Positions 1 to 64,000 of a stretch of DNA of 64,000 bases are shown here, piece after piece. Each line of letters starts with the position of its first letter. The stretch's first letter is position 1. The notes beneath the pieces were generated by a model. The model made no database searches. It saw only the letters and a program-made list of their open reading frames with translations, and had not been told where the DNA came from. The stretch comes from Nitrospira lenta (GTDB taxonomy: Bacteria > Nitrospirota > Nitrospiria > Nitrospirales > Nitrospiraceae). The translations under genes and the position numbers were made by a program. The stretch is taken from NCBI GenBank assembly GCA_945905765.1, contig CAMDPZ010000001.1, positions 60,298 to 124,297 of the forward strand, read 5' to 3'.

Positions 1-551
1 TGCGTCACATTTTTCCCGAGGAGGCGGGTATAGAGCGTCCCGTGAATAAAGTAGCCCTTCCCGAAGCCGAGCGCATATTCCCCGAGCACTCCCGGCTCAA
101 GACGGTCGGCCTGGCTCTTGGGGACCGCGAGCCCCTCTTCGATAAACGCCCAGTCCGGCTTGACCCAGACGGGATTGGTCAGCCGGGATTGTACGGTAAA
201 TTCGCCCCGTGGGGTATCAAAGATCCACTGCCCCTTCGACTCGCCCGGCTTGTCCAGGATCGTGCCGCTGCCGGTGGAGGCCAGCGCATCCAACATCACC
301 TGATCCTGCCGTTTGATATAGAGATGGTTGCGGGCCGTGTCGACCAGAATATAGGGCTGCGTCGGCATCAGCTGGGTCAGTTGCTTGGCCAGCGTTTTAT
401 AGCGAGCCTGAAGCGTGCGCAACGAGACAGGATCGACTGTGGCTGGGCGAACAGTTGATGCGGTCGACAGCGGCAGACCGCTGCTCTGCACCAGGGTGAC
501 CAGGAAGAGGCCCATCAGGCCAAACGACACAAATAGGAGGACGCGCTTCAT
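1..551 (-). CDS. L,D-transpeptidase (YkuD-like), C-terminus beyond window edge
   Basis: Own reverse-strand translation from ATG at 551: MKRVLLFVSFGLMGLFLVTLVQ...LVDTARNHLYIKRQ...GEFTVQSR...GFGKGYFIHGTLYTRLLGKNVT; signal anchor plus YkuD HGT motif; open to window edge. Confidence 0.75.
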   Translation of the reverse strand, partial: MKRVLLFVSFGLMGLFLVTLVQSSGLPLSTASTVRPATVDPVSLRTLQARYKTLAKQLTQLMPTQPYILVDTARNHLYIKRQDQVMLDALASTGSGTILDKPGESKGQWIFDTPRGEFTVQSRLTNPVWVKPDWAFIEEGLAVPKSQADRLEPGVLGEYALGFGKGYFIHGTLYTRLLGKNVT

Positions 552-561
552 GAGGCCTCCC

Positions 562-1710
562 TTAGGTTTCTTCCCGTTGAACACCCAGCAGCACTAACGT
601 CTGTGCGACGGAGTTCTGCTCATGCAGCGCGCCAACGATGGTGACGGGCGTGCCCTTCTCAACTCGATCAAACAGCTGAGTCATCTGTGGATTTTCGAGC
701 ATGACGCACCCTAATGTTTGGGCCATCAATTCATTCTCGACTCCGTGGATTTCGATTTGTCCCCCGATGGCGCGCGAGGCCGGGATCTGTCCGGTCTTTC
801 GTTCCAGCCGATAGCGCCGGCGATCCTCTTCGTTGGGATAGTCCAGAACCAACGCGCGATAAAACTGCGTCTGTCCCTGCCCGCGCTTGCGGTTGATCCG
901 ATAGCGGCCCTCCGGAGTAGCGCCATCGCCCTGATAACGCTTCTCGCGAATGCCATTGAAGCCGAGACGAACAGGATAGGACACAACCTTCTGCCCGTTG
1001 TGGTAAAGCGTCAACACACGATCGGCCTTATTGACCACAATCGCCGAAGTTTGGTGGGTACGAGACCAGGCGATGGTATCCTTGGCCATCTGTTGCCAAC
1101 GGCTGATTCGCCCGCGATCCGCATACCGGCCAAACTCATTACCCAGCAAAACCGTTTGCGTGGCCAGATTCTGCGCAGCCCGGTCCGATGCGTCGAGCGA
1201 GCGGTCGTACTGGCCCTGCTCGTAGAAAGCATGGGCTTGTTTCATGAGCAGATCGGTTTCAACGGGTTTCTGCCCCAGCACGAGCCGGCTATCGATGGCG
1301 CTGACTTGCACCGCCATCACCCGAAATCGATCCTCGACCTGGGCGATCTTGTTTTCCGCTGACTGGCGCAACGCTTCGCGCTCTTTGGTGAGACGGGCAA
1401 CTGTCTGGGAGCCTTCTTCCTGGAGCCGCCGCAGGGCGAGCTCCAAATCGTTAGGCTCCCAGGGCCAGCGAATCAGGTCTTCGTCAGCCTGAACACGACT
1501 TTTCAGCGCCATCCACTGGTGGGCGAACCGAGCATAGTCGACCGGGGAAAACTCGGCCGCCCGCAACTCCATGAGGTCCCGATCAATGTTTTCAACCGCT
1601 TCGATCGCATCTTGGGGCACGGCCTCCACGCAGCCGGTGAACAGACCGGCCAACGCCAAGGCTCCCCACCCCAAGACGATCGATGTAACTCGCGGACAGT
1701 GATCAGACAT
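562..1710 (-). CDS. L,D-transpeptidase (YkuD domain) lipoprotein
   Basis: ORF; lipobox LAGLFTGC; C-terminal IEIHGVENELMAQTLGCVMLEN matches YkuD HG...GC catalytic motif. Confidence 0.85.
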   Translation of the reverse strand: MSDHCPRVTSIVLGWGALALAGLFTGCVEAVPQDAIEAVENIDRDLMELRAAEFSPVDYARFAHQWMALKSRVQADEDLIRWPWEPNDLELALRRLQEEGSQTVARLTKEREALRQSAENKIAQVEDRFRVMAVQVSAIDSRLVLGQKPVETDLLMKQAHAFYEQGQYDRSLDASDRAAQNLATQTVLLGNEFGRYADRGRISRWQQMAKDTIAWSRTHQTSAIVVNKADRVLTLYHNGQKVVSYPVRLGFNGIREKRYQGDGATPEGRYRINRKRGQGQTQFYRALVLDYPNEEDRRRYRLERKTGQIPASRAIGGQIEIHGVENELMAQTLGCVMLENPQMTQLFDRVEKGTPVTIVGALHEQNSVAQTLVLLGVQREET

Positions 1711-1724
1711 AGGATCAGTCTATC

Positions 1725-2345
1725 TTACTTCTTCTTCGCTGCAGAGGGTTTTCCCTTTCCGATCTTGGCAAGCGCTGCCTCGATTTCCTGGGACACGGCC
1801 TGGCTCTTCTCGTGAATGGCCTTCGCCTTGGTTTGTGCGGTTGGGTAGTCTGCGGCATCGATCGCCGACTGCACTTGATTGAGCGATTCCTTGAGCGCGT
1901 CGGCATCGGCTTTGATCGACTCTAATGCGGCGCGATCTTTTCCGGCAGGCGCTTTGGCGACGAGTGCGAGCGTGGAGGCTACGGCCTCTTGCGCAACCTG
2001 TTGAGCCTGGAGTGCGGCGGCTTTCGCCTCTTCCTTCTTCGTCGCGGCCTCGACTTTCACCCGTTCAGCATCGCTCTTGGCGGCGGCGGCGAGCTGCTCG
2101 ACCTTCCCGTAATCACGGAGCAATGCGAATTTGCCGTCCTGCTCGCTCACTTCTTTCTTGAGCGCTGCCATCGTGCCTTCGATTTTGGCATATTCGTCCG
2201 CGACATAGGTTGCGGCGCCGCTCTGCTGCGCCTCGGTCACGGCTTTCTCTGCCGCTGCGATCTGTTCCGTCGGCGCCTTCGCGCAGGCCGTCAGCATCAA
2301 AAGGGCGCACATAACTGGCAACATTGCTGCTCGTGTATTCATCAT
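1725..2345 (-). CDS. alanine/lysine-rich coiled-coil lipoprotein, function unknown
   Basis: ORF; lipobox LLMLTAC at N-terminus; Ala/Lys/Glu-rich helical sequence. Confidence 0.7.
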   Translation of the reverse strand: MMNTRAAMLPVMCALLMLTACAKAPTEQIAAAEKAVTEAQQSGAATYVADEYAKIEGTMAALKKEVSEQDGKFALLRDYGKVEQLAAAAKSDAERVKVEAATKKEEAKAAALQAQQVAQEAVASTLALVAKAPAGKDRAALESIKADADALKESLNQVQSAIDAADYPTAQTKAKAIHEKSQAVSQEIEAALAKIGKGKPSAAKKK

Positions 2346-2690
2346 TTCTCTCCTTGTTAAAAAGCCGACTAAGGGTCAGCGCTCCTGTTTATCTTCGTTT
2401 GCTCGCCCGTTCTTCGCACACAAGATGCGTCGAATGAGTACTAATTCGCAAGGGTGATGCCAGCGAACCCGCGACGATAATCAGCACGAAGTCTTTGTAT
2501 TATAACGCTTTATATGGGAATGCCCTGAGAATATTGCGAAAGTGATGGGGCGGTCTAGTCCGTCACCGACAAAAGCGCCTCAATTATATAGTACGTATAG
2601 AAGGACGAATTCTCGATGTGACACGAGCCTCCGGCTAATGTCTCGCGCGCGGACCGAGGCGCAAACAGCCGCGCTCGAAGGAACAACCGT

Positions 2691-2719
2691 TTGACAGAGT
2701 GCGGCCCCGCCCCTATAAT
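2691..2719 (+). promoter_or_regulatory. sigma70-type promoter for rpmH operon
   Basis: TTGACA (2691-2696), 17 bp spacer, TATAAT (2714-2719); exact consensus hexamers, 42 bp upstream of rpmH ATG. Confidence 0.9.
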
Positions 2720-2761
2720 GCCCCGTTCATCCGTGAGTATTCTTAGCAAGGAGCGATTGTT

Positions 2762-2899
2762 ATGTCATTTACATCTGCACAGCCCTCGAACCTCAAGAAA
2801 AAGCGTGAGCATGGATTTCGTAAACGGATGAGCACGAAGAACGGCCGCAAGGTCTTGGCTCGCCGCCGCGCGAAGGGTCGGGCCCGCTTAACCGTATAA
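2762..2899 (+). CDS. rpmH: 50S ribosomal protein L34
   Basis: Own translation [45 protein letters not shown]; below the ORF-track length cutoff. Confidence 0.95.
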
Positions 2900-2991
2900 T
2901 GTAGTGAGCGGTACCCCTGCAGGCTTCGCGAGGAATCTTGCCCCCGGTACGTATCCCAAACAAGGACGTTCCCTTCACAGAATGACGGCAG

Positions 2992-3432
2992 GTGGTCAGG
3001 ATCGAGATCCGGAGATCTGGACTCGAAGGGAGCTCCTGTGCGAGCTGGTTCTCACCCAGGATGATCGTCATGTCGCAGGGTGGAACTGACAGGGATCTGT
3101 TCCTGAAACGCAGCCGTGATATCGAGCATGCCAAGAAGCACGGCCGCCGTATTTCGACCGCCTTCTTTAACATGATGATTTGCGAGACTGAGGTAGGCGG
3201 CTCCCGTGTCGGCATTGTCGTCGGCAAGCGATTCGGAGGCGCCGTCAGCCGGAATCGCGTGAAGCGTCTGTTTCGGGAGCTCACGCGGCAGGTGCAAGAT
3301 CAATTGATCCCGGGGCAAGCGCTTGTCGTCTTTCCCAAACGGGAGTCGATTCTGCAGCCCTTTGCCGTCCTGAAAGAGGCCTGGCTGTCATCGCTCCAGC
3401 GCCAGCGACTCTTACGTATCCCTGAGGCCTAG
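2992..3432 (+). CDS. rnpA: ribonuclease P protein component (true start probably downstream of ORF start)
   Basis: [25 protein letters not shown] motif; position between rpmH and yidD. Confidence 0.92.
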
Positions 3433-3433
3433 C

Positions 3434-3643
3434 ATGCGCCACTGGTGTCTAGCTCTGCTTGCCGGTTACCGCTATTGGATCTCGCCGTTCCTCGGACCGG
3501 CCTGCCGTTTCGAGCCGACCTGCTCTGAATATGCGAGTGCTGCAATCGATCGGTACGGGGTGCTCCGCGGGCTACGACTTGCGGCCTGCCGCCTGCTGAA
3601 GTGCCATCCGTTTCATCCCGGAGGAATGGACCCCGTAAAGTAA
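3434..3643 (+). CDS. yidD: membrane protein insertion efficiency factor
   Basis: [31 protein letters not shown]...[12 protein letters not shown] signature. Confidence 0.95.
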
Positions 3644-3680
3644 CGGGGCCTTCGTTGTTTATTTTGGATAATATTTGGCC

Positions 3681-5378
3681 ATGGAAAAACGCGTCGTCAT
3701 TTTTCTCGTTCTCTCGTTAGCCATCATCCTGGGCTACGACCTGCTCCTGAAACAGATGGGCTGGCTCCCTGAGCCAGTGCCTGTCCAGGACTCGTCCGCT
3801 CGTGGCTCTTCCTCCACTGAGCCAGAATCGACGCCTACGAGTGTAGCGGGAGAGAACAGCGGTTCCCCCGGCGCGAGCCTCGCCACCCAATCTGGTCAAC
3901 AGCCTGCCGCGCAGGGCCTGAACCTCTCCCCAACGACATCGGAACAGACGGTGACAGTTGAAACGGATCTGGTGCGGGTCGGGTTCTCGAATCGTGGCGG
4001 AGTCATCAAGAGTTGGGAGTTGAAGCGCTACCATACGGCGCCCCCCGAAGAAAAACCGGTACAACTCGTCTACTCGGGGGGAAAGTTCAGAGGCCCCCTC
4101 TCGATTACTGTGGCGAACGCCGAGATTGAAAAAACGATTCAGGAAGGCCTCTACCATATTGAACAAGACTTCACGGTCCTGGATGCGGCCCATCCCGTCG
4201 GGCATGTCACGATGCAGTTTCACGATCCCGTCACCCATCTCGGCGTGGAGAAACGGCTAACCTTTCATCATGATAGTTATGTGGTGGATATCGCCGTCGC
4301 CCTGGAAGGCGTGACCGAGCCCTACGATGTCGGCCTGGGCACGAACTTCGGTATCGTGGAATGGGGAGAAGGATTCATCGGCCTGATCGGATCAGCTTCG
4401 CTGGTTGACGACAAGGCGGAAAAGGAAACGCCGGACACGGAGCTTGAACGAAAGGGCTCGGTTCAGTGGGTCGCGTTGCAGGACAAGTACTTCCTTTCCG
4501 TCTTGATGCCGAAACAGGCGACCTCCGCGCTGGCAAAAAAAGAAGGCGACAAGGTGGTCTCGGCCGGCGTGCGGATGCCCGCGCCTCTCGCAGGGACCTC
4601 TGTTGCGCTCCAGCTCTATGCCGGCCCGAAGGAATACGACACGCTCCGCTCATTGAACGTGGGCCTGGAAGACACGATCGATTTCGGCTGGTTCATCTTC
4701 GGCAGTTGGACAGTGGTGAAGTCGGTGGCCAAGCCGATTTTCTACGTGCTGCGATTCATCCACGACTATACCTACAACTACGGGCTCACCATCATCCTCC
4801 TGACGCTGGCGATCAAGCTGTTGTTTGTGCCGTTGCAGTACAAGAGCTACAAGTCGATGAAGATGATGCAGCTGATCCAGCCCAAGGTCGCGGCCGTACA
4901 GGAAAAGTACAAGGACGACCGGGACCGGCTGAACAAGGAATTGATCAAACTCTATCGCGACCAGAAAGTGAACCCGGTGGGCGGCTGCCTCCCGATGATC
5001 TTACAGATGCCGGTGTTCGTCGCCCTGTTCAACATCCTCTATATGACGATCGATCTGCGCCAAGCGCCCTTCATGCTCTGGATTACCGACTTGTCGGTGC
5101 AGGATCCCTACTATGTGTTGCCGGTCATCATGGGAGCGACGATGGTGATCCAGCAGAAGATCACGCCCACCACAATGGACCCGACGCAAGCGAAGATCAT
5201 GCTGGTGCTCCCGGTGTTCATGACCTTCCTGTTCGTCAATTTCCCTGCAGGGCTGGTCCTGTATTGGCTGACGAACAACGTCCTGACCATCTCGCAACAA
5301 GTATTTACGGATCGGTTTCTGTTTCGCAACAAGACCCTCATCTCGACAGGGCCTGAGCAGGGCAGCGCGAAGTCATAA
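3681..5378 (+). CDS. yidC: membrane protein insertase YidC
   Basis: Long N-terminal periplasmic region then YNYGLTIILLTLAIKLLFVPLQYKSYKSMKMMQ...NPVGGCLPMILQMPVFVALF; ATG at 3681 preferred over TTG at 3675. Confidence 0.95.
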   Translation: MEKRVVIFLVLSLAIILGYDLLLKQMGWLPEPVPVQDSSARGSSSTEPESTPTSVAGENSGSPGASLATQSGQQPAAQGLNLSPTTSEQTVTVETDLVRVGFSNRGGVIKSWELKRYHTAPPEEKPVQLVYSGGKFRGPLSITVANAEIEKTIQEGLYHIEQDFTVLDAAHPVGHVTMQFHDPVTHLGVEKRLTFHHDSYVVDIAVALEGVTEPYDVGLGTNFGIVEWGEGFIGLIGSASLVDDKAEKETPDTELERKGSVQWVALQDKYFLSVLMPKQATSALAKKEGDKVVSAGVRMPAPLAGTSVALQLYAGPKEYDTLRSLNVGLEDTIDFGWFIFGSWTVVKSVAKPIFYVLRFIHDYTYNYGLTIILLTLAIKLLFVPLQYKSYKSMKMMQLIQPKVAAVQEKYKDDRDRLNKELIKLYRDQKVNPVGGCLPMILQMPVFVALFNILYMTIDLRQAPFMLWITDLSVQDPYYVLPVIMGATMVIQQKITPTTMDPTQAKIMLVLPVFMTFLFVNFPAGLVLYWLTNNVLTISQQVFTDRFLFRNKTLISTGPEQGSAKS

Positions 5379-5434
5379 CCGCCCCCAGGAACCAGTGCCT
5401 CGCTGGGGGAAGCAGCGCCGAGCGAAAGAATGTC

Positions 5435-6862
5435 ATGCGGGGAGGACTTGAGGATACGATCTGCGCCATTGCCACCCCCATGGGGGAAGGCGGCATCGGG
5501 ATCGTCCGTCTGAGCGGCCCCCAATCGCTCACTGTCGCCTCCCAGGTCGTTCGATTACGTTCCGGTCGCCCCCTGACATCGGTTTCCTCGCACAGACTCT
5601 ATCTCGCCGATCTGGTGATTCCCGCAGCGGACAAGCGGAACGAGCGTTCGCTCGGTCATGATCGAACGCAGACTGTCGGCCTACTCGACGAAGCCCTCGT
5701 GGTCTACATGAAGGCGCCCCGTTCATTTACCGCAGAAGATGTGGTCGAGATTCAATCGCATGGCGGGGCTTTGGTGCTGGAGCTAATCTGCAAGGTCTGC
5801 GTCGAATCAGGCGCACGGATGGCGGAGCCTGGAGAGTTTACAAAGCGGGCATTCCTCAACGGGAGGCTGGACCTGTCTCAGGCGGAAGCGGTCCTCGATA
5901 CCATCAAGGCCACATCGACCGCCGGTCTCCATATCGCCCAGCGACATCTACGAGGTGAGCTCGCCCGCGAAGTAGACCAGGCCAGATCCTCGCTCCTCAC
6001 GGTGTTAGCCCATGTGGAGGCGGGGATCGATTTTGTGGATGAAGATATCGCCTTTCTGCAACGAGATGAGCTGGTGCGTATCGTCAAGGAAGCCTATGCC
6101 GTAGTTCAGAAACTCGAAGCCACGGCACAGGAGGGACGGATCTTGCGGGAGGGGGCGCGCGTCGTCATTCTCGGCCGCCCGAATGTCGGGAAATCCAGCT
6201 TGCTGAACCGTCTGTTGCGGGAAGAACGCGCCATTGTGACAGCCATTGCCGGCACGACGAGGGATGTGATCGAGGAATCCCTCGATCTCCACGGAGTGAT
6301 GATTCGAGTGATGGATACCGCGGGGCTGCGGGACACGGACGACCTCGTCGAACGGGAAGGGATCAAACGGACGCGCGCCGCGCAAGGCGAAGCCGACCTT
6401 GCGTTAGTGGTACTGGATGGAACTGTTCCCCTCACGAGCGACGACCGTGACCTCTTAGAGGCGGTCCGCGATCGCAAGCATCTGGTGCTACTCAATAAAT
6501 CTGACCTTGCCCAGACCCTGGAGACGGAGGCGGCGCTGACAGGCCATCCGACCTGTCCCATTTCGGCAAAAACCGGATTGGGAGTGGAGGCGATGAAATC
6601 GGCTCTTCGTGCTCAGCTGGTCTCCGGAGGCTTTGAGGCGGCAGAGAGCGTCACGGTCACGAACGTGCGACATCGTGATGCATTACGCCGGGCCGGTGAA
6701 TCGCTGGGCCAGGCCCTTGAGTCTGCGCAAGGTGGAATGGCAGGCGAGCTCGTCTCGATCGATGTGCGAGCCGCGGCCGACGCGCTCGGAGAAATTACCG
6801 GGGCCATTACGACGGACGAAATTTTAGCGCAGATCTTTTCAGAATTCTGTATCGGCAAGTAG
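5435..6862 (+). CDS. mnmE: tRNA modification GTPase MnmE
   Basis: [23 protein letters not shown]-domain [21 protein letters not shown]-terminal FCIGK. Confidence 0.96.
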
Positions 6863-6875
6863 GGCGAGGGAGCGC

Positions 6876-8774
6876 ATGGAACAGACGGTTGACGTCATTG
6901 TCGTGGGGGGAGGTCATGCAGGCTGCGAAGCCGCCTTGGCTGCGGCGCGCATGGGTGCGCAAACCCTGTTGCTCACGATGGATCACGACCGCATCGCACA
7001 GATGTCCTGCAACCCGGCGATCGGGGGCATCGCCAAGGGGCACCTCGTCAAGGAAATCGATGCGCTGGGGGGGGAGATGGCGCGGAACACGGATCAAGCC
7101 GGCATCCAGTTCCGCTTCATCAATACGAGCAAAGGCCCGGCGGTGCGAGCCCTCCGCGTCCAATGCGACAAGAAACTGTACCGGGAGGCCATGCAACAGA
7201 CGTTGCGCCTCCAGCCAGGGCTCACGATCGGCGAGGGCACGGTCGATCGCTTACTGACGCATGCCGGCGCGATTACGGGCGTCGTGACCGGTCGCGGCGA
7301 ACATATCTCGGCGAAGGCTGTCATTCTAACATCAGGTACATTCCTTAAGGGACTTATCCATATCGGCCTGAATCATTTCCCTGCGGGACGAGCGGGTGAA
7401 GCGTCCGCCGAACACCTGTCCGATTGTATGCGCGACCTGGGGTTTGAAGTGGGACGGCTCAAAACCGGCACACCGCCTCGCCTGGACGGGGCCACCATCG
7501 ACTTTTCCGTCATGGCGCCGCAACCGGGCGATGATCCGCCTCCGCCCTTCTCATATCGCACCGACCGAATCGTGAACCGACAGCTTCCCTGTCATTTGAC
7601 TCACACCAGTCGCGCAACCCACGAGTTGATCCAACGCAACCTGGACCGGTCGCCGCTCTACAGCGGCATCATTGAATCAATAGGACCCCGCTATTGTCCC
7701 TCAATCGAGGATAAAGTTGTGCGCTTCGCCGACAAAGAGCGGCATCAGATCTTTATCGAGCCGGAAGGGCTGGAAAGCCGGGAGTTTTACCCCAACGGCA
7801 TTTCCACCAGCCTCCCGGTCGATGTACAGGCCGCCATGCTCAAGACGATTCCAGGATTAGAGCATGCCACGATGCTGAAACCTGGCTATGCGATTGAGTA
7901 TGACTATTTTCCTCCCAGGCAATTGCACCAAACTCTAGAAACCAAGCTCTTGGCCGGCCTTTACCATGCGGGACAGATTAATGGGACATCCGGCTATGAA
8001 GAAGCGGCAGCTCAAGGTCTCATGGCCGGGATCAATGCCGTCTTGAAACTGCGCGAAGAGCCTCCACTGGTGCTGGATCGTTCGCAGGCCTATATTGGCG
8101 TTTTAATTGATGATCTTATTACGAAGGACGCGCGTGAGCCTTATCGTATGTTCACCTCGCGGGCAGAATATCGCCTCTTGTTGCGCCATGGGAATGCAGA
8201 TCTTCGATTAACTGACATTGGACAAAAGGCCGGACTGATCTCCGATGAGGTCTATGCCAAATTTCAAATAAAACAAGAAGCCATCGAATCAGAACTAGTA
8301 CGGCTCGAAGAGTTTCGGCCCAGGCTCACGGAAGTCGTTCGTGAACGTTTAATGAAGGCTCAGATCGAAGATATCTCCGGGCCCTGCACCGCTGCCCAAC
8401 TATTACGGAGGCAGGGTGTTAGCTATAAGACTCTTCTGGAAGCGCTTGAAATTGAGTCTGTGCAAGACATTGAAACATATGAAGAAATAGAGCTGCAGAT
8501 TAAGTATTCCGGCTATATTAAGCGGCAGCTCCAACAGATAGGGCGGTTCAAAAAGCTTGAGTCCAAGCCCATTCCAATCGGCTTTGACTACGATAAAACG
8601 ACTGGCTTTTCACGGGAAGTTCGTGAAAAGTTAAAAAAAGTACGCCCAGCATCCATAGGGCAAGCATCGAGAATTTCAGGAATCACGCCGGCGGCAATCT
8701 CCCTTCTCCTTGTGGCACTCGAAAGACACAGGGGAGAATCCAACCGAGGCAATCTTTTACAGCTCTCGTCTTAA
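6876..8774 (+). CDS. mnmG: tRNA uridine-5-carboxymethylaminomethyl modification enzyme MnmG
   Basis: [67 protein letters not shown]. Confidence 0.97.
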
Positions 8775-8841
8775 GCTCGTAAATGCTGATATTTCTCGGT
8801 CAGCACCGGAATACCTTGACCTCATCTGCTGATTCACGTAA

Positions 8842-9501
8842 TTGTTCCACGTGGAACATGAACAAGAATTACACACACTCATAGTTAACGCCGCAAAAGA
8901 AATCGGGCTGACTATAGAAAAGGTTCAAGTCGAGCAATTCCTACGTTATCTTGCTCAACTTATTGAGTGGAATAAGACGATTAACCTCACCGCGATCGTC
9001 GAGCCTCATGAAATTATTATCAAACATTTCATTGATTCACTTGCCGCGCTTGCTGCGACAAATTTCCCTGAACAGGCCCTGGTGCTTGATGTAGGGTCTG
9101 GCGGGGGATTCCCCGGCATTCCATTGAAAATTATGAGACCAGACCTCCAGCTGGTTCTTATTGAGCCAGTTCAAAAAAAATGCTCATTTCTTAATTCAGT
9201 AATTGGCCTCTTAAAACTCCGCGGAATATCAACGTTTAATGGTACTATCGAGCAATATGCCAAGAAACCTCTTCATCCGACTGTTGACATGATTGTCCTG
9301 CGGGCATTGAAGTTTGAAGAGGTAAGAAAACATGCCCCTGCCTTATTGGCCCCAAAAGGGAAAGTCGTCCTGTATCGAACAGAAGCAGTCCAAAATCATG
9401 AACTTGGCGATGAATTCCATTTCGCGAATGAAACAGTTTTCCTTTTACCTCAGGAGTCTGGCAAAAGAGTCATTGCAGTGCTTGAACGTAGTAATTCATA
9501 A
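8842..9501 (+). CDS. rsmG: 16S rRNA (guanine527-N7)-methyltransferase RsmG
   Basis: NLTAIVEPHEIIIKHFIDSLA...LDVGSGGGFPGIPLKI; start is TTG 8842 or GTG 8851. Confidence 0.93.
   Translation: MFHVEHEQELHTLIVNAAKEIGLTIEKVQVEQFLRYLAQLIEWNKTINLTAIVEPHEIIIKHFIDSLAALAATNFPEQALVLDVGSGGGFPGIPLKIMRPDLQLVLIEPVQKKCSFLNSVIGLLKLRGISTFNGTIEQYAKKPLHPTVDMIVLRALKFEEVRKHAPALLAPKGKVVLYRTEAVQNHELGDEFHFANETVFLLPQESGKRVIAVLERSNS
8843..8858. promoter_or_regulatory. parS centromere site (ParB-binding palindrome)
   Basis: TGTTCCACGTGGAACA, perfect 16-bp palindrome matching known parS forms, near parAB. Confidence 0.92.
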
Positions 9502-9522
9502 TATAATCAATTATGTACGTCT

Positions 9523-10335
9523 ATGTTCCACGTGGAACAGGATCGATTTAATTTCATAATGACAAAAATTATTGCGATCGCAAATCAAAAGGGTGGTGTA
9601 GGGAAAACGACCACGGCCGTGAACCTTGCCGCTGGCATCGCGCTGCTGGGCAAACGGGTCCTCCTCATTGATATGGACCCGCAAGGGAATGCCACCAGCG
9701 GGCTAGGGGTCGATCCAAGGTCCTTACAGGCCACGATCTATAACTGTCTGGTCAATGAAGTGAAGTTCCAGGACGCCGTGCTTACCACGGAAGTAAATGG
9801 CCTATCACTCTTGCCGGCAAATGCCGACCTATCCGGGGCGGAAATAGAACTGGTGAACGTTGAAGATCGTGAAAAGCTGCTTCAACGTTTCCTGCGAGAC
9901 ATCGAGCCATTGTTCGACGTCATCTTCCTCGACTGCCCACCGACATTGGGAATCCTGACGGTAAACGCCCTCGTCGCAGCCCGCACCATTTTGGTCCCGG
10001 TTCAATGTGAGTATTATGCGATGGAGGGACTCAGCCGGTTGGTCGGCAGCATCGAGCGAGTCCGCCAATCATTCAACCAGGATCTCCAGCTGGAAGGGAT
10101 CGTCTTGACAATGTTTGATGCGAGGAATACGTTGGCGCGTCAAGTAGTTGAGCAAGTTCGCGCACATTTTAAAGACGTCGTCTATAACACCGTAATCCCT
10201 CGTAATGTGACGCTCGCCGAGGCTCCAAGTTACGGTCGTCCAGCCATGCTGTATAACGTCGCGTCGGCAGGGGCGCAGGCCTATTTGTCTTTAGCCAAGG
10301 AGTTTGTGAGTCATGGAGAAAAAAGCGCTCGGTAG
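9523..10335 (+). CDS. parA: chromosome partitioning ATPase ParA/Soj (probable true start ATG 9560)
   Basis: [28 protein letters not shown] deviant Walker A; residues before it are encoded by parS. Confidence 0.95.
9524..9539. promoter_or_regulatory. parS centromere site (second copy)
   Basis: Identical TGTTCCACGTGGAACA palindrome immediately upstream of/overlapping parA. Confidence 0.92.
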
Positions 10336-11161
10336 AGGGCTCGACGCATTGTTGCCTGCCGCCAAACCTGCGTCCACGCCGGACATGCCGGAGGTTCAGC
10401 ATCTGCGGGTCGATGCGATTGTGCCCAACCGGTATCAGCCAAGACAAACGTTTGCGCCGCAGGAACTGGCTGAGCTCACGGCCTCATTGAAGCAAAGCGG
10501 ATTGCTGCAGCCAATTTTGGTGCGCCGCAAGGGTGACGGAATCTACGAACTCATTTCCGGTGAGCGCCGCTGGCGCGCGACGAAAGATGCGGGACTCGAC
10601 ACGATTCAAGCGGTCATTCGCAATTGCGGCGATGAAGAATCTGTCGTGCTGGCGCTGGTGGAAAATCTTCAGCGGGCAGACCTGAACCCTATGGAAATGG
10701 CCAGGGCCTACCATCGGATGATGAACGAATTTGGGCTCACGCAGGACATAATTGCGCAACGAGTCGGTTGCGAACGGTCCTCTATCGCCAATATCGTACG
10801 CCTCATCAATCTGCCATCAGAGATTCAACAGCTCATTGAACTGAACCAGCTTTCCATGGGCCATGCGAAGGTTATTCTTGGTCTTCCAAATTCGAGTGAG
10901 CAGCTTCGAGTCGCCAAGCTCGTGATCGCCCAAACATTCTCGGTGAGAGAAACGGAAAAACTCGTAGAGGCCTCGCCAATTGCAAAAAATCGCAAGACCA
11001 AAGAGCTACGCCGGACACCCTGGTCAGACGTTGAAGAGCGGCTGCAGAAACGACTAGGCACCAAAGTCTCGATCCAAAAAGGACGACGCGGCGGGAAAAT
11101 TGTTATCCACTACTTCTCAGCCCCGGAACTTGACGGAATTCTTGAAACTCTTCTGAGCTAA
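10313..11161 (+). CDS. parB: chromosome partitioning protein ParB/Spo0J
   Basis: [49 protein letters not shown]. Confidence 0.96.
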
Positions 11162-11315
11162 TTCACATCCGTTTGTGCCTCTTAACACTCCTGCTGGCGA
11201 GGGCATATTTATTGCTCTCTCACTCATGATTAAGCTCGTCCGTACTGTCTACCTAGACATACAGGATTACAGTCACAGTGAAACACTGGCACTAACTCGA
11301 GGAGGCGCACTCATT

Positions 11316-11807
11316 ATGTGGGACGTGAAACAGGACGTGCAGGATTCAGTCGAACAGGAACGGGACGACATCACGGATCTCACAACCAACCCAGCGATCA
11401 AAGATGCCGGAGGCATTATTGCCTTTGTCGGGAAGGGCGTCGAATTCAACGGCACCATCACCTATAGCGGCACAGTCAGAATTGACGGCTACCTCAACGG
11501 AGAAATTCACACGGACGGCATACTGCTGGTGGGGGAAAATGCCGTCATCCAAGCTAAAATCACGGCCGGCACGATCATCTGCAAAGGGAAAATCACCGGC
11601 GATATCGTGGCCAAAGAGCGCGTGAAGCTCTGCGATCCGGCGGTGGTGAGTGGCAGCGTGAAGACGCCCGTTCTGTCCGTAGAAGATGGCGTGCTCTTCA
11701 ATGGCGACCTTGAGATGGTTCGCGCGGCGCGCGCGCTTCCCCGAGAAATCCCGGCGCGTGAGGTTGGCGTCATCGCCCAGCCGGAACTGAAACGTGCGAA
11801 TGGCTAA
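11316..11807 (+). CDS. bactofilin-like polymer-forming protein
   Basis: GKGVEFNGTITYSGTVRIDGYLNGEIHTDGILLVGENAVIQAKITAGTIICKGKITGDI beta-helix repeats; ATG 11316 has upstream GAGGAGG (ORF track start 11175). Confidence 0.85.
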   Translation: MWDVKQDVQDSVEQERDDITDLTTNPAIKDAGGIIAFVGKGVEFNGTITYSGTVRIDGYLNGEIHTDGILLVGENAVIQAKITAGTIICKGKITGDIVAKERVKLCDPAVVSGSVKTPVLSVEDGVLFNGDLEMVRAARALPREIPAREVGVIAQPELKRANG

Positions 11808-11891
11808 ATCGTATATATACTTAAGTATATTGCATTCTCTCTTTCGCCGTAACAATGGGCTGCGCGCAAACAGACCTCGCCGCGGGAGGCC

Positions 11892-12320
11892 ATGATGTGG
11901 GCAATGAAGGAATGGGGCCAGCACGCCGAATCCGCCGACGAGAACTTCACGCTCATGGCCAAGAGCATGAACTTCAAGGGCGTGATGACGTTCACCGGCA
12001 CCGTGCAGATCGACGGTCGCGTCGAGGGCGAACTCCACATCATCGGGACGCTGATCGTCGGAGAGCATGCGGTGATCAAAGGCCTCGTATCGACCGGCAC
12101 GCTCATCAATAGCGGCAAGATCAACGGCATGATCACCGCCACGGAAAAAATTCAGATCCTGAAGCCCGGCCTGCTGGTCGGGGAGATCCGCACCCCGGTG
12201 ATCGCGATCGAGGAAGGCTCGCAATTCCAAGGCACCTGCGATATGGGCATCCAGCACCTGCATGACGACCGAACCGTGCCGATCGGGGCCCCACACGGCC
12301 TTGCCGCATCCTCTCATTAA
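11892..12320 (+). CDS. bactofilin-like polymer-forming protein (second paralog)
   Basis: MNFKGVMTFTGTVQIDGRVEGELHIIGTLIVGEHAVIKGLVSTGTLINSGKINGMI bactofilin repeats. Confidence 0.88.
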   Translation: MMWAMKEWGQHAESADENFTLMAKSMNFKGVMTFTGTVQIDGRVEGELHIIGTLIVGEHAVIKGLVSTGTLINSGKINGMITATEKIQILKPGLLVGEIRTPVIAIEEGSQFQGTCDMGIQHLHDDRTVPIGAPHGLAASSH

Positions 12321-12368
12321 CGGCCGGCCCCCTAGCCCTTTCGTTCCCCACTCAGTACAATAGCCCCT

Positions 12369-13451
12369 ATGACTCGTCCAACAGTTCTTCTCGGCATGAG
12401 CGGTGGAGTGGACAGCTCCGTCGCGGCAGCGCTCCTGGTTCGCCAGGGCTACGACGTCCGGGGCGTCACGCTTCAGGTCTGGGAACATGAAGACGAAACG
12501 GTCGCGGCCTCCAAGAAATGGGAGGAGCGCGGCTGTTGCAAGGTCGGCATCGCCCGCTATGTGGCGCAGACCTTGAAAATTCCGCATGAGGTCGTCGATA
12601 CCAGGCAAACCTTTCGTGCCGGCGTCATCGACGACTTTTTGGCCGGCTATCTCGACGGCACCACACCCAATCCCTGCGTTCGGTGCAATGAGCGCGTCAA
12701 GCTACGCGGTCTCATCGAACTAGCGGACGCGCGCAGCATCGATTTTGTCGCCACCGGCCACTATGTCCGCATCGGCTCATCCGAAGGTCTCCCGACTCTC
12801 CACCGGGCGACTGATCCCAAGAAAGACCAGAGCTACTTTCTCTATCGGCTCCGTCAACCCTGGCTCTCTCGCTTCCTCTTTCCCGTAGGGGAGATGCAAA
12901 AGGCCGACGTCTGGAAGGAAGCAGAAGCCCTGGGCCTTCCCGTCGACGAATTAAAGGAAAGCCAGGAAATCTGCTTCGTGAGCCACGGCGATTACCGGAC
13001 CTTCATCGAAAAAGAAGCCCCCGCCGCCAAGAAGGCCGGGGCCTTTGTGGACGAAGAGGGCCGACATTTAGGTGATCACGAAGGAATTGCCTTCTATACA
13101 CCGGGCCAACGACGGGGCCTCGGAGTTGCGACGGGCCGCAGGCTATATGTGCAACAGGTCCAGCCCGCCACCAATACGGTCGTCCTCGGGACGGAAGAGT
13201 CGCTCCGCCGCGATCAATGCGATATTGCGGACCTGAACCTCTTCGATCCCACCCTGCTCACTGGCTCAACGGACGTAATGGTGAAGGTCCGTTATGCCAC
13301 GCCCGCAGCCCCTGCAACCCTCCAGCCCCTTTCTGAGGGCGCCCTGCGCATTCTCTTCCACGAGCCACAGCGCGCCTTAAGCCCGGGACAGTCCGCCGTC
13401 TTCTATCGGGAAGATCGCGTACTCGGCGGCGGCATCATCCAATCGTTCTAA
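12369..13451 (+). CDS. mnmA: tRNA-specific 2-thiouridylase MnmA
   Basis: LLGMSGGVDSSVAAALLVRQGYDVRGVTLQVW; NPCVRCNERVK; ATGHYVR; DQSYFLYRL. Confidence 0.97.
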   Translation: MTRPTVLLGMSGGVDSSVAAALLVRQGYDVRGVTLQVWEHEDETVAASKKWEERGCCKVGIARYVAQTLKIPHEVVDTRQTFRAGVIDDFLAGYLDGTTPNPCVRCNERVKLRGLIELADARSIDFVATGHYVRIGSSEGLPTLHRATDPKKDQSYFLYRLRQPWLSRFLFPVGEMQKADVWKEAEALGLPVDELKESQEICFVSHGDYRTFIEKEAPAAKKAGAFVDEEGRHLGDHEGIAFYTPGQRRGLGVATGRRLYVQQVQPATNTVVLGTEESLRRDQCDIADLNLFDPTLLTGSTDVMVKVRYATPAAPATLQPLSEGALRILFHEPQRALSPGQSAVFYREDRVLGGGIIQSF

Positions 13452-13476
13452 CTTCTTTCGCGCCCGCAGCATCGTA

Positions 13477-13506
13477 TTGACAGTTCTCCGTTGCCAATGC
13501 TAACTT
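13477..13506 (+). promoter_or_regulatory. candidate promoter for atp cluster
   Basis: TTGACA (13477-13482), 18 bp spacer, TAACTT; good -35, weak -10. Confidence 0.4.
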
Positions 13507-13578
13507 GGCGCGCCACTTTTCGTGCACATGCACGAAGGTTTCCTTTTTGCCAAAAAGAAGAACGAACGGACCAGCATA

Positions 13579-14118
13579 GTGATAAAGACAGCAGTTGCGC
13601 GACGTTACGCACAGGCGCTCTTTGAGCTACTCGACGCCTCCACGATTGAGTCGACCCGCACCGCCCTCATAGGGCTGGGGGACGCAATCAAGGACTCCGC
13701 TTCGCTACGCCATGTCGTGGCCTCGCCGAGCTTCGGCGCCGAAGAAAAGATCGCCGTCCTCGCAGAACTTGGTTCACGCCTGGGATGTCCGCCGGTTGGA
13801 AAAACCTTTCTCGCGCAGTTGGTGAAAAAGAATCGCGTCGGCTTTCTCCCGGAAATCGCCGAGGCCTTCGCCAAGCTAGCCGATGCGTCGAAAGGCACCC
13901 AGCAAATTACCGTGTCCTCCGCGGCGGCCCTGCCCTCAGCGGAACAAGATCGAATCAGCACTCGCTTACGCGAGATGCTCAAGCGTCAGGTTGACGTGAC
14001 CTTTCACGCGGATGCCCGCCATCTCGCCGGCGTTCAGATTCAGCTCGGGAGCACGGTGGTCGATAGCACCGTCCGTGGACGGTTACAGGCGATGCAGAGT
14101 TTGTTGACTAAGGAGTAG
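13579..14118 (+). CDS. atpH: F1 ATP synthase delta subunit
   Basis: [16 protein letters not shown]...[20 protein letters not shown]; immediately upstream of atpA; GTG 13579 preferred over ORF-track start 13522. Confidence 0.9.
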
Positions 14119-14120
14119 CC

Positions 14121-15638
<1,518 letters not shown>

Positions 15639-15703
15639 CCGCAGCGCCTCGCCGTCAGCCGTGAGCTGAACGCGAACGCCTGATTGCCGAAAGCACAGAC
15701 ACC

Positions 15704-16582
15704 ATGCCGAGCCTTCAATCACTACGTCGTAAAATTGCGGCGTTTAAAAATACGCAGAAGATCACCAAGGCCATGAAGATGGTGGCCGCGGCCAAGCTGA
15801 AACGGTCACAGGACCGCATTCTGGCGGCGCGGCCCTATGCCTTGAAAATGCGCGGCGTGCTCAGCAACTTGAGCCAGCGTGTGAACCGGGCCTCCCACCC
15901 CCTACTGCAAAAACGCGAGGGCAAGAAGGTCGAAGTCCTCGTCATCACAAGCGATCGCGGGCTGTGCGGCGGGTTCAACGGCAATATCGCGCGAAAGACT
16001 TCAGAATTCGTGCGGGAATGCGAAGCCCGCGGCATGCAGGTCAACTTGAGCATCGTGGGACGCAAGGGCCGCGACTATTTCCGCCGCCGCACCTGGCCGA
16101 TCAGACAAGAATGGACCGGCATCTTCGATAAGCTGACGTTCGAACATGCCATCGATATCGGCGGCGACCTGACCGACCACTTCGTCAAGGGCACCTTCGA
16201 CGAACTCCACATCGTCTATAACGAATTCAAATCCGCCATTCAGCAGCGCGTGATCGTGGAGAAACTGTTCCCCGTCGATACCGCAGCCGAGTTTGGGGCC
16301 GCGCAGGCGGAGGGGACGACCGGCGGCAGCTACTTCTATGAGCCGGACGAAGCCGAACTGTTGAACGTCTTTATCCCGAAACATTTTCAGACGCAGACGT
16401 TTCGTATTCTGTTGGAATCGGCCGCGGCGGAACATGGCGCCCGCATGGCGGCCATGGACGGCGCGACGCGCAACGCCGGACAGCTGATCAAGAAAGTGAC
16501 CTTGCATTACAACAAGACCCGCCAGACCGCGATTACTAAAGAACTGATGGATATCGTCGGCGGCGCCGAAGCGCTGAAATAG
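15704..16582 (+). CDS. atpG: F1 ATP synthase gamma subunit
   Basis: MPSLQSLRRKIAAFKNTQKITKAMKMVAAAKLKR; SDRGLCGGFN. Confidence 0.97.
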   Translation: MPSLQSLRRKIAAFKNTQKITKAMKMVAAAKLKRSQDRILAARPYALKMRGVLSNLSQRVNRASHPLLQKREGKKVEVLVITSDRGLCGGFNGNIARKTSEFVRECEARGMQVNLSIVGRKGRDYFRRRTWPIRQEWTGIFDKLTFEHAIDIGGDLTDHFVKGTFDELHIVYNEFKSAIQQRVIVEKLFPVDTAAEFGAAQAEGTTGGSYFYEPDEAELLNVFIPKHFQTQTFRILLESAAAEHGARMAAMDGATRNAGQLIKKVTLHYNKTRQTAITKELMDIVGGAEALK

Positions 16583-16606
16583 TCCGCCACGTTGAAGAAG
16601 GAGTGA

Positions 16607-18052
<1,446 letters not shown>

Positions 18053-18136
18053 GCAGGCGGGCGCTCTTGTGCTCGCAGACCGCGCACGATGAAACGGTGC
18101 TCGGTCGATGCGCGCACGTCAGAGCATCCCGCCTGC
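18053..18136 (+). other. long inverted repeat between atpD and atpC
   Basis: GCAGGCGGGCGCTCT (18053-18067) pairs with AGAGCATCCCGCCTGC (18121-18136) with one mismatch/bulge. Confidence 0.7.
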
Positions 18137-18167
18137 TCATACCTTTTGATAAGTACGTAGGAGAGAT

Positions 18168-18587
18168 ATGGCTGGGAAGATTTTACTAGAAGTGGTGACG
18201 CCGGATAAGTTGCTCTTGAGCCAGCAGGTGGATGAGGTCATCGCCCCGGGCTCAGAGGGTGAGTTCGGCGTCTTGCCGGGACATTGCCATTTCCTTTCTA
18301 CGCTACGCATCGGTGAGCTTCGCTACCGCATCGGGGATCAGACCAACCACATGGCGGTCCTCTGGGGTTACGCAGAAGTCACCCCGACCAAAGTAACCAT
18401 CATGGCCGAGATCGCGGAGAAGGCCGAAGACATCGATGTGGAGCGGGCTCAGGCTTCATTCGAGAAGGCCGAGGAACGACTCAAGGCCGGCGGCCTCCCC
18501 TCCGAAGTCAAAGAAGCAGAGATCAGTCTCGAAAAAGCCCGTCTCCGCAAAAAGATCGCCGACCGAGCCCGCAAGACCGGCCACTGA
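18168..18587 (+). CDS. atpC: F1 ATP synthase epsilon subunit
   Basis: KILLEVVTPDKLLLSQQVDEVIAPGSEGEFGVLPGHCHFLSTLRIGELRY. Confidence 0.95.
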   Translation: MAGKILLEVVTPDKLLLSQQVDEVIAPGSEGEFGVLPGHCHFLSTLRIGELRYRIGDQTNHMAVLWGYAEVTPTKVTIMAEIAEKAEDIDVERAQASFEKAEERLKAGGLPSEVKEAEISLEKARLRKKIADRARKTGH

Positions 18588-18677
18588 CGTCCCTCTCAGC
18601 TCATCCAGCAGCACAACAGCAGATACCGTAGAGCTTCTGTCTCCGTTCAGGATGTAGGGTCACGGGCCTAAACCATC

Positions 18678-19643
18678 TTGACTGATGAGAGCCCCTCCAT
18701 TATGTTCGACTGCGTGACTACCCACCCTCAGGAGCGTGACACAGTGCCAAGATCATTCCTCTGGAGCAAGATCGCTCTCGCCGCAACCCTGCTGCTCTGC
18801 CTGGGCTGCGCCGGTCCTCCCCTCATAAGCCGTCCCGTCCAAACCGAACCATCCTGGTTCGTCCGACTGGATTCCTATCAGGACACCAGCCCCTCGTCCG
18901 ATCATCTATATGATCATCCGGCGACCTGGACGATGGAGGAACTCTCTGCCATTCTCAGCCGGCTCCTCCTCGAAGAGCAAAAAGGAATCCTGGATACAGC
19001 CAAACCCCCACGGCCAGTGTTTTCACAGGAAGAGATCAACCGGCTCGTTCCCGCCATCCAGAATGCGTTTCGAACGGCTCGCCCGCACGAGTGGCTGTCC
19101 TTTCATCTGACAGAACCGTCCGGCAAAGCGATCACATCAGGCGGTCTCTTTATAAAGAACGGACGCTTACACATCATACTGGCCAATCACCAGGAGCCTG
19201 GCTCGGCGGAAGATCCTGACGTGAAAATGGTCTCAGCCAACCCCCTCCGCTCCATGAGGGGAACGAGGGGAAGCCTGCAGTTTGAATCCGCGCGATTTTC
19301 GATGGGCACAGAGCCGAACTGGTCCGGCGGCCATGCTGCGTCTGCCAGCGAATTAACGCTCGACCACCAGGCCTTCCTAGCTTTTCTCCGTTTGCCTATC
19401 GCGTCGCCCCCACAGCCCATCGCCTCAATACCCAAGGCGCCTCAATCAGAAAACACCTCCCTGCCCAGTACCGTCGCGAGCAAGAAAGAGCCAGTCCAGA
19501 AAGACCCCCTCCTCTCCTTGCAGGACGAAATCGATCGACTCAAACGAAAGATTGAAGAGCAGGAGAAAGACATCGCCAAGCTCAAGCAATCTGCGGGACA
19601 ACCGCCCAAGTCAAAGCCAACGAAGCCCAGACCCCATCCTTGA
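18678..19643 (+). CDS. hypothetical lipoprotein with C-terminal coiled coil
   Basis: LLLCLGCAGPP lipobox; QDEIDRLKRKIEEQEKDIAKLKQ coiled coil; start may be internal. Confidence 0.65.
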   Translation: MTDESPSIMFDCVTTHPQERDTVPRSFLWSKIALAATLLLCLGCAGPPLISRPVQTEPSWFVRLDSYQDTSPSSDHLYDHPATWTMEELSAILSRLLLEEQKGILDTAKPPRPVFSQEEINRLVPAIQNAFRTARPHEWLSFHLTEPSGKAITSGGLFIKNGRLHIILANHQEPGSAEDPDVKMVSANPLRSMRGTRGSLQFESARFSMGTEPNWSGGHAASASELTLDHQAFLAFLRLPIASPPQPIASIPKAPQSENTSLPSTVASKKEPVQKDPLLSLQDEIDRLKRKIEEQEKDIAKLKQSAGQPPKSKPTKPRPHP

Positions 19644-19863
19644 GTCCTGATAGAAAAATCCTGAAGCAACAACGAACGTCCGGACTCTTGATGAAGCGGT
19701 CCATCCATCGCATAGTTTTCTCCCTCCTGCATCGAGCCACCCTTGCGGACAATAGCTTCGCCCCAACCAAAGACGAGGGGCCCAGATCGAGAAGCCTCCG
19801 ATTGCAATTGAGCCGCTCGCTACAGTAGCGTGGCCTCAACGAACTGGTGAGGGCAATGTATCT

Positions 19864-20829
19864 ATGGTGACAGAGTTTGTCGTGACGGCCGGCGAGCAGC
19901 CCAAACGGTTGGATGTCTTTCTGGTCAATCGCGAACCCAACTTATCGCGGTCGGCCCTGCAACGGCTGATCGGGCAAGGGCGCGTGCGGATCAACGGCCA
20001 GGTCGTCAAGCCCAGCCAAAAGATCAAGCCAGGCGACAGCATTGCCTTCGACATTCCCAAAGCAGAGCCCTTAGCCCTCAAAGGCGAGGCCATCCCCCTG
20101 GAGATCCTCTACGAGGACGATGTGTTGCTGCTCCTGAACAAACCATCCGGCTTGGTCGTCCATCCTGCGCCAGGCCATTGGGCCGGCACCCTGGTCAATG
20201 CTCTCCTCCACCATTTCCAAACTTCCGGCGGCACAGTATCGACGATCGGGGGAAAGGAACGGCCAGGACTGGTCCATCGGCTGGACAAGGATACCTCCGG
20301 CGTGATGGTGATCGCCAAGACCGATGAGGCCCATCGCGCCCTGTCCGCTCAATTCAAACACCATACGATCACCAGGGTGTACGAAGCGCTGATCTTAGGC
20401 GTACCGAAAAAAGGCCATGGGTTGATCGATCTGGCCATCGGTCGCGACAAGAAAGAACGAAAGAAGTTCTCCGCCCACACGGCGCGGCCCAAAGAATCCG
20501 TGACGGAATACAAGGTCGACCACCGCTTCGGCAAACTGGCCGCTCATGTGCTCTTGTATCCACGCACAGGCAGGACGCACCAGCTCCGAGTCCACCTGAC
20601 CTCTCTGGGCCATCCGATTTTGGGAGATCAGACCTATGGAGGAAAGAAAGTCTGCGAGGTCGAGGGAGTGGAGATCCCCCGCGTGATGTTGCATGCGAGG
20701 ACCCTGGGGTTCAAACATCCCTCGACCGGTGAATTTCATGAATATACAAAGGCGCTCCCCTCCGATGTGGAAGAGGTGTTTCAGGCGCTCGACGGGCTCA
20801 CGCCTCCTCCCAGCGCGAAGAAATCTTGA
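19864..20829 (+). CDS. rluD: 23S rRNA pseudouridine synthase RluD-family
   Basis: S4-like N-terminus; GLVHRLDKDTSGVMVIAKTDEAH; LYPRTGRTHQLRVHL. Confidence 0.92.
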   Translation: MVTEFVVTAGEQPKRLDVFLVNREPNLSRSALQRLIGQGRVRINGQVVKPSQKIKPGDSIAFDIPKAEPLALKGEAIPLEILYEDDVLLLLNKPSGLVVHPAPGHWAGTLVNALLHHFQTSGGTVSTIGGKERPGLVHRLDKDTSGVMVIAKTDEAHRALSAQFKHHTITRVYEALILGVPKKGHGLIDLAIGRDKKERKKFSAHTARPKESVTEYKVDHRFGKLAAHVLLYPRTGRTHQLRVHLTSLGHPILGDQTYGGKKVCEVEGVEIPRVMLHARTLGFKHPSTGEFHEYTKALPSDVEEVFQALDGLTPPPSAKKS

Positions 20830-20877
20830 CAGGTCTCACAACTTGGCGTAAGCAATGCCCCCTCGAAGGATGACTCT

Positions 20878-21300
20878 ATGCAGACTGCCGATGTACTCGA
20901 CGCCATAGGGGGACTGGTGGCCCATCTGAAAGTATATGCGGCCAAACTGCCTCCGATCGTGCACCTGTCGGCTGTGCCGACCGGGGTCAAGCCCAAGTTC
21001 GAAGCGGTCGAGGAGTATGAAGACATCGTCTCCCGGTTCCGGAGCCAAAGCACCGGAACAGCCTACAAGGGTCTGAACGGACTATTTGTCGAATCGCTGG
21101 AAGCCTTCGAGGTCGGCCGGCTCCTCGGTTCCGTCCAGCCTCTTCTCGCAGTACTCGACCATCTGGAGCGGATGCAGCGAGATAAGGAAATCGAAATAGG
21201 GCGGATCGATGAAAAACGCACCGGCGAATATCGAACGACGCTAAATAAAATTCTGCCGGGCAATAAGCCGGAACTGGATGGGGCAGGGCGGGGAATGTGA
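20878..21300 (+). CDS. conserved-looking hypothetical protein
   Basis: 140-aa ORF with good composition; no family recognised. Confidence 0.5.
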   Translation: MQTADVLDAIGGLVAHLKVYAAKLPPIVHLSAVPTGVKPKFEAVEEYEDIVSRFRSQSTGTAYKGLNGLFVESLEAFEVGRLLGSVQPLLAVLDHLERMQRDKEIEIGRIDEKRTGEYRTTLNKILPGNKPELDGAGRGM

Positions 21301-21402
21301 TTGAGCGGGAAGCTTTTAGCCGTCAGCTTCTGAACCGAAAGGGCATCCGAAGAGAACATCTTAAGGCTGAGAGCTGATCGCTGTATGCTGACAGCTATTA
21401 AA

Positions 21403-21582
21403 TCAGTGGCCCATCTTCGGGCCGGCTGCGTTGGCACCCTGCGAGACGAGCGAGAAGCGAACGGCTGATCCACAGTGAGGGCACTTGGCTCGAACGGTCG
21501 TTTCATCGAGGAGTTCATACTGCTCCCCGGTGAGCCACATGAGCTGAAAACACTTAGTGCAGCTACGGACTTGCGTTGTCAT
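21403..21582 (-). CDS. small zinc-ribbon protein
   Basis: MTTQVRSCTKCFQLMWLTGEQYELLDETTVRAKCPHCGSAVRF; two CxxC pairs; internal Met preferred. Confidence 0.65.
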   Translation of the reverse strand: MTTQVRSCTKCFQLMWLTGEQYELLDETTVRAKCPHCGSAVRFSLVSQGANAAGPKMGH

Positions 21583-21644
21583 AATGTTCCTCGTACACTC
21601 CGCCTGTTTTAAATTGCTGTAGCCAGGAGATAATCTAGTACAAG

Positions 21645-22076
21645 ATGCCCCCAACCCTCAAGCCTACCATCACTTTCGCCGAGAAAAAAGACCTCGACCC
21701 AGCCAAGCTCGTCCGCCTCTACCAGCAAGCTCCTTGGGCCAAAGGACGGACCATTGAAGACGCGCGTGAGATGTTGCGTCACACCGATGTGGCCGTGACG
21801 GCCTGGGACGGCGACCTGCTGATCGGATTCGGACGGGTCTTAACGGACTATGTCTACCGGGCGACCATCTGGGATGTGATCGTCGACAAGGGCTACCAAA
21901 GCCAGGGCATCGGCGCCGATATTGTCCAGCGCATCTTAAACCATCCCCGCCTGAAAAAAGTCGAACTCTTCTGGCTCTGCACCCGCATGCCAGGTTTTTA
22001 TGAAAAGCTCGGCTTCAGTTCGAAGGAACAGACCGGAATGGTCTGGGCCAGATCCAAACAGGGCCGTCAGGAATAG
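21645..22076 (+). CDS. GNAT-family N-acetyltransferase
   Basis: LIGFGRVLTDYVYRATIWDVIVDKGYQSQGIGADIVQRIL...FYEKLGF. Confidence 0.85.
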   Translation: MPPTLKPTITFAEKKDLDPAKLVRLYQQAPWAKGRTIEDAREMLRHTDVAVTAWDGDLLIGFGRVLTDYVYRATIWDVIVDKGYQSQGIGADIVQRILNHPRLKKVELFWLCTRMPGFYEKLGFSSKEQTGMVWARSKQGRQE

Positions 22077-22139
22077 CTTCCTCTCCACTCTCTCGCTTCT
22101 CTCTGCCAATCTGTCGCATGAACTCCGCCGAGCGGCTCT

Positions 22140-22964
22140 TTAGCTGCTGGCAAGGGTTCGACGCTGTCTCTTGGGGGACAAAAGCACCGCGATAAAAAAG
22201 AACAGAGTGGCCAGCAACACAATGGCGGGGCCTGACGGGATATCCCAATACGAAGAGATCAGCACGCCCCCCACTGAGCAGGCAATGCCAATGAGGACCG
22301 AGTACCAGGTCAACGTCGAAAGACTATGCGTCAGCTGGTAAGCGGTGGATGCGGGAATCAGGATCATCGCAAACACGAGGATCGCGCCGACGGTCTTGAG
22401 TGAAATCACCACCGTGAGGGCGACCAAAGTCAGCAAGAGAAAAAATATCCGCCGGGCCGGCACACCGGAGGCTTCGGCCATTTCCTGGTCGAAGGCGATG
22501 AAGTACAGCTCTTTCGAGAAAAGCACGATCGCACCGATGACGACAATGCTCAATCCGGCAATCGTGCGGAGCTCCTCGCTCGTCACGGCCAGCACATTCC
22601 CAAACAAATAGCCGTAGACCTCGGCGTTATAGGTTTTCATCAGCCCGATGAAGAGAATTGCCAGGGCCATGGTCGCGGTATAGAGAATGCCAATGGAGAC
22701 ATCCAACTTCATCCGGCCTTTTTCTTCCACCCAGCCTGTGATCCAGACCGTGGCAAGGCCGAAAAGAATGGCCATGAGCAGCGGGGGCCAGCCCATAAGA
22801 TAACCCAACGCGACTCCCGCAAAGGCCGCATGGGCCGTGCCGGCTCCCATAAAGGCCAGCCCCCGCAACACGACGAACACCCCGATCGTCGAACACAAGG
22901 CCCCAACGAGCGCAGCCGCCAGAAGAGAACGTTGAATAAAATCGTAGGCGAGCAGATCAAGCAT
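22140..22964 (-). CDS. zinc/manganese ABC transporter permease (ZnuB/ABC-3 family)
   Basis: Multi-TM; FVVLRGLAFMGAGTAHAAFAGVALGYLMG; next to matching ATPase and SBP. Confidence 0.92.
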   Translation of the reverse strand: MLDLLAYDFIQRSLLAAALVGALCSTIGVFVVLRGLAFMGAGTAHAAFAGVALGYLMGWPPLLMAILFGLATVWITGWVEEKGRMKLDVSIGILYTATMALAILFIGLMKTYNAEVYGYLFGNVLAVTSEELRTIAGLSIVVIGAIVLFSKELYFIAFDQEMAEASGVPARRIFFLLLTLVALTVVISLKTVGAILVFAMILIPASTAYQLTHSLSTLTWYSVLIGIACSVGGVLISSYWDIPSGPAIVLLATLFFFIAVLLSPKRQRRTLASS

Positions 22965-22966
22965 GG

Positions 22967-23773
22967 TCAGTGATGATGGTGATGGTAATCTTCAACGATG
23001 ATGGTATCCCGCTCCGTAATCACCAGATCTTTTCCGTAAACCTGGCTAAGGATCTCCGGCTTCAGAACGTCAGCAGGAGGCCCCGCTGCATAAAGCCTGG
23101 TTTTGAGAAGCACGAGCCGATCCACATGCGAACGGATCATATTGATGTCATGGGTGATGAGCAGAACGGTCAACCCCAGCTCGTCATGGAGATGCCGCAC
23201 CAGCTCGACGACATTGTGCTGCGTGGTGATATCCAGCCCCGTCGTCGGCTCGTCGAGCAATAACACTTTGGGCTGCTGAGCCAAGGCTCGCGCGATAAAG
23301 ACCCGCTGCTGCTGGCCACCGGAAAGGTGGCCGAGCGCGCTATCGCGATGGTCCTCCATCCCCACGTGCGCCAACGCTTCCAGCGCGATCTTGCGATCCT
23401 TCCCCGATGGCCGTGTAAACAGACCGAGAGCACCGTACCGTCCCATCATGACCGTTTCCAGGACTGTGACGGGAAAGTTACGATCAACCACACCCTTCTG
23501 AGGAAGGTAGCCGATCTTGGCCCGATGGTGACAGCGCAGTTCATCGCAGGCGCAATCGAAAATTCTCAGGTGGCCCTTGAGTGGCGCCATCAAGCCGAGA
23601 ACCGCGCGGCAGAGGGTCGTCTTTCCGGACCCGTTGGGCCCGATCACCCCCACGAACTCGCCCGATTGAATCTCGAGCGAAATATCCTCAAGCGCAATGA
23701 CGCCGGGAAATCCAAAGGTCGCATGATCGAAATGTATGATAGGAGTCGACATAATGAGAGGTCTGAAAGTCAT
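22967..23773 (-). CDS. metal ABC transporter ATP-binding protein (ZnuC-like) with C-terminal His tail
   Basis: GPNGSGKTTLCRAVLG; LSGGQQQRVFIARAL; LLLDEPTTGLD; ends DYHHHHH. Confidence 0.94.
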   Translation of the reverse strand: MTFRPLIMSTPIIHFDHATFGFPGVIALEDISLEIQSGEFVGVIGPNGSGKTTLCRAVLGLMAPLKGHLRIFDCACDELRCHHRAKIGYLPQKGVVDRNFPVTVLETVMMGRYGALGLFTRPSGKDRKIALEALAHVGMEDHRDSALGHLSGGQQQRVFIARALAQQPKVLLLDEPTTGLDITTQHNVVELVRHLHDELGLTVLLITHDINMIRSHVDRLVLLKTRLYAAGPPADVLKPEILSQVYGKDLVITERDTIIVEDYHHHHH

Positions 23774-23846
23774 CGCGTTCGAAAGTCTTCACGTCTCCTA
23801 ATCTTCCGACCGACGACGATATGACCTTTGGACATGGTGACGTTGG

Positions 23847-24791
23847 CTAAAGCCCTTCCAATGCGTTGGCCAATTGGAGCACATTATAACGGAGCATGTC
23901 GAGGTAGGTCTCCGTGTGCGGAAGGCCTCCGGGAAGCGTAGTGAGCACCACGACTCGGGCACCGGTCTCTTTCGCCAAGAGCTCGGGGATCCTTCGACTC
24001 AACTGCACTTCAGACACCACAACCTTGATCCGGTCTTTTTTGATGGTGGCGATCAAGCCGTGCAACTGGAGCGCCGATGGCTCACTGCCTGATTGGGGCT
24101 GGATCGTACCAACGATCTGGAAGCCAAACCGTTTCGCGAAGTACGGCCAGGCCGGATGATGGGCGATAAAGCGCCGGTCGGCCACGCGCGCAACCCGTTC
24201 CTTCAACTCCCCTCGCAGTTGGCCCAACTTCCGGAGGTAGGCAGCCTGGTTAGCCCGGTACTCCGCCGCATGAGCCGGATCAACCGCGATGAGCGCGTCG
24301 GCGATGTGCTGCAGCATCACCATGGCATTCTCAGGGTCCATCCAGATGTGAGGGTTGCCTCGTTCGCCCCCTTCACCGCCATGAGCCGCACCGTCATGTT
24401 CTATATCCTGAAGCAGCGCGATGCCTTTGGAGGTCGTCACGACCAGGAGCGATGCACTGCCGGCATTCTTGACCAGCGAAGAGACCCAGACCTCGAGGCC
24501 TATACCGACTTCGAACAGCAGCCGGGCCTTCCGAACCGCGACCAAATCGCTCGGTTTCGGCGAATAGGTATGTTCATTTTCATAACCGCTCAGCAGGGAC
24601 GTGACATGGACATGGGGCCCACCGACCTGCTCGGTCAAGTCCTTTAAGACGGGAATCGTCACCACGATATTAAGGGACTCGGCCGGCGAAGCGGCAAGGA
24701 CCGGAGGTACGGGCAATAAACCGTAGCTAAGAGCGATCGCCCAACCTACACACACAAATCTGAAGTTCAGCATGGGCGAGGACGGTACCAT
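23847..24791 (-). CDS. zinc/manganese ABC transporter substrate-binding protein (ZnuA-like)
   Basis: Signal peptide; SGYENEHTYSPKPSDLVAVRKARLLFEVG; GGEGGERGNPHIWMDPENA His-rich loop. Confidence 0.93.
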   Translation of the reverse strand: MVPSSPMLNFRFVCVGWAIALSYGLLPVPPVLAASPAESLNIVVTIPVLKDLTEQVGGPHVHVTSLLSGYENEHTYSPKPSDLVAVRKARLLFEVGIGLEVWVSSLVKNAGSASLLVVTTSKGIALLQDIEHDGAAHGGEGGERGNPHIWMDPENAMVMLQHIADALIAVDPAHAAEYRANQAAYLRKLGQLRGELKERVARVADRRFIAHHPAWPYFAKRFGFQIVGTIQPQSGSEPSALQLHGLIATIKKDRIKVVVSEVQLSRRIPELLAKETGARVVVLTTLPGGLPHTETYLDMLRYNVLQLANALEGL

Positions 24792-24940
24792 CGGGTCCTC
24801 GGCATGTCAACGCAATCACCGACGAGACGGAGCCAACTAGCCAGGGGCGGCGCGCCGGCCCTCATCACTGACCCTCACGGGAAATGCGGCTCTAAAAACC
24901 GTCGTTATTGCTGGAAAAATGAAGAACCCACTTTCGCGAA

Positions 24941-24969
24941 TTGACTTTTTTCCTCCCCCCCAGTATGCT
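24941..24969 (+). promoter_or_regulatory. sigma70-type promoter for rplI
   Basis: TTGACT-N17-TATGCT, 31 bp upstream of rplI ATG. Confidence 0.75.
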
Positions 24970-25000
24970 CACTCCCTTTCCAACAGAAGGAGTTAGGGGC

Positions 25001-25474
25001 ATGAAAGTTATTCTACAAGAGACGATGGAAGGGGTCGGCCATCTCGGCGATCTCATCGATGTAAAAAACGGATACGCACGCAATTTCCTGCTTCCGCGCA
25101 AAAAAGCGGTTCTGGCCGACAGTCGCAGCATCAAGGCGTTTGAGCATATCAAGCGCGTCGCCGGCGAACGGGCAAAGAAGGAAAAGTCGGAGATCGAAAC
25201 CCACGCCAAGAGCATCTCAGCCGTGTCCATCACCATCCAGGCCCAAGTCGGCAAGGACGATAAGATGTTCGGGGCCGTCACGGTCAAGGACATTGCGGAA
25301 GCATTGGCGGAAAAAGGCTTTACGGTCGATCGGCGCAAGATCCAGCTGGACCAGCCGATCAAAGAGCTCGGCACCGTCACGGTTCCGATCAAGCTGCCCC
25401 GTGACGTGACCGCAACCGTCGCAATCCACGTGGTGAAGAAGCACGAAGCCGAAGCGGCCCCCGCCGAGGCCTAA
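25001..25474 (+). CDS. rplI: 50S ribosomal protein L9
   Basis: [36 protein letters not shown]. Confidence 0.96.
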
Positions 25475-25487
25475 GAGGGAACGAGCT

Positions 25488-26753
25488 GTGATGAAAGACG
25501 CGGTCGGTTCTTTAGACGCACTCAAAGCCACAGACCCGGATGTCTATGCCGCGATTGCCGCAGAGGAAGAGCGGCAGCGCGACAAGCTGCTGCTGATCGC
25601 CTCGGAGAACTTTGCCAGTCCCGCCGTCCTGGCCGCGCAAGGCTCCCTCATGACCAATAAGTACGCCGAAGGGTACCCGGGTAAGCGGTACTACGGCGGC
25701 TGTCAGCATGTGGACACCGTCGAGGATCTGGCCATCCAGCGGTGCAAGCAGATTTTCGGCGCGGAACATGTGAACGTGCAGCCGCACTCAGGCTCGCAAG
25801 CCAACATGGCGGCCTACTTCTCCGTGCTCAAGGCCGGCGATACCATCTTGGGCATGGACCTCGCCCAAGGCGGCCATCTCACGCACGGCAGCAAGGTCAA
25901 CTTTTCAGGAATCCTCTTCCGCGCCTTCTCCTACGGAGTGGACCGCGAGACCGAGACCATCAACTATGACGCCGTGCAAAAGCTGGCGGAAGAATGCCGG
26001 CCCCGTATGCTCGTCGTGGGCGCCAGCGCCTATGCCCGCACCCTCGACTTCCCGCGGTTCCAACAGATCGCCAAATCAGTCGGCGCCTATCTCATGGTCG
26101 ATATCGCCCACATCGCCGGCCTGATCGCGGCGGGCCTCCATCCCAATCCTGTTCCCTATGCCGACTTTGTCACCACGACCACGCACAAAACCCTGCGCGG
26201 GCCGCGCGGTGGCGTCGTCATGTGCAAAGCAGAGCATGCCAAGGCCGTCGACAAGTTCATCTTCCCCGGCATGCAAGGCGGCCCCTTGATGCATGTGATC
26301 GCGGCCAAGGCCGTGGCCTTCAAGGAAGCCCTCTCCCCCTCTTTCACGCGGTATCAACAGCAGGTCATCGCCAATGCCAAGGTGCTGGCCCAGGGTCTCC
26401 TCGACCGTGGCTACAAGATTGTCTCGGGCGGCACGGATACGCATCTCATGCTGGTGAACCTGACGAACAAGGGCATTACGGGAAAAGAAGCGGATGCAGC
26501 CCTGGATGCCGCCGGCATTATCGTCAATAAAAATGCCGTGCCCTACGACGAGAAGCCGCCGGCCGTGGCCAGCGGCATCAGACTGGGAACGCCCATCGTC
26601 TCGACCCGTGGCATGCGCGAAGCCGAGATGAAAGAGATTGTGGATTTGCTCGACCAAGTTCTGCAGCATCGGCAAGATCCCGCGATGATCGAGAAGGTCC
26701 GCGCGCAGGCCAAAGCTCTTTGCAGCCGCTTCCCGATTTTTCATACCTACTAA
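25488..26753 (+). CDS. glyA: serine hydroxymethyltransferase
   Basis: [37 protein letters not shown]. Confidence 0.97.
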
Positions 26754-26783
26754 CCCGGGTCAGATGGGACAGGATCACCGCCT

Positions 26784-27248
26784 GTGAAATGTCCGTTCTG
26801 CGATGAACTCGAAGATAAAGTCGTCGACTCGCGTATGGCGAAGGAAGGCGAGGTCATTCGCCGTCGCCGCGAATGTCTCGGCTGCAAACGCCGCTATACC
26901 ACCTACGAACGCGTCGAAGAAATCCTCCCGGTGGTGGTGAAAAAGGACGGCCGCCGGGAATCCTTCGACCGCTCCAAGATTCTTGCCGGTCTCAAAAAAG
27001 CCTGCGAAAAACGCCCCATCAGCACCGCCACGATCGAAACCGTGACGGATCGCATCGAAAAGCGCATTCAGGAAATGGGCGAAACGGAAATCGAAAGCCG
27101 GATCGTGGGCGAAGAGCTGATGAAAGAGCTGCATCAGCTGGACCAGGTCGCCTATGTGCGCTTTGCGTCGGTCTACCGCGAATTCAAAGACATTGACCAG
27201 TTCATGGACGAGCTGAGAACGTTGGCCCAGCAACGCCGAGACCGGTGA
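26784..27248 (+). CDS. nrdR: transcriptional repressor NrdR
   Basis: [45 protein letters not shown] zinc ribbon plus ATP-cone. Confidence 0.97.
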
Positions 27249-27348
27249 GTTCCGCGGAACCAGCCCTCTCCCCCCTCGTCCTCTCTCGACCCTTCCATGC
27301 TCAGCCTGTCAACGACATGGTACAATCTTTCAGCCAGTAGGCGTCACG

Positions 27349-28458
27349 ATGCCGACAACCAAGACCAAACCCCCAAGACGACCACGTAAAACTCGAGCGC
27401 CCAGCGGCACGCATGTGGCAATCATCGGCGCAGGCCGCGGCGGCACGGCGCTAATCGAAATCTTTGCGTCGGACCCGCTCGTGCAAATCGTGGGCGTGGC
27501 CGAAGTCCAGAAAAACGCCCCTGGCATCGCCCTGGCAAAGCGGCTCGGCATTCCCGTGACCCGTGATTACCGTAAACTCCTGGATCTCGAGCGCGTGGAT
27601 CTCATTATCGACGTGTCGGGCGATGCCAAGGTCTGGCAACTGCTCCAAGACTTTCACCGCATGGGCGTCACCATCATCGGCGGGGCCAGCGCCAAATTCA
27701 TGTGGGAGCTCATCGGAGCCCGCATCCGCGCGACGGCAGAGATCGAGAAGACTTTAAATAAATACCAATCGCTCTATCGGCTCTACGTCAAGGAAACCAG
27801 CGTAGCAGTCACGGAGGAACGGACCCGCATCGCCTGCGAAATGCACGATGGCCTCGTGCAAAGTTTGGCCGGCGTGAACTTCAAGCTGGACCTCAGCCAG
27901 CAGCTGATTCGAAAAGACCCGAAAGCCAGCCTGGCCACTTTGCGCGAAAGCAAAGCCCAGCTCAAACTGGCCATTCAGGAGGCGCGGCAAGTCATTTTCA
28001 ATCTCCGTCCTCTCCACTACGACAAGATGGAGCTGCTCCCGGCCCTCACGAACTATCTCACCTCGTACGAGACGCAGTATCACATCAAGACGCAGTTCCG
28101 CGTGTCCGGCGATGAGCAGATCCTGTTCCCTCGCACCAAGATTTTCCTGTTTCGCATTGTGCAAGAAGCCCTCAGCAACGTAGAGCGGCACGCGAAGGCG
28201 ACCCGGGTCACCGTGGGCCTGGACATCGACCCGGAACGCCTCCGGGTCACCATCGGGGATAATGGCGTGGGGTTCGACATGGACACCGTCCTGCGCGACC
28301 CTGACAAATGGGACCACTTTGGGATTCGCGGCATCCTGGAACGGGCGCGGCTCGTCGGCGGCGAAGGCAAAATCGAATCGAAAAAAGGGCGCGGCACGAC
28401 CATCGTCGTTGACGTCCCGCTCGTAAAAAAGGAGACGATACTCGATGGAGAAGATTAA
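27349..28458 (+). CDS. NarL-type histidine kinase with N-terminal Rossmann-like domain
   Basis: HVAIIGAGRGGTALIEIFASDPLVQIVGVAEV (GxGxxG) then HisKA_3 (ACEMHDGLVQSLAGVNFKL) and HATPase (IGDNGVGFD, GIRGILERARLVGG). Confidence 0.88.
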   Translation: MPTTKTKPPRRPRKTRAPSGTHVAIIGAGRGGTALIEIFASDPLVQIVGVAEVQKNAPGIALAKRLGIPVTRDYRKLLDLERVDLIIDVSGDAKVWQLLQDFHRMGVTIIGGASAKFMWELIGARIRATAEIEKTLNKYQSLYRLYVKETSVAVTEERTRIACEMHDGLVQSLAGVNFKLDLSQQLIRKDPKASLATLRESKAQLKLAIQEARQVIFNLRPLHYDKMELLPALTNYLTSYETQYHIKTQFRVSGDEQILFPRTKIFLFRIVQEALSNVERHAKATRVTVGLDIDPERLRVTIGDNGVGFDMDTVLRDPDKWDHFGIRGILERARLVGGEGKIESKKGRGTTIVVDVPLVKKETILDGED

Positions 28459-29116
28459 GGTGCTCATCGCGGACGACCATCGGGTGGTCCGCGAAGGACT
28501 GGCCGCGATCCTCAAGACGAAAGACGACATCCTGATCGTGGGCGAAGCCCAAGACGGCATGGAAGCCGTCGAAAAAGTGAAGACGCTGGTCCCTGACGTC
28601 GTGCTGATGGATGTGAGCATGCCCAGGATGGGAGGGGTCGAAGCCACCAGGCAGATCAAACGCGAGTTCCCTCACATCGGGATCGTGGCCCTGACCATGT
28701 ATGACGAGCAGCAATACATTTTCGATTTAGTCCGCGCCGGCGCCACTGGCTATCTCTTGAAGGATTCCGAGTCCTCTCAGATCGTCGCTGCCATTCGAGC
28801 AATCTACAAGGGCGAGTCGCTGATCCACCCTTCTGTGGCGAGCAAGATCCTGGCGGAGTTCTCGTTAATGTCCCAGAAAAAGGGAAAGAAACCAGGATGG
28901 GTCGAGCACGATCTAACGGAGCGGGAGATCACAGTCCTCCGCTTGGTCGCAGACGGCAAGACGAACAAGGAAATTGCCAATAATCTGGATCTGAGCGAGA
29001 AGACCGTCAAAAACCATGTGCGAAATATCTTTCACAAGCTTCAAGTATATGACCGCACACAAGCCGCTATCCTGGCTATCAGGAAGGGACTGATCGAGCT
29101 GGATCCCAGACCCTAG
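28445..29116 (+). CDS. LuxR/NarL-family response regulator
   Basis: KVLIADDHRVVREGLAAIL; VLMDVSMPRMGG; LTEREITVLRLVADGKTNKEIANNLDLSEKTVKNHVRNIFHKL. Confidence 0.96.
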   Translation: MEKIKVLIADDHRVVREGLAAILKTKDDILIVGEAQDGMEAVEKVKTLVPDVVLMDVSMPRMGGVEATRQIKREFPHIGIVALTMYDEQQYIFDLVRAGATGYLLKDSESSQIVAAIRAIYKGESLIHPSVASKILAEFSLMSQKKGKKPGWVEHDLTEREITVLRLVADGKTNKEIANNLDLSEKTVKNHVRNIFHKLQVYDRTQAAILAIRKGLIELDPRP

Positions 29117-29374
29117 CTCTTAGGGATGGCACGTTCCTGCCGGACCGATTAAGCGCCGTCTCTTCCAGACAGCCATCTCTGCGCTCACCCGCGCCACAAA
29201 TTGATGGCCCCTTACGACTGTTTATCACTCTCGTAATAAAGAGCCACAATAATAAGTCGATCCCAGCCTGCAAAACACATATGTATTTTTTTTACAACAC
29301 CAACTAAATGGGCACATCATTAAAATTATCACATATAATCAAACAGTTATGTATATTATTCGTGCCGATTCATC

Positions 29375-29391
29375 TTGGCACATGAATTGCT
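29375..29391 (+). promoter_or_regulatory. sigma54-type -24/-12 promoter upstream of lpxC
   Basis: T TGGCAC ATGAA TTGCT; matches TGGCAC-N5-TTGCW, GG/GC spacing correct. Confidence 0.7.
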
Positions 29392-29421
29392 GATACCATG
29401 TGTGAATTATCGAGGTGATCT

Positions 29422-30357
29422 GTGCGGCTTCAACAAACGTTAGCAAATCCGGTGAGTTGTACGGGGATTGGGCTCCATTCTGGAGAGCCAGTTACTCTCA
29501 CGCTCAGACCTGCCCCGGTCAATACCGGCGTAGTCTTCGTAAACCGGCTCAGCGCAGATGGAGCCTCTCTCGCGGCCTCCGTCGAGCATCTCGTGGCGAC
29601 CGAACTCTGCACCGCCATCAGTGGCAATGGATTTCAGGTCAAGACCATCGAGCATATCCTGGCGGCATTAGCGGGACTCGGCATCGATAATGTCTATGTG
29701 GACGTGAATGCGAGTGAAGCACCCGTCATGGACGGCAGCTCGGCCCATTTCGTTCGCTTAATTCAATCAGCAGGAATTGTCGCGCAAAATCGCCGGCAGC
29801 CCTATTTGAAAATTACCCGGCCCCTCGAAGTGATCGATGGAAACCGTCGCGTCCGCATCGAGCCCTCCGCGACAACCAAAATGACCTATTCCATCCACTA
29901 CAATCATCCGTTGATCCAGACCCAGACCTACACCTACGAACACTCGGCCCAGGCGTTTGAACGTGAGATTTCTGATGCCAGAACCTTCGGCTTCTTACAG
30001 GAAGTGGAAGCGCTGTGGGCGCGCGGGCTTGGCCAGGGCGGCAACCTGGATAATACCATCGTCCTTTCTCATGACGGAATTCTCAACGAATCAGGCCTTC
30101 GCTTCCCCAATGAATTCGTCCGTCACAAGATCCTGGATCTGATCGGAGATTTTTCGCTGCTCGGCGTGCCCTTCATCGGACACATCATCGCCGAGCGTTC
30201 CGGCCATGCGATCCATACGCGCCTCGTTCAACAGATTCTCAACCACCCCGATAGCTGGGTGTTGCTCAACGCCGACGAAACCGTTGCCGCGCCTGAGCCA
30301 CGTTCAGCCATGACCGCACCTCGATCCGCATCGATGGTGGCACTCCAAGCCTCGTAA
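29422..30357 (+). CDS. lpxC: UDP-3-O-acyl-N-acetylglucosamine deacetylase
   Basis: QQTLANPVSCTGIGLHSGEPVTLTLRPAP; TIEHILAALAGLGIDN; ARTFGFLQE; HKILDLIGDFSLLG. Confidence 0.97.
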   Translation: MRLQQTLANPVSCTGIGLHSGEPVTLTLRPAPVNTGVVFVNRLSADGASLAASVEHLVATELCTAISGNGFQVKTIEHILAALAGLGIDNVYVDVNASEAPVMDGSSAHFVRLIQSAGIVAQNRRQPYLKITRPLEVIDGNRRVRIEPSATTKMTYSIHYNHPLIQTQTYTYEHSAQAFEREISDARTFGFLQEVEALWARGLGQGGNLDNTIVLSHDGILNESGLRFPNEFVRHKILDLIGDFSLLGVPFIGHIIAERSGHAIHTRLVQQILNHPDSWVLLNADETVAAPEPRSAMTAPRSASMVALQAS

Positions 30358-30446
30358 TACTCAACCGCTGATATCGCAATCTACTGGGAATCTTGCCTGA
30401 GAGGCGGGATGCTTTGTGGCGTGTGGGTACCGTGAGTATGATTTAA

Positions 30447-30476
30447 CGTCGGGAGCAAGTGGCCTTGCTCCCGACG
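30447..30476. terminator. perfect 13-bp hairpin with 4-nt loop between lpxC and the convergent minus-strand genes
   Basis: CGTCGGGAGCAAG-TGGC-CTTGCTCCCGACG; no strong U tract on either side. Confidence 0.55.
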
Positions 30477-30494
30477 CTAGAATCGAGGCGGGGA

Positions 30495-30563
30495 CTACTT
30501 CTTCTTCTTTGCTGCTTTCTTTGCTGCTTTCTTTGCTGCTTTCTTCGTCGCCAAGACTCTCAC
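30495..30563 (-). CDS. possible Lys/Ala-rich micro-ORF (histone H1-tail-like)
   Basis: GTG-initiated VRVLATKKAAKKAAKKAAKKKK*, purine-rich AAGGGGG upstream; 12-bp direct repeats (AAGAAAGCAGCA). Confidence 0.35.
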   Translation of the reverse strand: MRVLATKKAAKKAAKKAAKKKK

Positions 30564-30603
30564 CCCCCTTCGAGTATTTTGAGATATGACCGACTCAGAC
30601 ACA

Positions 30604-31113
30604 CTACACTGCGTGAATCAATGCTTCTTCCAATGCCTCGAACGTATTCGGACCGACTTTCTTGAACCGCTTATCCCGCTTCAACGAAGTGGCCACTGAT
30701 GTCAGCGGCGTCTTCCCCTTGATCTGGAGGCCCCCCTCGACCAATCGCTGCACGAGCTCTTTTGCATGCATCGAGCGGTTCGCCTCGCGGAGCATTTCAT
30801 ATGCGGCTTCCGCCACGCTTTTCCCCGAATACTTGCTCCGCCCCATGAGGATTTCCCTCGACTGGTCGGTGACATCCGTATTCGGCCGCTGACGACCGCC
30901 TTTTTCATCTGAGTAGAATTGACTGGAGAGACTGGCGAGTTTGGCTTTATCGGCTTCGACGCGATAGAGCGTTTCTGCCAACTCCAAATATTTTTTGATC
31001 GTAGCGATTTCGTCGTCCAAACGACGGCGTTTCTTTTCGAGCTCTTGCAGCCGGTTCTTGTAGGCGCTGATGCGCTGTTCAAGCCCGACCAATATGTCGG
31101 TAAGTTCTTCCAC
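30604..31113 (-). CDS. HARE-HTH-like winged-helix protein with N-terminal coiled coil
   Basis: SVAEAAYEMLREANRSMHAKELVQRLVEGGLQIKGKTPLTSVATSLKRDKRFKKVGPNTFEAL; N-terminal LEQRISAYKNRLQELEKKRRRLDDEIATIKKYL. Confidence 0.75.
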   Translation of the reverse strand: MEELTDILVGLEQRISAYKNRLQELEKKRRRLDDEIATIKKYLELAETLYRVEADKAKLASLSSQFYSDEKGGRQRPNTDVTDQSREILMGRSKYSGKSVAEAAYEMLREANRSMHAKELVQRLVEGGLQIKGKTPLTSVATSLKRDKRFKKVGPNTFEALEEALIHAV

Positions 31114-31142
31114 GAAATTGCCCCCAGGTGAAGCATGCTTGC

Positions 31143-31171
31143 TTTATAGCATTGCTTGCGAAGCAAGTCAA
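31143..31171 (-). promoter_or_regulatory. sigma70-type promoter with palindromic operator in the spacer
   Basis: minus strand TTGACT-N17-TATAAA; spacer contains TGCTTCGCAAGCA; second palindrome AAGCATGCTT at 31131-31140. Confidence 0.75.
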
Positions 31172-31381
31172 CGGATAAAGTTGTAATTGTTGCTTGCATG
31201 GAATTATAGCTTCAATGCCGGTCTATGCTTGCACGGAACATTTCAATCTGGGCCTCAAGAGTGAGAAGAAACCCTCCAAGATCTTGTCGATAGTGGGTCC
31301 GACAACCTCTCTCCTTGCGGAGCATCAAGATATTTTTGCGCGACAATACGAAAACACGACCCCATGCTATGATGCCTTCTC

Positions 31382-32200
31382 ATGCCCCAACCCTATGATC
31401 AGGACATCCCACTTGATGCAGTGCTTGCGGTCGCTATTGATGCAGCCCGTCAGGCCGGAGCCATTCTGGCCGAATGTACGCGCGCCGGTTTTCGCATTGA
31501 ACATAAAGAGCTCATCAACCTGGTCACCGATGCGGACCACCAAGCGGAACAGCGCATCATCGACGTCGTCAACAAGGCCTTCCCGAGTCATCCAGTCCTG
31601 GCAGAGGAACGAGGCCTGACCAAGCAGTCCCCCTCCCGCTACAAATGGATCATCGACCCGCTGGACGGCACAACAAACTTCGCCCACGAATTCCCCGCCT
31701 ACTGCGTCTCTATCGGGGTGGAATACGACGGACGCGAGATTGTCGGGGTGGTCTACGACCCGACCAGGGATGAACTCTTCAGCGCGCAACTCGGCCATGG
31801 CGCCCGCTTGAATGGGGCTCCCATTTGCGTCTCCTCAACGAATCATCTCGATCGCGCGCTCCTGGTCACAGGGTTTGCCTACGACATTCGCGAGACCAGG
31901 AACAATAACTTGAACCACTTCGCCAGATTCGCTCTGAAGGTACAGGGATTACGGCGAACTGGAACGGCAGCCCTGGATCTCTGTTATGTCGCAGCCGGCC
32001 GGTTCGATGGATTTTGGGAAGTGAAATTGAATCCCTGGGACATGGCGGCGGGAGTCCTCATCCTCCGTGAAGCCGGCGGCAGGGTGACGGACTTTGCAGG
32101 CACGACTCATTCCATCTACGGCCAAGAATTAGTCGCAAGCAACGGCCCACTCCATCAGGCCATGATCGACGTCCTCCGAGAAGATATAATTCACGGGTAA
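31382..32200 (+). CDS. suhB: inositol monophosphatase family protein (SuhB-like)
   Basis: LVTDADHQAEQRIIDVV; WIIDPLDGTTNFAHEFP; NPWDMAAGVLILREAGG. Confidence 0.93.
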   Translation: MPQPYDQDIPLDAVLAVAIDAARQAGAILAECTRAGFRIEHKELINLVTDADHQAEQRIIDVVNKAFPSHPVLAEERGLTKQSPSRYKWIIDPLDGTTNFAHEFPAYCVSIGVEYDGREIVGVVYDPTRDELFSAQLGHGARLNGAPICVSSTNHLDRALLVTGFAYDIRETRNNNLNHFARFALKVQGLRRTGTAALDLCYVAAGRFDGFWEVKLNPWDMAAGVLILREAGGRVTDFAGTTHSIYGQELVASNGPLHQAMIDVLREDIIHG

Positions 32201-32295
32201 CGTCGCCTCGACCAGCCACAGAAGCCTATTGGCAGATATACAGACAGAATGACGATGCGGTATGATTCCCGCTCAAGAGGAAGGAGATTCGCGAC

Positions 32296-32580
32296 ATGGC
32301 ACGTTCAACACCTCCAGCAGGACAATCAAACGGAAATCCCCCCCAGGCCCCAGGGACCGAATCGCACAACAGAGATGTAGAACTGCTGCGGGTCCTTGTG
32401 AGCCGCAAGGGAACACAGGTCGATGCCCAATGGGCGATTCATCCCCAACTGAAACAGGATCTGCTGCCGCAAGAATGGCAAGAAGTCACAGACCTCATGG
32501 CCAAAGTCACTGCGATCGTCGGCGCCAAGTTTTCTCAGGTCCTCGCGCAAGCCGACCCGGAACCACCCAGCAACGCATAG
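32296..32580 (+). CDS. hypothetical protein
   Basis: 94-aa ORF preceded by AGGAAGGAGA; no family recognised. Confidence 0.5.
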   Translation: MARSTPPAGQSNGNPPQAPGTESHNRDVELLRVLVSRKGTQVDAQWAIHPQLKQDLLPQEWQEVTDLMAKVTAIVGAKFSQVLAQADPEPPSNA

Positions 32581-32608
32581 AACCGAAGGCGAGAGTAAGG
32601 AGCTGTCC

Positions 32609-32941
32609 ATGGAGAGCTACTATCATCCGCACGATCTAGGCAAGTTCGCCGAGATGGGCAAGGGGAACCAGGGCCTCTGGGATAAATTCATGGCCTACTA
32701 CAAGGCCGTTTTCGCCGAAGGGGCTCTGACGGAGCGAGAGAAATCCCTCATCGCCCTCGCCGTCGCCCATGCAGTCCAATGCCCCTACTGCATCGATGCC
32801 TACACGCAGGCCTCTCTTGAGAAGGGGTCAAACATCGAAGAAATGACGGAAGCCGTCCATGTCGCCTGCGCCATCCGCGGCGGCGCCTCGCTCGCGCACG
32901 GAGTCCAGATGAGGAACGTCGCAGAGAAACTCTCGATGTGA
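32609..32941 (+). CDS. carboxymuconolactone decarboxylase/AhpD-like protein, arsenosugar-associated peroxidase-like subgroup
   Basis: ALTEREKSLIALAVAHAVQCPYCIDAYTQASLEKG CxxC motif. Confidence 0.85.
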   Translation: MESYYHPHDLGKFAEMGKGNQGLWDKFMAYYKAVFAEGALTEREKSLIALAVAHAVQCPYCIDAYTQASLEKGSNIEEMTEAVHVACAIRGGASLAHGVQMRNVAEKLSM

Positions 32942-32951
32942 ATGTGCGCTG

Positions 32952-34811
32952 CTAGAGGTAGGTGTTCTCGGGAATGGCCAACGTGAAGTACTTGCCACGC
33001 TCTTCGTAGAGAATTCTCGCGGACGTCAACGCAATGAGCGCCCGATCGATTTCTTCATCGCTGCCCCCGCCCTTGTCCGGTCGCTGTGCCAGCAGAGAAC
33101 GAATCTGATCCACACTCTTGGCCGCCTCGCTACAGACCTCAATAATCCCTGCCGCGGGCCAATCGTAACGCATCCTGATCGGGGCCTTGGGATTCCGTCC
33201 ATCGTAGACCGTGACATAGTCGATCGCCTTCGAATAGTAGAGAAACGGCCGATCGCTCGAACCGGCCAGTCTCTGCCATTCCTGCACCAGGTCAACCAGT
33301 TCCTGATAGACCTCTTGATCCACGTTCCAATTATCCAGCTCATATTCGAAATCGTAGGCGATCTTCTTCAGATCCACCTGCCGTGCATCATAGACATATT
33401 CGTACGCGGTCCCGGGACCGGTGATGCGGACACCATATTCATGGGGCCTGGTGTAATAGGGGCTGAACCGCTCCAACCAGAACTTCCCGGTCGACTCGGG
33501 CGGCTGGAGATGGAATAACGACGGAAGCAAATCGATCTGACGACGGTAGTCCTCATTCGTTTCACCGGGAAAGCCGAGCAGGATATTCCAGGACACCGTG
33601 ACATGGTAGTAGAAGCTCCACTTGAGGCAGATAATATTCTGCATCGGGGTGACGCCTTTATCCATCGCCTGCAACTGATTGGCGCTCAGGCTCTCCAACC
33701 CCGGCTGCATACACTTCACGCCCCCGACCGCAAGCGTGCGAATCTGGCTCTTCTGCAAATTGCTCTTGGTTTCGATGAAGAGATCGAGATCGCAATGGTC
33801 CTCCGCAAATCGGCCGAAAAGGTTCTCCACATATTTCATATCGATGATATTGTCCACCAGGCGAAAACGCGCTGTATCGTACCGGCTGGAGAGATAGGCC
33901 ATCTCACGGGCCACTTGCTCGGACGACTTGGCCCGAAACTTCATGCTCTGCGCATTCAAGCCGCAAAACGTGCAGTGATGTTTTTCTCCCCACCAACAGC
34001 CTCGCGAACCTTCGTAAAGGAGAATCCGATCGAGCCCCTGCGCCGCTTCGCCCAATTCAGCCAGTAGGTGATAATAGTCGTCGTAGTCCGGCGGACCGGT
34101 CTTCGCAAAATCTGAGAAGAGTGCATGGTTCGGAGTAAAGGCTGGTACCGCTCCCTCTCGATAGGCCACGCCGTTGGGCACAGTCCCGGACGTTCCCCCG
34201 AGGAGATAGCGAACCAGTTCCGGGAAGACCTCTTCCCCTTCCCCCACCACCACATAATCGATAAAGGGGAAGGCCCGGAAATATTCCAGCCCCATCTCGC
34301 CGTCATAATTCGCCCCGCCGAACACAATCATCACTTCGGGATACAGATCCTTGATGAGTTTCGCCATCGTCAGGCTCGCCACGTTTTGATCGAAGGTCGA
34401 AGTGAACCCGACGATTTTATACTGACCCCAATCAATGGAGGTCAGGGATCCGGTCAAGAACTGCGGCGCAGTCCTCGTCGCCATGTCTTCGAAAAAGGAA
34501 ACCGACTGGCCGCTGGCCCTAGCCACTTGCTCAAAGACCGGCTTGAACAGACGGGGATACTCAGCGCGCTTAGGATTGTCGCGGAACAGCAGGTAGGAAA
34601 AAATCCATTCGCCGAAGAGCGCCCGCTTCTCGCAGATCATTTCGTAGAGAGGTACGCCGATCTTATGGGCGAAGCGCACGTTCAGATGGTGGCAATCGAC
34701 GGGGATCCCCTTCGACTTGAGCAAGGCGGACAATGTGCCCAGCTGGATCGAAGGATACTTCGAATAGCTAAACGGCATATTGACGAGCGCCACCTGGGCC
34801 TGGTCGCTCAT
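32952..34811 (-). CDS. B12-binding-domain radical SAM protein, RiPP-maturation C-methyltransferase-like
   Basis: YEGSRGCWWGEKHHCTFCGLN (CX7CX2C); upstream cobalamin-type domain; LLGFPGETNEDY. Confidence 0.85.
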   Translation of the reverse strand: MSDQAQVALVNMPFSYSKYPSIQLGTLSALLKSKGIPVDCHHLNVRFAHKIGVPLYEMICEKRALFGEWIFSYLLFRDNPKRAEYPRLFKPVFEQVARASGQSVSFFEDMATRTAPQFLTGSLTSIDWGQYKIVGFTSTFDQNVASLTMAKLIKDLYPEVMIVFGGANYDGEMGLEYFRAFPFIDYVVVGEGEEVFPELVRYLLGGTSGTVPNGVAYREGAVPAFTPNHALFSDFAKTGPPDYDDYYHLLAELGEAAQGLDRILLYEGSRGCWWGEKHHCTFCGLNAQSMKFRAKSSEQVAREMAYLSSRYDTARFRLVDNIIDMKYVENLFGRFAEDHCDLDLFIETKSNLQKSQIRTLAVGGVKCMQPGLESLSANQLQAMDKGVTPMQNIICLKWSFYYHVTVSWNILLGFPGETNEDYRRQIDLLPSLFHLQPPESTGKFWLERFSPYYTRPHEYGVRITGPGTAYEYVYDARQVDLKKIAYDFEYELDNWNVDQEVYQELVDLVQEWQRLAGSSDRPFLYYSKAIDYVTVYDGRNPKAPIRMRYDWPAAGIIEVCSEAAKSVDQIRSLLAQRPDKGGGSDEEIDRALIALTSARILYEERGKYFTLAIPENTYL

Positions 34812-34844
34812 CTGTTGCCTCGTGACGTCATAGAAGACTCATGA

Positions 34845-35195
34845 CTAACTGGCTGCGGCTCGGAATGGCTCGAACGCTCGGTCGGCCTTGGCGGCCAGAT
34901 AAAAATCGCTCTCTGTCAGGCCATTGATCTTGTGGGTCCAGATTTCGACCCTGCACTTCCCCCAGGCCAGATAAAGATCCGGATGGTGGCCTTCCGCTTC
35001 TGCCACCGCTCCCATCTGATTCACATAGGCCAAGGCCTGAGAAAAATCCTTGAACGAATACACACGCTCAAGATGGCCCGCCTGGTTCAGCGACCACCCT
35101 TGCCCCAATTCCTTCAACAGGGTCTGCGCACGATCAGCCGTGACGGGAGGCACACCGCCACGACAGGGAATACAGCTGTTCTCAGCAAGGCTCAT
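34845..35195 (-). CDS. phhB: pterin-4a-carbinolamine dehydratase
   Basis: LERVYSFKDFSQALAYVNQMGAVAEAEGHHPDLYLAWGKCRVEIWTHKINGLTESDFYLAAKAD. Confidence 0.93.
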   Translation of the reverse strand: MSLAENSCIPCRGGVPPVTADRAQTLLKELGQGWSLNQAGHLERVYSFKDFSQALAYVNQMGAVAEAEGHHPDLYLAWGKCRVEIWTHKINGLTESDFYLAAKADRAFEPFRAAAS

Positions 35196-35372
35196 CGCAC
35201 CACCTCCGGATAGGGAAATCACCGTTGCGGGCCGACCGACCTAACGCCGTATTCTAAAGGGGCTTCGAGAGGAAGGGCAAGGTGGGGAACCAAGACACCA
35301 CGAAGCCATCGCCTCGCTTCCCAGGCACCGTCCAGTATGGTAGGGAATGACGGAACAGGATGCCATGAGCGA

Positions 35373-36722
35373 TCCATGACTCACGAACCGGAACACAAAT
35401 CCTCCATCCAAAAGATCGGCTGGTTCACAGCCTCCTGTGTGCTCGTGAGCAACATCATCGGTGGGGGCATCTTCACCACGACAGGCTTCATGGCGCGGGA
35501 CCTGGGCGATCCAACGCTGATTCTCTTCTTGTGGTTCGTCGGAGCGCTTTTCGCGCTCGGCGGCGCCATGGTCTATGCAGAACTGGGGGCCGCCTTGCCC
35601 CAGGCAGGAGGAGATTACCTCTATCTGCGGGAGGCTTATGGACCGCTGGTCGCCTTTCTCAGTGGCTGGACCTCCTTCACCATCGGATTCGGCGCAGCCC
35701 TGGCCGCATCAGCCGTAAGCTTTGCCTCCTATGCCTTGCGTATCGTTCCCCTCGCTGACGAAAGCGGTTGGGTGGGAAGGGGACTCGCCCTCAGCCTCCT
35801 CTGGGCAATCACGCTGATACATTGCGGAGGAATTGGAACAGGCGGACGTATGCAGCGGGTACTCACGACCACCAAGGTCCTCGCCATCTGTTGCTTCATC
35901 CTCGGCGGTCTATTGTATGGATCAGGTCAATGGGCCCATCTCACAACTCCAGCCCCTGCATCGCGCCCCTCCATCGGGACCGCTACCATCTCCCTCTTAT
36001 TCGTGATGTACAGCTATCTGGGTTGGAATGTGGCGAGCTATATCGCGGGAGAGATTACCGACCCGCAACGATCGCTACCCAAGATTATGGTCGGGGGAAC
36101 CGTCTCTGTGGCCGGGCTCTATCTGCTGCTGAACGTCGTCTATCTCTATGCTCTGCCGATCGAGAACCTAGCCCAAGAACCACTCCTGCCGGTTGCGGAG
36201 AAAGCGGCGGCAGCCCTGTGGGGAACTGGCAGCGCGCGGTTCGTCGCCGCGCTACTCTGCCTCGCCATCGCCGGAGCCGTCAGCGCGATGGTCTGGGCCG
36301 GACCCCGCGTCTATTGGGCGATGGCCCATGACGGCGTCATCAGCCCCTGGCTGGCTCAACTCCATGTAAAAAGCGGCGTGCCGGTTCGCGCGATTTTGCT
36401 CCAAAGTACCTGGGCCTCTCTCCTCATCCTGAGCGGAACCTTTGAGCAACTGATCGTCTACAGCGGTCTCGTACTGTCCCTCTTCATGGCCCTGACCCTC
36501 TCAACCGTGTTTCACTTTCACCGCAAGCAAACAGACGCGACACAGCACTACCAAGCCCCGCTCTATCCCTTCCTGCCAGCCATGTTGATCGCGGGATCCT
36601 TCACGATCGTAATTTACAGTCTGCTCCAACGGCCGGCTGAATCGCTCTTTGGCGCCGCAACGGTTTTGAGCGGCATCCCTTTCTATATCCTCTGGCGTCG
36701 ATCACATAAGCCGACACCCTAG
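35373..36722 (+). CDS. APC-family amino acid permease (ATG 35337 or 35373)
   Basis: SNIIGGGIFTTTGFMARDLGDP; 12-TM pattern; MVYAELGAALPQAGGDYLYLREAYGPLVAFLSGW. Confidence 0.9.
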   Translation, partial: SMTHEPEHKSSIQKIGWFTASCVLVSNIIGGGIFTTTGFMARDLGDPTLILFLWFVGALFALGGAMVYAELGAALPQAGGDYLYLREAYGPLVAFLSGWTSFTIGFGAALAASAVSFASYALRIVPLADESGWVGRGLALSLLWAITLIHCGGIGTGGRMQRVLTTTKVLAICCFILGGLLYGSGQWAHLTTPAPASRPSIGTATISLLFVMYSYLGWNVASYIAGEITDPQRSLPKIMVGGTVSVAGLYLLLNVVYLYALPIENLAQEPLLPVAEKAAAALWGTGSARFVAALLCLAIAGAVSAMVWAGPRVYWAMAHDGVISPWLAQLHVKSGVPVRAILLQSTWASLLILSGTFEQLIVYSGLVLSLFMALTLSTVFHFHRKQTDATQHYQAPLYPFLPAMLIAGSFTIVIYSLLQRPAESLFGAATVLSGIPFYILWRRSHKPTP

Positions 36723-36786
36723 CCCGAAGGCCATCGCAGAAAGTAGAAGATAGGAATGGAGATTGGATAAGCCCGGGTAGATAAGG

Positions 36787-36824
36787 CACGGGCGACCCTG
36801 CACTGCGGTGGGAGGTCGCCCGTG
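36787..36824 (-). terminator. hairpin with perfect 11-bp stem
   Basis: CACGGGCGACC (36787-36797) / GGTCGCCCGTG (36814-36824), downstream of the 36878-37105 minus-strand reading frame and of the permease. Confidence 0.55.
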
Positions 36825-36877
36825 TCTGGCGCTTAGGACGCCAGGTTTCTGTGCAATTGTCGCGGCCCATGAAACAC

Positions 36878-37105
36878 TCAGACCCGCGCGACCACGAGAA
36901 GACCGGGTATCTGGTCGTAAGAGAACACCCTCATGACCGGCACCTCTGTGCCAGCGCCTGCATCGAGTTCTCCATACTGAAATTGCTGTTCTAGTGTCTG
37001 TGGTGCCTTACGGCACAGCCAGTGGAGAACCGGCTAGCGCACACGATCAGATACCCGCCCTCGAGTCGGCGGGCCTGCCTGATCCGGTGGAGTCAAATCA
37101 TCCAT
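36878..37105 (-). pseudogene. 76-codon reading frame interrupted by one in-frame TAG (pseudogene or recoded gene)
   Basis: Own translation: MDDLTPPDQAGPPTRGRVSDRVR*PVLHWLCRKAPQTLEQQFQYGELDAGAGTEVPVMRVFSYDQIPGLLVVARV*; SD GAAAGGAGGGTAGCGATG; TAG at 37034-37036. Confidence 0.5.
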
Positions 37106-37346
37106 CGCTACCCTCCTTTCATAAGAAAGTTGGCAGGGAACCCGTTAACAGCCGCGCGATCTGTCCGGTTCCCTCGTCGAGTGAACGAATGGGCCGTAAA
37201 TTCTGTTTACGCCCATTAGAAAATCCTGTCAACGGGGGAAATAATATTCCAGAAATAATTTTCGCAGCATAAAACATACCCTCTAATCTTAGAGCGGCGA
37301 GACCGTCTCTTCATCGCAGAACCACAAGAAAAATTAGAGAAGAACA

Positions 37347-38303
37347 CTACGGCAGCTTGGGGGCATCTTCGGCACAGCGAAATCCAACGTTGGGATCATG
37401 TTCCGTGGGATCGCCTTTTGTCCGAAAGGAGGATCGAAGCCGATAGGGATTATTGATATAGGAGCCGCCCCGTTGCACCTTCGCCGTACCCTCAACCGGT
37501 CCGCGCGGATTGATGGCAGGATTTTTCGTGTAGAATTGTTCGTCGTACCAGTCAGCCACCCATTCATACAGGTTGCCCGCCAGATCGTGAACGCCGTACG
37601 GGCTTTTCCCTTTATCACGATTGCCGATGGGCGCAACCATATCGGCCCCTTCCTTCAAGCCAAAAACTGCATGGGCCGCAGTCGGCTGATCGCTCCCCCA
37701 GGGATAAACCCTTCCGTCCGTTCCACGAGCGGCTTTCTCCCACTCCGCTTCAGTCGGCAACCGCTTCCCGGCCCAAAGACAATAGCCAAACGCTTCCATC
37801 CAATTCACCCAGCGAACCGGACGATCCGAGCGGACAACCGGCGTTTCCTTGTCCGCAAAGCCCCAAGGCGGTTCACTCTGAATCGCTTCGACAAACTTCG
37901 CAAACCGGCCATTCGTCACTTCAAACTTATCCATATAAAAACTGTCGAGAAACACTCGATGAACCGGCTGTTCATCGTCATCGCCCTTGTCGCTCCCCAT
38001 CGTGAACTCACCGGCGGGAACCAACATCATGGGAACGCCGTCTTTCCCGGTGATCTCAGCAGGGGGTTGAACACCGGTAGGCTTCGGCACAGCGCCAACA
38101 CCGGATGGAGAATGTACCTTCCCGGTGGGCTTCGACTCAGCCTCTGGCGCATGTGGTTTGGGCAAGACTGGAACCGGCACCGATTCCGGCTTCACCGGGA
38201 GAGGCTCATTCGCCAAAGAAAGACTATCGGTGAGCCCTATCGATGCCAATAGGACAATCACCATCCCGCACATCATGATCCGAACCAGCATCCATCGCCT
38301 CAT
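37347..38303 (-). CDS. formylglycine-generating-enzyme/SUMF1 domain protein, exported
   Basis: GKDGVPMMLVPAGEFTMGSDKGDDDEQPVHRVFLDSFYMDKFEVTNGRFAKF...GKRLPTEAEWEKAARG...RGGSY...GFRCAED; signal peptide from internal Met. Confidence 0.92.
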   Translation of the reverse strand: MRRWMLVRIMMCGMVIVLLASIGLTDSLSLANEPLPVKPESVPVPVLPKPHAPEAESKPTGKVHSPSGVGAVPKPTGVQPPAEITGKDGVPMMLVPAGEFTMGSDKGDDDEQPVHRVFLDSFYMDKFEVTNGRFAKFVEAIQSEPPWGFADKETPVVRSDRPVRWVNWMEAFGYCLWAGKRLPTEAEWEKAARGTDGRVYPWGSDQPTAAHAVFGLKEGADMVAPIGNRDKGKSPYGVHDLAGNLYEWVADWYDEQFYTKNPAINPRGPVEGTAKVQRGGSYINNPYRLRSSFRTKGDPTEHDPNVGFRCAEDAPKLP

Positions 38304-38555
38304 GTGATGAGAGTACCGAAAATAGCGAGGACAATCCAGGGGAAGATCTGTGGCGCGAATAACCCGCCTTCGCCATGGAGCAATGAGCGTACAAGAAGAA
38401 AAAAGAGGATTTGATCCGGCGCCGGTACAGAAGAACGACCTGCGCGGGGCGCGCAAGTACACAATACACAAAAGAGAACTCTCTGGAGGGTTTTATCCGC
38501 CGGCATCCATCACGATAAAGCGATGAAAAGCCGGCGGCACGCACAAAGTGCGGTA

Positions 38556-38905
38556 TGGTGGAGGCGCCGGGAGTTGAACCCGGGTCCGAAGACCTTCAGC
38601 ACAACGAATCTACATGTTTAGCCGATCGTTTTAATTTCGCAGCCACCCACGCCCACCGGCTAGCTTAGACTGGCCACTAGCCCAGTATTGTCTCGTCCTC
38701 AGCCGCTGAGCACCAGCTTTGGACCAGCCCGCTGTATCGCGCTCCAACCACCCCCGCGGGCCTCAGGTGGAGGAACGTCGCAGTTATTTAAGCTGCGAGT
38801 GCAAATTCTTGGTTTGCAGTTACATTTTCCCGGAGGATTTACGAGACCCCGAGAGCTCGACATGCATCGCTGACCTTAGTATCCCCGTCGATTCCGGTCG
38901 CCCCC
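38556..38905 (-). ncRNA. ssrA: transfer-messenger RNA (tmRNA)
   Basis: Minus strand 5' GGGGGCGACCGGAATCGACGGGGAT...; 3' GGTTCAACTCCCGGCGCCTCCACCA; tag ORF GCAAACCAAGAATTTGCACTCGCAGCTTAA = ANQEFALAA* (38788-38817). Confidence 0.95.
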
Positions 38906-39027
38906 TTTCATTTAGTCAAATGTTGAAAAAGACTCACCCATCCTCTGTTGCATATAGGTAGTCATCATACAGCACAAATCAAGGGGATGCCAGAATCCAT
39001 TGTTATTGCCCGTTATGTCAGATCCTG

Positions 39028-40650
39028 CTACGCGCTTTTGAAGCGGCTGACACGGGCAAACAAAATCGCGGCGAAGGGGAGAGCGAAACTGAGCAGAAGT
39101 TGCAGAATGAGCAGGTCGCCGAGTTGGCCATAATCGGCCGGCACTTGCAGGGCACCCGTCTGATCGCGCACTTCGCGGGTGATGACATGAATTTGATTGA
39201 GATATTTGGTGCCAAGCTGGCTCAAAGACAGAGCCAGGTTCGTAAACGAGGCCATCACGGCAAAATACGTTGCCTTGAGATGGGCCGGTGCGGAATTGGC
39301 AATCCAGGCCAACATCGGAATCATCGCGATCTGTCCGAGCGGTGATTCCAGCGCCGTGTTCACCAGCGCAATAAAACGGGCATCGACCAGACCACCCGTC
39401 AACGCAGCAGTCCATTGGTGCAGCCCGTAATACATACTGACGATGGGCACCGTGAGAAGAACGCCGGTGACCGTAAGAAACCCCACCACATAGGTGATCG
39501 ATCGTTCCGCCATGAATCGGCGAAAGAGGAACATGCCGGCCAGCGTCAGCGTACTGCCGATCAGCGACAGCACGGACATAAAATGCTGATCGAATTTGAG
39601 TTGATCGATCATCCACCAGGTGACGCCTTCTCCAGGCCCTGGAACGGCGCGAAAGACGAAGATCACGATGGCGGTCCCAAGCAACAGATGCCGGGCATCG
39701 GGCGCCAGCTCCGTCGTCAAGCGCAGGACCAGAAACGACACAATGCCGAACGACCCGAGAAAAACAATTTCCTCATTGTAGGGAACGTCGCTGAAACCGA
39801 CCGTGAGGGTAAAGAGGACAAACAGGAGGCTCCCCCCAAGTATCCACCAGTTCGGTTTCGTCGGCTTACCATGCTCGTCGAATAATGACCGGATCTCGTC
39901 CCTGGTCATCCCTTGGCGGAGGAGCCGGCGTTTGTCGCGGAGCGAAATCAATGCCGCGGTCAAGACACCCAGGACCGAAACGGCAGGAATGGCCAAGGCC
40001 ATGAGATACACATTGCGATAAATCTGCGCGATCGATTCCTGAGGCAGGCCCTCCACGCCGGTAAAAAGATAGAGGTTGATCAGCGCCACGAGGATGCTGC
40101 CGCCGACCACTGCGACCCGTCCCAACGTCTGCATCGTGGTATGCATGAGCTTGCGCGTGGCCTCATCAAATGGGCGGCCCTGCTCATCAATTCGCGGCAC
40201 TGCCTCGACCGTCATGGCATCCGCAACCGTATCTTGAATCACATAGCCGATCGGCGCGAGCAGCACGCTGATCACATACCAGGCCTCAGCCGGCAAGATG
40301 GCTGTCATCGCCTCACGGCTGCCGATCAGTCCGACCATGATCAAGAGACTCGTCGCGATCAAGCCTGCCCCGAGGGAGACCAGCCAGCCCTTCCAGCGCC
40401 AGATCAAATCCACCAGATGGCCGATCGGCATCTTGAGCGCCCAGGGAATGCCGGCCCAGAAGGCCAGAGCGGCGAGAAAGGAAGCGGAGAGTCCGAGGTA
40501 ATCCTTGACGAAAAAGGTGCCGACGATCCCGGTTAAACCGGAGATGCCCGCCGCCACATAGACCATGAGAGGCGGCAGATAGGACAGCCGCATCTCCCGG
40601 CCCAGCTCTAACACATTGCGATCGATCCAACTGGCGAGACGCATGAACAT
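39028..40650 (-). CDS. MFS/BT1-like membrane transporter
   Basis: multi-TM; FFVKDYLGLSASFLAALAFWAGIPWALKMPIGHLVDLIWRWKGWLVSLGAGL. Confidence 0.75.
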   Translation of the reverse strand: MFMRLASWIDRNVLELGREMRLSYLPPLMVYVAAGISGLTGIVGTFFVKDYLGLSASFLAALAFWAGIPWALKMPIGHLVDLIWRWKGWLVSLGAGLIATSLLIMVGLIGSREAMTAILPAEAWYVISVLLAPIGYVIQDTVADAMTVEAVPRIDEQGRPFDEATRKLMHTTMQTLGRVAVVGGSILVALINLYLFTGVEGLPQESIAQIYRNVYLMALAIPAVSVLGVLTAALISLRDKRRLLRQGMTRDEIRSLFDEHGKPTKPNWWILGGSLLFVLFTLTVGFSDVPYNEEIVFLGSFGIVSFLVLRLTTELAPDARHLLLGTAIVIFVFRAVPGPGEGVTWWMIDQLKFDQHFMSVLSLIGSTLTLAGMFLFRRFMAERSITYVVGFLTVTGVLLTVPIVSMYYGLHQWTAALTGGLVDARFIALVNTALESPLGQIAMIPMLAWIANSAPAHLKATYFAVMASFTNLALSLSQLGTKYLNQIHVITREVRDQTGALQVPADYGQLGDLLILQLLLSFALPFAAILFARVSRFKSA

Positions 40651-40651
40651 A

Positions 40652-41539
40652 CTAGGACGACATTCTGGCTGGCTGGCGACGTTCGATCAACGTCTGCAAT
40701 TGCGATTGCATCGCTTCAGCCGACAATCGTACGCGATCCCCATGTCCTGCCAAGACCCATTCGAACCGGTAGTCGAGGAGTTTCTGGAGTGAGTCCAGCA
40801 ACACGCGCTTTCTCCAGACCAGCTGGCTCGGAGCACGCAGCATCTGCTGCTTCGAATCCCACCAGAGATGATCTCCCGTGAACAAAAATCTATTCTTATA
40901 CAGCAGGGCCATGCTGCCGGCCGTGTGGCCCGGCACGGGAATGATCTGAAATTCTGGCAGAATCTGGCTGCTATCCACGTCTTCGATAATCCATTCCGCG
41001 CCAGGGGCCGCCTCCAGATCCGCTCGATGAATGATCCGCTTCGCGCCGAAATGCGCCGCATACTTCTCCACTTCGGCCACGTCATCTTTATGGGTTAAAA
41101 AGATGTAGGACAGGCCGCCCTTCCGCTCGAAGGCCTCGACCAGATGTTTGAGATAACGAGGCGAATCGATGAGCCAGTTGCCGTCCGGATGTTCGAGAAA
41201 GAAACTGTTCGCGCCAAAAGACTTCTCGGAATTAAATCCGCAGTAATAGACCCCGTCTTCCAGGTGAAGCGGGAAGCTGGCCATGGCCTCCTGCATCCGT
41301 ACCGGCTCACTCCGCTCTGTCCCGATCGAACCAACCGGGCAGGACAGGAGCGCTTGATAGGCCTGATGAAGAGAGCCCTCGCCAGTCGGCTGGCTAGTAA
41401 CTGCGGAGAAATCGCCGACTTCTTCAAAGCTCGCCGGCGCCAACTGCCGGCAGGTGTCACAATTGATGCACGTTGCATCGACGTAAAAGTTACCTGAGAC
41501 ATTGGAGTCGAGTCGTTTGCTCTGATCGGCCATACACAA
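40652..41539 (-). CDS. ferredoxin-like domain fused to metallo-beta-lactamase-fold hydrolase
   Basis: N-terminal YVDATCINCDTCRQLAPASFEEVGD; MBL region FLTHKDDVAEVEKYAAHFGAKRIIHRADLE...PVPGHTAGSMALLYKNRFLFTGDHLWW. Confidence 0.88.
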   Translation of the reverse strand: MCMADQSKRLDSNVSGNFYVDATCINCDTCRQLAPASFEEVGDFSAVTSQPTGEGSLHQAYQALLSCPVGSIGTERSEPVRMQEAMASFPLHLEDGVYYCGFNSEKSFGANSFFLEHPDGNWLIDSPRYLKHLVEAFERKGGLSYIFLTHKDDVAEVEKYAAHFGAKRIIHRADLEAAPGAEWIIEDVDSSQILPEFQIIPVPGHTAGSMALLYKNRFLFTGDHLWWDSKQQMLRAPSQLVWRKRVLLDSLQKLLDYRFEWVLAGHGDRVRLSAEAMQSQLQTLIERRQPARMSS

Positions 41540-41560
41540 CCTCTATGCCTGTCGCTGGTT

Positions 41561-41950
41561 CTATCCCTGACTCATGATCGCGTCCGCCTCGATCTCGACC
41601 AACATGTCCGGATCGATTAAGCGCTTCACTTCCACCATCGTCGTCGCAGGCCGGATCGCACCGAAGACTTCGCCATGGGCCCGGCCGACTTCCTGCCATT
41701 GATCGATATTCGCCATATAGATTCTGGTCCGCACCACATCGGCGAGCGACGCGCCTGCTTGCTGCAAGGCTGCTTCGATCGTCTTGAAGGTCTGAATCGT
41801 CTGAGCATAGGGATCGCCCTTGCCGACCAGACCGGATCCCGTCATCGCCGTCGAACCGGACACGGAAATATGGGCTCCGACCCGCACCGCCCGTGAATAA
41901 CCGATCTTACCTTCCCAAGGACCACCAGTCGAAATATTCTGCCGCCCCAT
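41561..41950 (-). CDS. RidA/YjgF family protein
   Basis: VGAHISVSGSTAM...DPYAQTIQTFKTIEAALQQAGASLADVVRTRIYMANIDQW...IRPATTMVEVKRLIDPDMLVEIEADA. Confidence 0.92.
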   Translation of the reverse strand: MGRQNISTGGPWEGKIGYSRAVRVGAHISVSGSTAMTGSGLVGKGDPYAQTIQTFKTIEAALQQAGASLADVVRTRIYMANIDQWQEVGRAHGEVFGAIRPATTMVEVKRLIDPDMLVEIEADAIMSQG

Positions 41951-41959
41951 CTGCTCCTC

Positions 41960-42691
41960 CTACATCACAATGCCGCCGCCGGCGTGAATATTCTGGCCCG
42001 TCAACCACCGCGCCTCTTCACTCACAACGAACGCCACCACATCGGCAATATCTTTCGGCGCGCCAAGCCGCTTCAACGGAGACATCTCTGTGCCGATCTG
42101 ACGGAGCTGGTCCGTCATCATGCCCGTCTCGGTAAAGCCAGGCGAAACCGTATTGACCGTGATGCCTCGAGGCGCCAGCTCCTGAGCCAGGCCCTTCGTA
42201 TACTGTTCCAGCGCCGCTTTGCTGCCAAGGTAGGCTGTCGCACCGGGAAAACTCAAGTGGGTGCCTTCCGTGGAAATATTCACGATGCGGCCGCCTTCTT
42301 TAAGTACAGTGGCCGCTTCCTGCATGGCGAAGTACGGGCCCTTGGCATTTAACGCAATGACCTGGTCGAAATCCGCCTCAGTCGTTTCCAGGAGAGGCTT
42401 GGGCATAAACCTCCCCGCATTGTTCACGAGAATATCCAGCCGCCCGAATTGCTTCACCGTTTCACTGACAAGCCGGCGCGCCTGGTCCGCCTTGCTCATA
42501 TCGGATTGCACGGCGATGGCCTTCCCTCCCTTGCCTTGAATGCCCGTGACGACTTGCCGGGCCTTCTCCTCGCTCGTGCCGTAATTCACCACCACAATCG
42601 CTCCGTCCTCGGCCAACCGTTCTGCGATCGCTCGCCCGATCCCGCTGGAGGATCCTGTGACGATCGCAACTTTTCCACTGAGTGACGCCAT
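41960..42691 (-). CDS. short-chain dehydrogenase/reductase (FabG-like)
   Basis: MASLSGKVAIVTGSSSGIGRAIAERLAEDGAIVVVNYG; LVNNAG; YLGSKAALEQYTKGLAQELAPRGITVNTVSPG. Confidence 0.93.
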   Translation of the reverse strand: MASLSGKVAIVTGSSSGIGRAIAERLAEDGAIVVVNYGTSEEKARQVVTGIQGKGGKAIAVQSDMSKADQARRLVSETVKQFGRLDILVNNAGRFMPKPLLETTEADFDQVIALNAKGPYFAMQEAATVLKEGGRIVNISTEGTHLSFPGATAYLGSKAALEQYTKGLAQELAPRGITVNTVSPGFTETGMMTDQLRQIGTEMSPLKRLGAPKDIADVVAFVVSEEARWLTGQNIHAGGGIVM

Positions 42692-42749
42692 AATATGTCC
42701 TGTCCCTTTCCCCTTCGTGATCGACTCGATCCTTGAATTTCGATGCGAT

Positions 42750-43355
42750 TTATCCCTGCCGAAAAAGGGAGGACGGCAACTCCCAGGTTGCCGAGTACAC
42801 CAACTCCGTGAGGGGCTTGCGAACTGGCAATGGAGGTTCCTGCGCCCGCAAACGGTCCGACTGTAAAGCCGGGTCGCCCGGATACCCGACCGCAATCATG
42901 ACCACCGGCTCATAGCCGTCCGGAATCCGACAGTCTTCCCTGGCCTGATCGATTCGAAAGCCCGCCATCTGGCGCGCGACCAGCCCGAGCGCCGTAGCCT
43001 GGACGACGAGATTTTCCACCGCCATGCCCGTGTCATGGAGCGCATGAGCGTTCGGCGAGCCATCCTCGAACTGCAGTTGCGCCACGGATAACATCAGTAC
43101 CGGCGCCCGGTAGGCCGACTTCTGATTGCCTGTGACCAGACAGTTGAACAGACGTTCGTACTCGGCCGTCTCATCTTTCGTGGCGACCAGGAATCGCCAG
43201 GGCTGCCCATTATCCAATGACGGAGCCCAGCGCGCCGCTTCAAAGAGGCTCCTCAGCTTCTCCGGTTCGATCGGTCGATCGTCAAAGGCGCGCGGACTCC
43301 AACGCTGACGCAAGAGATCATGAATCGGGTAGGGATTATCTGTCTGATTGTCCAT
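42750..43355 (-). CDS. nitroreductase family protein
   Basis: HDLLRQRWSPRAFDDRPIEPEKLRSLFEAARWAPSLDNGQPWRFLVAT. Confidence 0.93.
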   Translation of the reverse strand: MDNQTDNPYPIHDLLRQRWSPRAFDDRPIEPEKLRSLFEAARWAPSLDNGQPWRFLVATKDETAEYERLFNCLVTGNQKSAYRAPVLMLSVAQLQFEDGSPNAHALHDTGMAVENLVVQATALGLVARQMAGFRIDQAREDCRIPDGYEPVVMIAVGYPGDPALQSDRLRAQEPPLPVRKPLTELVYSATWELPSSLFRQG

Positions 43356-43359
43356 CGCC

Positions 43360-44778
43360 TTACGAGCCTGGGCGCCGGTCCGTCGGTCGCTCCATATCGG
43401 GAGACCAGCCGCCGCCGAGCGCCTTATAGAGTTGCACCACCGAGACCAGATGTAACCGGCGCGTGCCGGTCAAAGACAATTCCGCCTCGAAGAGATTGCG
43501 ACGCGCCACGAGCACATCCAAATAATTCGCCAGCCCGCCCTTATAGCGAAGCTCCGCCAGCCGGAGCGCCGACTGCAACGCCGTCACTTGCTGGCGCTGC
43601 GCGTCATGTTGCGTCAACAATGTGCGCACGGCTACGAGCGAATCCTCGACTTCACGGAACGCCGTCAACACCCTCTGTTCGTACTGCGCCACCGCCTGCC
43701 GCGCTTCCGCCTCTGCCGCCTCCTGCTGAAAGCCCAACGCCGGCCCATTCAAGAGAGGCGCAGTGACTCCAACCCCCGCCACCCCAAAGGAAGCGGGATC
43801 AGTGAACAGCCTCGACAATTTCGGACTGGCTACTCCCAGCAGCCCCGTAAGCGAAATCCTGGGGAACCGATCGGCCTTGGCGACACCGACGCGGGCCGTC
43901 GCCGCCGCCAACTCCTGCTCCGCCTGCAACAGATCCGGCCTCCGCTGCAACAGCTCCGAAGGGAGGCCCGCCGGCACGGAAGGCGGCATGACCTGATCGG
44001 TAAGCGAACGGCCTCTGGGAATCGTAAAGGGTTTGCGCCCCAGCAAAATACTCAATTGATTTTCCGCCTGGACCATTTGCCGTTCAAGCTCCGCGGTGCG
44101 GGCCGCGGCATTCGCTCGCTCCGCTTCAAACTGATCCAGGTCGAGCCGTGAGGTCATGCCTTGCTTCAGTCTGGCCCTGGCGATGCGGACCGACTCGTCC
44201 CAGGACTGGAGCGTCCGCCTGGCAATGTCCAGCTGCGCATCGAACTGGAGCAGGTTAAAGTAACTCTCGGCCACGCCGCTCACCAGCTGCAACACAACGG
44301 CGCGCCGATTCTCTTCCTTCGAAAGAAGATCGGCGCGAGCCGCTTCGTTCGCGCGTCTCACGCGGCCCCAGAGGTCCAGCTCCCAGGCCAGATTGCCTTG
44401 CAGAAAATAATTGAACGGGTTCGCAAAGCCTGGCACGAGAAAGCTGGTCTTGCGGCCTAAGGCCGGAGCATTGCCAGAAGCCGAGACCCCCGGCAAAAAA
44501 TCGGACTTGGCAAGGGCCGCGCGGGCTTGAAACTCATCGACAACGGCCACGGCACGCTGCAGATCCTTGTTCTCCTCCAGCGCGATATGCACGAGCTGTT
44601 GCAACGGCTCGTCCTGTAAAATTTCCCACCAGGCCAGATTCGCAATCGAGGGGGCGTCCTGCTGCGGCTCTGCCATCCGAAAGGTTTCGGCTCCCTCCAT
44701 CTTGGGCCGTTCATAGTCCGGCCCCATCGTGCAGGAGATCAGCAAACAAGAGAGTCCGATGACAACAGGCTTGCGCAT
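43360..44778 (-). CDS. RND efflux outer-membrane lipoprotein (NodT/TolC family)
   Basis: lipobox LLISCTMGPDYERP; LAWELDLWGRVRRANEAARADLL; QRRPDLLQAEQELAAATARVGVAKADRFPRISLTG. Confidence 0.95.
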   Translation of the reverse strand: MRKPVVIGLSCLLISCTMGPDYERPKMEGAETFRMAEPQQDAPSIANLAWWEILQDEPLQQLVHIALEENKDLQRAVAVVDEFQARAALAKSDFLPGVSASGNAPALGRKTSFLVPGFANPFNYFLQGNLAWELDLWGRVRRANEAARADLLSKEENRRAVVLQLVSGVAESYFNLLQFDAQLDIARRTLQSWDESVRIARARLKQGMTSRLDLDQFEAERANAAARTAELERQMVQAENQLSILLGRKPFTIPRGRSLTDQVMPPSVPAGLPSELLQRRPDLLQAEQELAAATARVGVAKADRFPRISLTGLLGVASPKLSRLFTDPASFGVAGVGVTAPLLNGPALGFQQEAAEAEARQAVAQYEQRVLTAFREVEDSLVAVRTLLTQHDAQRQQVTALQSALRLAELRYKGGLANYLDVLVARRNLFEAELSLTGTRRLHLVSVVQLYKALGGGWSPDMERPTDRRPGS

Positions 44779-44779
44779 A

Positions 44780-47700
44780 TCAGGCCTGATCCTCCGGAGT
44801 TGGCGGGATCGAAAGCTCCCCGGGCACTGATTCCACTGATGCAGGAGGCCCGGTCAATCGACGGATCACCACATAGAACAACGGCACAAAGAAGATCGCG
44901 AGGAACGTGGCAGCCAACATCCCGCCCATCACGCCGGTTCCGATCGACTGGCGGCTTGAGGCGCCAGCGCCGGTAGCCACAACCAGCGGAATCATGCCGA
45001 AGATAAAGGCCATGGAGGTCATGATGATCGGCCGAAACCGCAATCTGGCCGCTTCCAACGCCGCCTCGATCAGCGGACGGCCCGCCTCATAGCGGGTATT
45101 GGCAAACTCCACGATCAGGATCGCATTCTTGGCGGAGAGGCCGATCAAGGTCACCAGCCCGATCTGAAAATACATATCGTTTTCGAACCCGCGCATCCAG
45201 ACGGCAGTAAGCGCCCCGAAAATCGCGAAGGGCACAGCCAGGATCACCGCAAAGGGCACGACCCAACTTTCGAACTGGGCCGCCAACACCAGGAACACCA
45301 TGAGGAGGCCGACCGCGAAGACCTGGCCGGACTGGCCGCCCACCCGCCGCTCTTGAAAGGAAATGTTGCTGTAGTCGATCCCGTAACCCTGCGGCACGAG
45401 CACTTCTTTACCCACACGGTCGAGCGCTTCGAGCGCCTGACCGGAACTATAGCCCGGCGCAGCAGCGCCCAGCACCAGCGCCGTGTTGTATCCATTGAAG
45501 TGATTCACCGGATCGGGCCCGCTCTGATATTCCGTCGTCACGACAGTATTCAGGGGAATCATGTTGATGCCTTGGGCGGTTTGAGCCCGCACATAAATCC
45601 TCGAAATATCCTGAGGAGTGGCCCGGTACTCCGCCTCCGCCTCCGTCTGCACATGATAGACGCGGCCGAATTTCACAAAGTCGTTAATATAAAAATTGCC
45701 GAAGTAGGCCTGCAGGGTATCGAAGATATCCGAGATCGGGATGCCCAGAGCCTTCGCCCTCTCCCGATTCACATGGACGTAGAGCCGCGGCGAGGAGACG
45801 CGAAAGTTCGTCCCCACCCGGCCGATCGCCGGTTCCTTCTGCGCCCGTTCGACAAATTGCTGCGCGACTGAAGCAAACCGTTTGAAGTCCCCGCCGCTGG
45901 GATCCTGCAACTGCGCGGAGAATCCCCCGACAGCCCCCACGCCACGGATCGCCGGCGCATTGAACGCCAGCAACAGCGCTTCCGGAATCTTCGCGAACTC
46001 GGCATAGGCGGCACCGACCAGCGCCTTCGCATGGCTCTGCGGCTCCGTCCGTTCGTCCCAGAGCGTCAGCGGCACGAACATCGTAGCCGAATTCGGCCCT
46101 CTGGTGCCGAACACGAAGTTCTGACCGGACATGGCATCGGTCGAATGGACCGCCGGATTCGCCTGGAAAAACCGCTCAACCCGTTCAAGCACTGCGTCGG
46201 TCCGCTGCTTCGACGCGCCGTCCGGCAACTGCGCCACCACGATGAAATAGCCCTGGTCTTCTTCCGGAAGAAAACTCTTCGGCAAAGCCTTGAAGAGGCC
46301 GACCGAGACCACGAGGAGCACCCCGAACAGCAACAGCACCAGCACAGGCCGCGCCGTAAATTTGCCGACCGCTGCCGTATAGCCCCGCTGCGTCCGGCTG
46401 AAGGTCCGGTCGAAGAAGGCCCAGAACCAGTTCCGTCCTTCCTGCTGCGGCACGAGCACCATCGCGCAGAGCGCGGGACTCAGCGTCAGGGCCACGAACC
46501 CTGACACGGTTACAGAAATCGCGATCGTCGCGGCGAATTGTTTGTAGAGGGCGCCGGTGATCCCGCCGACAAATCCGACCGGCACGAACACGGACACCAA
46601 CACCAGCACGATGGCGATGATCGGGGCCGTCACCTCGCTCATCGCCCGTTTGGCCGCGTCCCTGGCCGACAGACGATCTTCGCGCATATGGCGCTCGACG
46701 TTTTCCACGACCACGATGGCGTCGTCCACCACGATCCCGATGGCCAGGACCATTCCAAAGAGCGTGATCGTATTGATCGAGAACCCCAGCGCATAGAGCC
46801 CGATAAAGGTGCCGATCAGCGACACCGGCACGGCGATCGCGGGAATGATCGTGGCGCGCCAGCTTTGGAGAAACAGATAAACCACCAGCACGACCAGAAC
46901 CATCGCCTCCGCCAAGGTCTTGACCACTTCCTTGATCGAGACGTCGATGAAGCGCGTGGTGTCGTAGGGAATATCGTAGGTCACACCGGACGGAAAGTTC
47001 TTGGTCAGTTCGTCCATCTGCGCGCGGGTGCGGCGCACCGTGTCGAGGGCATTGGCCCCCGGAGCGAGGAAGGTCAGGATGAAGGTGGTGGGTTTGCTGT
47101 TCCAGCGCCCCTCCAGGGCATAGGACTGGGCACCCAATTCAATACGCGCCACGTCCTTGAGCCGCACCATGGAACCGTCCGGCAGGGCGCGAACGATCAG
47201 CTCTTCGAAGTCCTTCACCTCGGTCAGCCGGCCCTTCGTGATGATGGGAATCGTCAACTCGGTGCCCAAAGGCGCCGGCTCCCGCCCGATGGTCCCGGAC
47301 GGATAATCGCGATTCTGTTCACGAATGACGGAAGCGATATCGCTCGGCACAAGGCCCAGCTTCGCCATGAGCAGGGGATTGAGGATGATCCTCATACTGT
47401 AATTCTGTTGCCCGAACACCACCGCATCCCCGATGCCCTTGACCCGCTTCAGGTCATCGACCACCCGGAGCGTCGCGTAGTTCGAAAGAAAGACCGCGTC
47501 GTGCAAGGGATCGGTCGACTTCAGGACAATGACCGCGACCAGGTCCGGGGACACCTTCTTCACGGTCACGCCCTGCCGGATGACTTCCGTCGGCAACTGC
47601 GGTTCGGCGAGTTTTTGACGATTCTGGGTTTGGACCTGGGCGATGTCCGGATCGGTGCCGATCTCGAACGTCAGCTTGATCGTCACATGCCCGTCATTGC

Positions 47701-47950
47701 TGCTGGTGGAGTCGAAGTACAATAAATTATCGATGCCGGGGAGCGTGACCTCGATCGGCCTGGCGACCGACTCGGCGGCGACTTCCGCGCTGGCGCCTGG
47801 ATAGTCCGCATCGATCTGCACGACCGGCGGAGTGATCTCAGGGAACTGGGCCACCGGCAGAAACTGCAACGCGAGGAGCCCCATCACGACAATGATGATG
47901 GACACCACCGACGCGAGAATCGGCCGGTCGATGAAGACGTGCGACGTCAC
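44780..47950 (-). CDS. RND multidrug efflux transporter, HAE1/AcrB family
   Basis: 1056 aa; FIDRPILASVVSIIIVVMGLLALQFLPVAQFPEITPPVVQIDADYPGA; GIVVDDAIVVVENVERHM; GLSAKNAILIVEFA. Confidence 0.97.
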   Translation of the reverse strand: MTSHVFIDRPILASVVSIIIVVMGLLALQFLPVAQFPEITPPVVQIDADYPGASAEVAAESVARPIEVTLPGIDNLLYFDSTSSNDGHVTIKLTFEIGTDPDIAQVQTQNRQKLAEPQLPTEVIRQGVTVKKVSPDLVAVIVLKSTDPLHDAVFLSNYATLRVVDDLKRVKGIGDAVVFGQQNYSMRIILNPLLMAKLGLVPSDIASVIREQNRDYPSGTIGREPAPLGTELTIPIITKGRLTEVKDFEELIVRALPDGSMVRLKDVARIELGAQSYALEGRWNSKPTTFILTFLAPGANALDTVRRTRAQMDELTKNFPSGVTYDIPYDTTRFIDVSIKEVVKTLAEAMVLVVLVVYLFLQSWRATIIPAIAVPVSLIGTFIGLYALGFSINTITLFGMVLAIGIVVDDAIVVVENVERHMREDRLSARDAAKRAMSEVTAPIIAIVLVLVSVFVPVGFVGGITGALYKQFAATIAISVTVSGFVALTLSPALCAMVLVPQQEGRNWFWAFFDRTFSRTQRGYTAAVGKFTARPVLVLLLFGVLLVVSVGLFKALPKSFLPEEDQGYFIVVAQLPDGASKQRTDAVLERVERFFQANPAVHSTDAMSGQNFVFGTRGPNSATMFVPLTLWDERTEPQSHAKALVGAAYAEFAKIPEALLLAFNAPAIRGVGAVGGFSAQLQDPSGGDFKRFASVAQQFVERAQKEPAIGRVGTNFRVSSPRLYVHVNRERAKALGIPISDIFDTLQAYFGNFYINDFVKFGRVYHVQTEAEAEYRATPQDISRIYVRAQTAQGINMIPLNTVVTTEYQSGPDPVNHFNGYNTALVLGAAAPGYSSGQALEALDRVGKEVLVPQGYGIDYSNISFQERRVGGQSGQVFAVGLLMVFLVLAAQFESWVVPFAVILAVPFAIFGALTAVWMRGFENDMYFQIGLVTLIGLSAKNAILIVEFANTRYEAGRPLIEAALEAARLRFRPIIMTSMAFIFGMIPLVVATGAGASSRQSIGTGVMGGMLAATFLAIFFVPLFYVVIRRLTGPPASVESVPGELSIPPTPEDQA

Positions 47951-47960
47951 AAATGATCCT

Positions 47961-49169
47961 TTATTGAGGCCTGGAAGGAACGGAGTCTGCGGCCGGCACA
48001 GGGGCTACGCCCCAGGACACGGCCTTCACCGGCGCGCCGGGACCGATCTTCATCAATCCGTTCACCACCACGCGATCGCCCCGGCTCAGACCTCGCTCGA
48101 TGAACCATTGATCCCCCTTCCAGTCGGATGCGGCCACGGCCCGGATTTCGATCTTCTCGTCCCGGTTGACCACATAGACGAAGGGGCCCTGGGGACCTTG
48201 CAGGACGGCTCGTTGCGGGATGAGGATCGCATCCGTCTTCGTATCGCCGGTGAAACGCACCTTCACGAACTGGCCCGGCAAAAGCAGTCGCTGCGGATTG
48301 GGAAAGGTGATTCTGGTTTGGCGAGACCCGGTTTCCGTCCGCAGGCCCGGATCCAGGAGATCGAGCACCCCTTCATGGGGATAGACTGTGTCATCCATCA
48401 ATGTGAGCTGGCCCCGCAACTGATAGACCCCGGGGTGATGAATTTTCTTCGACTCGATGTCCCGCCGCCGTTTGAGGATGAAGGTCTCCGGCACACTCAC
48501 CACTACATACATCGGATCCACGCGGTGGACAATCGTCAACAAATCCGTTTGCGCCGACACCAGGCGCCCTTCGTAATAATGGCTCCGTTCGATCAAGCCA
48601 TCGATAGGGGACGTGATGAGCGTATTGTCGAGGTCGAACTGCGCTTTGGTCAGCTCGGCATGCGCGCCTTGCAGCAACGCTCGGGCGGCAAGGCCTCCGG
48701 CCATGGCATCGTCGACATCTTTCTGGCTGACCGCCTGCTGCGCCAGAAGCGGCTTCACGCGGGCCAAGTCCTGTCTCGCTTGCACAAACCGCGCTTCCGC
48801 CTCGGCAATCTTGGCTTTGGCCATCGCCACGGCGGCTTGGAACGGGACGGGATCGATCTGATAGAGAGGAGCGCCCTTCTTGACGTCACGCCCCTCTTGA
48901 TACAGCAGGGCCTTCAAGAGACCGGTCACCTGCGAGCGAATCTCCACCGGGCGCGAGGCTTCGGCCTGCCCGATGAATTCCGGTTCGTCCGGGATCGTTT
49001 GGCTGGCCACCGTGACCACCTCGACCTGCGCCACATTCCGGGCCGGCGCCGGCACTGCTTCTTTCTTGCAGCCAATGGACCACATGAGGACAAGCGCCGC
49101 GAGCCCATGGGAGGCGATCCTCGCTGCCATGCGCCCGGTTATTAGGCTCAGATTCGGTTCAGGTTGCAT
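47961..49169 (-). CDS. RND efflux periplasmic adaptor (MFP)
   Basis: EFIGQAEASRPVEIRSQVTGLLKALLYQEGRDVKKGAPLYQIDPVPFQAAVAMAKA; TLITSPIDGLI. Confidence 0.95.
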   Translation of the reverse strand: MQPEPNLSLITGRMAARIASHGLAALVLMWSIGCKKEAVPAPARNVAQVEVVTVASQTIPDEPEFIGQAEASRPVEIRSQVTGLLKALLYQEGRDVKKGAPLYQIDPVPFQAAVAMAKAKIAEAEARFVQARQDLARVKPLLAQQAVSQKDVDDAMAGGLAARALLQGAHAELTKAQFDLDNTLITSPIDGLIERSHYYEGRLVSAQTDLLTIVHRVDPMYVVVSVPETFILKRRRDIESKKIHHPGVYQLRGQLTLMDDTVYPHEGVLDLLDPGLRTETGSRQTRITFPNPQRLLLPGQFVKVRFTGDTKTDAILIPQRAVLQGPQGPFVYVVNRDEKIEIRAVAASDWKGDQWFIERGLSRGDRVVVNGLMKIGPGAPVKAVSWGVAPVPAADSVPSRPQ

Positions 49170-49204
49170 CGGTTGCGTAGTCTACCTTTTTATTCGCCGG
49201 TTCT

Positions 49205-49867
49205 CTACCTCGGCGCCTTGCGAATTTCTTCTCTCCCGGCCGCTTCCTCTGCCTGCTGCAGAGCAGACACAACGACATCGGGAGGCTGCGCGCCGGAGAT
49301 CGACAGACTCCCATTGAGGAGAAAATAAGGAACCCCGCGAATGCCCAACCGGTGCCCGGCCGCCTCTTCGGCTCGAACTTCTTGAACGGCCTTGTCGCTG
49401 GACAGAAAGGTCAGAGCCTCTTCGCGATTGAGCCCGCCCTCGACTGCGACCTCGGTCAAGGAATCGAGATTCCCGATATCGCGCCCCTCCGTGAAGTAGG
49501 AGAAGAAGAGCGCCTCGACCACCGTATCCTGACAGCCCTGTTGTCCCGCAAACCAGATAAGCCGATGGGCATCGAACGTATTCGGAGTCCTGGCAATCCT
49601 ATCGAACGAGAACTCAATCCCCTCCGCTTCGCCGGCTTGAGCCACCCGATCTTCCATCGTCTTGAGAGACGCGGCTCCGCCGAATTTCGCTTCGAGGTAG
49701 CTGCGTCGATCCAGGCCTTCCTTCGGCATGGTCGGATTCAGTTCAAAGGGTCGCCACAACACCTGAGCCGGTTGCGCTAGCCCAATCTGTCCCAGCGCCT
49801 GTTCCAGCCGGCGCTTGCCGACAAAACACCAGGGACAGATCACATCGGAATAGATTTCAATCTTCAT
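49205..49867 (-). CDS. DsbA-family oxidoreductase, FrnE-like
   Basis: MKIEIYSDVICPWCFVGKRRLEQAL; RRSYLEAKFGG; GIRGVPYFLLNGSLSISGAQPP. Confidence 0.93.
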   Translation of the reverse strand: MKIEIYSDVICPWCFVGKRRLEQALGQIGLAQPAQVLWRPFELNPTMPKEGLDRRSYLEAKFGGAASLKTMEDRVAQAGEAEGIEFSFDRIARTPNTFDAHRLIWFAGQQGCQDTVVEALFFSYFTEGRDIGNLDSLTEVAVEGGLNREEALTFLSSDKAVQEVRAEEAAGHRLGIRGVPYFLLNGSLSISGAQPPDVVVSALQQAEEAAGREEIRKAPR

Positions 49868-49896
49868 GGCTTGCGCTGCTGATCTGAGACGGTCTC

Positions 49897-50760
49897 TCAG
49901 TCCAGATGCCCCATCTTTCCTGCACGGTAATCATTGACGGCTTGCGCTAGTTCGTCCTGCCGGTTCATGACAAAGGGTCCATACCGTGCGATCGGCTCGT
50001 GAATCGGCTCCCCCGCCATGACCAGGAGCATCGCATCCTCTTGCGCCTCAAGCAGGATCGGCGCGCCGGAACTGGCCAGCACGGCCAACTGCGCCTCACC
50101 GACCGGGTTCGATCCGTTCACCGTCACCTGCCCGCTCAGCACGAACAGGGCCACATTCCAGCCAAGGGCAAATCGAAGGGCCATGCCCCGTTGCGCCAGA
50201 AGACGAAGGTCCAGAAGCTGCATCGGCGTAACCGTCGTAGCCGGTCCCTTGGCTCCGCCGAATTCACCTGCGATCACCCGTACCGATCCGGCTCTTCCCT
50301 CCAATGGCACAAGGGGAATCGCCTCGGTCTCCAACGTTTGATACCTCGGCGCCGTCATTTTATGGGAGGAGGGCAAGTTGACCCAGAGTTGGACCGCCTG
50401 CAAGGTTCCGCCCTGCTGAGCCCAATCCCGCTCATGCAGCTCCTCATGCACAACCCCGGAAGCAGCCGTCATCCATTGCACATCGCCAGGACCGATCACG
50501 CCGGAGTTTCCCGCGGAATCGCGATGCGAGACTTTTCCCTGATAGACAATCGTGACGGTTTCGAATCCGCGGTGAGGATGCTCGCCGACGCCGCGCGGGT
50601 GATCCGTCGCGGGATAAAAGGTCGGTCCCGCATAGTCCAACATGAGAAAGGGACTGACGTCGCGATCGATCTCATTGCTCGGAAACAAATTCCGCACATG
50701 AAACCCGTCGCCGACTACATGGGTCGAGCCTGGCTCATACAGACGGACCTGATCCATCAT
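49897..50760 (-). CDS. pirin family protein
   Basis: SPFLMLDYAGPTFYPATDHPRGVGEHPHRGFETVTIVYQGKVSHRDSAGNSGVIGPGDVQWMTAASGVVHEE. Confidence 0.95.
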   Translation of the reverse strand: MMDQVRLYEPGSTHVVGDGFHVRNLFPSNEIDRDVSPFLMLDYAGPTFYPATDHPRGVGEHPHRGFETVTIVYQGKVSHRDSAGNSGVIGPGDVQWMTAASGVVHEELHERDWAQQGGTLQAVQLWVNLPSSHKMTAPRYQTLETEAIPLVPLEGRAGSVRVIAGEFGGAKGPATTVTPMQLLDLRLLAQRGMALRFALGWNVALFVLSGQVTVNGSNPVGEAQLAVLASSGAPILLEAQEDAMLLVMAGEPIHEPIARYGPFVMNRQDELAQAVNDYRAGKMGHLD

Positions 50761-50870
50761 TTCTCCCGTCGCCTCATGACCGGCTTCACCGACAACTCAT
50801 GCGGGATTATGCTGAGTTCCAATTGGAACTAGGAGAGGGATCTGCCATCACGCATTCCGTCGCTCGTGGC

Positions 50871-51344
50871 TCACCTTCGATCCTTCATCGCCCGCTCTAC
50901 TTCCCGGCCTGCTTCACGCACCTTGTCGGATTCCCGGCGGTCATGCTGCTTCTTGCCTTTGGCCAGCCCGATTTCGACCTTGGCCAGGCCCCGATTGGAA
51001 AAATAGATGCGGAGCGGAATGATCGTGAGCCCTTGCTGCTTCGTCTTCACGAGGAGCTTGTTGATTTCCTTGCGATGAAGAAGCAGTTTCCTGGTACGTA
51101 GCGGCTCATGATTCGAAATGTTCCCGTGGCTGTAGGGACTGATGTGACAATGGTGAAGAAAGATCTGGCCATCTTTCACGCTGGCATAACTATCTGACAG
51201 GTTCACACGCCCCTCGCGCAGAGATTTGACCTCCGTGCCCTGGAGCATGATGCCCGCCTCGAACTTCTCTTCAATGAAATAGTCGTGGTACGCCTTGCGG
51301 TTCGTGACCACCGCTTTCTCGAAGCTGGCTCTCTCTTTCCCCAT
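50871..51344 (-). CDS. smpB: SsrA-binding protein
   Basis: NRKAYHDYFIEEKFEAGIMLQGTEVKSLREGRVNLSDSYASVKDGQIFLHHCHISPY. Confidence 0.97.
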   Translation of the reverse strand: MGKERASFEKAVVTNRKAYHDYFIEEKFEAGIMLQGTEVKSLREGRVNLSDSYASVKDGQIFLHHCHISPYSHGNISNHEPLRTRKLLLHRKEINKLLVKTKQQGLTIIPLRIYFSNRGLAKVEIGLAKGKKQHDRRESDKVREAGREVERAMKDRR

Positions 51345-51474
51345 CAGGCGTCAGACTTTCATCTCAAAAGGTCGATCGCGGATCACTCTCTGCTCAGGAT
51401 ACCAGGAAACGATCCTCCTGACATGATGGAACAGGGCTGCTGCTTGCCACAGCAATTTTTGCTATGATGCCGCC

Positions 51475-51963
51475 ATGCGAGGACTTGGCCCCATCGATTC
51501 GATTTCCAGCATCCTTGAGGGGCTGGCTCGCCGCCTGGGTCTCGAATCCAAGCTGCTGGAAAGCCGCTTGCGCCGGGACTGGGTCTCCATCGTCGGAGAA
51601 CCGATCGCGTCCAATACCTGGCCGGACCAGATTCGCTACAAGAAGCTCTATCTCCTGGTCCATAACAGTGTCTGGCTGCACCAGCTCACCTTCCTGAAGC
51701 CGACGCTCATTCAAAAACTCAACCAGGTCGCCGGCTCGGAAGTCGTCACCGATATCGTATTGAAGATAGGGGAACTGCCGGAAGCCGACCGGGCACCCTC
51801 GTCACCGGAGGCCCTGCCCGAGGCCACCCCGCCTGCGAGCGCCGAGTTGCTCGCGGAAATCTCGGAGCATGTGACCACGATCCAGGATCCGGATCTCCGC
51901 CATCACCTGGCGCAGCTCATGGCGCAATCGTTGGCTCAACCGCGCGGACCGAAGGCAGGCTGA
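51475..51963 (+). CDS. DUF721/DciA-like protein
   Basis: W(V)SIVGEPIASNTWPDQIRYKKLYLLVHNSVWLHQLTFLKPTLIQKLNQVAGSEVVTDIVLKIGELP. Confidence 0.75.
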   Translation: MRGLGPIDSISSILEGLARRLGLESKLLESRLRRDWVSIVGEPIASNTWPDQIRYKKLYLLVHNSVWLHQLTFLKPTLIQKLNQVAGSEVVTDIVLKIGELPEADRAPSSPEALPEATPPASAELLAEISEHVTTIQDPDLRHHLAQLMAQSLAQPRGPKAG

Positions 51964-52543
51964 GCGGTCCTTTGAAAAGTTGCCGGGCATAGACCTGCGT
52001 CGCCGCCGTCTCCGGCCCATCCAGCAACGGACCGATCCGCCCCTCTTCCTCCGACTCAGTCAGCCGGTACAGTCCCCGCAAAGCTTTCCGAAAGCCGTCC
52101 CGCACATCTCGGTCTTCCCCGGCCAGGTACTGGTGCAGCATGGCCGGCTCCGCCCAGGCATCGAGAGAAAAGATATAAATGGTGAGGAGGCGATAGCGCT
52201 CGGTCGGATCGTCTGGCGTCGTCGGCCGGACCTTCATCGGTCCGAAGTTTCGCGTCTCATGGCCGACTTTGCGAAAGCGCTCGATGAGCGTTTCGATTTC
52301 ACCATCGCTCGTCCAGGGCGGAACATGGATCGCGACGGAGGTCTCCTCCTGCGATCCGATGCTATAGGGAGGGATCGACCGGTCGGGACGGCTGAGATAC
52401 ATCCCGCCCCAGATCAGAGCGAAGGACCCGACCAAAACGCCGATAGCCAACTTGACGACCGTATCCAGAGGCTTTTTCGCCTTGGATCCGGAAGGGGCCG
52501 TTGAAGAAAAATCCTGCTCATCCATGGAAGGCTCAACGCACAA
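51917..52543 (-). CDS. hypothetical single-TM membrane protein
   Basis: ORF upstream-to-downstream with gyrA; one TM helix VKLAIGVLVGSFALIWGGMYL; overlaps end of DUF721 gene. Confidence 0.6.
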   Translation of the reverse strand: MCVEPSMDEQDFSSTAPSGSKAKKPLDTVVKLAIGVLVGSFALIWGGMYLSRPDRSIPPYSIGSQEETSVAIHVPPWTSDGEIETLIERFRKVGHETRNFGPMKVRPTTPDDPTERYRLLTIYIFSLDAWAEPAMLHQYLAGEDRDVRDGFRKALRGLYRLTESEEEGRIGPLLDGPETAATQVYARQLFKGPLSLPSVRAVEPTIAP

Positions 52544-52567
52544 GGCATAGCATGCCGCGCATATCCG

Positions 52568-55030
52568 TTAAGCGCCGCCTTCCTCTGGAACAACCTCAAC
52601 CGCTTCCGCCAACCGCGCGACGGCCACAACCCGGTCGCCCTCGCCGTCGAGATCCAGAATCCGAACCCCCTGGGTGTTCCGGCCGATCTCGCGGAATTCA
52701 TCCACCTTACACCGCAGCACCTTGCCATGCGCGGCCATCAGCATGATCTCGTCGCCATCCCGGACTTGCAGGAACCCGACGGCGAGTCCGTTGCGCTCAT
52801 TGGTCTTCACGCTGATGATGCCCTTGCCCCCGCGCCCCTGGATGCGATACTCGTTCACCGGCGTACGCTTTCCGTAGCCGCCCTCCGTAACCGTGAGGAT
52901 TTGGGTGGTGGAATCCGGCGTGATGGTTTCCATCCCGATGACTTCGTTGCCTTCTTCCAACGCAATGCCGCGCACCCCGTGCGCCGTGCGGCCCATCGGC
53001 CTGGCTTCGTCTTCCTTGAAACGGATCGTGATGCCCTTCTTCGTGCCCAACAGAATTTCCCGCTGGCCGTCGGTGACATGCACGCTAATGAGCCGATCTC
53101 CCTTATCCAACGACAGAGCAATGATGCCGCCCTGGCGGGGATTGCCGTAGGCCGACAGTTCCGTCTTCTTGATGATGCCCTGCTTGGTCGCCATCACGAC
53201 GAACCGGTCGTCGCGGAATTCTTTGACCGGCACCGTCGCCGTGACCTTCTCGTCGCCGGAGAGCGCCAGCAAGTTCACCAGGGCCTTGCCCTTGGCAGCC
53301 CGGCCCGCGTCAGGAATCTCATGGACCTTCAGCCAATAGACCTTCCCGGCGTCCGTAAAGAACAGGAGCGACTCGTGCGTGGAAGCGGTGAAGAGGGTTA
53401 CGACGAAATCCTCCTCCTTGACCCCCATCCCGATCTTGCCCTTGCCGCCGCGCTTTTGCGCCCGATAGAGCGTGACCGGGTTCCGCTTGATGTAGCCGGC
53501 ATGCGAGATCGTCACGACCACTTCTTCGTTCGCGATCATGTCTTCCAGCGTGATTTCCGCTTCTTCTTTCACGATCTGCGTGCGGCGCTCGTCTTTGTAC
53601 GCTTCGCGCACCTCGATCAACTCATCCTTGATGATCGTGCGCACCAGCGCTTCGCTGCTCAGGATCGACTTCAGCCGCTCGATCTGCTTCAAGACTTCTT
53701 TGTATTCTTCGATGAGCTTGTTGCGTTCCAATTGCGTAAGCCGCTGAAGCCGCATCTCCAAAATTGCGTTCGACTGGATTTCGCTCAGCGAAAATTCCCG
53801 CATCAGGCCCACGCGGGCCTCATCGGGCGATGGCGCCCGCCGGATCAAGGCAATGACTGCATCCAGATTGTCGAGCGCGATCTTAAGACCTTCGAGGATA
53901 TGGGCCCGCTCTTCCGCTTTGCGCAGTTCGAACGCGGTCCGCCGGACCACGACTTCGCGCCGATGCTCGATGAAATGGTGCAGGATCTGCTTGAGGTTCA
54001 AGACCTCCGGCCGCTTGTTCACCAGCGCAAGCATGATGACCCCGAAGGTCGTCTGGAGCTGCGTGAGCTTATACAGGTTGTTCAGAGTGATGAGCGGGAT
54101 TTCGCCGCGCTTGAGCTCGATGACGACGCGGATGCCGTCCCGGTCGGACTCATCACGCAGATCGGAAATCCCTTTGATCCGTTCTTCCCGGATCAACTCG
54201 GCGATCTTTTCGATCAGCTTGGACTTATTGACCTGATAGGGCAGCTCCGTGACGATCAACCGTTCGCGATCCGTCCGTTCATCGGTCTCGATCTTCACTT
54301 TCGCGCGCAAGGTCAGCAGGCCCCGTCCACTCTCGTAGGCGGACTTGATGCCGGCCGTGCCATAGATGAAGCCGGCCGTCGGGAAGTCGGGGCCCGGGAT
54401 CTTCTTCATCAACTGGGGGATCGTGATATCAGGATTTTCCAGGAACTGGAGGAGCCCCTCGATCACTTCGCCGACATTGTGGGTCGGAATGTTCGTGGCA
54501 TAACCCACCGCGATGCCGCCTGCGCCGTTGACGAGCAGGTTCGGGATTTTCGAGGGGAGCACCAGCGGTTCGACCAATGACTCATCGTAGTTCGGCCCGA
54601 AATCGACCGTGTCCTTATCGATATCGGCGAGCATGTCCTCGGCGACCTTCGTCAGGCGCGCTTCGGTATAACGCATGGCCGCCGGAGGATCGCCGTCGAC
54701 CGATCCGAAATTGCCCTGCCCGTCCACGAGCATATAGCGCATGTTGAAGGGCTGCGCCATACGGACGAGGGTGTCGTAGATCGCGCTGTCGCCATGGGGA
54801 TGGTAGTTACCCATGATTTCGCCGACGATCTTGGCGGACTTGCGGTAGGCCCGGTTCGACGCCAGACCCATCTCGTTCATGCCATGGAGGATCCGGCGAT
54901 GGACCGGCTTGAGGCCGTCACGCACGTCGGGAAGCGCCCGGCCCACGATGACGCTCATCGCGTAACTCAGGTACGACGAGCGCATCTCGTCTTCGATGGC
55001 GATATGTCCTAACCGTTCATCAGGTGGCAT
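52568..55030 (-). CDS. gyrA: DNA gyrase subunit A
   Basis: [57 protein letters not shown]. Confidence 0.97.
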
Positions 55031-55042
55031 CTAATTCTCCAC

Positions 55043-55163
55043 GGATGCTGAAAATGATCACCAGCGTCGTTCTCGGCTCGTGAAAACCCTCACCGTACCC
55101 CTCCGGGTACGCCTTGGATTTTCGCTCGCCTGCGGCCTTGCTGGATGACCATTTTGAGCATCC
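55043..55163. repeat. long imperfect inverted-repeat element between gyrB and gyrA
   Basis: GGATGCTGAAAATGATCACCAGC (55043-55065) vs reverse complement of GCTGGATGACCATTTTGAGCATCC (55140-55163); inner hairpin GTACCC-CTCC-GGGTAC (55095-55110). Confidence 0.75.
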
Positions 55164-55218
55164 TAACAGGGCTATGGTCACACATAATGGAAGACCGTTC
55201 TTCTTCCACCGTTCAACG

Positions 55219-57702
<2,484 letters not shown>

Positions 57703-57759
57703 TCAATACAGCCTTAAAGTTTCAGCCTTCAGCGGCTGACCGCTCGTCGCTGAACTCAG

Positions 57760-58887
57760 CTAGATTTTAATTGGCATCACGACACATTTGAACCCGGGGC
57801 TGTCCGACTCCTGGATCAAACAGGGGCTCAGCGGATTGTCCATCTGCAGAGTGATCGTCTCTCCATCCATCACGCCCAGGACGTCCAGCAGGTAGCGGGC
57901 GTTGAACCCCGTGTTCAAGGCCTCACCTTCGTACTTCGCCGCCAGCTCTTCGGTCGCTTCCCCGAAATCCGGATTGCTGGAGAACAGGGTCATCTGTCCT
58001 GTGACGAACGACACCTTCACCGCGTTCGCCTTATCGCGGGACAGCACGGAAACACGCCGGAGCGCGCTTTCCAACTCGTGGCGGTTGACCCCGATCTTTC
58101 TACCGGTTTCTTTCGGCACCACTTGCTGATAGTTCGGGTAATTTCCTTCCATCAAGCGCGAGGTCAGCAACAGCCCGCTCTTCCGGAAGATCATGAGATT
58201 TTTGGTGAACCCGATCAAGGGCTCGCCCTCGCCGCCCTCTTCCAACAGGCGCTGCATCTCATGCGCCGCCTTCTTCGGAATGATGGCCTTGATCTCTTGC
58301 GGCGCCCCTTTGACGCCGGCATTGCCGACTTCCTGCTCGGCCACCGCCAACCGATGGCCATCGGTGCCGACCAGCCGCAAGATCGTTTTCTTCTCCGACG
58401 TGATCAAGGTCACCAGCAGCCCATTGAAAATATAGCGCGCGTCATTGTCCCCGGCCGCAAAGAGGGTCTTGCGAATCAGCTCTAAAAATCCGGCCCCGGC
58501 GAGGGGAATGAGCCCCTCCCGTTCAATCGTCGGCAAGGCGGGATAGTCGGTGCTGGGGAGGCCCACGATCTTGAATTGGCTTTTGCCGGCTTGAATCGTC
58601 GTCCAGTTATTTTCGCCGGACGTGATCTCGATCTCATTGACCGTCAGCTCCTTGATAATCTCGTAGAGCTTTCTGGCTGAGACCGTCACCCCTCCTGGCT
58701 TCTCCACAGTCGCCTTGTAGAGGCCGCGCATGCCGATTTCGAGGTCGGTGGCAACAATTTCCACCCCCTCCTGTTTCGCCTCGAGCAAGATGTTCGAGAG
58801 GATCGGCATCGTGTTGCGCTTCTCCACGACACCTTGAACCCGCTGGAGGCCCGTCAAGAGCTCGACTCGTCCCATACGCAGTTTCAT
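57760..58887 (-). CDS. dnaN: DNA polymerase III beta subunit (sliding clamp)
   Basis: RNTMPILSNILLEAK; RYLLDVLGVMDGETITLQMDNPLSPCLI...CVVMPIKI. Confidence 0.96.
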   Translation of the reverse strand: MKLRMGRVELLTGLQRVQGVVEKRNTMPILSNILLEAKQEGVEIVATDLEIGMRGLYKATVEKPGGVTVSARKLYEIIKELTVNEIEITSGENNWTTIQAGKSQFKIVGLPSTDYPALPTIEREGLIPLAGAGFLELIRKTLFAAGDNDARYIFNGLLVTLITSEKKTILRLVGTDGHRLAVAEQEVGNAGVKGAPQEIKAIIPKKAAHEMQRLLEEGGEGEPLIGFTKNLMIFRKSGLLLTSRLMEGNYPNYQQVVPKETGRKIGVNRHELESALRRVSVLSRDKANAVKVSFVTGQMTLFSSNPDFGEATEELAAKYEGEALNTGFNARYLLDVLGVMDGETITLQMDNPLSPCLIQESDSPGFKCVVMPIKI

Positions 58888-58912
58888 AATATCTTTCCCC
58901 TTAGCGCGTGGC

Positions 58913-60280
58913 TCACGCTCGCAGGATCTGCTCCTTTAAGCTGTCCAACGTGGCACTTAATGCACTGTCGCTATCTTTGGCTTTGATGACCTGTTTGCAG
59001 GCATGGATGATGGTCGTATGGTCTTTGCCCCCGAACTGCCGTCCGATCTCGGGATAGGAGGAGTCCGTGAGTTCCCGGCAGAGATACATGGCGATCTGTC
59101 TCGGATGCACCAACGTTTTACTCCGGCGACGGGATTTCAGGTCGGAAATTTTCACATGGAAGCGCGCGCCCACCGTTTCCTGAATATCGTCCATGGACAC
59201 GATCTTCTTTTTGCTGCCGATCAGATCCCGGAGCACATTCTTCGCCATCTCCAGCGTGATCGTTTGGCCGGTGAGGGAGGCATAGGCGCCAAGACGCACC
59301 AGCGAACCTTCAAGCTCGCGGATATTGCTCTTCATCGTGGTGGCGAGAAACTGGACCACGTCTTCCGGCAACGTAACGCCCTCATCCTCGGACTTTTTCC
59401 GCAAGATGGCAATGCGCGTTTCCACGTCCGGCGGTTGAAGATCCGCAATCAGGCCCCATTCAAACCGCGACCGCAGACGCTCCTCAATGTCGGGCATGTC
59501 CTTGGGAAAGCGATCGCTCGAAAGGACCAGCTGCTTATGCGCTTCATAGAGGGCGTTGAATGTGTGAAAGAATTCTTCCTGCGTCCGTTCCTTGCCCGCC
59601 AAAAATTGAATATCGTCGATCATCAACATATCGATATGACGGTACCGCTTCCGCAGATCCATCATCTTGTCGTAGCGAATGGAGTTGATGACCTCGTTCG
59701 TAAACTGCTCGGTCGTCAAATAGGCAATGCGGAGATCGGTCCGTTCCGCCACATAGTTGCCAATGGCGTTCAAGAGGTGGGTCTTCCCTAATCCTGTTTC
59801 TCCATAGATAAAGAGCGGGTTATAGGCTTTCGCCGGCTGTTCCGCGACCGCCATACAAGCCGCATGGGCAAACTGGTTCCCCGCGCCCACCACAAAATTC
59901 TTAAAGGTGTACTTGGGATTGAGCTGGATGCCCCGTTTCGGCCGAGCCCCGGTGGCCTGGCGGCTCGTGACAACAGAACTCCCACCAGTCTCAGATTGGC
60001 TGGCCGGTTGCTTATGAGAGATGGCAAAAGTAATCGACGTTTCCTCACCACCCCTGGCCGCGGAGATGGCTTCCATCAAAAGAGGTCCATAATGCTGACT
60101 GAGCCAATCCCCGAAGAACTTATTCGGGACTCCCAGTTGAGCCGTGGAATCCTCAATTCTTTCAAGGTGAATTGGCGTAAACCACGTATCATAGACCTGT
60201 TTTGGCACTTTCCCTTGGATATGAGCCAAGGCGTCCTGCCAGATAGTTGCGCTAGTCATTAGTTCTGTATCATTCTTCAT
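58913..60280 (-). CDS. dnaA: chromosomal replication initiator DnaA
   Basis: NPKYTFKNFVVGAGNQFAHAACMAVAEQPAKAYNPLFIYGETGLGKTHLLNAIGN; RRSKTLVHPRQIAMYLCRELTDSSYPEIGRQFGGKDHTTIIHA. Confidence 0.98.
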   Translation of the reverse strand: MKNDTELMTSATIWQDALAHIQGKVPKQVYDTWFTPIHLERIEDSTAQLGVPNKFFGDWLSQHYGPLLMEAISAARGGEETSITFAISHKQPASQSETGGSSVVTSRQATGARPKRGIQLNPKYTFKNFVVGAGNQFAHAACMAVAEQPAKAYNPLFIYGETGLGKTHLLNAIGNYVAERTDLRIAYLTTEQFTNEVINSIRYDKMMDLRKRYRHIDMLMIDDIQFLAGKERTQEEFFHTFNALYEAHKQLVLSSDRFPKDMPDIEERLRSRFEWGLIADLQPPDVETRIAILRKKSEDEGVTLPEDVVQFLATTMKSNIRELEGSLVRLGAYASLTGQTITLEMAKNVLRDLIGSKKKIVSMDDIQETVGARFHVKISDLKSRRRSKTLVHPRQIAMYLCRELTDSSYPEIGRQFGGKDHTTIIHACKQVIKAKDSDSALSATLDSLKEQILRA

Positions 60281-60288
60281 ACACAGGC

Positions 60289-60580
60289 TTATTCACACCT
60301 GTGGATAACCTGGTTCTTCAGATTGTCTTTAGGTCTTCGATCTCAACCTTTTCATCTCAAAGGAGAATTCATCCACGATCTACTGCTCCCATTAACACAG
60401 GTTACTGACTCTGCATGCAGGGGTTACCCAGAGTCAATCCCCAACTATCTCCACATAGACAGCGTGTGAGCCTGCCCATAAATTCAATACGTTAATTCCC
60501 ATCCACAATATCCACAGCACCTACTCTTACTCCTACTACGACGACTAATTCTTTCTTATACATAATAAATTAGAAGAAGA
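60289..60580. other. probable oriC: DnaA boxes, DnaA-trio-like element and AT-rich unwinding region
   Basis: TTATTCACA 60289-60297; TGTGGATAA 60300-60308; CCATCCACA 60499-60507; ATATCCACA 60508-60516; GCAC spacer; CTACTCTTACTCCTACTA 60521-60538; AT-rich CTAATTCTTTCTTATACATAATAAATTAG. Confidence 0.85.
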
Positions 60581-60593
60581 GCCACTAACAGAC

Positions 60594-60803
60594 CTATAGA
60601 ACAATGACCTGTTCCGATGAGAAGATTTTCTCAATCAAATCGTCATATGAAGAAGGAATCATCGACATAATCGGCTCAATAGAAACAACTTCCATATTTA
60701 GATCGATCGCAGAAAAAAGCGAGTGCGAGATCCGGTCCGGCTGTTGTCGAAGAAGATAAAGCGTCATACCCATCACATCCTTAAAACACGAGACTTCTAT
60801 CAA
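60594..60803 (-). CDS. DsrH/TusB-like small protein
   Basis: 69-aa ORF; position and fold-like pattern after DsrF- and DsrE-like genes; weak sequence signal. Confidence 0.45.
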   Translation of the reverse strand: MIEVSCFKDVMGMTLYLLRQQPDRISHSLFSAIDLNMEVVSIEPIMSMIPSSYDDLIEKIFSSEQVIVL

Positions 60804-61122
60804 CAGTGCGAATTAACTGCCTAATTTCATCAGCGGTGCGGATCGTCACAGAAAAACTATCAGACCAATCATTCATGACCGTTCCCGGTTCAACAATAAA
60901 GGGAACAGAGAGATGCTTGAATGAGGGAAGATATTTCTCAAGGATATCAACATCTATAATCTCTTCAGTCTCTGTCATTAACAAACGGGAAGCAGGACCT
61001 AAAAGAACGACAGTCGTTTCATGATCTCCAGCGCAAAGCCCCAATGCAATACGAAGGGCTTCAACCGGACGAGCGGTGACAAAAGGATCTTCTGAAATCA
61101 CCACCGCAATCCGTTTCGACAT
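60781..61122 (-). CDS. DsrF/TusC-like (DsrE/F superfamily) protein
   Basis: RIAVVISEDPFVTARPVEALRIALGLCAGDHETTVVLLGPASRLLM. Confidence 0.55.
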   Translation of the reverse strand: MSKRIAVVISEDPFVTARPVEALRIALGLCAGDHETTVVLLGPASRLLMTETEEIIDVDILEKYLPSFKHLSVPFIVEPGTVMNDWSDSFSVTIRTADEIRQLIRTVDRSLVF

Positions 61123-61151
61123 AGAACCCTAAAAACAGTGAGAACAACGTC

Positions 61152-61472
61152 TTATGTAAACGCGAGAAAGCGATCACACCCATCAATAATTCCAGACAAC
61201 ACGACCAACCCGGATAATGAAATCCTCGAATCGACCGTGGCAGTTGGCACACCATGTTGCTGGCAACCATAAGCACAGACAGACAGCTTCACTCCCGCAT
61301 CGATCAAGCCAAGATAGCGTGGGTCCGTGGCCATCTTGACCCCCTCATCAATGAGATAGAGATAGACCTCAACGCCACGGCGCAGAGCAGCATGAGCCAG
61401 TTGAACAACAGTCTCAACGCTGGGATGAGAAGGGGCTGTGGATAACAAGAGTCCGAGCTTGCGAGCTGCCAT
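61152..61472 (-). CDS. DsrE/TusD-like protein
   Basis: KLGLLLSTAPSHPSVETVVQLAHAALRRGVEVYLYLIDEGVKM...GVKLSVCAYGCQQHGV conserved Cys. Confidence 0.65.
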   Translation of the reverse strand: MAARKLGLLLSTAPSHPSVETVVQLAHAALRRGVEVYLYLIDEGVKMATDPRYLGLIDAGVKLSVCAYGCQQHGVPTATVDSRISLSGLVVLSGIIDGCDRFLAFT

Positions 61473-61575
61473 AGTAATTAATTAAAGACGACAATACAAT
61501 CAATTACTTATGAAGTGTAACGCGGACGAGCGTACGGGGTTTTCCACACAAAGTCAATATCAAAAATCTGAGGCT

Positions 61576-62838
61576 TTACGACGGGATCGTGCGAGATTTT
61601 AGGAGGGAGGCAAGACCAACCAGAGGGAGTTCTTCCTGGGCTTTAGACTCCAGATTGCGGAGGATGACAGAGCCGCGACCTGCCTCATCGTCACCCAAAA
61701 GAATGGCATATCGGCACTTCGACCGATCGGCTTGGCGCAGGTGGGCTTTGAGCGTGGCAGCGCGATAATCACATTGGGCTGAGAGACCTAACTGGCGAAG
61801 TTCGTCGAGCAGCACGAGCCCGAGCTTTGTGCCATTCTCTCCGAAGGCCGCGACATAATAGAGACATTCGTGAAGCGAGGATGCCATTGTCTCCGGGAGC
61901 ATCAGGGACACCCGTTCAAGTCCAACCGCGAAACCGATAGCTGGGACAGAGGGGCCGCCGAGCGTTTCCACCAAACCGTCATAACGTCCGCCGGCTCCTA
62001 CCGCGTTCTGCGCCCCCAAATGGGTCGAGGTAATTTCAAAACTCGTCAAACAATAGTAGTCGAGCCCCCGTACCAAACGAGGATTCAGCTTGTAGGGCAC
62101 TCCAATGGCCTGGAGGCCGGCCAGAACCTGGTCGAAATGGGCACGGGCTTCCGGCGCGAGATGGTCGGTCAGTTTGGGCGCTGCCTCAGTCGCAGTCCGG
62201 CATTCCGGTATCTTGCAATCCAACACTCGCAAAGGATTCGTTTCCATGCGGCGCCGGCAGTTGGCGCAAAGGCTGGCTTCATGCTGTGCGAGGAATGCCA
62301 GGAGGATCGGTTTATAGGCGGCACGATCGCCGGCGCTGCCCAAACTGTTGATCTCGAGCGTGAGGTCCGGCAGGCCCAGATCCGAGAGCAGGCGCCACAG
62401 CAGGGCAATCGCCTCGACGTCGACTCGGGGATCCGATGTGCCGAACGACTCGACGCCGAATTGATGGAACTGTCTGAGCCGTCCCGCCTGAGGCCGCTCG
62501 TGGCGGAACATCGGTCCAATATAGAAATATTTCTGCGGGAGAGGATCGGCCGCCCGATTATGTTCGATGAAGGCGCGGACCGTGCCGGCTGTGCCTTCCG
62601 GGCGCAGGGTCAGCGAGGTTCCGTCCCGGTCGGGAAAGGTATACATCTCCTTTTCCACGATATCCGTCGCAGCCCCGATACTCCTGGCAAAGAGCGCGGT
62701 TAGCTCGAAGATGGGGATCCGGATCTCCTGATACCCGTAGCAGAGAGCCCAGCGCCTGGCCGTATCCTCGATGAAACGCCACCGGGGGGTTTCCTCCGGA
62801 AGAATATCTTTAATGCCCTTGATGGCTTTGATGATGTC
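61576..62838 (-). CDS. hisS: histidyl-tRNA synthetase (ATG near 62838 preferred; ORF track start 62916)
   Basis: IKAIKGIKDILPEETPRW; TLRPEGTAGTVRAFIEH; FRHERPQAGRLRQFHQFGVE; GGRYDGLVETLGG. Confidence 0.96.
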   Translation of the reverse strand, partial: DIIKAIKGIKDILPEETPRWRFIEDTARRWALCYGYQEIRIPIFELTALFARSIGAATDIVEKEMYTFPDRDGTSLTLRPEGTAGTVRAFIEHNRAADPLPQKYFYIGPMFRHERPQAGRLRQFHQFGVESFGTSDPRVDVEAIALLWRLLSDLGLPDLTLEINSLGSAGDRAAYKPILLAFLAQHEASLCANCRRRMETNPLRVLDCKIPECRTATEAAPKLTDHLAPEARAHFDQVLAGLQAIGVPYKLNPRLVRGLDYYCLTSFEITSTHLGAQNAVGAGGRYDGLVETLGGPSVPAIGFAVGLERVSLMLPETMASSLHECLYYVAAFGENGTKLGLVLLDELRQLGLSAQCDYRAATLKAHLRQADRSKCRYAILLGDDEAGRGSVILRNLESKAQEELPLVGLASLLKSRTIPS

Positions 62839-63075
62839 CATAGTCAGCGACCGCGAGAAAGATTTTGGACTATAAGCGGCTGGTTGTGGGCAAGTCAACG
62901 AAGGGGAGCCAGCCAAACATCACTCGCCATGCGTCAATTAGTGCCGAACCGGCGTCCCTCGACAGCGTCAGCGGGGCCCCGCACATGTCGGGTGATGAAT
63001 GACGTCCGGCATCCTTGCACCGACCGTCGCGCGGCGGTATAGTGTCCGACCGATCAGGAATTCCAGGAAAACCGT

Positions 63076-64000
63076 ATGAGTATCGATCAACCGACCCGCC
63101 GCGTCATCGCGCTGGCCCCCATGCCGCCCGAGAAATCGGCCTATGCTTTGGCCCGCTACAGCCGCTCGCCCGATTCGATCGAGGCCAGCCTCCGTTGGGT
63201 GCATGGCCATTCATCTGAAAAGTTCTGGGACCAGTTCTACTTCGACTACGGTCATGCCTCCATCGCCGATCTGGGCCATGTCATCATCTGTTTTGAAGAG
63301 ATCTCCGAACTCGCCGCGATCCGGCTTGAAGACGAGCCCCTGTGGGACGGCCAGGCGAAGTCCAGCCGGTACCAGAATTTCGCCTCCGGCGCCTGGTTCG
63401 TGCCTGACTCCATTCGCGGAACAGAGACGGAAGGCACCTACCAGGGCATTCTCCGCAGCCTCGGCGAGATCTATAAGATTTTGCATCAGCCGCTGATCCA
63501 ATTTATTTCGGAGCGTGAACCGCGTCCTGAGTCGATGAAGCCGGCCGACTATCAACGGACGATTGCCGCGCGGGCCTTCGACGTGACGCGCTATCTCCTG
63601 CCCCTCGCGGCCAAAACGAACGTCGGGCAAGTCGTGAGCATCAGGACCCTGGAGAAACAAATCACCAGACTCTTATCGTCGCAATTGCCGGAACTCCATG
63701 CGATCGGAGCGGACCTCAAGGATGCCTGCCAACGGTCCCCTCAGAACCTCTGGGGCGAACTCTGCGGTCAGCCTGGCGCGCAAGAGCCCCTCGCCCCGAC
63801 CTTGGCTCGCCATGCCAAGGCGAACGACTACCAGGCCTCGGTCTACCTGGACCTGGCCAAATATGCGAAGGAAGCGCTCAAGGGAACAGGCTTGGATCAG
63901 CCAGCCTCCTGGGGCGAGCCCGAACCGGTGGACCTCATCGAGTCGCACGATCCCATCGACGAAATCGTCACGACCCTGCTGTACCGTGTCTCTCACGCGC
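63076..64000 (+). CDS. FAD-dependent thymidylate synthase (ThyX)-like, truncated at window end
   Basis: Own translation: MSIDQPTRRVIALAPMPPEKSAYALARYSRSPDSIEASLRWVHGHSSEKFWDQFYFDYGHASIADLGHVIICFEEISELAAIRLEDEPLWDGQAKSSRYQNF...; open to window edge. Confidence 0.72.
   Translation, partial: MSIDQPTRRVIALAPMPPEKSAYALARYSRSPDSIEASLRWVHGHSSEKFWDQFYFDYGHASIADLGHVIICFEEISELAAIRLEDEPLWDGQAKSSRYQNFASGAWFVPDSIRGTETEGTYQGILRSLGEIYKILHQPLIQFISEREPRPESMKPADYQRTIAARAFDVTRYLLPLAAKTNVGQVVSIRTLEKQITRLLSSQLPELHAIGADLKDACQRSPQNLWGELCGQPGAQEPLAPTLARHAKANDYQASVYLDLAKYAKEALKGTGLDQPASWGEPEPVDLIESHDPIDEIVTTLLYRVSHA

Follow-up and report, generated by a model that had tools for sequence, protein, structure and literature searches.

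A predicted origin-unwinding element of Nitrospiraceae with DnaA-trios centred on adenine or cytosine

The window analysed here is a stretch of 64,000 nucleotides from a Nitrospira lenta contig, and the features discussed lie in and beside its dnaA gene (Table 1). The dnaA product aligned with B. subtilis DnaA (8btg) at 489.6 bits, and its translation may start at the second Met, at 60259. The gene is followed by dnaN and then gyrB; no recF was present in the ORF list between dnaN and gyrB (57690-57760), and gyrB directly follows dnaN. The intergenic DNA upstream of dnaA is bordered, within 60594-61472, by a short minus-strand ORF (60594-60803) and two DsrE/DsrF-like ORFs, of which that at 60781-61122 scored just below the Pfam cut-off and that at 61152-61472 above it. 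A perfect TTATCCACA box was also found on the minus strand inside a DsrE-like ORF (61437-61445), about 0.9 kb from the trinucleotide array described below. A match to the DciA family (helicase operator; 72.5 bits) is located at 51499-51759 on the same contig, about 9 kb from the origin.

Table 1. Features of the dnaA-proximal intergenic region (positions in the window)
Feature	Position	Strand	Basis or remark
dnaA, 455 aa	58913-60280	-	Pfam Bac_DnaA 1.6e-71, Bac_DnaA_C, DnaA_N
DnaA box TTATTCACA beside dnaA start	60289-60297	+	exact match; present in relatives
DnaA box TTATCCACA	60300-60308	-	exact match; inverted relative to box 60289-60297
DnaA box CCATCCACA	60499-60507	+	upstream partner of tandem pair; 2 mismatches to TTATCCACA; read directly
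DnaA box ATATCCACA	60508-60516	+	array-proximal partner of tandem pair; 1 mismatch to TTATCCACA; read directly
Spacer GCAC, 4 bp	60517-60520	.	read directly
Triplets CTA CTC TTA CTC CTA CTA CGA CGA CTA	60521-60547		plus-strand reading
Six adenine-centred DnaA-trios 3'-GAT GAG AAT GAG GAT GAT-5'	60521-60538	-	sequence; conserved in relatives
Two cytosine-centred trios 3'-GCT GCT-5'	60539-60544	-	sequence; CGA CGA on plus strand
Ninth trio 3'-GAT-5'	60545-60547	-	sequence; conservation weaker
Stretch ATTCTTTCTTATACATAATAAATTAG directly after last CTA	60548-60573		AT-rich
AT-rich DNA-unwinding element (predicted)	60545-60573	.	duplex instability
Conserved purine block AGAAGAAG	60574-60581	.	far edge of AT-rich stretch; column conservation

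DnaA boxes were clustered in the intergenic DNA beside dnaA, as is used to recognise oriC, with starts at 60289, 60300, 60499 and 60508. The two at the dnaA start, which an earlier note on this DNA had pointed out, both proved exact; they face each other and are perfect or nearly so (60289-60308). The tandem pair (60499-60516) sits 4 bp from an array of triplets, within the 16 bp allowed by the BUS criterion, and six consecutive 3'-NAN-5' trios follow on the minus strand, at least three being called for. Direct reading of the sequence bore out the boxes, spacer and triplets given in the earlier note, whose only slip was a surplus A following the last CTA. The same note had recognised the six canonical trios correctly and had overlooked that the array continues in register as cytosine-centred trios, written CGA on the plus strand. 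By nearest-neighbour energies, no other 28-bp segment in the 64 kb window is as unstable as 60545-60572, immediately beyond these trios. A short coding leader was rejected for the array region on account of TAG stops on the minus strand within the array and no in-frame ATG, GTG or TTG just before it on the plus strand. A search for Rfam RNA elements gave no match, and scans for sigma-70 promoters and terminators stayed at chance level.

The pattern was rare. A box followed by a spacer of 2-6 nt and six YTN triplets occurred once in the 2.33 Mb assembly, and the reversed control pattern did not occur; a box with up to two mismatches followed by at least six trios had a single occurrence in the window, and 40 simulated windows (first-order Markov sequences of 64 kb each) contained none. 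The single match in the assembly, the empty reversed control and the empty simulations therefore argue that the pattern did not arise by chance.

Since only 3.4 kb of contig remain to the right of the element, the contig stopping where the window does, GC skew was taken from relatives. In a near-identical genome (G158, DnaA 99%), the cumulative GC-skew minimum fell about 9 kb from the element within the 400 kb examined, and in a closed relative (G048) the skew samples at 2.44 and 2.54 Mb were of opposite sign, an interval that contains dnaA (2.505 Mb). Both relatives thus place the origin at this locus, as the earlier note had expected of a skew analysis. Its second expectation, conservation of the box-array-AT arrangement in relatives, was also borne out: with a profile built from close relatives, the arrangement was recovered in 123 of 130 dnaA loci of the family and in 77 of 80 further loci. 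Of the seven misses among the 130, most offered scarcely any sequence upstream of dnaA, or none, and two resulted from a misplaced stretch. The element lay 240-299 bp upstream of dnaA and antiparallel to it in all 59 loci measured, which agrees with the orientation noted earlier, the array reading away from dnaA. Where a Nitrospiraceae dnaA locus includes enough upstream DNA, it essentially always carries the same element, in the same place and orientation. The core of the first tandem box was conserved (T 93% at 60502, C 91% at 60504, C 95% at 60506), as was the TNCAC core of the array-proximal box. The spacer measured 3-4 nt in most relatives, length changes within the array were multiples of three, and one lineage (locus L283) carried about eleven trios.

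Several described systems share features with the element. The BUS of B. subtilis oriC (incC), with DnaA-boxes 6/7 and six DnaA-trios, likewise has tandem co-oriented boxes and a short spacer, with the trios on the strand complementary to that carrying the boxes and CTA-type triplets and AT-rich DNA beyond. The BUS elements predicted by Pelliciari et al. 2021 (PMC8287927) also have a box within 16 bp of the trio array. DnaA-trios in Helicobacter pylori oriC2 (PMC8235120) and the eTrio of Thermotoga maritima (PMC10316083) are, as here, box-flanked single-strand trinucleotide sites for DnaA in an unwinding element. Several features set the Nitrospira element apart. It is found upstream of dnaA and points away from the gene, whereas the B. 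subtilis BUS lies between dnaA and dnaN; both of its proximal boxes are off consensus, unlike those of B. subtilis; and its array has 8-9 trios with cytosine-centred ones mixed in, instead of six. The trios quoted for H. pylori and T. maritima are all adenine-centred.

The middle base of the trios was then counted in 104 distinct arrays of the family. At trios 1-8 it was A in 585, C in 223, G in 22 and T in 2 cases; the A/C hypothesis arose from these same arrays, which represent one family including related genomes, so that clustering and a tree were used as well and the effective sample is smaller than the raw counts. Trios 1-4 were nearly all A-centred, and at trios 5-8 the middle base was C in 202, A in 196, G in 16 and T in 2 cases, with A 60% and C 39% at trio 7 and C 66% and A 31% at trio 8. 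G-centred trios made up about 3% and were mostly found at trio 5. Restricting the set to 44 arrays less than 80% identical to each other gave A 245, C 91, G 14 and T 2, and 26 held-out arrays, fetched after the hypothesis was formed and from the same family as the main set, gave A 150, C 55, G 3 and T 0. The first trio base was nearly always a purine (G in at least 95% at trios 5-8), and the third was looser. G came first in 220 of 223 C-centred and 501 of 585 A-centred trios, an excess that was weak within trios 5-8 (p = 0.03 for all arrays, p = 0.18 for representatives). In the sister family (f2), the middles other than A in five arrays were C or G at roughly 7 to 2 by hand count. An array finder detected clear arrays, mostly A-centred, in only a few of the other Nitrospirota families and nothing convincing in most of them.

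Changes at these positions were followed by parsimony on an 88-leaf dnaA tree. Of 67 changes at the middle base, 58 exchanged A and C, 7 A and G, and 2 C and G; at the first position of the same trios, 37.5 of 44 changes were between A and G. Flanking intergenic DNA (146 columns) showed A-C exchanges in 230 of 2100 changes (11%) and A-G exchanges in 655 of 2100 (31%). Slippage of whole trios could make one event look like several A-C changes. Arrays one letter apart gave the same excess, with 10 middle changes between A and C and 2 between A and G, so slippage is not the whole explanation. The tree changes, the one-letter comparisons and the held-out counts together suggest that selection favours A or C at the middle position.

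The protein that would read this array is conserved in nearly all its trio-contact residues. In B. subtilis numbering, E183, N187, I190, I193, R202, K222, E228 and R264 were invariant in 88 Nitrospiraceae DnaAs, and E223 was kept in 87 of the 88, the remaining one having an unread residue; in their trio-contact residues these proteins thus resemble B. subtilis DnaA. An exception was Asn196, which contacts the third trio base in B. subtilis and is replaced by Asp throughout the 88 proteins. The B. subtilis structure shows bases one and two of each trio held between neighbouring DnaA protomers, with Asn187 touching the amino group of the middle adenine (PMC10721633). Cytosine likewise has an amino group, and its contact with Asn187 explains why in B. 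subtilis it stood in for the central adenine better than G or T did, in vitro as well as in vivo; the rate in vitro was similar to that with adenine, and growth in vivo was faster than with G or T. The authors of that 2023 study proposed that the sequences read by other DnaAs might be more varied (PMC10721633).

With position, conservation, duplex instability, A/C restriction and invariant trio-contact residues all observed, the element is probably the unwinding core of the chromosome origin, built on an array of 8-9 trios with A or C in the middle. The oriC reading of the earlier note is accordingly upheld by the anatomy, uniqueness and family conservation of the element and by the GC skew of two relatives, while actual unwinding is inferred. 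How it would work, from the binding of boxes and loading of an oligomer to the capture of bases and opening of the strands, is modelled on B. subtilis biochemistry. Domain IV of DnaA would bind both head-to-tail boxes (60499-60516), and an ATP-DnaA oligomer would then extend over the array on its minus strand, with dnaA behind it, until it enters the AT-rich DNA at 60545-60573. At every interface between protomers the two leading bases of a trio would be captured, first a purine (mostly G) and second an amino-bearing base, which in Nitrospiraceae would be adenine or cytosine. Since the second base may be A or C, the array would count 8-9 trios rather than the usual 4-6 of the NAN rule, and the simplest reading by this analogy is that Nitrospiraceae origins use the full-length array under an amino-base rule. 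More generally, we lean towards a natural trio rule of 3'-RMN-5' (purine, then A or C, then a loose third base), in which C-centred trios are functional and exchangeable with A-centred ones and some origins described as having short or no trio arrays have full ones. Within such a rule the C-centred trios may be supporting rather than essential, because trios 1-3, the only essential ones in B. subtilis (PMC10721633), are mostly A-centred in the family arrays.

A different division of labour within the array was weighed against this rule. Only the proximal A-centred trios might load DnaA, the C-centred ones acting as a GC-richer brake or boundary on the extent or timing of opening, with their middle base unread. 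The concentration of C-centred trios at positions 5-8 (202 of 223) fits such a boundary, as do the need of B. subtilis for trios 1-3 only (PMC10721633) and the tendency of arrays in GC-richer surroundings to hold more C-centred trios (Spearman 0.41, relatedness uncorrected). A GC boundary should nevertheless admit G as well, yet G and T together filled only 18 of 416 middles at trios 5-8; the first-base purine and the period-3 register also run on unbroken, and the middle base has switched repeatedly between A and C. We therefore regard a boundary or brake as unlikely. The correlation with local GC would also suit an absence of selection, the middle C being produced by mutation toward GC in a GC-rich genome. 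This is extremely improbable and largely refuted, as A-G changes raise GC to the same extent and are more frequent in the flanks than any other kind (31%), yet account for 7 of 67 changes at the middle base.

Conservation alone does not identify the binder, and the block could be a promoter element or a double-stranded site for another protein (e.g. IHF, HU or an origin factor peculiar to the lineage), its likeness to trios being incidental; another conserved block, GGAGAAGAG, does lie on the far side. The period-3 constraint, however, spans eight consecutive triplets in register from the boxes, the AT-rich stretch adjoins them, and the placement beside dnaA is fixed and antiparallel. Together with the chance-level promoter and terminator scans and the empty Rfam search, these features make a site of this kind very unlikely. 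As for the purine block itself (60574-60581), no known motif was recognised in it, and it is GGAGAAGAG-like in most relatives.

How DnaA opens origins of very different sequence is a long-standing question, and under the preferred reading of an A-or-C middle a whole bacterial family appears to use a freedom within the trio, A and C being interchangeable and G and T rare. The A/C pattern of its middle bases matches a rule so far shown only by mutating the B. subtilis origin. The limited literature searched, on DnaA-trios with cytosine or in Nitrospirae, yielded no report of such A/C use in nature, nor any unwinding, footprint or mutant data on a Nitrospira origin. A 2026 review still writes the DnaA-trio as NAN, and the pattern of Pelliciari et al. 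2021, (.A.){3,}, needs A at every trio middle (PMC8287927). That logic would find the proximal part of the Nitrospira array; NAN-only searches would truncate or miss such arrays. Under a NAN-only rule, about half of the 104 arrays stopped at 4 trios, and at least three trios from the first one were retained in 83, leaving 21 with fewer than three. If the wider rule is true, the trio definition in origin-prediction tools would have to be widened, and origins counted as trio-less could be re-examined.

Two further observations concern the DNA around the tandem boxes. The sequence around CAGAGTCAATCCCCAACT (60427-60446) lies between both box clusters, and at least one relative (L048) has a similar GAGTCAATCCCCAACT upstream of its dnaA gene. 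A strongly conserved T (60493, 95%) falls within 60490-60498, one 9-bp step upstream of the tandem boxes, and may mark another weak DnaA site, the third in phase with them.
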